A stretch of 37,823 bases of DNA, taken from assembly GCA_015488535.1 (NCBI GenBank), contig WFNP01000064.1:1-37823 (forward strand), written 5' to 3'. Position 1 is the first letter of the stretch. Each line of letters opens with the position of its first letter. The notes under the pieces are model-generated. The model made no database searches, was not told the origin of the DNA, and saw nothing but the letters and a program-made list of their open reading frames with translations. The DNA is from Nitratifractor sp. (GTDB taxonomy: Bacteria; Campylobacterota; Campylobacteria; Campylobacterales; Sulfurovaceae). Shown piece after piece: positions 1-37,823 of the stretch. The translations under genes were made by a program, and so were the position numbers.

Positions 1-353
1 ATATAGTATAAAATAAGAGTAGCAAATACAGTATCAGATTTTCTGTTTCCACTAAAGGGGATGATTATCATACCCTTTATACTGTATGACATTGGATTGT
101 CTATATCTTTGGAGTAAAGCTTTGATTTGTCTATATCTTTGACTATCACAGGTATATGCTCATATATGGCTTTTGTAAGCAAACTTTTGGTGTCATCTGA
201 AATAGCTTTTTCTGTGACTTTGTCTGTCAAATAGATAAGTGTTGAATTTTGTATATTATACAAAACCGGTAGATCTATATCATGTTTTGTGATTTTACTT
301 AGTCTTAGTTCTATATCAGATAGAAACTCTTTTAGTTTGATGTCATTTCTCAC
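1..353 (-). CDS. GAF-like domain protein, 3' part beyond left edge
   Basis: A reading frame stays open from GTG at 353 leftwards to the window edge, about 117 visible residues, so the C-terminus is missing. An AAGGA ribosome-binding site lies about ten bases upstream, overlapping the stop of the preceding gene (stop at 361-363), which supports the GTG start and co-transcription. The visible part begins with a helical stretch, then a strand around LIYLTD, then a segment reading KAIYEHIPVIVKDI and later KGMIIIPFSG. That layout resembles the middle of a GAF sensor domain, where a helix is followed by a 'put aside / conceal' strand and a 'restores access' strand. The GAF assignment is my pattern recognition and no ligand residues can be named. 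It is the last visible member of the minus-strand Roadblock cluster. Confidence 0.5.
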   Translation of the reverse strand, partial: MRNDIKLKEFLSDIELRLSKITKHDIDLPVLYNIQNSTLIYLTDKVTEKAISDDTKSLLTKAIYEHIPVIVKDIDKSKLYSKDIDNPMSYSIKGMIIIPFSGNRKSDTVFATLILYY

Positions 354-360
354 TGTTTTA

Positions 361-1026
361 CTAGTCCTTAAAGTGACTTATTATGTATTCGGCTTTTTTA
401 AATATATTGCCTATACTGCCGTTTTTTGATATTATCATACATACCCTTTGATTATTTATCGGATATATAATGATATTACACTCATCAAAAGATATAAATA
501 TATTATTTAGGTTTCCAAGTATTATATCTATTTTATCTCTATTGTCTTTTATAATTTTGTAAGATAACTGCAATGCCTGTAGTACTTTATCTTTGAAAAT
601 GATACTCTTATTATCTATAAACATCACATTATCATTTTCTGCTATGACTATACCTGAAATATCTTTATCTAGAAATCTGTTGCATTTTTCAAAAATTATA
701 TCAGAGGAGTGTTGGTTATTTTGTATGTTTTTTGATGCATTGTTATTTTTAGTAATTTCAGATGATAAAAAAGACTGCAGTTGATGAGATATTTTTGATA
801 TATTACCGCGGTTTCTTTTGTGTAGTTTGATAAACTTTGTTAATACTTTACTGTGCAATTCATCTATAGATTTACCATCTTTTAAGATATAATCATCTTT
901 TGTGAATACGGGATAATTTTCATTTCCATTATGAAATATATTTATTTCTATTTTGTTACTGTGTTGTTTTGTCTTTATACTAAATACTTCATCTCCTATC
1001 GCAATTTTGTTTAGAAGAGTACCCAT
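361..1026 (-). CDS. Roadblock/LC7-like protein with Asn-rich linker (hypothetical)
   Basis: This 221-residue protein has three parts. Residues 1-90 form a mixed beta/helical region I do not recognise. Residues about 91-108 are a low-complexity, Asn-rich linker (KNNNASKNIQNNQ). Residues about 109-221 look like a divergent Roadblock/LC7 fold: a helix, strands around GIVIAENDNVMFID, a long central helix, then paired strands ending with the SIGNIFKKAEYII helix. The ending matches in style the last strand and helix of the clear Roadblock protein at 1892-2269. There is no signal peptide or membrane segment, so it is probably cytoplasmic. A GGAG site precedes the ATG by a normal distance, and the gene follows the 110-aa gene by 28 bp. 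Roadblock proteins elsewhere act as dimeric scaffolds or regulators of small GTPases; that role here is only inference. Confidence 0.6.
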   Translation of the reverse strand: MGTLLNKIAIGDEVFSIKTKQHSNKIEINIFHNGNENYPVFTKDDYILKDGKSIDELHSKVLTKFIKLHKRNRGNISKISHQLQSFLSSEITKNNNASKNIQNNQHSSDIIFEKCNRFLDKDISGIVIAENDNVMFIDNKSIIFKDKVLQALQLSYKIIKDNRDKIDIILGNLNNIFISFDECNIIIYPINNQRVCMIISKNGSIGNIFKKAEYIISHFKD

Positions 1027-1054
1027 TTATATCTCCAATTTTCTATTCATAAAC

Positions 1055-1387
1055 TTATACTAATTTTAAAAGGCTAAAAATATTACCCATTCTGCTTTCA
1101 GAGTTGGTGACAATTGTGATTATTATATTGCTTTTTTCAACTCTTTTGATGAAAAGTCTCTCTTTTTCTTCTATATATGCAGTCTCTACATCCTGATTGC
1201 TAAATAATTTTACACTGTTTTTTATCAAATCAAGTTGCTCTTTTGTTGGTTTGGGGTTATTGAATGTATCATATGAAATTTTCATAGTATCAAAATCAAT
1301 AATGTATATAGCTATGACTCCATCTACTGATGAGAATTGATTCACAACTTTATCCATTAGTGAATTAATATCTATATCTTTGTCCAT
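1055..1387 (-). CDS. small Roadblock/LC7-like protein (hypothetical)
   Basis: At 110 residues this is the length of a single Roadblock/LC7 domain. It starts with a helix (SLMDKVVNQF), then a strand pair (GVIAIYIIDFDTMKISY), a helix (TKEQLDLIKNSVKLF), two strands (VETAYIEEKERLFIKRVE, NIIITIVTN) and a closing helix after SRMGNIF. This is the alpha-beta-beta-alpha-beta-beta-beta-alpha order of the family, but sequence conservation is weak. AAGGA precedes the ATG. It appears to be the first gene of a run 1387-1055, 1026-361, 353-edge. Upstream lie about 60 bp of unique sequence and then the inverted-repeat element at 1448-1606. It could be a paralogue of the 125-aa protein that has diverged to heterodimerise with it; that is speculation. 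Confidence 0.55.
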   Translation of the reverse strand: MDKDIDINSLMDKVVNQFSSVDGVIAIYIIDFDTMKISYDTFNNPKPTKEQLDLIKNSVKLFSNQDVETAYIEEKERLFIKRVEKSNIIITIVTNSESRMGNIFSLLKLV

Positions 1388-1412
1388 TTTTTATCCTTGC
1401 TATAATGCTGTG

Positions 1413-1422
1413 GCAATATTGC
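1413..1422. promoter_or_regulatory. GCAATATTGC palindrome upstream of the 110-aa gene
   Basis: A perfect 10-bp palindrome, extended to an imperfect GTGGCAATATTGCTAC, lies 26-35 bp upstream of the start of the 110-aa Roadblock-like gene. Its place between the inverted-repeat element and the gene would fit an operator, but no protein is known to bind it. It could be chance in AT-rich DNA. Confidence 0.2.
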
Positions 1423-1447
1423 TACAACTATGATATATATTTTGTTC

Positions 1448-1606
1448 TTACGCACATAAAACGATATTTGCTAATAATTTTTTATTTTCATTGTTTTGTT
1501 TAGATACTTATAGCTAAATCCCAGCATCTTAGATAATCAAGCAGGACTTTAGTCCCACTCTTTTGAGGCTTTAGCCCCCCATACTCAAACAAGATTATAT
1601 GTGTAA
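1448..1606. mobile_element. miniature inverted-repeat element, copy 1
   Basis: The 159-bp stretch starts with TTACGCACATAAAACGATATT and ends with TTATATGTGTAA, so its ends form inverted repeats of the type TTACGCATATAA. The left 20 bases match, in reverse complement, the right end of the element at 16274-16405 (...AATATCGTTTTATATGCGTAA). Inside, at 1541-1580, are two GC-rich hairpins (GCAGGACTTTAGTCCC and GAGGCTTTAGCCCC). It contains no coding frame. The right end stops two bases from the stop codon of the 67-aa gene. I interpret it as a non-autonomous, MITE- or REP/BIME-like element; the mobilising transposase is not in the window. Confidence 0.6.
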
Positions 1607-1608
1607 AG

Positions 1609-1812
1609 TTATTTACTCATATTCTTCAATAGTGTATTTACAAAATTGAGTAGCATTGGTGTAGCACCCTTTAAATCATCGTTTGTTACATCAAGTGTAG
1701 CCAATACATTCATCATATCTTTATAAAATTGAGCGGCATCTATTTCGCCTTTTTTCATCTGCTCTATATATTTGTGCATATCCTCTTTTGCTGCCATTAC
1801 CTGATCTCCCAT
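1609..1812 (-). CDS. 67-aa predicted helical protein of the Roadblock cluster
   Basis: This short acidic/basic protein reads as almost all helix (EDMHKYIEQMKKGEIDAAQFYKDMMNVL, then TPMLLNFVNTLLKNM). It has no signal peptide, cysteines or known motif, and I do not recognise it. Two starts are possible. The ATG at 1812 has GGGAG seven bases upstream, and an in-frame ATG five codons later (start of MAAKEDM) also has GGGAG upstream. I keep the longer form. It follows the 125-aa Roadblock gene on the same strand after 79 bp. A TATAAT on the minus strand at 1867-1872 suggests a promoter of its own. Its place between Roadblock genes suggests a small adaptor, which is inference. Confidence 0.6.
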   Translation of the reverse strand: MGDQVMAAKEDMHKYIEQMKKGEIDAAQFYKDMMNVLATLDVTNDDLKGATPMLLNFVNTLLKNMSK

Positions 1813-1866
1813 ATAATTACTCCCATAAAACTTTTAACAAATTCAATAAGACAATATTGACCGTCT

Positions 1867-1872
1867 ATTATA
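1867..1872 (-). promoter_or_regulatory. -10 box for the 67-aa gene
   Basis: TATAAT on the minus strand, 55 bases upstream of the start, framed by a short inverted repeat (CCGT...ACGG). Campylobacterota housekeeping promoters often show only a good -10 box. There is no clear -35. Confidence 0.35.
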
Positions 1873-1891
1873 CGGCACCTGAATTTTTCAA

Positions 1892-2269
1892 TTAGAATGA
1901 TTGTATATCTTTTACAAACTGCTTGAGAGCCACAATCAAAGCCCCCATTTTATACCCTTTTGGAGTGATGACAGCCAGTGCTACATCGTTACCCAAATCT
2001 TTGACAGCAATAAAGCCTTCGCTTCCGGATATAATCATTTCATTTAGAGAACCTTTTTCTGTATCCTCCAGTGTACCTGTGATTGTCGCCAAAAGCGAAG
2101 CGGTATTTGCGGCTACCACATCTGCATCTAGAGAGTTTTTGAAATAGCTTGCCATCTCCAATCCTTCAGCAGTGGCAATAATTGCACCCTCTAGTCCCAT
2201 TTTTTCTACAAACTCTTTTAACAACTCTTCACCTGATACGGTAAGTTTACCTACATCTACACTTCCCAT
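1892..2269 (-). CDS. Roadblock/LC7 domain protein
   Basis: A 125-residue protein with the Roadblock/LC7 pattern throughout: first helix LLKEFVEKMGLEG, strand pair AIIATAEGLEMASYF, central helix DVVAANTASLLATI, then strands NEMIISGSEGFIAVKDLG and VALAVITPKG, and closing helix MGALIVALKQFVKDI. Bacterial members include MglB, the GTPase-activating partner of the Ras-like polarity switch MglA, and many uncharacterised regulators. They usually dimerise through the central helices. No small GTPase gene is visible in this window, so its partner is unknown. A GGAG site precedes the ATG, and a TATAAT lies at 2313-2318. It is the first gene of the minus-strand cluster, divergent from hldD. Confidence 0.8.
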   Translation of the reverse strand: MGSVDVGKLTVSGEELLKEFVEKMGLEGAIIATAEGLEMASYFKNSLDADVVAANTASLLATITGTLEDTEKGSLNEMIISGSEGFIAVKDLGNDVALAVITPKGYKMGALIVALKQFVKDIQSF

Positions 2270-2291
2270 TTTCTAACTCCATAAATTAAAT

Positions 2292-2318
2292 TAGGACTAT
2301 GTCCTATTATGTATTATA
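2292..2318 (-). promoter_or_regulatory. promoter and palindrome upstream of the Roadblock gene
   Basis: On the minus strand a TATAAT (2313-2318) is followed within ten bases by a perfect inverted repeat TAGGAC-TAT-GTCCTA (2292-2306). The repeat would sit around or just after the transcription start, a position typical of an operator or a 5'-UTR hairpin. Whether it binds a protein is unknown. Confidence 0.35.
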
Positions 2319-2435
2319 CTTTGAAGCTCTTAGTATTTTATTAATATAGCACTATATATAAAATAATATTAAGACTTTTGTCATATTTGATTATGATAGA
2401 ATTAGTTTTATTATAATCAAAAAGGTGTATTTAAG

Positions 2436-3422
2436 ATGAATTTCAACAACAAAACGATTTTGATTACAGGCGGAGCCGGATTTATAGGCTCTAATTTGGC
2501 ATTTTATTTTCAGAATAATTTTCCAGATGCCAAAGTTGTAGTATTTGATATATTCAGAACAGGTGAAACATTTTCCAACGGCAATCTCAAAAGTTTTGGA
2601 CATTTCCAAAATCTGCTTGGTTTCAAAGGTGAAATCATATCAGGCGATATCACCAAAAAAGAGGATTTAAATAGGCTTAGAGATTATAAGTTTGATTATA
2701 TCTTTCATCAAGCAGCAATCAGTGATACTACTGTAAGTGACCAAAAGATTATGATAGATACCAATCTAAATGCTTTTAGAGATTTGCTTGATATGGCTTG
2801 TGATATGAAAGCAGTTATGGTATATGCAAGCAGTGGAGCTACATATGGTAATGCTCCTGCTCCTCAGATAGTAGGCAAAGAAGCTCCTGCCAATATATAT
2901 GGCTTTAGTAAGTTGATGATGGATAATTTAACTTATGAGAGAATCAAAAGAGCTGATATTCCGATAGTGGGACTTAGATATTTTAATGTATATGGTCCAA
3001 GAGAGTATTTTAAAAATAAAACAGCTTCTATGATACTACAGTTTGGGCATCAGATACTATCAGGCAACAGACCCAGACTCTTTGAAGGCTCAAACAAAAT
3101 ATTGAGAGATTTTGTATATATTGATGATGTAATAGAGGCAAATATAAAAGCATGCAATCCCAAAAGAAGTGGCGTATATAATGTAGGCACCGGCAAAGCT
3201 AGAAGTTTTCAAGATATTGTAGATATTTTACAAAATCAGCTTGGCACCAATTTGGAGTGTGAATATATACCCAATCCATTTGTAGGGCAGTATCAATTTT
3301 TCACCGAAGCTGATATAAACAGCACAAAAGAGTATCTGGGATATGACCCCAAAGTTACCCTGGAAGAGGGTATCAAAAGATATCTGCCAGAGATAAAGAG
3401 ACTCTATGAAGAGTACAAATAA
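2436..3422 (+). CDS. hldD: ADP-L-glycero-D-manno-heptose-6-epimerase HldD
   Basis: HldD epimerises ADP-D-glycero-D-manno-heptose to the L-glycero form, the last step in making the LPS inner-core heptose donor in the cytoplasm. The 328-residue protein is an extended short-chain dehydrogenase. It has the Rossmann motif GGAGFIG at 12-18, the serine-rich strand YASSGATYG ending near 138, the catalytic Tyr155 and Lys159 (YGFSK), and the family stretch SNKILRDFVYIDDV at about 219-232. Length matches the family. The start has AAAGG ten bases upstream. HldE, which makes its substrate precursor, is encoded 17.5 kb away at 20932-22353, and no gmhA or gmhB is present between them. Confidence 0.92.
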   Translation: MNFNNKTILITGGAGFIGSNLAFYFQNNFPDAKVVVFDIFRTGETFSNGNLKSFGHFQNLLGFKGEIISGDITKKEDLNRLRDYKFDYIFHQAAISDTTVSDQKIMIDTNLNAFRDLLDMACDMKAVMVYASSGATYGNAPAPQIVGKEAPANIYGFSKLMMDNLTYERIKRADIPIVGLRYFNVYGPREYFKNKTASMILQFGHQILSGNRPRLFEGSNKILRDFVYIDDVIEANIKACNPKRSGVYNVGTGKARSFQDIVDILQNQLGTNLECEYIPNPFVGQYQFFTEADINSTKEYLGYDPKVTLEEGIKRYLPEIKRLYEEYK

Positions 3423-3429
3423 AAGCTTT

Positions 3430-4254
3430 ATGAAAAAAGATATCACCACAAAAGATACCGTCAAAACGATAGCCGAGGATATAGCCAAATATATCCTTGA
3501 TTTGAATATTTCAGATATAGAATTTATCGATAAAGAGCTTCAAAGAATTGAAAAAAGAGAAGCCGATATCGTAGCCAAATGTAATATAGACGGAAAATTG
3601 GAGATACTTCATATTGAGATACAAAACAGTAATGACTCTACAATGCCTCTTAGAATGATGAGATACTATACTGATATCAAACTCTTATATCCAAAATTGC
3701 CAATAAGACAGTATCTGATTTATATTGGCAAAAAGAGATGCTCTATAAAAAATGGTATAGAAGATACCGGTATAGAGTTTCGTTATAATTTGATAGATAT
3801 GCATACAATAGATTGTGAAAAGTTTCTTAAAATGGATACACCTGATGCATTGGTGCTTTCTATTTTGTGTGATTTTAAAGGCAGGGACGAAAAAGAGATA
3901 ATCAAATATATATTGACAAGACTTAGAGAACTTATAGGTGATGATGAGAGTAAATTTGATAAATATATGTTGATAATAGATACATTATCAACAAATAGAA
4001 ATTTGGAAAATATAGTAAAGGAGGTAGCTAAAATGCTCAGAAATACAAGATTTGAAGATATGCCTATCTATCAGGTGGTGCTGGAAAAAGGCATAGAAAA
4101 AGGTATAGAAAAAGGCATAGAAAAAGGTAGAGAAGAGGAGAGGTTTAAAAATATGATAATAATGATAAAAAAATTCGGTCTGCCTGTTGAACAGGTGGCT
4201 AAAGAGTTTGGTGTATCAGAAGAGGAAATAAGAGAATATCTAAATCAAAATTAA
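3430..4254 (+). CDS. Rpn-like PD-(D/E)XK nuclease family protein
   Basis: This protein of about 274 residues resembles the Rpn / 'PD-(D/E)XK nuclease family transposase' group, whose tested members are DNA endonucleases that promote RecA-independent recombination. The core is visible as EKREADIVAKC followed by ILHIEIQN, i.e. the Asp and the E-x-Q version of the E-x-K catalytic pair, then the LRMMRYYTDI helix and a YLIYIG strand. The C-terminus carries four (G-I/R-E-K)-type repeats and then a short helix-turn-helix-like tail (PVEQVAKEFGVSEEEIREYL). I prefer the ATG at 3430 (MKKDITTKDT), which resembles relatives. An ATG at 3406 would add eight residues and overlap hldD by 17 bp; both have weak ribosome-binding sites. 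It separates hldD from fmt and may be an insertion. Confidence 0.7.
   Translation: MKKDITTKDTVKTIAEDIAKYILDLNISDIEFIDKELQRIEKREADIVAKCNIDGKLEILHIEIQNSNDSTMPLRMMRYYTDIKLLYPKLPIRQYLIYIGKKRCSIKNGIEDTGIEFRYNLIDMHTIDCEKFLKMDTPDALVLSILCDFKGRDEKEIIKYILTRLRELIGDDESKFDKYMLIIDTLSTNRNLENIVKEVAKMLRNTRFEDMPIYQVVLEKGIEKGIEKGIEKGREEERFKNMIIMIKKFGLPVEQVAKEFGVSEEEIREYLNQN
4084..4131 (+). repeat. four 12-bp tandem repeats inside the Rpn-like gene
   Basis: Four consecutive copies of GAAAAAGGYATA occur; the last copy ends GTAGA. They encode EKGI three times and then EKGR. Because the unit is 12 bp, slippage would add or remove four residues without breaking the frame. Confidence 0.85.
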
Positions 4255-4280
4255 TAATAAACAATGTGGAGAGTGTGTAG

Positions 4281-5201
4281 ATGCAAAAGAAGAGAGTTAT
4301 ATTTATGGGAACTCCGGAGTATGCGGAAAAAATTTTAAAAGCCTTGTCACAAAATAGTAAATATATGATACCGATGGTATTTACACAGCCGGATAAGCCT
4401 GTAGGAAGAAAAAAGATACTCACTCCGCCTCCTGTAAAAGTATATGCTAATGAAATGGGATTTAAGGTATTGCAACCTGGAAATTTGAGAAGTGATGAAA
4501 CAGCAACGCTCATAAAAGATGCAAAACCTGATTTTATAGTCGTAGCCGCCTATGGTCAGATATTGCCAAAAGATATACTTGAAACAGCACCTTGTATCAA
4601 TCTGCATGCATCTATACTTCCTCAATACAGAGGTGCTTCACCTGTGCAACAGGTATTATTGGAAGGTAGGGATTATACAGGTGTTACAGCCATGCTTATG
4701 AATGAGGGGCTTGATACAGGTGATATATTGGCATATACTAAAAGATATATCCCAACAGATATGAGACTTGTGGAGTTGATGGATATATTGGCTCAGGATG
4801 CTTCTGAATTGATTATTGATGTATTGGATAGATTTGATGAGATTGAGCCTCTGTCTCAGGTGGGAGCAGTCTCAAGTCATTGTAAAAAGATAGGCAGAGA
4901 AGATGGCAAAGTATCACTTGATAGTGCAGTTGATATATACAATAAGTTCAGAGCATTTGAAAACTGGCCGGGAGTGTTTTTGAGTAACGGATTGAAACTG
5001 ACTAAAATATCTATAAATGAAACAGATTCTATCAATGAAGAAGCCGGAGTTATACTCTCTATGGATAAAAAAGGATTTACACTATCTTGCAAGAGAGGTT
5101 CTCTTAAAATATACAGAGTCCATCCGGCATCCAAAAAAGAGACACAAGCAAAGGCATATCTTGCCGGTAAGAGGTTGAAAATTGGAGATAATATACTTTG
5201 A
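4281..5201 (+). CDS. fmt: methionyl-tRNA formyltransferase
   Basis: Fmt transfers a formyl group from 10-formyl-tetrahydrofolate to Met-tRNA(fMet) for translation initiation. The 306-residue product has the N-terminal formyltransferase fold starting VIFMGTPEYAEKIL and the PDKPVGR loop. The catalytic region INLHASILPQYRGASPVQ carries the Asn/His pair, the Asp is in LDTGDIL, and a C-terminal tRNA-binding domain (about 200-306) ends in RLKIGDNIL. Length and order match the family. GGAG lies upstream of the ATG. The gene overlaps birA by 20 bp, so the two are translationally coupled. Confidence 0.95.
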   Translation: MQKKRVIFMGTPEYAEKILKALSQNSKYMIPMVFTQPDKPVGRKKILTPPPVKVYANEMGFKVLQPGNLRSDETATLIKDAKPDFIVVAAYGQILPKDILETAPCINLHASILPQYRGASPVQQVLLEGRDYTGVTAMLMNEGLDTGDILAYTKRYIPTDMRLVELMDILAQDASELIIDVLDRFDEIEPLSQVGAVSSHCKKIGREDGKVSLDSAVDIYNKFRAFENWPGVFLSNGLKLTKISINETDSINEEAGVILSMDKKGFTLSCKRGSLKIYRVHPASKKETQAKAYLAGKRLKIGDNIL

Positions 5202-5817
5202 GAAACTTGAATCTACCCAGAAATATTTATCAGATGCCATAAGATATAAAAAATTGTCTGCACCTGTGGCTGTCATTGCTGATGAGCAGATTGCAGGAGT
5301 AGGAAGCAGAGGTAATAATTGGGAAGGTGGAGCAGGTAACCTTTATACATCTATAGCACTCAAAGAGTCATCTTTGCCTGATGATTTACCTTTGATATCG
5401 GCATCTCTTTACTTTGGATGGATTATGAGAGATATACTATATCGATACGATAACAGAGTATGGCTTAAATGGCCAAATGATATATATCTGGAAAATGATA
5501 AAATAGGGGGAGTAATTACAAATAAAATAACCGATAATTTTATTGTAGGAATTGGAGTGAATATGAGAAATAAAAGCAACTCATACCGGGCAGTAGAGCT
5601 TGATATCAAGCCTTCTAAACTGCTTGAAGAGTATATATCAGCTTTAGATGACAAAGCTTCATGGAAGAGTATATTCAGTAAGTATCGGTTAGAATTTGAA
5701 AAGAGTAGAAGTTATAGCACTCATTTTGAGGGTGATTTGATAGATTTGAGTGATGCTGTCTTGTGTGATGATGGCTCACTTGTGAAAAACAGTGAAAGGA
5801 TTGTAAATCTGAGATGA
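5182..5817 (+). CDS. birA: biotin--[acetyl-CoA-carboxylase] ligase, no repressor domain
   Basis: BirA activates biotin with ATP and attaches it to the biotin carboxyl carrier protein. The 211-residue protein starts directly with the catalytic domain ([15 protein letters not shown]) and has the conserved KWPNDIYL and KIGGVITN segments. It lacks the N-terminal helix-turn-helix of E. coli BirA, so it is a group I ligase that cannot act as the bio repressor. The start is TTG at 5182, supported by AGAGG about eight bases upstream. The SRGNNW loop is an unusual form of the biotin-binding GRGRRGR-type loop, a small oddity. It overlaps fmt upstream by 20 bp and parA downstream by 4 bp (ATGA). Confidence 0.9.
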
Positions 5818-6593
5818 GTGAAGTAATAAGTATAGCCAATCAAAAAGGCGGTGTAGGAAAGACTACTACAGCTGTGAATCTCGCTGCATCATTGGCTGAG
5901 AAACATAAAAAGGTATTGTTGGTGGATATAGACCCCCAGTCTAATGCCACTACAAATCTCGGCTTTAGCAGAAATGATTATGAATTTAATATTTATCATG
6001 TCTTGATAGGTAGTAAAAAACTTTCTGAAATCATACTGAAAACAGAAATAAAAAGATTGCATTTGGCACCTTCAAATATAGGATTGGTAGGGATTGAAAA
6101 ACAATTTTATGATGGCAGGAAAAAAAATAGAGAATTGGTGCTGAAAATGGCACTTGATGAGGTAAAAGATAAGTATGATTATATCATTATAGATTCCCCT
6201 CCGGCATTGGGACCTATCACAATAAATGCATTGAGCGCATCTGATTCTGTAATAATACCCATACAGTGTGAGTTTTTTGCACTAGAAGGGTTGGCACAGT
6301 TGTTAAATACTGTATCACTCTTGAAAAAAACCATCAATCCAAAACTGAAAATAAAAGGTTTTCTGCCTACTATGTATTCAGGTCAGAACAATCTCTCCAA
6401 GCAGGTTTTTAATGATTTGAAAAGACATTTTAATGACAAACTTTTTACAGACAATCAAGATTTTGTAGTGGTGCCAAGAAATGTGAAGATTGCAGAGAGT
6501 CCAAGTTTTGGTAAACCTGTGACGCATTATGCCTCCAAATCCAAAGGCTCCAAGGCATATCAAGCTTTGGCTGAAGCCATTTTGAAGGCATAA
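5814..6593 (+). CDS. parA: chromosome-partitioning ATPase ParA/Soj
   Basis: ParA is a Walker-type ATPase that dimerises on nucleoid DNA and drives segregation of ParB-parS complexes. The 259-residue protein has the deviant Walker A KGGVGKT at 11-17, DIDPQSNAT in the A' region, and [10 protein letters not shown] as Walker B. There is no N-terminal DNA-binding extension, as in chromosomal Soj. It overlaps birA by four bases and is followed one base later by parB. The setting between fmt-birA and the ATP synthase operon is the usual chromosomal location in Campylobacterota, so a plasmid origin is unlikely. I found no convincing parS site in the window by eye. Confidence 0.94.
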
Positions 6594-6594
6594 T

Positions 6595-7485
6595 ATGGCA
6601 CTAGGTAGAGGTTTGGGCGACATCTTAGAAGAGATGGGTCGCGTATATGAGCAGGAGTTTGACAATAGCGGTGCTTTGGGTGAAAAAAATTATGATGAAA
6701 TCAATGAAATAGATGTAAATATTATAGATCCCAATCCATATCAGCCTCGTAAAAATTTTGATATGGACAGATTAGAAGAGTTGGCAGAGTCTATCAAGAG
6801 CCACGGATTGCTTCAGCCGATTGTCGTGATACCTGCGGGTAACAGATATATCTTAGTTGCCGGTGAAAGACGATTAAGAGCTCATAAAATAGCCAAAATA
6901 GATAAAATCAGAGCTATAGTGGCTGATGCAGATCTTGATGAAAAGAGACTTCGTGAACTTGCTTTGATAGAGAATATCCAAAGAGAAGATCTGCATCCTA
7001 TTGAATTGGCAAGGTCATACAAAGAGTTGATAGATGTACACGGTATTACTCATGAAGAGTTGGCAAAAATTGTCCATAAAAGTCGCTCTCAAATTACAAA
7101 TACTCTCAGAATCCTGGCTTTGGATGATTATACACTCTCTATGCTCTCCAAAGATAAAATAAGTCAAGGACATGCCAAAATACTGGTAGCTTTAAATGAG
7201 AGTGAGAGAAAAAAAGCAGTAGATACGATAGTAGGGAGACGCTTGAGTGTAAGAGAGGCTGAAAAGCTGGTCCAATCTATGAAAAATCATATACAGGATA
7301 GAGAACACAAATCTTTACATAAGAGCCATAGTAACTTTAAACTAAATAGTGATGAAAAGAGAGTATTAAAAGATATATTAGATGGATACAGATGTAAAAT
7401 CAAAGATAACAGTATCGAATTTGTTTTTGATAACAGAGATGAATATGATAAATTTGTTACATTAATAAAAAAGAGTGACAAATAG
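6595..7485 (+). CDS. parB: chromosome-partitioning protein ParB/Spo0J
   Basis: ParB binds parS sites and spreads as a CTP-dependent clamp. The 296-residue protein starts ALGRGLGDIL, the usual ParA-contacting N-terminus. It continues with the CTP-binding core: PYQPRKNF, the GERRLRA motif, and LIENIQREDLHPIE. A helix-turn-helix (HEELAKIVHKSRSQITNTLRIL) and a C-terminal dimerisation domain (about 245-296) follow. The ATG lies one base after the parA stop. A hairpin of about 25 bp follows the stop before the ATP synthase genes. Confidence 0.94.
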   Translation: MALGRGLGDILEEMGRVYEQEFDNSGALGEKNYDEINEIDVNIIDPNPYQPRKNFDMDRLEELAESIKSHGLLQPIVVIPAGNRYILVAGERRLRAHKIAKIDKIRAIVADADLDEKRLRELALIENIQREDLHPIELARSYKELIDVHGITHEELAKIVHKSRSQITNTLRILALDDYTLSMLSKDKISQGHAKILVALNESERKKAVDTIVGRRLSVREAEKLVQSMKNHIQDREHKSLHKSHSNFKLNSDEKRVLKDILDGYRCKIKDNSIEFVFDNRDEYDKFVTLIKKSDK

Positions 7486-7510
7486 TTAATACCTTAAAGG
7501 GTATTTAACT
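7486..7510 (+). terminator. hairpin between parB and atpF'
   Basis: GTTAATACC and GGTATTTAAC form an inverted repeat with one unpaired base around a short TTAAAG loop, beginning right after the parB stop. No T-run follows on the plus strand, so it may be a weak terminator, an mRNA-stabilising hairpin or an operator for the ATP synthase operon. Confidence 0.3.
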
Positions 7511-7551
7511 AGCAAGATGATAAAATTCACCAAACTTTGAGAGGAGAGTAG

Positions 7552-7974
7552 ATGCTTGACTTACACTTGTCATTAATGATAGTGGTGCTTTTTATCTTTT
7601 TTATTCTACTCGTGCAGCTCAATAACAGGCTATATCGGCCGTTATTGACCTTCATGGATAGAAGAAAAGATACAATAGCCAGGGATATGAAGGAGGCGAG
7701 TTCACTCGGAAGTGATGCCGAAGAGTTGCTAAATGAGGCTAAAGCCAATATAGAAGAGGCAAAAAGCAAATCTGCCAAACTTCGTATGGAAGCTATAGAA
7801 GAGGCAAAGAGTAAAAATCTTGTGGCACTTGAGGCGAAGCAAGATGAGCTTAACAAAGACTATGAAAAGTTTTTGGCTAAGCTTGAGGAGGAGAAAGAGA
7901 CTTTAAAAAGTTCTATACTTTCTCAGCTTCCTCTTATTAAAACCAGTCTCAAAGCTAAATTTAGCCAAATTTAA
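7552..7974 (+). CDS. atpF': ATP synthase Fo subunit b'
   Basis: This 140-residue protein has one N-terminal membrane helix (LMIVVLFIFFILLVQL, about 8-23), then RPLLTFMDRRKDTIARD and a long charged coiled coil to the end. That is the layout of subunit b/b', the peripheral stalk tying Fo to F1. It is directly followed by a second b-type gene, so the stalk is probably a b-b' heterodimer. The start has GAGAGGAG just upstream. It opens the operon atpF'-atpF-atpH-atpA-atpG-atpD-atpC. No atpB (subunit a) lies here, and atpE is 20 kb away. Confidence 0.9.
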   Translation: MLDLHLSLMIVVLFIFFILLVQLNNRLYRPLLTFMDRRKDTIARDMKEASSLGSDAEELLNEAKANIEEAKSKSAKLRMEAIEEAKSKNLVALEAKQDELNKDYEKFLAKLEEEKETLKSSILSQLPLIKTSLKAKFSQI

Positions 7975-7988
7975 ATCAGGAAACAGAT

Positions 7989-8537
7989 ATGAAAAAGAGA
8001 GCGATAATTTATGCGGCATTATTGGTATTGCCGGCATTTCTATTCGGTAATGAAGGGGCAGAAGGTAGTAAATATCTTGCCGTAGCAGGTAGAGAGTACG
8101 ATTTTGTACCCAGAGTTTTCAACTTTTTGATTTTTGTCGGACTTACTTATTATCTGATAGCTGAGCCTGTCAAAAACTTTTTTGTTTCCAGAAAAGAAGG
8201 AATTGCTTCTCAATTGAGTGAAATTGAGAATAGACTTCAAAAGGCAAAAGAGGATAGAGTATCAGCAGAACAAGCTTTGGAAGCCAGTAGAAGAAAAGCT
8301 GAAGAGATAATGAAAGATGCCGAAAAAGAGGTAGAACTCATTAAAGAGCAGTATGCAAAAATGGGTGAGCAGGAGATAGAAAATCTCATAAAGCAGTTCA
8401 ATGAGAAAAAAGAGTTGCAAGAGCGTAAAATGAAAAAAGAGCTTGTAGTCTCTTTACTTGATGAAAACATTTCTACTGATGATATACCTGTTACAGGTAA
8501 AAAAGTAGTTGATATCGTATCTAGAAAGGTGGCATAA
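7989..8537 (+). CDS. atpF: ATP synthase Fo subunit b with N-terminal signal-like extension
   Basis: The 182-residue protein begins with a signal-peptide-like segment (KKRAIIYAALLVLPAFLFG, about 2-20). A second hydrophobic helix follows (VFNFLIFVGLTYYLIAEPV, about 42-60), then a long charged coiled coil (about 65-150). The leader is typical of Campylobacterota AtpF. The coiled coil reaches up to F1 to hold the catalytic head against rotation, pairing with b'. The gene ends TAATG, sharing one base with atpH. Confidence 0.92.
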   Translation: MKKRAIIYAALLVLPAFLFGNEGAEGSKYLAVAGREYDFVPRVFNFLIFVGLTYYLIAEPVKNFFVSRKEGIASQLSEIENRLQKAKEDRVSAEQALEASRRKAEEIMKDAEKEVELIKEQYAKMGEQEIENLIKQFNEKKELQERKMKKELVVSLLDENISTDDIPVTGKKVVDIVSRKVA

Positions 8538-9070
8538 TGGAAGAGTTGATAGCTAAAAGATATGCCAAAGCTCTGATGGATATAAGTGATGAGTCTGCTT
8601 TGAAAGCTGATGTTGAGGCACTTAAAAAGTTGGCATCTACTGTAAATGAAAAAGATGTCAAAGAGTTGGTAGTTTCTCCATTGATATCCAATGATAAAAA
8701 ATTTTCTATTTTGGTAGAGCCATTAAAAGGTAAGATAGGGGATAAGCTTTACAGATTGCTGTCTGTAATGAGTAGTCATGGAAGACTATCTCTTATACCT
8801 TCAGTAGCAGAATTTTTAGAGTATGAGATGAAAAAAGTTACTAACAGCTTTGAAGGTACTTTGCTGAGTGACGGTAGTATAAAAAGAGGAGATATTGCCA
8901 AACTTGAAAAGAGTCTTTCAGATTATACTGGTGCAAATATCAAGTTGATAAATGGTAAAGAGAAGATAGACGGTATTAAGGTCGAGGTGGAAGACCTGGG
9001 TATAGAGCTCAGCTATTCTAAAGAGAGAATAAAAGCCGATTTGTTGGCATTTATTCAGCAGGGTCTTTAA
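8537..9070 (+). CDS. atpH: ATP synthase F1 subunit delta
   Basis: At 177 residues this is a normal-length delta subunit (OSCP), which caps the alpha3-beta3 head and binds the b stalk. The family pattern includes the N-terminal ELIAKRYAKALMDI helix, the central LIPSVAEFLEYEMKK region and the C-terminal beta-rich part ending IKADLLAFIQQGL. The start overlaps the atpF stop by one base, and the gene is followed by 24 bp and then atpA. Confidence 0.93.
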   Translation: MEELIAKRYAKALMDISDESALKADVEALKKLASTVNEKDVKELVVSPLISNDKKFSILVEPLKGKIGDKLYRLLSVMSSHGRLSLIPSVAEFLEYEMKKVTNSFEGTLLSDGSIKRGDIAKLEKSLSDYTGANIKLINGKEKIDGIKVEVEDLGIELSYSKERIKADLLAFIQQGL

Positions 9071-9094
9071 TATACAAAACAGAAAGGAGTAGAA

Positions 9095-10609
9095 GTGGCA
9101 TTAAAATTGCAAGCTGACGAAATCAGTTCAATAATCAAAGAGCGTATCGAAAATTTTGAACTGGATGTCGATATAAATGAAGTAGGTAAGGTAATAGGTA
9201 TCGGTGACGGTATCGCACAGGTTTATGGTCTTAGCAATGTTATGGTTGGTGAGATGGTTGAGTTTGACAACGGTATAAAAGGTATGGTTCTCAATCTTGA
9301 AGAAGCCAGTGTAGGTATTGTTGTGCTTGGTGAGTTTACAGAGATAAAAGAGGGTATGAGTGTAAAAAGACTCGGAACACTTCTTGAAGTGCCTGTTGGT
9401 GATGAAGTAGTAGGAAGAATTGTAAATCCACTTGGTGAGCCAATAGATGGAAAAGGTGCAATCAATGCAAAAGAGCAGAGATTTGTAGAAGAGAAAGCTC
9501 CAGGAATTATGGCAAGAAAGTCTGTTCATGAGCCACTCCAGACAGGTATCAAAGCTATTGATGCACTTGTTCCGGTTGGTAGAGGGCAAAGAGAGCTGAT
9601 TATTGGTGACAGACAGACTGGTAAAACAACTCTTGCAATTGATACAATTATCAACCAAAAAGGTCAAGATGTAATCTGTATTTATGTAGCAATCGGTCAA
9701 AAGCAGTCAACTGTGGCATCTTTGGTGAAAAAGCTTGAAGAGCATGGAGCAATGGATTATACAATTATTGTAAATGCCGGAGCATCAGATCCGTCTGCAC
9801 TTCAGTATCTTGCACCATATGCCGGTGTAACAATGGCTGAGTATTTCAGAGATAACGGCAGACATGCAGTAATCTTTTATGATGATTTGTCCAAACACGC
9901 AGTTGCATACAGAGAGATGTCTTTGATTCTGAGAAGACCTCCAGGTAGAGAAGCATATCCCGGAGATGTATTCTATCTACACTCAAGACTGCTAGAAAGA
10001 GCTGCCAAGCTTAATGATGAGCTAGGAGCAGGTTCTATTACAGCATTCCCAATTATTGAGACTCAGGCTGGAGATGTATCTGCATATATCCCTACAAATG
10101 TCATCTCAATTACTGATGGTCAGATATTCTTGGAGACTGACTTGTTCAACTCTGGTATCAGACCGGCTATTAATGTGGGTCTGTCTGTATCAAGAGTCGG
10201 TGGTGCTGCTCAAATCAAAGCTACAAAGCAGGTATCAGGAACACTTAGACTTGATTTGGCTTCATACAGAGAGCTTCAGGCGTTTGCCCAGTTTGCAAGT
10301 GATTTGGATGAGCATAGTCGTCATCAGCTTGAGAGAGGTACAAGAATGGTTGAAGTTCTTAAACAGCCTCCATATGCACCAATTCCTGTAGAGAAGCAGG
10401 TTATAATTATTTTTGCAGGTACAAAAGGTTATCTTGATGATATTCCGGTAGCATCTGTTACAAAATTTGAGGCTGAACTATATCCGTTTATGGATAGTAA
10501 ATATCCTAAAATTCTTGAGAAAATCAGAGAGAGTAAAAAAATAGATTCTGAAACAGAAGAGGAATTGAAAAAAGCACTTGAGGATTTCAAATCCCAATTC
10601 GTAGCATAA
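9095..10609 (+). CDS. atpA: ATP synthase F1 subunit alpha
   Basis: The 504-residue alpha subunit carries non-catalytic nucleotide sites and forms the hexameric head with beta. It shows the Walker A GDRQTGKT near residue 170, [18 protein letters not shown], the [10 protein letters not shown] motif and the SRVGG(A)AQ segment. The N-terminal beta-barrel and C-terminal helical domain are complete. The start is GTG at 9095, preceded by a strong AAAGGAG. No frameshift or missing residue is visible. Confidence 0.97.
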
Positions 10610-10620
10610 AAGGCTGAATT

Positions 10621-11505
10621 ATGGCTAGTTTGAAAGATATCAAACGAAAGATAAAGAGCGTTAAAGGCACAGGCAAGACGACTAGAGCTATGAAACTAGT
10701 CTCTTCTGCCAAACTAAAAAGAGCTGAAGAGCTTGCAAAACGCTCCAAGGTATATGCTCAGAAAATTACTGAGATGATTGATGAGATTGCACTTAATATC
10801 TCCAAATCTGAAAAATCGTTGGATAACAGATTTTTCAAGAGTGTGGAGAATCCAAAGGTAGTTGATATCGTATTTATTACTGCCGATAAGGGATTGTGTG
10901 GTGGATTTAACTCTCAGACAATTAAAAAAGTCAATCAGTTGAAAGATGAGTATGAAGCTCAGGGTTCAACTGTCAGACTTAGAGCAATTGGTAAAAAAGG
11001 TGTAGCATACTTCAAATTCAACAGAATTGAGATGCTCAATGAGATAGATGGTCTGAGTTCAGCACCTGATTATCAAAAAGCTGCCTCATTTATCAATGAG
11101 TGTATTGCTGATTATTTGACAGGTAAAAGTGATAAAGTAGTCATTGTGCATAACGGATATGTAAATATGATTACTCAAGAGATAAGAGTTGATGAAGTAT
11201 TACCTGTTGATGCAAGTAAAATTACAGCAAAAGAGAGTACAGGTTCTGAGCTGGAGCTTGAGCCTGATGATGACGATACACTGCTTGAGGCATTGGTGCA
11301 AAGATATATAGAGTATATTATGTATTATGCTCTTATAGATTCACTTGCAGCTGAGCATGGTGCCAGAATGCAGGCAATGGATGCAGCTACAAATAATGCC
11401 AATGATATGGTGAAGAGTTTGACTGTGGCATATAACAAAGCCAGACAAGAAGCAATTACGACAGAGTTGATAGAGATTATCAGCGGTGTCGAATCAATGA
11501 AATAA
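10621..11505 (+). CDS. atpG: ATP synthase F1 subunit gamma
   Basis: Gamma is the rotating central shaft. The 294-residue product has the family N-terminus (LKDIKRKIKSVKGTGKTTRAMKLVS), ITADKGLCGGFNSQ in the Rossmann-like part, and the C-terminal helix with ARMQAMDAATNNANDM. A short acidic insert (ELELEPDDDDT, about 210-220) sits in the middle domain. It lies 11 bp after atpA and 15 bp before the atpD ATG. Confidence 0.96.
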   Translation: MASLKDIKRKIKSVKGTGKTTRAMKLVSSAKLKRAEELAKRSKVYAQKITEMIDEIALNISKSEKSLDNRFFKSVENPKVVDIVFITADKGLCGGFNSQTIKKVNQLKDEYEAQGSTVRLRAIGKKGVAYFKFNRIEMLNEIDGLSSAPDYQKAASFINECIADYLTGKSDKVVIVHNGYVNMITQEIRVDEVLPVDASKITAKESTGSELELEPDDDDTLLEALVQRYIEYIMYYALIDSLAAEHGARMQAMDAATNNANDMVKSLTVAYNKARQEAITTELIEIISGVESMK

Positions 11506-11511
11506 AAATAG

Positions 11512-12927
<1,416 letters not shown>

Positions 12928-12944
12928 GCCTTAAAGGAATCAGT

Positions 12945-13331
12945 ATGAACACAATGAAGCTAGAGATTGTGACCCCTACGGGTCTCATCTTTGATGGCGA
13001 TGTGAAAATGGTTACTCTACCGGGTAAAGAGGGTGAGTTTGGTGTGCTTCCTCAGCACGCCCAGCTCGTATCTCTACTAGATGCCGGTTTGATAACCATC
13101 CAAAATGCCCGGGGCGGTGAAACTATCGTCGCTATCAATGGAGGCTATGTCAAAGTAGATGAGAATAAAGTCAGCTGTATTGTAGATGGTGCAGTATTGA
13201 TTAGTGATGAGAGTGGTGTAGTAGCAGAAAAACTTGAAGAGGCAAAAGAGTTATTGCAAAAAGCTCAAACTTCTGATGTCGCCATTGCTACTGCTGTTGG
13301 CAAAGTAGAATCTATCAAAAAATCTTTGTAA
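12945..13331 (+). CDS. atpC: ATP synthase F1 subunit epsilon
   Basis: Epsilon binds gamma and the c-ring and can inhibit ATP hydrolysis through its C-terminal helices. The 128-residue protein has LEIVTPTGLIFDGDVKMV, LPGKEGEFGVLPQHA and IAINGGYVKV of the N-terminal beta-sandwich. It then has a short helical tail (AEKLEEAKELLQKAQ). AAAGGA precedes the ATG. It ends the ATP synthase cluster and abuts exbB. Confidence 0.95.
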   Translation: MNTMKLEIVTPTGLIFDGDVKMVTLPGKEGEFGVLPQHAQLVSLLDAGLITIQNARGGETIVAINGGYVKVDENKVSCIVDGAVLISDESGVVAEKLEEAKELLQKAQTSDVAIATAVGKVESIKKSL

Positions 13332-13332
13332 A

Positions 13333-13917
13333 GTGAATTTTTTTACTTTTTTTTCCGATTATCTCGGAGCGGGTGGTGCTGTCACATATATAGTAGTGGG
13401 CAGTCTCACCCTCTTTTTTATATACTCAATATGGATTTTTACATATAGATACAGAGTTGTTTCAAGGCATTTGGAGATAGAGTCCAAATCTTTGACAAAG
13501 CTCTATATGGGACTCTCTGATAATGTATCTAAATATTCTATTTTAAGAACATATATCAACAAGGTAGATAATATCAAAAAGTCTATGCTAGACGCTGCTG
13601 TCAATGATACAGTAAGAAGTGCCACCAGTGGATTGACACATCTGTCTATAATAGCATCTATTTCACCTTTTATAGGATTGTTTGGGACTGTTGTGGGAAT
13701 ATTACAGGCTTTTTCCAAGCTTTCCACGCAAAGCAGTGCTGCTATGTCTGTAGTGGCACCTGCAATCAGTGAAGCATTGGTAGCTACCGCAATGGGGATA
13801 TTTGTGGCAATCTTTGCATATACATTCAATCTGCTTCTTAAAAGAAAGGCTTATGAGTTACAGTCTATTTTGCAGTCTCAGGTAGATATTTTGATGGCAA
13901 TAGATGGAGAGGATTAA
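13333..13917 (+). CDS. exbB: ExbB/TolQ/MotA-family proton channel protein
   Basis: This 194-residue inner-membrane protein has a first membrane helix (about 15-37), a cytoplasmic part, then two more helices. These carry the family hallmark SIISPFIGLFGTVVGI-like stretch (here SIISAS-type: LSIIASISPFIGLFGTVVGIL) and SEALVATAMGIFVAIFAY. With the ExbD-like partner it converts proton-motive force into motion of a TonB/TolA-type protein. The start is GTG at 13333, two bases after the atpC stop, with a poor ribosome-binding site, so translational coupling to atpC is likely. In this position relatives are named exbB or tolQ; sequence alone does not separate them. Confidence 0.85.
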   Translation: MNFFTFFSDYLGAGGAVTYIVVGSLTLFFIYSIWIFTYRYRVVSRHLEIESKSLTKLYMGLSDNVSKYSILRTYINKVDNIKKSMLDAAVNDTVRSATSGLTHLSIIASISPFIGLFGTVVGILQAFSKLSTQSSAAMSVVAPAISEALVATAMGIFVAIFAYTFNLLLKRKAYELQSILQSQVDILMAIDGED

Positions 13918-13919
13918 TT

Positions 13920-14306
13920 TTGTTCGAGTGGGATGAAAATCCGGATTTGAATATTACTCCTTTTGTGGATGTGATGCTTGTCTTGATGTCTGTTTTGATG
14001 GTGACTGCACCTGTAGTGATATATAAAGAGAATATCAATCTGCCAAAAGGCACAAAAAGCACCAAAGTCAAAAAAAGACCTGATTTGAATATAAGGCTTG
14101 ATAATAAAAGAATAGTGCATTTTCAAGGCAAAAGCTATCCTTTAAATAGTTTTAGAAAACAGTTTGTCAAAAAATCTGTAAAAATATCTCTTGATAGGAC
14201 TATCTATATAAGTGCAGACAAAGAGTTGAGATATGAAGATGTGATGTATCTCCTGCGAACTCTAAAGTTCATCGGATTTAGTAAAGTTTCTCTTCTTACA
14301 GAATGA
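13920..14306 (+). CDS. exbD: ExbD/TolR-family protein
   Basis: A 128-residue protein with one membrane helix near the N-terminus (VDVMLVLMSVLMVTAPVVI, about 14-32). It is preceded by the family motif PDLNITPFVDV, whose Asp is the proton-carrying residue. The rest is a periplasmic domain with strands ending SKVSLLTE. The start is TTG at 13920, supported by AGAGGA seven bases upstream. It overlaps the next gene by four bases (ATGA). Confidence 0.88.
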   Translation: MFEWDENPDLNITPFVDVMLVLMSVLMVTAPVVIYKENINLPKGTKSTKVKKRPDLNIRLDNKRIVHFQGKSYPLNSFRKQFVKKSVKISLDRTIYISADKELRYEDVMYLLRTLKFIGFSKVSLLTE

Positions 14307-15007
14307 ATAGAGATAAACTCTTTGCCACTATAGTAACGGCTCTTACGATACTTTTTGTATCTCTATTATTACTTTTTGTATTTAAAAGCAAGAGTGATAA
14401 TGTATCTAAACATTTTATTTCAAAAAGAGGAGAAGCCATAGCTGTATCTTTGGCTTCATCATCTACAAAAAAGTCATCTAAAGCCAACATACACAAAAGA
14501 ACAAAAGTCAAAAAAAAGAGATATCACAAAAAGATAAAAAAACACAAAACAAGAGTCAAACATAAAAAGCCGATAAAACATAAAAAAATAGTAAAACAGA
14601 AAAATAAAACAACTCATAAGGTAAAAAAAACCAATCCTGTAAAAAACAAAAAGATAGAAGCTAAAAAGTTATTCTCTTCAATCACGGATAAAAGCAGTTT
14701 AAACAAAAACAGTGTGGATAAAAAAGAGGGTGAGGGTAGAGGTGAGATAAACAGATATCTTGCCAAGATTGAAAAGAGGCTCAGAAGTTGGCCGGCACAG
14801 AGAGATTTTGCAGGTGAAGAGATAGATGTCAGACTCAAGATATACCCAAATGGCAAGTTTGACTACAAGATTATGAAATACTCCAGAAACAGTGAATTTA
14901 ATAATGCTTTAATTTCATATTTGGATGATTTGAAAAGATTTGGTTTTGGTCCGCATAAAGGGGGCAGAGCCTATGAGATAGAGGTTGAATTTATAGCTCA
15001 CAATTAA
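14303..15007 (+). CDS. TonB/TolA-like energy-transducing protein
   Basis: The 234-residue protein has a short cytoplasmic start and one membrane helix (about 10-29: TALTILFVSLLLLFVFK). A very Lys/His-rich linker spans about 60-125 (HKKIKKHKTRVKHKK and similar). The C-terminal domain from about 150 (LAKIEKRLRSWPAQRDFAGEEIDVRLKIYPNGKFDYKIMKYS) resembles the TonB/TolA C-terminal fold. It would span the periplasm and be driven by the ExbB/ExbD pair encoded just before. Whether it serves TonB-dependent uptake or the Tol-Pal system cannot be read from the sequence. The tolB and pal genes that often follow in Campylobacterota are missing here. Confidence 0.75.
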   Translation: MNRDKLFATIVTALTILFVSLLLLFVFKSKSDNVSKHFISKRGEAIAVSLASSSTKKSSKANIHKRTKVKKKRYHKKIKKHKTRVKHKKPIKHKKIVKQKNKTTHKVKKTNPVKNKKIEAKKLFSSITDKSSLNKNSVDKKEGEGRGEINRYLAKIEKRLRSWPAQRDFAGEEIDVRLKIYPNGKFDYKIMKYSRNSEFNNALISYLDDLKRFGFGPHKGGRAYEIEVEFIAHN

Positions 15008-15028
15008 AAATCAGAGATTGGAACATAT

Positions 15029-15736
15029 ATGCAAAAATCAGATAAAGACGGATTATATAGAGTAATATTTTCCCGTAGAGATGTAAGAAGAGAGTTTTTG
15101 GCAGATGAGATAGATAATGAGACAATTAGCAAAATACTGTATGCCGCTCACTATGCACCATCTGTTGGATTTATGCAACCGTGGGACTTTATTGTAATCA
15201 AATCAAGAGAGATTCGAGAACAGGTATATAAAATATTTCAAAAAGCAAATGCTGAAGCATCTGAAATGTTTGATGGCAAAAGAGCAAAACTATATAACTC
15301 TCTCAAACTTGAAGGTATCTTGGATGCTCCTGTAAATATATGTGTAACCTGTGACAGAGACAGAAGAGGCAGTGTAGTGCTTGGCAGGACTCATCAGATG
15401 CAGATGGACAGATACAGTGCAGTGTGTGCTGTGCAGAATCTGTGGTTGGCAGCTCGTGCAGAGGATTTGGGTGTGGGTTGGGTGAGTATTTTGGATGAAA
15501 AGAGTCTCAAAGATGTGTTGCAAATCCCTGATAATATAGATATTATTGCCTATTTGTGTATAGGAAAAGTAAGCCATTTTCAAGATACTCCGGATTTGCA
15601 GAGATTTAAATGGCAGGATAGGGAAGAGTTGGAAAAGTTGGTTCATATTGATATGTGGAATAGTAATATTGATGATGAGTTGATAGAGAGTATCAAGGCA
15701 AACAAAAAATTTCCTCAGCAATATAGCTCCAATTAA
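15029..15736 (+). CDS. bluB: 5,6-dimethylbenzimidazole synthase BluB
   Basis: BluB uses O2 to convert reduced FMN to 5,6-dimethylbenzimidazole, the lower ligand of vitamin B12. The 235-residue protein belongs to the nitroreductase superfamily. It shows BluB-type segments: FSRRDVRREF, AAHYAPSVGFMQPW, LKLEGILDAPVNICVTCDRD and LWLAARAEDLGVGWVSILD. A plain nitroreductase is the alternative, but the last segment and length favour BluB. GGA lies before the ATG. It follows the TonB/TolA-like gene by 21 bp and could share its transcript; no cobalamin genes are near. Confidence 0.85.
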   Translation: MQKSDKDGLYRVIFSRRDVRREFLADEIDNETISKILYAAHYAPSVGFMQPWDFIVIKSREIREQVYKIFQKANAEASEMFDGKRAKLYNSLKLEGILDAPVNICVTCDRDRRGSVVLGRTHQMQMDRYSAVCAVQNLWLAARAEDLGVGWVSILDEKSLKDVLQIPDNIDIIAYLCIGKVSHFQDTPDLQRFKWQDREELEKLVHIDMWNSNIDDELIESIKANKKFPQQYSSN

Positions 15737-15783
15737 GCCAAATTGACTAAAATATAACAAAACTAAATAAAGGATATAATAGA

Positions 15784-16263
15784 ATGAAGATAGTAGTAAT
15801 TCAAGGACCAAATCTAAATATGCTTGGCGTGAGAGAGCAACACATCTACGGACCTATGAAGTTGGAGCAAATTCATGAGCAGATGAAAAATTTTGCAAGT
15901 GATAATGGTATAGAGATAGAGTTTTTTCAAAGCAACTTAGAGGGTGAAATTGTAGATAGAATACAGGAGTGCCTCGGTGATGCTGATGGTATTATTATGA
16001 ATCCGGCAGCTTATTCTCATACATCAATAGCTATCAGAGATGCAATAGCAGCTGTTCAGTTGCCCGTAATTGAGGTGCATATAAGTAATATTCATGCAAG
16101 AGAAGAGTTTAGAAGACACTCAATTACTGCTGAAGTTTGTGCCGGAGTAATTGCCGGTGTAGGACCTTTTGGTTATCATTTGGCAATGGTGGCAATGACT
16201 CAGATATTCAATGAGATGAGAGCCGCACAAGAGATGCAAAAAGCTCAACAGCAACAAGCATAA
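15784..16263 (+). CDS. aroQ: type II 3-dehydroquinate dehydratase
   Basis: AroQ dehydrates 3-dehydroquinate to 3-dehydroshikimate in the shikimate pathway. The 159-residue protein has [17 protein letters not shown], with the catalytic Tyr on the flexible lid. It also has [16 protein letters not shown] and [17 protein letters not shown], all typical of the dodecameric type II enzyme. The tail is Gln-rich (MQKAQQQQA). AAAGGA precedes the ATG. An inverted-repeat element begins 11 bp after the stop. Confidence 0.95.
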
Positions 16264-16273
16264 ATAAGTGATG

Positions 16274-16405
16274 TTACGCATATAACTTGAGATAACTATA
16301 ATTTAGTGCAATTTACTTTGGGAGTGGGGCTTTAGCCCCCACAGATAGCAAGGCTTTTATACTAGTTATTGTAGAAGATTGCTTAATATCGTTTTATATG
16401 CGTAA
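16274..16405. mobile_element. miniature inverted-repeat element, copy 2
   Basis: The 132-bp element has perfect 12-bp terminal inverted repeats, TTACGCATATAA at 16274-16285 and TTATATGCGTAA at 16394-16405. A GC-rich hairpin GTGGGGCTTTAGCCCC(C)AC lies inside at 16324-16342. It has no coding frame. Its right end shares about 20 bases with the left end of the element at 1448-1606. No clear target-site duplication is visible. It sits right after the aroQ stop. Confidence 0.65.
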
Positions 16406-16424
16406 GCTCAGTAAATAATCATAA

Positions 16425-16444
16425 AAAGAGAGATTTATCTCTTT
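16425..16444 (+). terminator. AT-rich hairpin upstream of the M24 peptidase gene
   Basis: AAAGAGA and TCTCTTT pair around a six-base loop, followed by GTTATC. It could end aroQ transcription past the inverted-repeat element, but the stem is AT-rich and lacks a strong T-run. Confidence 0.25.
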
Positions 16445-16501
16445 GTTATCTTCTGTATGTTCTACCAATTCTATCTGTAATTAAATTCTAAAAGGGGTAA
16501 A

Positions 16502-17524
16502 ATGGCTTATATACACAAAGATGAGAGTGCATTATATTATGAGTGCGGATATTCATGTGATAATGCGATATTTTTAAAAAGTGGCAGTGATGCATGGTTT
16601 GTGACTGATGGCAGGTATGAGACAGAAGCCAAGAGCAGTATAAAAAATGCCAATGTAGTAATAACGCATGATATTGTCTCTCAAACTCTGAGTATTATAA
16701 AAAAGCACAAAATCAAAAAGTGTTATTTTGACCCAAAAGAGTGGAGTGTAGCGGCATTTCAAAGATTATCAGTTAGTAAATGCCGTTTTATTCCAAATAT
16801 TGATATGTCTCATAAGAAGAGATTAATAAAAAGTAACAAAGAGATAAAGCTCCTTGACAAAGCAGCAAAAGTTGGAGCCAAATCATTTGACAAATGTGCT
16901 AAATTTTTTGCAAATGATGGCATAGGATTGAGTGAGAAGAGATTGGCATTTGAGGCTGAAAGGATACTCAGAGACAGTGGCAAAAGAGGGCTTAGTTTTG
17001 AGCCTATTGTAGCTATTGGCTCAAACGCTGCACTGCCTCATGCCGTGCCTACAGACAGAGTGCTAAAAAGTGGTAATTTACTTTTGATGGATGCAGGGAT
17101 AAAATACAAAAGATACTGCTCCGATAGGACTCGCACAGCAGTAGTGGATAAAGATTTTATTTTTGATTATTCTCAATCATTTGGCAGGAAAAAAATCCAA
17201 AAGGCTTATGATACAGTATTAAAAGCTCACGACAAGGCTATAGAGAAAGCAAGAAGTGGAATGAGAGCCAAAAAGATAGATTTAATAGCAAGAGAGGTGA
17301 TAGAAAAAGCCGGATTTGGTAAATATTTTGTCCATTCAACCGGACACGGTGTGGGGTTGGATATCCATGAGATGCCTTATATATCATCAAGAAATTCACA
17401 AAGAATAGATGATAATATGGTATTTACAATTGAACCAGGTATCTATATCGCAGGTAAATTTGGAATCAGGATAGAAGATACAGTCGTAATGGAGAATGGA
17501 AGAGCCAGAGTCCTGGGACTCTGA
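16502..17524 (+). CDS. M24-family aminopeptidase (Xaa-Pro type)
   Basis: The 340-residue metallopeptidase has a short N-terminal creatinase-like domain (about 1-115) and the pita-bread catalytic domain. The five metal ligands can be placed: Asp in LLMDAGI, Asp in YCSDRTRT, His in STGHGVGLDIHE, Glu in FTIEPGIY and Glu in IRIEDTVV. It probably removes N-terminal residues next to proline, so PepP or PepQ are both possible names. AAAGGGG precedes the ATG. The aroQ-M24 peptidase-folK order is usual for the phylum, but the element at 16274-16405 and the HicA-like gene interrupt it here. Confidence 0.88.
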   Translation: MAYIHKDESALYYECGYSCDNAIFLKSGSDAWFVTDGRYETEAKSSIKNANVVITHDIVSQTLSIIKKHKIKKCYFDPKEWSVAAFQRLSVSKCRFIPNIDMSHKKRLIKSNKEIKLLDKAAKVGAKSFDKCAKFFANDGIGLSEKRLAFEAERILRDSGKRGLSFEPIVAIGSNAALPHAVPTDRVLKSGNLLLMDAGIKYKRYCSDRTRTAVVDKDFIFDYSQSFGRKKIQKAYDTVLKAHDKAIEKARSGMRAKKIDLIAREVIEKAGFGKYFVHSTGHGVGLDIHEMPYISSRNSQRIDDNMVFTIEPGIYIAGKFGIRIEDTVVMENGRARVLGL

Positions 17525-17534
17525 GGTATATAAA

Positions 17535-17798
17535 TTAATCCAGTTTATCAGGAGTAAGACCTACTTCTTCGAGGAAGTGTCTTAGCTCTACAACCTGATC
17601 TTTGGACAGGGTCTCTCCATGAGGTACTGGTAATACAAACTCTTTTTCATTGAAAAATATCTTTACCTTGTTGTGCTTTGTATGCTCAATTGTGCATCCG
17701 TAATGCTCCAATGCTGATAGAAGCTTTTTGAAGTCTATATTTGTAGAAATAGGATGTTCGAAAACTTTCTCTATTTTTGCTTTATGTCTGTGAGCCAT
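17535..17798 (-). CDS. orphan HicA-like small protein
   Basis: This 87-residue protein contains a region like the HicA mRNA-interferase fold. A helix (FKKLLSALEHYGCTIE) is followed by three strands (NKVKIFFNEKEFVLPVPHG) and a closing helix (VVELRHFLEEVGLTP). In HicA the catalytic His sits in a G-S-H-type strand; here the matching place reads KHNKVK, so activity is doubtful. No HicB antitoxin gene is adjacent. The N-terminal HRHKAKIEKVFEHPIS is shared, as I recall, with a widespread conserved family often labelled HicA. AAGGAG precedes the ATG. It is convergent with the M24 peptidase gene and divergent from folK. Confidence 0.65.
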   Translation of the reverse strand: MAHRHKAKIEKVFEHPISTNIDFKKLLSALEHYGCTIEHTKHNKVKIFFNEKEFVLPVPHGETLSKDQVVELRHFLEEVGLTPDKLD

Positions 17799-17830
17799 AA
17801 TAATCTCCTTTTTATTTGATGAATAAATTT

Positions 17831-17836
17831 ACTATA
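17831..17836 (-). promoter_or_regulatory. possible -10 for the HicA-like gene
   Basis: TATAGT on the minus strand, about 33 bases upstream of the ATG. It lies next to the divergent folK -10 box. It is a weak match with no -35. Confidence 0.25.
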
Positions 17837-17841
17837 TTCAG

Positions 17842-17847
17842 TATAAT
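17842..17847 (+). promoter_or_regulatory. -10 box of the folK-flhF operon
   Basis: TATAAT lies about 98 bases upstream of the folK GTG, giving a leader of about 90 nt that contains two hairpins. It would drive the whole folK-flhF-SpoA-mnmA-hldE-aminotransferase run. Confidence 0.4.
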
Positions 17848-17848
17848 T

Positions 17849-17917
17849 GTAGCGTTAAATAGTTTTGATTAATGCTACCTGGTAAACATTTTATCATTAT
17901 ATGGTGAAAAAGACCAG
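17849..17917 (+). promoter_or_regulatory. folK leader with two inverted repeats
   Basis: GTAGCGTTAA (17849-17858) pairs with TTAATGCTAC (17869-17878) through ten base pairs including one G-T. A second short pair, CTGGT (17879-17883) with ACCAG (17913-17917), follows directly. No T-run follows either, so these are not classic terminators. They could form a structured 5' leader. Confidence 0.35.
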
Positions 17918-17944
17918 ATGGTATTGATATTTGGAGACAGATGA

Positions 17945-18460
17945 GTGGCTTATATAAAAAAAGATATATCAAAAGATTTGACATGGATAAAGGGTGGTTG
18001 CTTCCCTTTTAAAGCAGTAAACAGTATAGAGTATAGATATAAAGTATTACTGGGTATTGGTGGTAATATAGGAGATAGTATCAGAAGATTTGACAGATTG
18101 TTTCACTATATATCAAAACGAAAAGATATGAGCATTATACAGACTTCTCCTATATTAAAAAATCCGCCCTTTGGATATTTGAAGCAGGATTTTTTCTATA
18201 ATGCTCTTATTGAAATAAGCACTGATTTGACTCCTGTGGAGCTATTAAAAAGAACCCAGATGATAGAGAGATTGTTTGGGAGGGTAAAAAATTTCAAAGA
18301 TGGTCCAAGAACACTCGATATTGATATCATTTTTCACTCTATAGGCAGAGTTGATAGAAAATTTTTGACAATACCACACCCTGGATGCTCAAAAAGGGAG
18401 TCGGTATTATTACCTCTAAAGAGAATGAAGGGAGATTTATGCTCGAAGAGACATTTGTAG
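17945..18460 (+). CDS. folK: 2-amino-4-hydroxy-6-hydroxymethyldihydropteridine pyrophosphokinase
   Basis: FolK transfers pyrophosphate from ATP to hydroxymethyl-dihydropterin, a step before dihydropteroate in folate synthesis. The 171-residue protein has LLGIGGNIGDS, the pterin-binding NPPFG(Y) and FFYNALIEI regions. It also has the signature GPRTLDIDIIF with the Mg-binding Asp pair, and ends near IPHPGCSKRESVLLPL. An N-terminal extension of about 30 residues precedes the fold. The start is GTG at 17945 with GGAG eight bases upstream. The 3' end overlaps the flhF start by 22 bp. Confidence 0.9.
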   Translation: MAYIKKDISKDLTWIKGGCFPFKAVNSIEYRYKVLLGIGGNIGDSIRRFDRLFHYISKRKDMSIIQTSPILKNPPFGYLKQDFFYNALIEISTDLTPVELLKRTQMIERLFGRVKNFKDGPRTLDIDIIFHSIGRVDRKFLTIPHPGCSKRESVLLPLKRMKGDLCSKRHL

Positions 18461-19452
18461 CACCCACTCCAAAACAGGCTTTTGTTTTGGCAAAACAGAA
18501 ATATGGAGAGTTTGGCTCACTGAAATTGAAAAAAGCCAGACAGATAATGAATAAAGATGGCGATTTGGTATCTGAAATTACAGTAGAAATCGATGAAGAT
18601 TCATATCTTAGAAGTATAGGTATGCAATTGAGAGAGAAAAAACAGGATTTGCCTGATGATAAACACAACAGTGTGGCAAAAAAGGTAGGTGAACTCTTTG
18701 CAGACAGAGGAATAAAAAGAGAGTGGATAGATTTTATTCTCAAAGAGGTATCAGGCACATCTATTGCAAAAGATGAGAAGCTCTTGATAGCTTATATGTT
18801 AGAGACAATAGATGATTCTATTAAAATAAAAAAAGAGAATCTGCTTGAGCCAAAAATAGTGATGTTGTTGGGAGCTACCGGAGTAGGTAAGACTACTACT
18901 ATAGCCAAACTTGCGGCCAGATATAAATATGCTACCAAAAAGAGTCTTGATGTAGCTATTATCAATCTCGATACTTTCAGAGCAGGAGCTTATCAGCAGT
19001 TGGACAGTTTTGCCAATCTGCTGGGTATGGAGCATAGATTTGTCAAGAGTATAGATGAGTTTTGTGATACCTTGAATGATTTGGCACACTACCCTGTGAT
19101 TTTGATAGATACAGCCGGTATATCACCTTATGACAGCAATAAACTGATAGAGACCATAGAGTTTGTAAAGAGTGTAAAAGATAGAAATATAGAAAAATCT
19201 CTGGTTTTGTCAGCTGCTTCAAAATATGATGATATGATGGATATATATGAGCATTTTTCATTTATAGATATAGACAGTCTGATTTTGACAAAATTTGATG
19301 AGACCCGCAGAGTAGGAGATTTGATAGCCTTTTTGATGGATAAAAAACGACCGGTTGCTTATATAAGCACAGGTCAGCAGGTGCCTGATGATTTACTGCC
19401 GGCAAGCAGAGAGAAACTTTTGGATTATTTTGTTGGAGAGTTGAATGTATAG
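18439..19452 (+). CDS. flhF: flagellar biosynthesis GTPase FlhF
   Basis: FlhF is an SRP-family GTPase that sets the position and number of polar flagella. Translation most likely starts at 18439 (MLEETFVAPTPKQAFVLAKQKYG), which matches the usual FlhF beginning and has GGGAG just upstream. An in-frame ATG at 18385 lies inside folK. From that start the protein is 337 residues: a basic/helical N-terminal part, then an NG domain. The P-loop is GATGVGKT at 145-152, followed by LDTFRAGAYQQLD, LIDTAG, LTKFDETRRVG and STGQQVPDDL. The fleN/ylxH partner ATPase that commonly follows is absent; a SpoA-like gene overlaps the stop by 8 bp instead. Confidence 0.93.
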   Translation: MLEETFVAPTPKQAFVLAKQKYGEFGSLKLKKARQIMNKDGDLVSEITVEIDEDSYLRSIGMQLREKKQDLPDDKHNSVAKKVGELFADRGIKREWIDFILKEVSGTSIAKDEKLLIAYMLETIDDSIKIKKENLLEPKIVMLLGATGVGKTTTIAKLAARYKYATKKSLDVAIINLDTFRAGAYQQLDSFANLLGMEHRFVKSIDEFCDTLNDLAHYPVILIDTAGISPYDSNKLIETIEFVKSVKDRNIEKSLVLSAASKYDDMMDIYEHFSFIDIDSLILTKFDETRRVGDLIAFLMDKKRPVAYISTGQQVPDDLLPASREKLLDYFVGELNV

Positions 19453-19912
19453 TTGGCAGTTAAAAAAATTTGAAGAGTCAGTAATGCAAGATATAGAGGA
19501 GAATAAAACCTATATAAGATTTGAGAATATATCATTAAAAAATAATAAACTTAAAGATATACAAAGAGGTGATTGCATATACATAGGTAATGATATGCCT
19601 AAAATATTTTTGGAGAAAAACAGAAGTATATATTCAGAGCTGATTTTATACAGTGAAAATAATTATCTAAAAGGCATTATTGCCAAATTATCAAAAGAGT
19701 ATGAACAAAAGAGAATAACAAAAAAATCCAGAGTAGTAATAGAAGCAAGAGTATCACCTTTGAGATTTGAATTGGGTGACAGTGTCAAATTACCTCTGTA
19801 TATTTTTGAGGAAGTATATCTGTATATAGATGGCAAACTGTTTGCAAAATCCTCTCTAAATAGAGCAAAGAGCGGGTATGTGTTGAAGATAGAGGAGTTG
19901 TTTTATGAGTAA
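19445..19912 (+). CDS. SpoA-domain (FliM/FliN-like) protein, possibly tandem SpoA
   Basis: The C-terminal half of this 155-residue protein (about 96-152) reads like a FliN/SpoA domain: RVVIEARVSPLRF, then GDSVKLPL, then VYLYIDGKLFAKSSLNRAKSGYVLKIEEL. This parallels the 'GD-v-i-L ... v-v-NGkl-A-Gevv ... giri' pattern. Residues about 25-80 (FENISLKNNKLKDIQRGDCIYI) may be a first, degenerate SpoA unit. Tandem SpoA domains occur in FliM, FliY and type III SctQ proteins, which build the rotor C-ring. The gene overlaps flhF by 8 bp upstream and mnmA by 8 bp downstream. A flagellar switch or export role is inferred from domain and neighbour. Confidence 0.55.
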   Translation: MYSWQLKKFEESVMQDIEENKTYIRFENISLKNNKLKDIQRGDCIYIGNDMPKIFLEKNRSIYSELILYSENNYLKGIIAKLSKEYEQKRITKKSRVVIEARVSPLRFELGDSVKLPLYIFEEVYLYIDGKLFAKSSLNRAKSGYVLKIEELFYE

Positions 19913-20939
19913 AAAAGTGTTGTTGGGTATGAGTGGAGGAGTCGATTCGACTGTATCGGCGATACTGCTCAAAGAGCAGGGATTTAGTCTCAGAGGTGTA
20001 TATATGAGACTCCATGACAATGATGAATATCACAGGCAAAACTATGAAAAAGCCAAAAGAGTAGGTGAGTATTTGGGTATTGATGTGGATTTTCTGGATT
20101 TGTCAGATGAGTTTAAAAAAGATGTATATGATTATTTTATAGATAGCTACCAAAGAGGTATCACACCCAATCCATGTGTAGTGTGTAACAGAACTATAAA
20201 GTTTGGAAAGATGCTGGAGTATGCCAAATCATTGGGTATAGATAAGATAGCTACAGGACACTATCTCAAAAGTGACGGCAGATATATATATATGGCAGAG
20301 GACAAAAGCAAAGATCAGAGTTATTTTCTGGCTATGGTAAATCCTGAAGCGGTAAAATCCATGATATTTCCGTTGGCAGATATTACAAAGAGTGAAGTAT
20401 TCAAAATTGCCGAGGGGATAGAGCCTATAAAAGATATATCCAAACAGAAAGAGAGCAGTGAGATATGTTTTGTGGAGGGAGAATATACAGATGTCCTCAA
20501 AAAACACACAGATGTGGACAGAGAGGGTGAAGTGGTGTATGAAGATGGAACAGTAGTCGGCACACACAAAGGATTTATGCACTATACAATAGGCAAACGC
20601 AGAGGTTTTACCGTCAGAGGGGCTCATGACCCACACTTCGTATTGTCTTTGGAGCCGGAGAGTAATCGTATTGTAGTAGGCAAAAGAGATAGACTTGAAG
20701 TAAAGAGATTTAGAGTATCTAATTACAATCTTTTTGATGATATCCGTGAGTTTGATGCCGATATCAAAGTAAGATACCGCACAAAGGCAGTCTCTGGCAG
20801 GGTATCATTGGGCGATGATGGAGGTATTGTAGAGTTAAATGAGCCTGTGTTTGGTCTGGCACCCGGACAGTTTGCAGTATTTTATGATGGAGAGAGATTG
20901 CTCGGAGGAGCAGTTATTCAAGGAGCAACAGATGCGTAG
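19905..20939 (+). CDS. mnmA: tRNA-specific 2-thiouridylase MnmA
   Basis: MnmA activates U34 of Lys, Glu and Gln tRNAs with ATP and adds sulfur. The 344-residue protein has the PP-loop SGGVDST at 10-16, Cys94 in PCVVCNR and Cys188 in SSEICFV. These correspond to the catalytic persulfide and nucleophile cysteines of the family. TGHY and the C-terminal barrel (APGQFAVFYDGERLLGGAVI) are also present. GGAG precedes the ATG. The start overlaps the SpoA gene by 8 bp and the stop overlaps hldE by 8 bp. Confidence 0.95.
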   Translation: MSKKVLLGMSGGVDSTVSAILLKEQGFSLRGVYMRLHDNDEYHRQNYEKAKRVGEYLGIDVDFLDLSDEFKKDVYDYFIDSYQRGITPNPCVVCNRTIKFGKMLEYAKSLGIDKIATGHYLKSDGRYIYMAEDKSKDQSYFLAMVNPEAVKSMIFPLADITKSEVFKIAEGIEPIKDISKQKESSEICFVEGEYTDVLKKHTDVDREGEVVYEDGTVVGTHKGFMHYTIGKRRGFTVRGAHDPHFVLSLEPESNRIVVGKRDRLEVKRFRVSNYNLFDDIREFDADIKVRYRTKAVSGRVSLGDDGGIVELNEPVFGLAPGQFAVFYDGERLLGGAVIQGATDA

Positions 20940-22353
20940 ATATAGAGAATACCATCCCAATATTATGGTAGTTGGTGATTTGATGCTTGATCATTATCTG
21001 TGGGGTAGCAGTGACAGGATTTCACCTGAAGCCCCTGTGCCTGTAATAGATATCAATGATGAGAGTGAGGTTCTTGGCGGAGCAGGTAATGTGATAAACA
21101 ATCTCAAAGCCCTCGGAGCCAATGTAATGGTGGCTTCTGCTATAGGCAGTGATGAAAACGGCAGACGCTTAATGGCTATGTTGAAATCTCTGTATATCAA
21201 TACCGATGCTCTTATTAATGAAAACGGCAGAAAGACTACACGAAAGAGCAGAGTGATTGCCTCACATCAGCAGGTAGTCAGATTTGACAGTGAGAGCAGA
21301 CAGGAGATTACTCAAGAGGTAGCAGATAAAATATTGTCTTCTGTAAAAAGAAATATATTTATGATAGATATTGTTTTACTATCAGATTACGGCAAAGGGG
21401 TGCTTAGTGAATATTTGACCCAAAATATTATAGATTTGGCAAAAAAGCATAACAAAAAGATACTAATAGACCCAAAAGGCAGAGATTACTCCAAATACAG
21501 AGGTGCCACACTTGTAACACCCAACAGAAAAGAGGCGAGTGAAGCAACAGGAATAGATATAGTAGATGATGAGAGCCTCAAAAGAGCAGGATTTTGGCTA
21601 AAAAATGAGCTTGATTTGGATATGGCTATGATTACTCTCTCAGAAGAGGGTATGGCGATATTCTCAGATGATATATACAAAATCGATACAGTAGCCAAAG
21701 AGGTATATGATGTAACAGGAGCCGGAGATACCGTGCTATCTGCACTGGGGTTTGTATTGTCTATAGGCGGAGATATCAAAGAAGCCGCAAGAGTAGCCAA
21801 TGCAGCCGCTGCCGTAGTAGTGGGCAAAATCGGCAGTGCGACTGCTACATGGGATGAAATCATAGAGTATGAAAATACACTTCATGAATCTACCACAGAG
21901 CTAAGAATACGCAAAAGAGACTCTCTAGCCAAGACAGTAGAGAGACTCAAAAGTGAGGGTAAAAAGATAGTATTTACAAACGGCTGTTTTGATATACTGC
22001 ATATAGGGCATGTAAAATATCTGGAGATTGCCAAAAGTTTCGGCGATGTATTGATAGTGGGAGTAAACAGTGATAATTCTGTGCGTAGGCTCAAGGGTGA
22101 GAGCAGACCGGTAAATACAGAGTATGACAGAGCTTATATACTGGCATCACTTGATGCTGTGGATTTTGTAACAATCTTTGATGAAGATACTCCCTATGAT
22201 TTGATATCCCTCTTAAAACCTCATATACTGGTAAAAGGTGGAGATTACAGAGGCAAAGAGGTAGTAGGCAGTGATTTGGTAGATGAGGTGAGACTCGTAG
22301 ATTTCGTAGATGGTAAAAGCACTACCAAAATTATTGAGAAAATCAAAGGATAG
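20932..22353 (+). CDS. hldE: bifunctional heptose-7-phosphate kinase / heptose-1-phosphate adenylyltransferase HldE
   Basis: HldE phosphorylates D-glycero-D-manno-heptose 7-phosphate at C1 and later adds AMP, giving ADP-heptose for LPS. The 473-residue protein has an N-terminal PfkB kinase: GGAGNVINNLKALGA, then the TGAGDT catalytic loop near residue 265. A C-terminal nucleotidyltransferase follows: TNGCFDILHIGHVKYL at about 346-361 and RLKGESRPVN. I chose the ATG at 20932, with AGGAG six bases upstream and followed by the expected PNIMVVGDLMLDHY. Longer in-frame starts lie well inside mnmA. HldD, the next enzyme, is at 2436-3422. Confidence 0.94.
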   Translation: MRRYREYHPNIMVVGDLMLDHYLWGSSDRISPEAPVPVIDINDESEVLGGAGNVINNLKALGANVMVASAIGSDENGRRLMAMLKSLYINTDALINENGRKTTRKSRVIASHQQVVRFDSESRQEITQEVADKILSSVKRNIFMIDIVLLSDYGKGVLSEYLTQNIIDLAKKHNKKILIDPKGRDYSKYRGATLVTPNRKEASEATGIDIVDDESLKRAGFWLKNELDLDMAMITLSEEGMAIFSDDIYKIDTVAKEVYDVTGAGDTVLSALGFVLSIGGDIKEAARVANAAAAVVVGKIGSATATWDEIIEYENTLHESTTELRIRKRDSLAKTVERLKSEGKKIVFTNGCFDILHIGHVKYLEIAKSFGDVLIVGVNSDNSVRRLKGESRPVNTEYDRAYILASLDAVDFVTIFDEDTPYDLISLLKPHILVKGGDYRGKEVVGSDLVDEVRLVDFVDGKSTTKIIEKIKG

Positions 22354-22362
22354 TATCAAAAG

Positions 22363-23499
22363 ATGATGAAACGGTATGAAAAACTCAGCTCTTTTATAGT
22401 GATGGATATAGTCGCACAGGCGGGTAAATTTGAGGATACTATTCATTTTGAAGTAGGTCAGCCTGATTTGCCACCGGCAAATGGTGTAATACAAGCATCC
22501 AAAAGAGCTATTGAAAGACTAAATTTTGCCTATACTCCAAGTAAAGGATTGACAGAGTTGAGGCAAAAAATCTCAACACACTACCAAAAAACATATGGTG
22601 TAGATATAGATATTGAGCGTATCTTGATTACTCCCGGCACAAGTACCGCATTTATGATGGCATATCTATTGACACTTGAGAGTGGAGAGAGCGTAGCTAT
22701 GAGCGATCCGTCATATCCATGCTATAAAAACTTTGCATATATGGCAGATGCCAGTCCGGTAGCGCTTCCATGCGGAAAAGAGGATGGCTATCTGCTGACG
22801 GCTGATATGCTTGAGGGTATAGACTGCTCTGTTTTACACATATCATCACCGTCAAATCCGACAGGTAGAGTCTATGACAGACAGAGTATGGAGTTACTCA
22901 GCAGATATTGCAAAGACAACGGTATTACTTTGATATCAGATGAGTTGTATCATGGTCTGGTGTATGATACCCAAGAGTGCTGTGCCTTGGAGTTTGACAA
23001 TGATGCTATAGTGATAAACGGTTTTTCCAAATATTACTGTATGCCCGGATTTAGAATAGGTTGGATAATAGTGCCGCAAAAATTGGCAAGATATGCTGAA
23101 ATCATTGCACAAAATCTATATATATCAGCCCCAACTATCAGTCAGTATGCCGCTATAGAGGCTTTTGATTATGATTATCTAAGCAGTGTCAGAGATATAT
23201 TTGCACAAAGAAGAGACTATCTGTATGGAGATTTGAAAGATATATTTTGTATAGATGCCAAACCTGAAGGAGCATTTTATCTATGGTGCGATATATCAAA
23301 ATACAGTGATGATTCGGTAGCCTTTGCCAAAGAGATGCTCGAAGATATTCATGTGGCTGTCACACCGGGAGTAGATTTTGGCTCATATGAGACAAAACAG
23401 TATATACGATTTGCCTACACAAGAGATATAGAGCATATGAGAGAGGGAGTAGAGAGGATAAAGACTTGGATAAGGGATAAATATACTCTTGGCAGGTAA
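22363..23499 (+). CDS. PLP-dependent aminotransferase class I/II
   Basis: A 378-residue fold-type I aminotransferase. Visible are FEVGQPDLP near the N-terminus, the PSYPCY segment, SSPSNPTGRVYD (substrate carboxylate region) and ISDELYHGLVY. The PLP lysine is in GFSKYYCMPGFRIGW, and the C-terminal arginine region is YIRFAYTRD. It is closest in style to aspartate/aromatic aminotransferases; the substrate cannot be read. Two ATGs stand side by side, at 22363 and 22366, after AAAGGA. It is the last gene of the folK-flhF run, nine bases after hldE. Confidence 0.85.
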   Translation: MMKRYEKLSSFIVMDIVAQAGKFEDTIHFEVGQPDLPPANGVIQASKRAIERLNFAYTPSKGLTELRQKISTHYQKTYGVDIDIERILITPGTSTAFMMAYLLTLESGESVAMSDPSYPCYKNFAYMADASPVALPCGKEDGYLLTADMLEGIDCSVLHISSPSNPTGRVYDRQSMELLSRYCKDNGITLISDELYHGLVYDTQECCALEFDNDAIVINGFSKYYCMPGFRIGWIIVPQKLARYAEIIAQNLYISAPTISQYAAIEAFDYDYLSSVRDIFAQRRDYLYGDLKDIFCIDAKPEGAFYLWCDISKYSDDSVAFAKEMLEDIHVAVTPGVDFGSYETKQYIRFAYTRDIEHMREGVERIKTWIRDKYTLGR

Positions 23500-23550
23500 G
23501 ATTATATACCATATTAAACGGACAAAATCTAACAAATCAAGGGATAACAA

Positions 23551-23634
23551 GTGTTCCTTAAATTCTCAAACTTGAAAAACATGTGGTTATACATTAAAGA
23601 GAATAATATGTTTTTCGATGAGAAGGACGAGTAG
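23551..23634 (+). CDS. possible 27-codon small ORF
   Basis: In the 253-bp convergent gap after the aminotransferase gene, GTG at 23551 opens 27 codons (FLKFSNLKNMWLYIKENN and an acidic end) to TAG. AAGGG lies six bases upstream. The peptide matches nothing I know and could be chance or a gene remnant. The rest of the gap holds only AT-rich sequence and a short GTGTAA-A-TTACAC palindrome (23720-23732). Confidence 0.2.
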   Translation: MFLKFSNLKNMWLYIKENNMFFDEKDE

Positions 23635-23752
23635 ATTATCCTAATTTCTTATCTCCCATAAGCAAAAACAGGCTATGAAAAACAATTGTATAGAAGATAG
23701 AGCTTTAATTCTCTATTGTGTGTAAATTACACTTAAACAAGGTTAATATAAG

Positions 23753-25105
23753 TTACCAATACAAAACGACACGCCTTCTGCCCCATCTCAATGCTCTTCT
23801 GCGGTTTGTGCCCATATAGATATCTATGTGATTTCTGAGTCTTTTGTTCATTTTGTCTCTAACTGTATAAATATCCGGTAGTCCTGAAATTTTGACTTTG
23901 ATACCGTTTGTCAAACCATATTTTCTGATTAGATCTGGTGAAACAGCGATTATTTTCATACCTGGTCGAATTGGATTGTTCCATGCTGCAAGGTATGGTG
24001 TATCATCTGTCTGTCTTCTGTGAGATGTATATGCTGTGGCTACTACTCTTATTTTATGTTTAAAATTATTGATACCTGTATATTTCAACCGTTTGCTATA
24101 CTTTCTCAACTCTTTCAGTCTGGCTTTTCTTTTTCTGTCTCTTTCTGCCAATTCTCTCTCTATTCTTCTGATATCTACTATACTATCTATACCTTTTTGA
24201 GTAATTGGAAGAAGGATTGTTTCTCCGATACGGAGTTTGTGATTTCTTTTGAATTTATTTAAAGTGGCTATATCTGATACTTTGACTTTGAAAAACTTTG
24301 AGAGTGAGCCAAGACTCTCTCCTTTTTGGACTTTGTAGTATCCCATCATTGAGCGTATTTTGGAAAAATCTCTTGCGGCAAATTCAAGTTTTTCTTGAGA
24401 TGGGACTCTGATTATATCACCTATTTTTATGATAGCTTCATCACCCATATTGTTAAGGTCTTTGATATCTTTTACAGTGCTTTTGTATTTATAGGCTATT
24501 CCAGAAAGCGTCTCTCCTCTTTTTACTTTATGGAGTATCTGACTTATTTTGATACTCTTTTTGGGTTTTCTTTTTTTATGCGTTTTGATTTTTTTTAATT
24601 GTTTTTTATGATTTTTATATGATATATCTTGATTTCCTCTTCTTAAAATAAAAAAATATTTTTTATTTCTATCCATGATAATATATGGAGCTATATCTTG
24701 AAAACTACCATATTCTCTGCTCATTTTGCCTTGATTCAAGTATAGTTGGATATATTCACACTCCAGAGAGGGATGTTGATTATTGTATTCATTTTCTTTT
24801 TTTAGTTGTATATTTTCCTGTCTGTTTATATACCTGTTTACAGCATGTTGGAGTGACAGTCCCTTGTTCAAATCAGGCTTTGGAGGATTTTTTATAATTT
24901 TTGTAGAGCTAGACAGTGAGGTATCATCTTTTTTTATATCACTTTTATTGACATATATAAGATGACTTTTATAAGGATTACACTTTTTGTTTATCTCTGC
25001 TTTTTCTTCGTCCGAACACCCTTTTGACTCTTTTTTTATCAACGGTAATGCATGGACAGCCATACTTGCCGTCCATATGATGATCAATACTTTAAGGGCA
25101 TTCAT
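23753..25105 (-). CDS. LysM and 3D-domain cell-wall protein
   Basis: The 450-residue secreted protein has a signal peptide (about 1-20), a variable region and a Lys-rich stretch (about 165-185). Two LysM peptidoglycan-binding motifs follow (about 192-235 beginning HKVKRGETLSGIA, and 256-300 beginning YKVQKGESLGSLS). A charged helical linker (about 311-345) leads to a C-terminal 3D / double-psi barrel domain from about 353, with VVATAYTS, ISGLPDIYTVRDKM and HIDIYMG. The 3D domain occurs in MltA- and Rpf-like wall-lytic proteins and its Asp residues are in place, so lytic transglycosylase-like activity is plausible but unproven. AGAGG precedes the ATG. It follows thrC by 11 bp on the same strand. 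Confidence 0.82.
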   Translation of the reverse strand: MNALKVLIIIWTASMAVHALPLIKKESKGCSDEEKAEINKKCNPYKSHLIYVNKSDIKKDDTSLSSSTKIIKNPPKPDLNKGLSLQHAVNRYINRQENIQLKKENEYNNQHPSLECEYIQLYLNQGKMSREYGSFQDIAPYIIMDRNKKYFFILRRGNQDISYKNHKKQLKKIKTHKKRKPKKSIKISQILHKVKRGETLSGIAYKYKSTVKDIKDLNNMGDEAIIKIGDIIRVPSQEKLEFAARDFSKIRSMMGYYKVQKGESLGSLSKFFKVKVSDIATLNKFKRNHKLRIGETILLPITQKGIDSIVDIRRIERELAERDRKRKARLKELRKYSKRLKYTGINNFKHKIRVVATAYTSHRRQTDDTPYLAAWNNPIRPGMKIIAVSPDLIRKYGLTNGIKVKISGLPDIYTVRDKMNKRLRNHIDIYMGTNRRRALRWGRRRVVLYW

Positions 25106-25116
25106 TTAACCTCTTT

Positions 25117-26586
25117 TTAGGAGAGAAACTCCAGCATTTCCTTTTTGATATCATCTTTATTTACTACTGTATTGTGGATAACATCTTTACTGAATAGCTC
25201 TTCTATTTTGTTAGGAATTGCAATTTTCATTCTACTGCTTATCTCTTTCATAGCCTCTATGTCACTTTCAGCTTTTATTCCCAGTGCTTTTGCCACTGTT
25301 TTACTGAATTTTGTCCATTCTGCGGTAGAGTGTATTACTGTAGGAGTATCATCATCTCTCAACTCTTTGTATGCTTTTAGGCAGGTAGCGGTATGAGGAT
25401 CCATGATATAGCCCTCTTTGGCAAATTCAGCTATTACCTTCTCTCCCTCTTCATCAGTACTGTATATGGCATCAAAATCTTCTCTGAGAGATTTCAGCTC
25501 ATTTTCATTGAGTCTGTATATGCCGTTGTTATCGAGTTCACTCATCAACTCGTTGGTTCTTTTTGCTCCAAATTTATCATAGAGTACTCTTTCAACATTT
25601 GAGCTTTTGAGGATATCCATTGCTGGAGATTCAGTTAATATCAATTTTCTCTCTCTTATATCATAGACTCCCTCATTTATCAATTCAGTCAAGATATTAT
25701 TGACATTTGAGGCAATCAGTATCTTTTTGACAGGCAATCCCGCTTTTTTGGCATAGTACGCACCTAGGGCATTTCCAAAATTACCGCTTGGAATGACTAT
25801 ATATATCTCATCTCCTAGTGTAATAGTACCTTTTCTTACCAATTCCAAATAAGCATATATATGATATATGATTTGGAATATAATTCTTCCAAAGTTTACT
25901 GAGTTGGCAGCGGATAGATGTATGTTTTTTCTTGAAAGTTCAGCTTTGAAATCTGATGATGACAGTAGTGTTTTCAGTGCCTGTTGGGTATCATCAAAGT
26001 TACCGTTTACTCCGATTACTTTCAAGTTTGGTGCATCTTCAGTGACCATTTGAAGTCTTTGTACATCACTTGTCCCACCGTCGGGATAGAGACAGGCTAC
26101 TTTGATATTGTCTCTGTTTTTAAATGTCTCTAATGTAGCAGGTCCCGTATCACCGCTGGTAGCCGCCATTATGAGATAATTTTCGTCTCTCTCCTTAGCC
26201 AATGTGGATAATATTACACCAAAAGGTTGAAGAGCCATATCTTTGAATGCTCTTGTCGGTCCGTGATAGAGTTCTGATACAAACAGATCATCTTTTAGTT
26301 TTTTTACAGGAACAGGATTTCCCGGCTCGTCAAACTCATCATATCTGTCTAGTGCTTGATATATCAATTCATCACTTATATCTATATCAAAAGCTCTTAA
26401 AATAGTGTAAGCAAGAGTTTTGTAATCACTCATAAGATATTCTGAAAGAAAAGATATACTCATATCAGGTAAGCTTTCCGGTACATAAAGACCACCGTAA
26501 CTGGCACTTGGATCAAGGATAGCCTCAGAAAATGATACAGCCTCTTTTTTTATACCGTCATTGCCTCTACTCTCAATAAATTGCAT
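25117..26586 (-). CDS. thrC: threonine synthase
   Basis: ThrC converts O-phosphohomoserine to threonine with PLP. The 489-residue protein starts FIESRGNDG and has HGPTRAFKDMALQPFG with the PLP-binding Lys115. ATSGDTGPATLE (phosphate/substrate loop) and PSGNFGNALGAYYAKK follow. Length and the N-terminal SFSEAILDPSASYGGLYVPE segment match the long bacterial-type enzyme. AGGTGG precedes the ATG. A TATAAT within a palindrome lies 24-29 bases upstream. It is divergent from nadE. Confidence 0.94.
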   Translation of the reverse strand: MQFIESRGNDGIKKEAVSFSEAILDPSASYGGLYVPESLPDMSISFLSEYLMSDYKTLAYTILRAFDIDISDELIYQALDRYDEFDEPGNPVPVKKLKDDLFVSELYHGPTRAFKDMALQPFGVILSTLAKERDENYLIMAATSGDTGPATLETFKNRDNIKVACLYPDGGTSDVQRLQMVTEDAPNLKVIGVNGNFDDTQQALKTLLSSSDFKAELSRKNIHLSAANSVNFGRIIFQIIYHIYAYLELVRKGTITLGDEIYIVIPSGNFGNALGAYYAKKAGLPVKKILIASNVNNILTELINEGVYDIRERKLILTESPAMDILKSSNVERVLYDKFGAKRTNELMSELDNNGIYRLNENELKSLREDFDAIYSTDEEGEKVIAEFAKEGYIMDPHTATCLKAYKELRDDDTPTVIHSTAEWTKFSKTVAKALGIKAESDIEAMKEISSRMKIAIPNKIEELFSKDVIHNTVVNKDDIKKEMLEFLS

Positions 26587-26609
26587 TAAACCACCTGTTT
26601 TTAATTGAT

Positions 26610-26615
26610 ATTATA
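26610..26615 (-). promoter_or_regulatory. -10 box of thrC
   Basis: TATAAT on the minus strand, within the palindrome TTGATATTATATCAA. A start about seven bases on would give a leader under 20 nt. The palindrome could also be an operator. Confidence 0.4.
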
Positions 26616-26675
26616 TCAAAATATGAATAGAGTCTAAATTTTACTCCATCAATTTATGATTATCTCCTTTTTATG

Positions 26676-26681
26676 TATAAT
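26676..26681 (+). promoter_or_regulatory. extended -10 promoter of nadE
   Basis: TGTATAAT, an extended -10, lies about 50 bases upstream of the nadE ATG. The leader would be about 44 nt and contains AAGGGG before the start. Confidence 0.5.
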
Positions 26682-26731
26682 CCGATTTGGTATTTTAATT
26701 TGATCTATTTTTATATAAGGGGTGTCTTTTT

Positions 26732-28642
26732 ATGTATGGATTTTATAGAGTGGCTTGTGGAGTTCCCCGTTTAAATCTGGCTGAGCCTATGTCAAATGCA
26801 AAAGAGATAGAAAAACTTATAAATCAAGCTAAGCATCAAAATGTTGGGGCTGTTCTTTTTCCTGAAATGGCACTAACTGGTTATAGTGTATCAGATCTAT
26901 TTTACAATACCACTTTATATAATGAGCAAAACAGAGCCATAAAGTATCTATTGGAGTGTAGCAAAGGCAGTAATATTGTCATAGTATTGGGATTTATGCT
27001 TAATATTGATGATAGGCTATATAACTGTGCTTTGCTTATGCAAAATGGTGAAATAAAAGGCATCATTCCAAAACAGCACTTACCTATGCGTCGAGAATTT
27101 TATGAAAAAAGACATTTTAGTGATTATACAATAGTCTCTGATTTAAAAAGTGTTAATTATTTGGATAGAGATATCCCATTTGGCTCATCTATAATATTTT
27201 CAGATGACAAAGGGTTTGTAGCAGGTATTGAGATATGTGAAGATTTATGGGCATTAAATCCACCTAGCTCCACTTTGGCATTGGCAGGTGCAAAAATTAT
27301 TTTTAATCCAAGTGCAAGTAATGAATTGATAGGTAAATATGAGTATAGGCAAGAGTTGGTTAAGACTCAAAGTGCCAGATGTGTAAGTGCATATATATAT
27401 AGTTCATCTGGTATTGGAGAGAGTAGCACAGATACAGTTTTTGGTGGAGATGCTTTAATAGCTGAGTATGGCTCAATATTATCAAGAAGCCAACGATTTA
27501 AATTTGAAAATCAATTAATTACCGCTGATATAGATTTGGATAGATTATCTGCTTTAAGAAAGAGTGAAGGTAACTTCTGTGATGGTAAAGCAGATATCAG
27601 AGTAGTAAAGATTGATAAAGTATCTCAAATAGATGATATAGAGAGATTTATAGACCCCAATCCATTTGTTCCATCTAATGAAGCTCAAAAGCAGCAAAGA
27701 TGTGAAGAGATTACATCTATTCAAGCTTATGCTCTCATTAGACGACTAAGAGCTTCTTACTCTAAAAAAGCGGTTATTGGTATTTCTGGGGGATTAGATT
27801 CCACTTTGGCACTTCTTAGCACCTATAAAGCATTTAAAATAGATAATAGAGATATAAAAGATATCATAGCTATTACTATGCCCGGATTTGGCACAACAGA
27901 TAGGACATACACTAATGCATTAAAACTTTGTCAAGAGTTGGGAGTAGATTTAAGAGAGATATCTATTAAAGAGTTGGCTACCAAAGAGTTTGAAGCCATA
28001 GGTTATGATTTGAGTAAAAAAGATGTAACTTATGAGAATGTCCAGGCAAGAGCAAGAACAGAGATACTTATGAATGTAGCCAATATGGAGGGTGGTATTG
28101 TAATAGGCACAGGAGATTTGAGTGAAATTGCATTGGGTTGGAGTACATATAATGGTGACCATATGAGTATGTATGCTATAAATTCAGGTATTCCAAAGAC
28201 ACTAATCAGATATATAGTAGAGTATTTTATATCTATTTATCATAATATAGAGGATGTATTAAAAGATATACTTGATACCCCGGTAAGTCCAGAATTGTTG
28301 CCACACAATGATGGTGAGATAGCTCAAAAAACAGAAGATATTGTAGGACCTTATGAGTTGCATGATTTCTTTTTATACCATTTTGTAAAGTATCAATTTA
28401 GTGTATGCAAAATATTATATTTGGCGAAAAAAGCTTTTGCTGATAAATATAGTGATGAGGTAATTAAAAAGTGGCTAAAGGTATTTATATCCCGCTTTAT
28501 ATCTCAACAATTCAAACGCTCATGTATGCCAGATGGTCCAAAAATAGGAACTATAAATCTAAGTCCAAGAGCTGATTGGAGAATGCCAAGTGATATATCA
28601 GCCAATATATGGCTACAAGAGTTAAAATCGTGTAAAGAGTAA
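26732..28642 (+). CDS. nadE: glutamine-dependent NAD+ synthetase
   Basis: NadE amidates nicotinic acid adenine dinucleotide to NAD+. The 636-residue protein is the long form. An N-terminal nitrilase-type glutaminase has its triad at Glu45 (LFPEMALTGYS), Lys114 (PKQHLPMR) and Cys169 (GIEICEDLW). A C-terminal synthetase carries the PP-loop SGGLDST at 352-358, followed by GTGDLSEIALGWSTYNGDH. The C-terminal RADWRMPSD stretch matches long forms. Several pathogenic relatives have only the short, ammonia-dependent enzyme. A promoter lies upstream; the downstream hairpin is shared with the convergent apt operon. Confidence 0.94.
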   Translation: MYGFYRVACGVPRLNLAEPMSNAKEIEKLINQAKHQNVGAVLFPEMALTGYSVSDLFYNTTLYNEQNRAIKYLLECSKGSNIVIVLGFMLNIDDRLYNCALLMQNGEIKGIIPKQHLPMRREFYEKRHFSDYTIVSDLKSVNYLDRDIPFGSSIIFSDDKGFVAGIEICEDLWALNPPSSTLALAGAKIIFNPSASNELIGKYEYRQELVKTQSARCVSAYIYSSSGIGESSTDTVFGGDALIAEYGSILSRSQRFKFENQLITADIDLDRLSALRKSEGNFCDGKADIRVVKIDKVSQIDDIERFIDPNPFVPSNEAQKQQRCEEITSIQAYALIRRLRASYSKKAVIGISGGLDSTLALLSTYKAFKIDNRDIKDIIAITMPGFGTTDRTYTNALKLCQELGVDLREISIKELATKEFEAIGYDLSKKDVTYENVQARARTEILMNVANMEGGIVIGTGDLSEIALGWSTYNGDHMSMYAINSGIPKTLIRYIVEYFISIYHNIEDVLKDILDTPVSPELLPHNDGEIAQKTEDIVGPYELHDFFLYHFVKYQFSVCKILYLAKKAFADKYSDEVIKKWLKVFISRFISQQFKRSCMPDGPKIGTINLSPRADWRMPSDISANIWLQELKSCKE

Positions 28643-28696
28643 GTTTCTGTTTACAATATTGGGTGTTAAATGGTGTATGATTGAAAAAGCACATAA

Positions 28697-28724
28697 TGTT
28701 TATAAGGATAAATCCCTATAAACA
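28697..28724 (+). terminator. hairpin between convergent nadE and apt
   Basis: TGTTTATA-A-GGAT-AA-ATCC-C-TATAAACA forms a 12-bp stem with one mismatch around a two-base tip, midway in the 105-bp gap between convergent genes. A run of A's follows it loosely on the plus strand. It probably serves as a bidirectional terminator. Confidence 0.5.
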
Positions 28725-28747
28725 CTGAAAATAAGAATACTTATGAT

Positions 28748-29293
28748 TTATAATTCTATTACAGAATAGACAGGTGATTTTATCTTCTCTTTGCCATTTA
28801 AAAAACCAAGTTCCAATATAAAACAGCACTCTACACATTTGGCACCCACTTTTTCTATCAGTGTAGCAGCGGCTGAGGCTGTGCCTCCGGTGGCTATCAA
28901 ATCATCAATTAATAAAACTTTTGCCTCTTTTTTATATCTAAAAGCATCTATATGTATCTCTACCTCATCAAAGCCATACTCTAAGCTATATTTTTCTGCT
29001 ACTGTGGTATATGGTAACTTACCTTTTTTACGCACAGGCACAAATCCGATCCCCAATCTGTCAGCAAGAGCAGAGCCGAATATAAAGCCTCTTGACTCAA
29101 TTCCTGCTATAAAATCCAAATTATAATCTTTGTATCTATCTTCAAGATGATTCATCAATCTCCCAAAAGCTTCTGGATTGTTTAAAAGAGTGGTAATATC
29201 TTTAAATTGTATTCCCTCTTTTGGAAAATTTGGTATTGTTCTGATTGATGATAGTATAATCTCTTTATCTTCTTGTGAAACTGTTTTGCTCAT
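28748..29293 (-). CDS. apt: adenine phosphoribosyltransferase
   Basis: Apt salvages adenine to AMP with PRPP. The 181-residue protein has the type I PRT core: the N-terminal hood [26 protein letters not shown], and the PRPP motif [14 protein letters not shown] at 126-139. Length is normal. GGAGG precedes the ATG. It is the last gene of the mobB-fbp-66-aa-apt run, 14 bp after the small gene. Confidence 0.95.
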
Positions 29294-29307
29294 AATATAA
29301 TCCTCCC

Positions 29308-29508
29308 TTAAAATTCAAATCCACCACCGGTGCCTTTATTCATACTCTCATATACTGCATTTACATAATCTAATCTAATTTTACACTCCAAAATTTCAGA
29401 GCATTTCATACAACTATCTACCCCTTTTTGACTTTGGCACTCTTGAACTATTATCAGTTGCTTTTCAAGAGCTTCTTCCCATTTATCTAATACCTTTTGG
29501 TTATCCAT
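29308..29508 (-). CDS. 66-aa cysteine-containing conserved protein
   Basis: This small protein is helical at first ([20 protein letters not shown]). Four cysteines follow (C24, then DSCMKC with C33 and C36, then LECK with C42) and then a Gly-rich end (GTGGGFEF). The spacing C-x8-C-x2-C-x5-C could bind zinc or an Fe-S cluster. I do not recognise a named family. The ATG overlaps the fbp stop by eight bases, so it is translated with fbp, and apt follows 14 bp later. A role linked to sugar or nucleotide metabolism is only guilt by association. Confidence 0.7.
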
Positions 29509-30358
29509 TTAATTCATAAGCCTCTTTTAATTTAGCAATTTCATATTTTGAGCCAAAAAAGCATGGTGTAGTATCGTGATGATGTTTTGGAGTAATCTCT
29601 AAGAGTCTATTACCCTTGTCATCTATGGCTTCTGCATTTGCTGCTTCATAAATCAGAGCAAATGGCAATACTTCAAATAGTATTCTAAGTTTTCCATTTG
29701 GCTTGTCCGTAGTGCCTGGATAAGAGAATAATCCACCACCTTTAAGTAATATTTGGTGTAAATCTGGCACCATACCTCCGCTGTATCTGAGTCTGTAACC
29801 TTCAGCAAACAGTGAATCTATAAATTTTTTATGAGTAGCACTCCAATTCTTTTGTGTGCCTCCGGGAGCATTCAATTTACCTTTTTCATTAAGATATATA
29901 TCACATTGAGAGCTAAATAGTCCAGATGAGCCACTTCGATAGTGGTGGGCAGGTTGCCCTTTTACTACTGTTACAAGCTCCAATCTTGGACCATATACCA
30001 CATAAGCAGCTGCTACAAGTCCATCTCCGCTAAGATTATCACCCTCATATATACCAAATATTGAGCCGACAGAGAGATTGACATCTACAATACTTGAGCC
30101 ATCTAATGGGTCATAGCATACTGTATATTTGCCATCTTGATTGACTTTCATAATATCTTCTTTCTCTTCACTGATTAAGGCTTTGATTAATCTGTTTGTT
30201 TTGAGTTCATGCTCAATCAGTGCATCACTTGCCACATCGAGTTTGAGTTGATTATCGCCTGTAGCATTACAGTTATTACTGTATCCCAAATCCTCCTCTT
30301 TTATTGCTTTATCAATTTTAATTGCAATCTTTTTTATATTTTCAAAAATTGTTACCAT
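29501..30358 (-). CDS. fbp: fructose-1,6-bisphosphatase class I
   Basis: Fbp hydrolyses fructose 1,6-bisphosphate in gluconeogenesis, and in sugar recycling in autotrophs. The 285-residue protein has the metal-binding DPLDGSS at 83-89 preceded by acidic [19 protein letters not shown] and [19 protein letters not shown] also match class I. It is somewhat shorter than E. coli Fbp (about 330). AAAGGA precedes the ATG. It starts three bases after the mobB stop, and its stop overlaps the next gene by eight bases. Confidence 0.94.
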
Positions 30359-30361
30359 CTT

Positions 30362-30862
30362 TTATCCTTTCAAAATTGTAGAGTTGTTATCTATCCAATC
30401 AATTATGCTATCTATATCATTCAAATCAAGTATATCAATATTTGAATCTATTTCAATAGTATCTAATGATACTGTATCATCTATGGCTATGGCATTAGAG
30501 TAGGGTAGATAATTTATATCTATCCCACCTCTAAATACGGCAATTCGTGGTAAAGGTAAAGTTTTTAATCCCTCTACCATCAGCAAATCAAAACCGCCAA
30601 AGAGTTTGGCTGTCTCCTCCACGCTTCTTGAAGTGTGTGAAAAAAGTGTAGTTCTTGTTGGAGATATTACCGCTGTTTCTGCTCCACTTTTAAAAAATTT
30701 ATCACTATCTTTACCCTCTTTGTCAAATATTGCTTTATCTGATGGGTCATGTTTTATGATAGCAACTTTTCTGCTGTTTGATAATCTATATGATATTTTT
30801 TCTATAAGTGTTGTCTTGCCACTATTTGAAGGACCGGTAAAGGCTACTGCTTTTTGTTGCAA
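30362..30862 (-). CDS. mobB: molybdopterin-guanine dinucleotide biosynthesis protein MobB
   Basis: MobB is a P-loop GTPase that assists MobA in making the molybdenum guanine dinucleotide cofactor. The 166-residue protein has Walker A GPSNSGKTT at 10-18, VAIIKHDP on the next strand, and LLMVEGLKTLPLPRIAVFR, all typical of MobB. The start is TTG at 30862, with AAAGGA six bases upstream. It leads the operon mobB-fbp-66-aa-apt. No mobA is in view. Confidence 0.9.
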   Translation of the reverse strand: MQQKAVAFTGPSNSGKTTLIEKISYRLSNSRKVAIIKHDPSDKAIFDKEGKDSDKFFKSGAETAVISPTRTTLFSHTSRSVEETAKLFGGFDLLMVEGLKTLPLPRIAVFRGGIDINYLPYSNAIAIDDTVSLDTIEIDSNIDILDLNDIDSIIDWIDNNSTILKG

Positions 30863-30899
30863 AGATATCCTTTAAAGTTTGTATTTATGTATGGATTGT

Positions 30900-30905
30900 A
30901 TTATA
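30900..30905 (-). promoter_or_regulatory. -10 box of the mobB-fbp-apt operon
   Basis: TATAAT on the minus strand, 37 bases upstream of the mobB TTG start, with AAAGGA between. There is no clear -35. Confidence 0.4.
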
Positions 30906-30930
30906 TTTGTGCTGAATAGAAGTTGTAGGG

Positions 30931-30950
30931 TGTGGGATAAAAATCCCACA
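30931..30950 (-). terminator. GC-rich hairpin after rpsO
   Basis: TGTGGGAT pairs perfectly with ATCCCACA around an AAAA loop, 24 bp beyond the rpsO stop. It lacks a T-run on the minus strand. It may be a terminator or another copy of the hairpin repeats seen at 1541-1580 and 37778-37823. Confidence 0.4.
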
Positions 30951-30973
30951 ATAAATAATCGAAGAAAATTGTA

Positions 30974-31243
30974 TTAATTTCTAATACCAAGAGCCTCTTT
31001 GATTTTGATATATCTTCCGTAATCTTTTTTATTCAAATATCTCATAAGTCTTCTTCTTTGACCTACAAGTTTAAGAAGACCCAATCTTGAAGAGTGGTCT
31101 TTTTTATTTGTTTTAAGATGCTCAGTAAGATACTTAATTCTCTCTGTAAGGAGTGCTATTTGAACCTCAGTAGAACCTGTGTCATTCTCTCCTCTTCCGT
31201 ATGTAGCGATGATCTCTTTTTTCTTCGCCGAATCCAAAGCCAT
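30974..31243 (-). CDS. rpsO: 30S ribosomal protein S15
   Basis: S15 binds 16S rRNA early in small-subunit assembly. The 89-residue protein starts [27 protein letters not shown] in the standard way. It contains [21 protein letters not shown] and ends [12 protein letters not shown]. The ATG at 31243 has a perfect AGGAGG upstream. A longer in-frame start at 31318 would add 25 hydrophobic residues not found in S15, so I reject it. A -10 box at 31332-31337 leaves a leader of about 80 nt. Confidence 0.97.
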
Positions 31244-31300
31244 ATTGACCTCCTGATTGGTATAAATTTTTGTTTGGAATTGAAATAGTATCCAAAGAAA

Positions 31301-31323
31301 CTGAAAAAGAGGCACCATTTCAG
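31301..31323 (-). promoter_or_regulatory. hairpin in the rpsO leader
   Basis: On the minus strand CTGAAA and TTTCAG enclose an 11-base loop in the leader upstream of rpsO. S15 is known in other bacteria to repress its own translation through leader structures that differ between groups. This one is not a match to any leader I can name. Confidence 0.25.
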
Positions 31324-31331
31324 AAACTTTT

Positions 31332-31337
31332 ATTATA
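31332..31337 (-). promoter_or_regulatory. -10 box of rpsO
   Basis: TATAAT on the minus strand, about 90 bases upstream of the rpsO ATG. Confidence 0.4.
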
Positions 31338-31391
31338 TATTAGAGTAAAATTGTCCGATTTTAAGATTTACATTTTCAAGGATAACAATTA

Positions 31392-31820
31392 ATGCTTCTT
31401 ACACGAGCTAGTGAATATGCACTACTATCAATAGATAAAATACGAAAATCTGACAAACCGTTGGGTTCTGAATATTTAGCTGAGGAGTTATGTATCCCCA
31501 AAAGCTTTTTGGCTAAGATTTTGCAAAATTTGGCAAGACAGCAGATTTTACAGTCCCACAGAGGAGCGCAGGGGGGATTTTCTCTCAAAAGAGATTTATC
31601 CAAATTAACTGTATATGAGATTATTATAGCCGCAGAGGGTAAAGCACCTACTGTATTTGACTGCACTCAATACTCTCAAAGTTGTCCAAATGGGGCGATA
31701 GGTGGTTGTGCAATTTCACCTTTTTTGGTTATTTTTCAAGGCAAGGTAGATAAATTTTTAAAAGATTTGACATTAGATGATCTGTTTGGCGAAACAAAAG
31801 AGAAAGAAGAGAGAATATGA
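31392..31820 (+). CDS. Rrf2-family regulator, probable Fe-S sensor
   Basis: This 142-residue transcription factor has the Rrf2 winged helix-turn-helix: TRASEYALLSIDKI, SEYLAEELCIPKSFLAKILQNL, and the wing SHRGAQGGFSLKRDL. Cysteines at 91, 98 and 106 (FDCTQYSQSCPN...GGCAI) match in number and approximate spacing the three cluster ligands of IscR-like members. An Fe-S cofactor sensing iron, redox or NO is therefore likely. The target genes are unknown; regulators of this family often control the adjacent operon. It is divergent from rpsO, and its stop overlaps the DHH gene by four bases (ATGA). Confidence 0.85.
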   Translation: MLLTRASEYALLSIDKIRKSDKPLGSEYLAEELCIPKSFLAKILQNLARQQILQSHRGAQGGFSLKRDLSKLTVYEIIIAAEGKAPTVFDCTQYSQSCPNGAIGGCAISPFLVIFQGKVDKFLKDLTLDDLFGETKEKEERI

Positions 31821-32872
31821 GTAGAGTTTATCACTTATCACATATAGATTTGGATGGTTATGGGTGTCAATATTTGAGTAGTGAAGCATTTGAAAATCTT
31901 AAATGTTACAATGCCAATTATGGTCCAGAGGTTATGGCAAGACTTGAAGAGATATTTAAAGATATCCAAAAAGACAGAGAAGAGATTGGCAAAGATGACT
32001 CAAAAGAGTTGATATTAATAACCGATTTAAATTTAACCACAAAAGAGGGAAATTGGCTTGAAAAACAGGCAATTGAAAATGGTGTAGCTATACAATTGCT
32101 TGACCATCATGCCACAGGAGCCAACGCAGCAGATAGATTTGCGTGGTATTATCTCGATACCAAAAGATGTGCCACTTCAATCACTTATGATTGGCTAAAA
32201 GAGCATTATGATTATGATAAAGAGAGCAAACATCAAAAAGTTGTCAAAGCAATAGAGGCTATTGATATATGGATAGAGGATAGCCCATATTTTGAGTATG
32301 GCAAAGTAATGCTGGGTATGATAAGCGGAGCAAGAGAGATAAACAGAATACTTTTTCCAAAAGAGGATAGAGAGTTTAAGTTAAATCTCATCTCAGTAGC
32401 AGAAGAGGTATTAAATACCCATACCATTGAAGAGGCTCCAATAGCATTGGATGATATACTCCACAGTTCCAAAAAAAGATTTTTTATATTAGATAAAAAT
32501 AATACAAAAGATAATCTGGTAGCCGATTATGTAACCCAACTTTTAACTAAAGACAGAGATAGAATGACTATTACATATAGAGGTTACAAGGGGCTTTTGG
32601 GTTATAATGTAGGAAGTGCTTCACTAATTGGAAACGCCTTTTTGGTCAATAATGAAGATTATGATTTTTATATGGATGTAAATCAGAGAGGAAATTTCAG
32701 TCTAAGAAGTAATAATAAACTTGATGTATCCAAAATGGCAGAAGAGATAGGCAAGGGTGGAGGACATCCAAATGCAAGTGGTGGAAAGATAGAAAATTAC
32801 AAGGACTCTTTTGTATATGAAGATTTAAAAGAATTTATACAAAATTATATAGACAGCAAGACGGGGAATTAG
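31817..32872 (+). CDS. DHH-family phosphoesterase
   Basis: The 351-residue protein has the DHH superfamily motifs: HIDLDGYGC at 9-17 (motif I), ILITDLNL with Asp70 (motif II) and LLDHHATG with DHH at 96-98 (motif III). A distal GGGHPNASGG at 314-323 is the DHHA1 substrate motif. Relatives include NrnA/oligoribonucleases, cyclic-dinucleotide phosphodiesterases and RecJ. The size without extra domains favours a nanoRNase or cyclic-dinucleotide hydrolase. It is translationally coupled to the Rrf2 regulator and followed five bases later by the ABC-F gene. Confidence 0.85.
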   Translation: MSRVYHLSHIDLDGYGCQYLSSEAFENLKCYNANYGPEVMARLEEIFKDIQKDREEIGKDDSKELILITDLNLTTKEGNWLEKQAIENGVAIQLLDHHATGANAADRFAWYYLDTKRCATSITYDWLKEHYDYDKESKHQKVVKAIEAIDIWIEDSPYFEYGKVMLGMISGAREINRILFPKEDREFKLNLISVAEEVLNTHTIEEAPIALDDILHSSKKRFFILDKNNTKDNLVADYVTQLLTKDRDRMTITYRGYKGLLGYNVGSASLIGNAFLVNNEDYDFYMDVNQRGNFSLRSNNKLDVSKMAEEIGKGGGHPNASGGKIENYKDSFVYEDLKEFIQNYIDSKTGN

Positions 32873-32877
32873 TATTT

Positions 32878-34818
32878 ATGGCATATATCGATTTGTATGA
32901 TATAGATAAAAATTATGATGTCAAACAGATATTCAAGGGGATGAATTTTCATCTTGAAGCGGGTGAAAGAGTAGCTATTGTTGGGGCCAACGGTTGTGGT
33001 AAAAGCACACTTTTAAAAATAGCAGTAGGATTAGAAGAGCCGGATGAAGGCAAAAGAATAATTGACCGCTCAGTAGAGATTGGCTTACTCTCTCAGCAGC
33101 CCAAATTCAACGCAGGGCTTACAGTCAGAGATGCTATCGAAGAGGAGTTAAAAGAGTTAAAAGAGGCTCAACGAAAATATGAAGAGTTGAGCCAATTACT
33201 CTCCAAAGACCACGAAAACAAACAGCTTATCAAAGAGCATGAAGAGGTTTCAGCTTTTCTTGACCATCATAATGCATGGGATTTAAGCTCAAAGATTGAG
33301 AGAGTTTTACAAGAGTTTCAACTTAAAATTTATGAAGACAGATTGGTAAATACTCTCTCAGGAGGAGAGCAAAGAAGAGTGGCACTGGCTTCTTTGATAC
33401 TCAAAAAGCCGGATATTTTGATGCTTGATGAGCCTACCAACCATCTCGATGTGTATATGGTGGAGTTTCTTGAAGATATACTGCTCAAAGAGAAATTTAC
33501 TATGCTTTTTATATCTCACGATAGATATTTTATAGATAAAATTGCTACAAGAATAGTAGAAGTAGAAGAGCATAAATTGGTATCTTACAGGGGCGGATAT
33601 GAAGATTATCTATACCAAAAAGAGCAGAGACTCTCAGCTATGCAAAAAGAGCATGAAAATCTCTTAAGACTGCTCAAAAAAGAGGAAGATTGGCTCTCAA
33701 GAGGAGTCCAGGCAAGACAGACTAGAAATCAGGGACGCAAACGAAGAGTATTTGAACTCAGAGAACAGGCCAAAAAAAATCCGGCAGTCATCCGTAAAAT
33801 GAAAGTGGAGTTAGAAAGAGAGAAGAAGAGTTGGAGAGGCGAAAAGATAATGAGCAAGAGAAAAATGCTCTTTGAGATAGAAAATCTCTCTTACTCTATT
33901 AATGATAAAGTGATAGTAAAAGATTTTATTACACGGATATTGCAAAAAGATAAAATTGCCATAGTAGGACCCAACGGAAGTGGTAAATCTACACTGCTTA
34001 AACTCTTACTTGGAAGACTCAAAGCTGATAGTGGAGTGATAAAAAGAGGAGATTTCAAAGTAGGATATTTTGACCAGCACAGAGAGATGCTAAATGATGA
34101 GCATACCCTGATAGAGACATTTTGTCCCGATGGTGGAGACAGAGTGATAGTTGAGGGTAAAAATATGCATGTATTTGGATACCTCAAAAGTTTTCTGTTT
34201 CCTCGGGAGTATCTTGATAAAAAGATAGGACAATTAAGCGGAGGGGAAAAAAACAGAGTAGCTTTGGCACTTCTTTTTACCAAACATTATGATTGTCTTA
34301 TTCTTGATGAGCCTACCAATGATTTGGATATACAAACAATAAATATACTTGAAGAAAAACTTATTAACTATCAAGGCTCTGTGATATTTGTAAGCCATGA
34401 CAGATACTTTGTGGATAAAATTGCTCAAAGAATTTTAATTCTCAGAGGTGATGGAAGTGTAGAAGAGTCTCATATATCATATACAGAGTATTTGGAGATA
34501 GAAAAAGAGTTAAAAGGTTTGGAAAGTTTTGAAAAAGAGATAGAAACAAAAGCTATCGAAGAGATTAAGCAACCCAAAAAGAAGCAAACAAAACTGAGCT
34601 ACAAAGAGCAGAGAGATTTAGAGCTTTTACCGCCTCAAATAGAGGAGTTGGAAAATAGAATAGATGAGCTCAATGAGTGTCTTGCAAATCCTGACTGTTA
34701 TAATAAAAAGGGGCTTAGTGAAGTATCCAAAGAGTTAAGCTCAATAGAGGCTGAATATGAAAAGCTCTCAGACAGATACTTGGAATTACTCGAAAAGCAA
34801 GAGGAGTTGGAGGGGTAA
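32878..34818 (+). CDS. ABC-F ATPase, Uup-like
   Basis: The 646-residue cytoplasmic protein has two ABC domains and no membrane segments. Domain 1 has Walker A GANGCGKST at 36-44 and signature LSGGEQRRVAL near 160. Domain 2 has GPNGSGKST near 363 and LSGGEKNRVAL near 452. Between them is a charged linker rich in Arg/Lys (SRGVQARQTRNQGRKRR). A C-terminal coiled coil (about 565-646) is typical of Uup. ABC-F proteins act on ribosomes, and Uup also affects DNA stability and ribosome assembly; which applies is unknown. Confidence 0.88.
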   Translation: MAYIDLYDIDKNYDVKQIFKGMNFHLEAGERVAIVGANGCGKSTLLKIAVGLEEPDEGKRIIDRSVEIGLLSQQPKFNAGLTVRDAIEEELKELKEAQRKYEELSQLLSKDHENKQLIKEHEEVSAFLDHHNAWDLSSKIERVLQEFQLKIYEDRLVNTLSGGEQRRVALASLILKKPDILMLDEPTNHLDVYMVEFLEDILLKEKFTMLFISHDRYFIDKIATRIVEVEEHKLVSYRGGYEDYLYQKEQRLSAMQKEHENLLRLLKKEEDWLSRGVQARQTRNQGRKRRVFELREQAKKNPAVIRKMKVELEREKKSWRGEKIMSKRKMLFEIENLSYSINDKVIVKDFITRILQKDKIAIVGPNGSGKSTLLKLLLGRLKADSGVIKRGDFKVGYFDQHREMLNDEHTLIETFCPDGGDRVIVEGKNMHVFGYLKSFLFPREYLDKKIGQLSGGEKNRVALALLFTKHYDCLILDEPTNDLDIQTINILEEKLINYQGSVIFVSHDRYFVDKIAQRILILRGDGSVEESHISYTEYLEIEKELKGLESFEKEIETKAIEEIKQPKKKQTKLSYKEQRDLELLPPQIEELENRIDELNECLANPDCYNKKGLSEVSKELSSIEAEYEKLSDRYLELLEKQEELEG

Positions 34819-34835
34819 TTACTCTCTGTTGATTT

Positions 34836-34881
34836 GGAGGTGGGACTTCATTTCCACATATTGCGGGATTGAAAGCACGCC
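34836..34881. repeat. degenerate two-hairpin REP-like module
   Basis: The reverse complement of these 46 bases aligns without gaps to 37778-37823, about 34 of 46 identical by eye. Both read hairpin - short spacer - hairpin and end in CCTCC. Here several stem bases are mismatched, so it looks like an old copy. Confidence 0.5.
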
Positions 34882-34991
34882 TTCTATACTATATGGTTTA
34901 TATAATTTTTTGTTATTGCTTTCTCTGAGTAAGATTAGAATAGTATAAATATAACAAATATTGATTGATTTAGAAGAATGAAGATACTAAA

Positions 34992-35077
34992 TGGTGCGGC
35001 AGAGAGGATTTGAACCTCCACGGGCATACGCCCACCAGCCCCTCAAGCTGGCGTGTCTACCGTTCCACCACTGCCGC
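34992..35077 (-). tRNA. tRNA-Leu (anticodon GAG)
   Basis: The minus strand folds into a class II tRNA. The acceptor GCGGCAG pairs with CTGCCGC, the anticodon stem CCAGC/GCTGG surrounds loop TTGAGGG with anticodon GAG, and a long variable arm TGGGCGTATGCCCG follows. The T-loop is GTTCAAATC, then discriminator A and an encoded CCA. It reads CUC and CUU leucine codons. Confidence 0.97.
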
Positions 35078-35093
35078 ATGGAAAGGATTTGTA

Positions 35094-35111
35094 GGCGGGA
35101 TTATACCCGCC
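35094..35111 (-). promoter_or_regulatory. tRNA-Leu promoter inside a GC palindrome
   Basis: GGCGGG-TATAAT-CCCGCC on the minus strand is a perfect inverted repeat whose loop is an ideal -10 box (35100-35105), 22 bases before the mature tRNA end. The CCCGCC after the -10 is a GC-rich discriminator, typical of stringently controlled stable-RNA promoters. The same palindrome is 33-51 bp past the atpE stop and could end atpE transcription. Confidence 0.5.
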
Positions 35112-35144
35112 CAGTGCTTAAAAAGCTCTTAAAATATTCTTCGA

Positions 35145-35450
35145 TTATCCGAGGAATGGGTTAGCATAAAGAGCGATTAGAGCAATAACAAGTGTATAGA
35201 TAACCTGTGCTTCGATCATCGCTAGAGCAATAAACATTGTAGTCATCAATTTACCGCCAAGACCAGGGTTTCTAGCAGTACCAGCAATAGTAGCAGCAGC
35301 AGTATGACCCATACCGATAGCTCCACCAAGAGCTGCCAAACCAAGACCAACACCTGCAGCTACTACAGAGTATGCCTGAATCATAGATTCACCTTCACCA
35401 GCGAAAGCAAAAGCACCAAGTGCCAAGAAAAGTGCGAAAAACTTTTTCAT
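35145..35450 (-). CDS. atpE: ATP synthase Fo subunit c
   Basis: Subunit c forms the rotating membrane ring. The 101-residue protein has an N-terminal signal-like leader (about 1-17: KKFFALFLALGAFAFA) and two membrane helices (about 28-50 and 70-95). The polar loop ARNPGL is at 59-64, and the ion-carrying Glu80 lies in MIEAQVIY. The leader is longer than in E. coli subunit c but usual for Campylobacterota. AAGGA lies upstream. It stands apart from the operon at 7552-13331, as in relatives. A long structured leader precedes it. Confidence 0.96.
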   Translation of the reverse strand: MKKFFALFLALGAFAFAGEGESMIQAYSVVAAGVGLGLAALGGAIGMGHTAAATIAGTARNPGLGGKLMTTMFIALAMIEAQVIYTLVIALIALYANPFLG

Positions 35451-35470
35451 TTTTAATCCTTAAATAGTTT

Positions 35471-35554
35471 TTGATAGGTTTATAGTCCCAATGACTGCTT
35501 TTGACAGATCCGTTCGGCTTGCGTATCCCTACTTATCATCTATCAACAAGCAGT
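35471..35554 (-). ncRNA. structured 5' leader of atpE
   Basis: In the minus-strand transcript, ACUGCUU-G-UUGAUAGA (35554-35539) pairs with UCUGUCAA-AAGCAGU (35508-35494). This makes a 15-bp stem with one bulge and one G-U, capped by about 30 nt containing AGUA-GG...CC-GAA. The same UUGAUAG can instead pair with CUAUCAA at 35477-35471, giving a competing or pseudoknotted fold. A TAAAAT at 35558-35563 would start transcription close to the stem. It does not match a riboswitch class I can name. Confidence 0.4.
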
Positions 35555-35602
35555 AATATTTTAACTAATATAGATTTAAAGTATGATAAATAATTACTCA
35601 CT

Positions 35603-35609
35603 TTACGCA
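35603..35609. repeat. TTACGCA motif downstream of htpG
   Basis: TTACGCA, the conserved tip of the miniature elements, stands 20 bp from the htpG terminator hairpin. This may be a remnant of another copy; a 7-base match alone is weak. Confidence 0.25.
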
Positions 35610-35628
35610 CTGATTGATTTTATTTATT

Positions 35629-35649
35629 GGCAGGATTTTAATACCTGCC
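35629..35649 (-). terminator. htpG terminator-like hairpin
   Basis: GGCAGG and CCTGCC form a perfect stem around an AT loop, 14 bp beyond the htpG stop. An AT-rich stretch follows on the minus strand. It resembles the GC hairpins of the repeat family. Confidence 0.45.
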
Positions 35650-35663
35650 TTTATCAAGTGCTT

Positions 35664-37538
35664 TTACAAGCTTCTAGAGAGTAAATCAGCTACTCTTTTG
35701 GCAAATGATGCTTTGTCTGTAGGCTCTAAACCTTCGGCCAGTTTGGCACTGTCAAGTAGCACCCATGCACTCTCTTCAAATATCTTGTCATCTTCTATTT
35801 TAGAGAGTTTTTTTATCATCTCATGCTTTGGATTGATTTCTAGTATCAGAGGTAACTCAGGCTCTTCTTGACCCATCTGTTTGAATATATGTCTCATACT
35901 TGCCATTGGGTCACTGTTGTCTGGTACTACACAGCTTGGACTCTCTGTGAGTCTGGTAGTAACTTTTATCTCTTTGACTGCATCACCAAGTACCTCTTTA
36001 ATTCTTTCAATCAAATCTTTGTTTTCTTCTTCTAACTCTTTTTTCTCCTCTTCATCTTCTACAGCAGGTGCATCTACGGTAGCTATATCTACAAATTTCC
36101 ACTCTTTGTACTCTCCTATTGCCGGAGTTACAATCTCATCTACCTCTTTATCATCCATAATGAGTACTTCTATATCAGCTTTTTTATAAGCTTCAAGCAG
36201 TGGAGAGTTTCTCAGGATATTTTCATTTTCACCTATAATATAGTAAATCTCTTTTTTGCTCTCTCCTGCTCTCTCTCCTGCACGATTGATATAATCATCC
36301 AGAGAAGTAAGACCCTCTACTTTGGAGCTTTTGTATCTGACTATTTCAAGCAGAGTCTCTTTATTTATATGATCTGTATAGATTCCCTCTTTTATTAATC
36401 TGCTGTATTCTTGTATGAAGGTATTGAATTTATCTTCATCAAGTTTTTTGATGGCATTTAGTATCTTTTTGACAGATGCCTGTTTTATATTGGCAAGGAT
36501 TCTGTTTTCTTGTAATATCTCTCTGCTCACATTAAGCGGTAAATCTTCACTGTCTATGATACCTCTTACAAATCTCAGATACAGAGGTAACAACTCCTTC
36601 TCTTCATCTGTAATAAATACTCTTTTTACATATAGTTTGACACCTGGTTTAAACTCTGCTCTAAAGATATCTGCCGGAGCTTTTGCAGGAATATAAAACA
36701 GAGTAGTATATTCCAGTGTCCCTTCTGCTTTATTGTGTATCCATGTGAGAGGCTCTTCAAAATCATGCCAGATAGTTTTGTAAAACTCTATATAATCTTC
36801 ATCTTTTATTTCACTTTTTGGCAGTGTCCATAGAGCTTTTGCATCATTGATTTGCTCTCTTTTTTTGACTTTTTCCATCTTGGCATCTTCGCCTTCACCC
36901 TGCATCTCTTCGGCTGTATAATTGAGATATATAGGATATGGGATATGGTCTGAGTATTTTTTGACTACACTCTTGACTCTAAAAGGATCCAAGAACTCTT
37001 TGGCATCATCTTTGAGCTTGATATATATTACTGTACCATGCTCATCTTTTATTACAGGATTTATCTCAAATTCTCCTGTGCCGTCACTGCTGAATTTGTA
37101 TGCTGTCTCTTCTCCTGCTTTTTTGGATATTACATCTACACTTTCAGCTACCATAAATACAGAGTAAAAACCTACACCAAATTGACCAATGAGATTATTG
37201 TTTTTTTTGTCATCTTCTGCAAGTTGCTCCAAGAAAGCTTTTGTACCGGATTTTGCTATTGTTCCAAGGTTTTCTATCAAATCATTTTCATTCATACCTA
37301 TACCATTATCGGTAATAGCTATAGAGTTGTCATCTTCATCTAATTTGATATTGATTTCAGGTTTCCAATCCTCATCTTTAAATCTATCTTCTGTCAATCT
37401 TATATGATTGAATTTATCCAAGGCATCATTTGCATTTGATACCAACTCTCTTATAAATATCTCCCTGTTTGAATATAGAGAGTGAGTCATCAAATGTAAT
37501 AATTGACCTACTTCTGTCTGAAACTGATGCTTTGCCAT
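35664..37538 (-). CDS. htpG: molecular chaperone HtpG (Hsp90)
   Basis: HtpG is the bacterial Hsp90, an ATP-driven dimeric chaperone. From the ATG at 37538 (MAKHQFQTEVGQLL) the protein is 624 residues, the normal length. The GGAG-containing site TCCTGTG/GGAGATAAAATT just upstream fixes this start over an in-frame ATG 42 bp earlier. GHKL ATPase motifs are ELVSNANDALDK at 31-42, DNGIGM at 77-82 and GQFGVGFYS at 118-126. The middle domain has the LNVSREILQ segment, and the C-terminal dimerisation domain is complete. A strong sigma-70-type promoter precedes it. Confidence 0.96.
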   Translation of the reverse strand: MAKHQFQTEVGQLLHLMTHSLYSNREIFIRELVSNANDALDKFNHIRLTEDRFKDEDWKPEINIKLDEDDNSIAITDNGIGMNENDLIENLGTIAKSGTKAFLEQLAEDDKKNNNLIGQFGVGFYSVFMVAESVDVISKKAGEETAYKFSSDGTGEFEINPVIKDEHGTVIYIKLKDDAKEFLDPFRVKSVVKKYSDHIPYPIYLNYTAEEMQGEGEDAKMEKVKKREQINDAKALWTLPKSEIKDEDYIEFYKTIWHDFEEPLTWIHNKAEGTLEYTTLFYIPAKAPADIFRAEFKPGVKLYVKRVFITDEEKELLPLYLRFVRGIIDSEDLPLNVSREILQENRILANIKQASVKKILNAIKKLDEDKFNTFIQEYSRLIKEGIYTDHINKETLLEIVRYKSSKVEGLTSLDDYINRAGERAGESKKEIYYIIGENENILRNSPLLEAYKKADIEVLIMDDKEVDEIVTPAIGEYKEWKFVDIATVDAPAVEDEEEKKELEEENKDLIERIKEVLGDAVKEIKVTTRLTESPSCVVPDNSDPMASMRHIFKQMGQEEPELPLILEINPKHEMIKKLSKIEDDKIFEESAWVLLDSAKLAEGLEPTDKASFAKRVADLLSRSL

Positions 37539-37571
37539 AATTTTATCTCCTGTGATAATAATTTTTTTGGA

Positions 37572-37600
37572 ATTATACATTAAACGAAGGTATTTTTCAA
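37572..37600 (-). promoter_or_regulatory. htpG promoter
   Basis: On the minus strand TTGAAA (37595-37600), a 17-bp spacer and TGTATAAT (-10 at 37572-37577) form a near-consensus sigma-70 promoter, 34 bases upstream of the ATG. I see no CIRCE or HAIR heat-shock operator. Confidence 0.6.
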
Positions 37601-37738
37601 GTATTTTGTTAAAAATATTGAGTGAAAAAGACTAAAGTTTGATATAGATATATATCTAGTTTTTACAATACACTATTTTATTAACGTGAGTCTCGTTTAA
37701 GCTCTAATCACTCTAAAAAGCTAAATTTTTAACTGACC

Positions 37739-37823
37739 TTACGCAGATAAAATTATATTGAACAATATAGCATAGGAGGCGGGGTTTCAACCCCGCATTG
37801 TGCAGGACTGAAGTTCTGCCTCC
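37739..37823. mobile_element. inverted-repeat element, truncated by window edge
   Basis: TTACGCAGATAAAATTATATT starts at 37739 like the other elements, followed at 37778-37823 by two hairpins: GGCGGGGTTTCAACCCCGC and GCAGGACTGAAGTTCTGC. The far end lies outside the window. The 285 bp upstream of htpG hold nothing else except the promoter and AT-rich sequence. Confidence 0.5.

Follow-up and report, generated by a model that had tools for sequence, protein, structure and literature searches.

Gene content of the locus

The window analysed here, a stretch of 37,823 nucleotides from a Nitratifractor sp. assembly (contig WFNP01000064.1), carries at positions 1-2269 five consecutive minus-strand open reading frames, all confirmed where an earlier note, made from the letters of the DNA, had placed them. 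Gene 1 (1892..2269, minus strand, 125 aa) encodes a canonical Roadblock/LC7 protein (Pfam PF03259, E 8e-13), the one clear member of this family that the note had recognised. It is followed by gene 2 (1609..1812, minus strand), whose 67-aa product is helical by sequence, belongs to an unnamed family and always adjoins gene 1. The spacer between genes 2 and 3 (1388..1608, minus strand) holds intercistronic RNA stem-loops, which are weak in the window (z -1.7) and strong in most relatives. Gene 3 (1055..1387, minus strand, 110 aa) encodes a divergent protein with a predicted Roadblock fold (AlphaFold, Foldseek, hhalign), and gene 4 (361..1026, minus strand, 221 aa) combines an N-terminal beta/alpha domain of unknown type with a C-terminal domain modelled by AlphaFold as a Roadblock fold at approximately residues 104-217. 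The last frame, gene 5 (3..353, minus strand, 117 aa), corresponds to the GAF-like sensor end of a soluble hybrid histidine kinase and is cut by the contig end; since the contig begins at base 1 of the window, this truncation is an effect of the assembly and is not natural. A Pfam search gave no match over the cut-off for genes 2-5, and for gene 2 no NCBIfam or PADLOC family was found either.

Conservation of the operon

Genes 1 and 2 were found together at 18 loci, distributed over 14 of the 175 genomes of the window's family (where gene 2 reaches 3 of the 11 genera), 1 additional MAG contig and 3 genomes from a second family. They encode the most conserved proteins of the operon, and within the order gene 2 is present in exactly the same genomes as gene 1 (7 of 299), sometimes in tandem copies. 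Close relatives are a Sulfurovum MAG (L007) and a 'Helicobacteraceae' MAG (L008). Sulfurovum is a genus of Sulfurovaceae in the Campylobacterota, and the host of the window is accordingly placed in this family. The full five-gene order was read in 13 loci, a number that includes the truncated window as well as L008 and G333, both with gene 4 in two frames. A variant order was observed in G373, where the gene 1-2 pair is duplicated and accompanied by the kinase and two GAF-type proteins, and G189 has genes 1-4 without a kinase nearby. Since other genomes, across two families, retain the gene order, the arrangement is not due to chance, and the expectation that the five genes stay together elsewhere is borne out. 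As for the conservation in Campylobacterota that the earlier note had proposed to examine, the gene set is conserved and a wide spread is not found, the operon being patchy, with 14 of the 175 family genomes and 5 of 397 genomes in a phylum-wide sample.

The pairwise protein distances among the members of the operon are correlated (r 0.53-0.90, permutation p at most 0.001), with r 0.76 between gene 1 and the kinase and r 0.90 between gene 4 and the kinase (permutation p 0.0005). These correlations are consistent with inheritance of the operon as a unit, and simple vertical descent would give the same.

Identity of gene 5

A hybrid histidine kinase was found beside the operon in 16 of the 17 readable loci, L007/G361 being left out of this count because its locus ends at a contig edge. 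The kinase gene ends the operon in the same direction in 14 of these loci and faces it in the other 2, which belong to the second family. The full-length kinases of the relatives have 643-688 aa and usually start with a GAF-like part bearing a D-N-P signature, followed by HisKA, HATPase_c, a degenerate central stretch and a Response_reg receiver, the GAF-like part being absent from three of them (G387 and both of the second family). The H box, the G boxes and the receiver are all retained, and the kinases show no apparent transmembrane segment. The domains and catalytic motifs of a hybrid histidine kinase are therefore all present in the relatives, and the window copy ends at the GAF-like part. 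An HMM built only from the kinase N-termini of other loci matches the window's 117 residues with an E-value of 2e-16, and BLAST of gene 5 against kinases of the same genus gave E-values of 3e-9 and 7e-9, so that gene 5 can be assigned to the sensor end of the hybrid kinase. The GAF-like protein of the earlier note thus stands as a domain and not as a free-standing protein, being the N-terminus of a histidine kinase in the relatives; the GAF input that it had supposed is recovered in gene 5 as the GAF-like N-terminus of this kinase family, and the output domain that it had suggested seeking to the left of position 1 is, in the relatives, the hybrid histidine kinase.

The remainder of the window's kinase was not found at any contig end of the assembly. 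A full-length match on another contig of the same genome (C22) was considered as the missing half and rejected, since it has an N-terminus of its own and is thus a paralogue; this kinase of the same family lies away from any Roadblock gene. At L008, a response regulator and an Hpt-like protein, which would be the expected downstream steps, are encoded divergently from the operon, the Hpt protein being assigned by motif only, with no Pfam match.

Predicted Roadblock folds of genes 1, 3 and 4

Roadblock proteins have relatives among the parts of the dynein motor and in the mTOR-activating Ragulator. The fold of gene 1 was assigned through sequence homology to solved Roadblocks, its family profile matching archaeal Roadblocks, CvnB5 and MglC in the PDB. 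Sequence searches of the PDB with genes 2, 3 and 4 gave nothing convincing, gene 3 touching an archaeal Roadblock at E 0.1, and in Pfam genes 3 and 4 remain below the cut-off, with a weak MAPKK1_Int/LAMTOR3 match as the single hint. The AlphaFold model of gene 3 (pLDDT 81, from a 3-sequence alignment) has the topology a-b-b-a-b-b-b-a, which is the order of the Roadblock elements, and its best Foldseek match in the PDB is MglC (7ct3, E 6.5e-6), followed by Ragulator chains and MglB. The model of gene 4 is weaker (pLDDT 71, 2 sequences) and shows the Roadblock topology in its C-terminal half. For each of the two proteins, the best 50 PDB matches are all Roadblock proteins or Roadblock-containing complexes, with MglC, MglB, Ragulator and archaeal Roadblocks as the best solved structures; AlphaFold and Foldseek thus place genes 3 and 4 in the alpha-beta-beta-alpha-beta-beta-beta-alpha fold.

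Both proteins are very divergent (about 20% identity). By hhalign, gene 3 matches the gene 1 family with an E-value of 4e-5 and the C-terminal half of gene 4 matches the gene 3 family with an E-value of 2e-5; with larger alignments the profile-profile E-values for genes 3 and 4 are about 1e-4, and the hhalign probability is only 50-77%. As negative controls, the gene 3 and gene 4 profiles were compared with the unrelated 67-aa family and gave E-values of 0.2-0.5. Each of these lines is modest and, taken in combination, they make it likely that genes 1, 3 and 4 encode three Roadblock-fold proteins. The Roadblock-like character of two divergent proteins, which the earlier note had guessed from the sequence, is supported by the models, the Foldseek searches and the profile-profile comparison, the models showing Roadblock folds and not unrelated families.

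A second module is present in the window's genome, on contig C23, where a paralogue of gene 3 lies side by side with genes for a 117-aa and a 352-aa protein. The 117-aa protein has a weak LAMTOR5 match and, since its profile comparison with gene 1 was not significant, it is called Roadblock-like only. The 352-aa protein starts with the same GAF family, directly followed by a receiver, without a kinase part. Relatives of the pair formed by the gene 3 paralogue and the 117-aa protein were found in two other genera, and in G333 a Roadblock-like protein of the 117-aa type comes immediately after the kinase in the main operon, joining both modules.

Stem-loops and other searches

Stem-loops were found in the spacer between genes 2 and 3 in all 14 family loci tested (z -1.7 to -8.5). 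When equal lengths were compared, this spacer had a mean z of -4.8 and the one separating genes 1 and 2 a mean z of -0.8. The stem-loop sequences are unrelated among the loci and the window copy is among the weakest; a search of the operon in Rfam gave nothing above chance. The simplest reading of the stem-loops is an uneven expression, with the products of genes 1-2 in excess over the kinase. The codon adaptation of genes 1-2 does not stand out, at 0.59-0.71 where the median of the window is 0.62, and therefore gives no backing to this reading. A role in anti-phage defence was also considered and rejected, PADLOC having no match on genes 1-5 and, on the kinase of a relative, generic ATPase/receiver matches only.

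Search for a small GTPase

Roadblock proteins classically regulate NTPases and are almost always discussed as GTPase regulators. The earlier note had seen no GTPase in the gene set, and in agreement with this no small Ras-like GTPase was found in any operon locus read. The search was extended to the whole genome of the window, rated 100% complete, in which no Ras, Arf or Roc-type single-domain GTPase was detected by profile search: the Arf and Roc profiles found only frames of the size of IF-2 and Der, and the Ras profile found nothing. In the control genomes, those of Thermus and Deinobacterium, the Arf and Roc searches did yield matches; a GTPase that these two profiles and the Ras profile do not cover could escape detection. 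The cognate MglA expected of an MglA/MglB module was thus not detected in the window's genome with the Arf, Roc and Ras profiles.

Ras-like GTPases of 158-188 aa are encoded in relatives and were considered as the missing partner. At the six GTPase loci inspected, the neighbours form a coiled-coil/OmpA/GTPase/PAS-GGDEF arrangement, and because of these neighbours the GTPases are assigned to the group 1 Rup system, known from the work of Wuichet and Sogaard-Andersen and reported never to be coupled to MglB (PMC4316618). This candidate was therefore rejected.

Proposed role of the operon

The gene set, its folds, the kinase architecture and the linkage between them were established computationally. 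From these data we infer a physical assembly, a regulation of the kinase, a phosphorelay route and a signal. The products of genes 1, 3 and 4, together with the 67-aa protein, would form a homo- or heteromeric platform in the cytoplasm, which would bind the soluble hybrid kinase (gene 5) and set its activity or its location. The kinase would sense through its N-terminal GAF-like domain, autophosphorylate at the HisKA histidine and then pass the phosphate to its own receiver domain, from which it may be transferred via an Hpt protein to a response regulator whose gene lies elsewhere. A GTPase would not be needed, and the Roadblocks would act on the kinase in the manner of MglC binding RomR or of the conservon partners acting on CvnA. 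As precedents, the Roadblock MglC has lost its binding to MglA and binds MglB and RomR (PMC7949163), and in a conservon the GAF accessory protein stimulates the kinase CvnA8 (PMC13343842). On the whole, we lean slightly towards the view that a GTPase-free Roadblock complex regulates or scaffolds a phosphorelay hybrid kinase. The narrower proposal that a multi-Roadblock assembly with its dedicated 67-aa protein directly controls the kinase, a GTPase having never been needed or having been dispensed with, is given a little less than an even chance. The multi-subunit scaffold or sensory switch suggested in the earlier note keeps its basis in the several Roadblock variants, which probably belong to one signalling assembly; the kinase output had not been anticipated.

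The classical role of Roadblocks in NTPase regulation leads to another explanation, in which they would regulate a small GTPase in trans, either of the Rup type or undetected, with the kinase up- or downstream as in a split conservon. A Ras-type GTPase is indeed present in 7 of the 14 operon-bearing genomes and in 32 of the 161 others of the family (Fisher p 0.017), an association confined to genus g5 (7/9 against 19/69, p 0.005), and both p values ignore shared ancestry. In the window's genus, however, the GTPase is present in none of the 4 genomes with the operon and in 4 of the 9 without it, and two genomes, that of the window and G009 (99% complete), carry the operon without any such GTPase found. 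Since there are operon genomes in which no such GTPase is detected, and the GTPases whose loci were inspected lie elsewhere, in a Rup locus reported never to be coupled to MglB, a GTPase is not an obligate partner. This explanation appears improbable to us, and help from a GTPase in trans may still occur in some species.

It is similarly unlikely, in our estimate, that the Roadblock complex acts as a spatial scaffold or polarity landmark placing the kinase or its receiver rather than tuning catalysis. Such a role would be in line with the top structural match of gene 3 being MglC, which is recruited by the receiver protein RomR (PMC7949163), and with a kinase devoid of membrane anchor, but among the loci that were read none showed motility, pilus or polarity genes next to the operon. 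A further explanation would be an ordinary two-component operon with unrelated small accessory genes, the Roadblock folds of genes 3 and 4 having been over-read. The low identity of these proteins and their lack of a Pfam match over the cut-off speak for it, whereas the Roadblock proteins at the top of both structure searches, the negative profile controls with the 67-aa family and the gene order retained across two families speak against it, and we hold it to be very unlikely. Regulation or scaffolding of the kinase by a cytoplasmic GTPase-free Roadblock complex is the best-supported reading.

Comparison with known systems

The Ragulator/LAMTOR complex, which the earlier note had evoked, also associates Roadblock heteromers with a helical non-Roadblock subunit, the likeness being one of fold similarity only. 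Ragulator is a eukaryotic lysosomal platform for Rag GTPases, whereas the operon described here has neither Rag nor membrane anchor and its complex is putative. The comparison therefore holds for the folds, with LAMTOR matches about on a par with the Mgl ones, and not for the partners, as a Rag-type GTPase and an equivalent of p18/LAMTOR1 were not identified; gene 2 could be a candidate for a p18-like role, by analogy only.

In Myxococcus, the MglB/MglC-RomR system has several Roadblock paralogues, as here, and MglC, the closest structural match of gene 3, skips MglA and contacts a receiver-domain protein. The Mgl modules are nevertheless centred on the GTPase MglA, which was not detected in the window's genome, and are not in an operon with a histidine kinase. 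When 328 orphan MglB-type proteins, which lack an MglA partner, were listed in 2014, none had been characterised (PMC4316618). The Rup group 1 system (coiled coil, OmpA, Rup, GGDEF or kinase) occurs in the same bacterial family and is linked to signalling, but it forms a separate locus which is absent from the window's genome.

The conservons (AGPS; CvnA-D, with the GAF accessory protein CvnF), which together with MglC-RomR come nearest to the operon among known systems, unite a kinase, a Roadblock, a small uncharacterised protein and a GAF input in one operon, and the presence of a kinase and a Roadblock in one operon is shared with our loci. Conservons are confined to Actinomycetota; their kinase lies in the membrane and lacks a receiver, and they further contain the Ras-like GTPase CvnD, CvnC and a single Roadblock, in contrast to the three Roadblock folds, the soluble hybrid kinase with a receiver and the lack of a GTPase observed here. 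No CvnD-type GTPase was found in the loci read or in the window's genome, and no CvnC was recognised, the 67-aa and 221-aa proteins having no Pfam or NCBIfam family. Since the defining GTPase was searched for and is absent, the operon is not a conservon. Searches of a literature library that includes a minority of the subscription journals, for Roadblock proteins with a histidine kinase, with Sulfurovum or with Campylobacterota, returned no description, so that the gene set is apparently without published account, in agreement with the undescribed system suspected in the earlier note.

What the operon suggests is that a kinase, in place of a GTPase, can be the target of Roadblock proteins. If this is true, they would be general kinase-regulating platforms rather than GTPase cofactors. 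Three predicted Roadblock folds are tied here, in two bacterial families, to an enzyme that can be purified and assayed, and such a defined kinase makes possible a direct test of Roadblock platforms acting on kinases without a GTPase. By analogy, the operon appears to work like a conservon in joining Roadblock, kinase and GAF input, and it would extend conservon-like signalling from Actinomycetota into Campylobacterota.

Spacer structure and variants of the Roadblock operon

Stem-loops are present in the spacer between genes 2 and 3 (1388-1608 in the window) at all 14 loci tested (the window, L007, L008, L026-L028, L032, L033, L080-L083, L086 and L087); they are mostly strong, their sequences are unrelated among loci, and they could possibly act as an attenuator or mRNA-end stabiliser.

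In genome G333, a six-gene version of the operon (L086:6398-10673) carries a LAMTOR5-like protein after the kinase, and its gene 4 is split over two reading frames. The variant of G373 (L085:3032-9224) is devoid of genes 3 and 4; its Roadblock/67-aa pair is duplicated, and behind it come, in order, the genes for a GAF-like protein, a 560-aa protein in which no Pfam domain is detectable, and a hybrid kinase.

Other loci and candidate signaling partners

A second locus lies on contig C23 of the window's own genome (L034:8251-10194), adjoining a homoserine O-acetyltransferase-like gene. Its products are a paralogue of gene 3, a LAMTOR5-like protein and a GAF-receiver protein that has no kinase domain. 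Contig C22, also of the window's genome, encodes a full-length GAF hybrid kinase of the operon kinase family (L047:7231-9333), next to the der GTPase gene and without Roadblock genes. In a relative, a response regulator and an Hpt-like protein, divergent from the operon (L008:53-825), are candidate downstream phosphorelay partners.

The 623-aa ROCO-like protein of G012, which contains a Roc GTPase domain (L095:6469-8340), is unrelated to the Roadblock operon. Rup group 1 GTPase loci of Sulfurovaceae (L092:5751-11698; also L065, L066, L093, L094 and L096) encode a coiled coil, an OmpA protein, a Ras-like GTPase and PAS-GGDEF, with two tandem GTPase/PAS-GGDEF pairs in L092.
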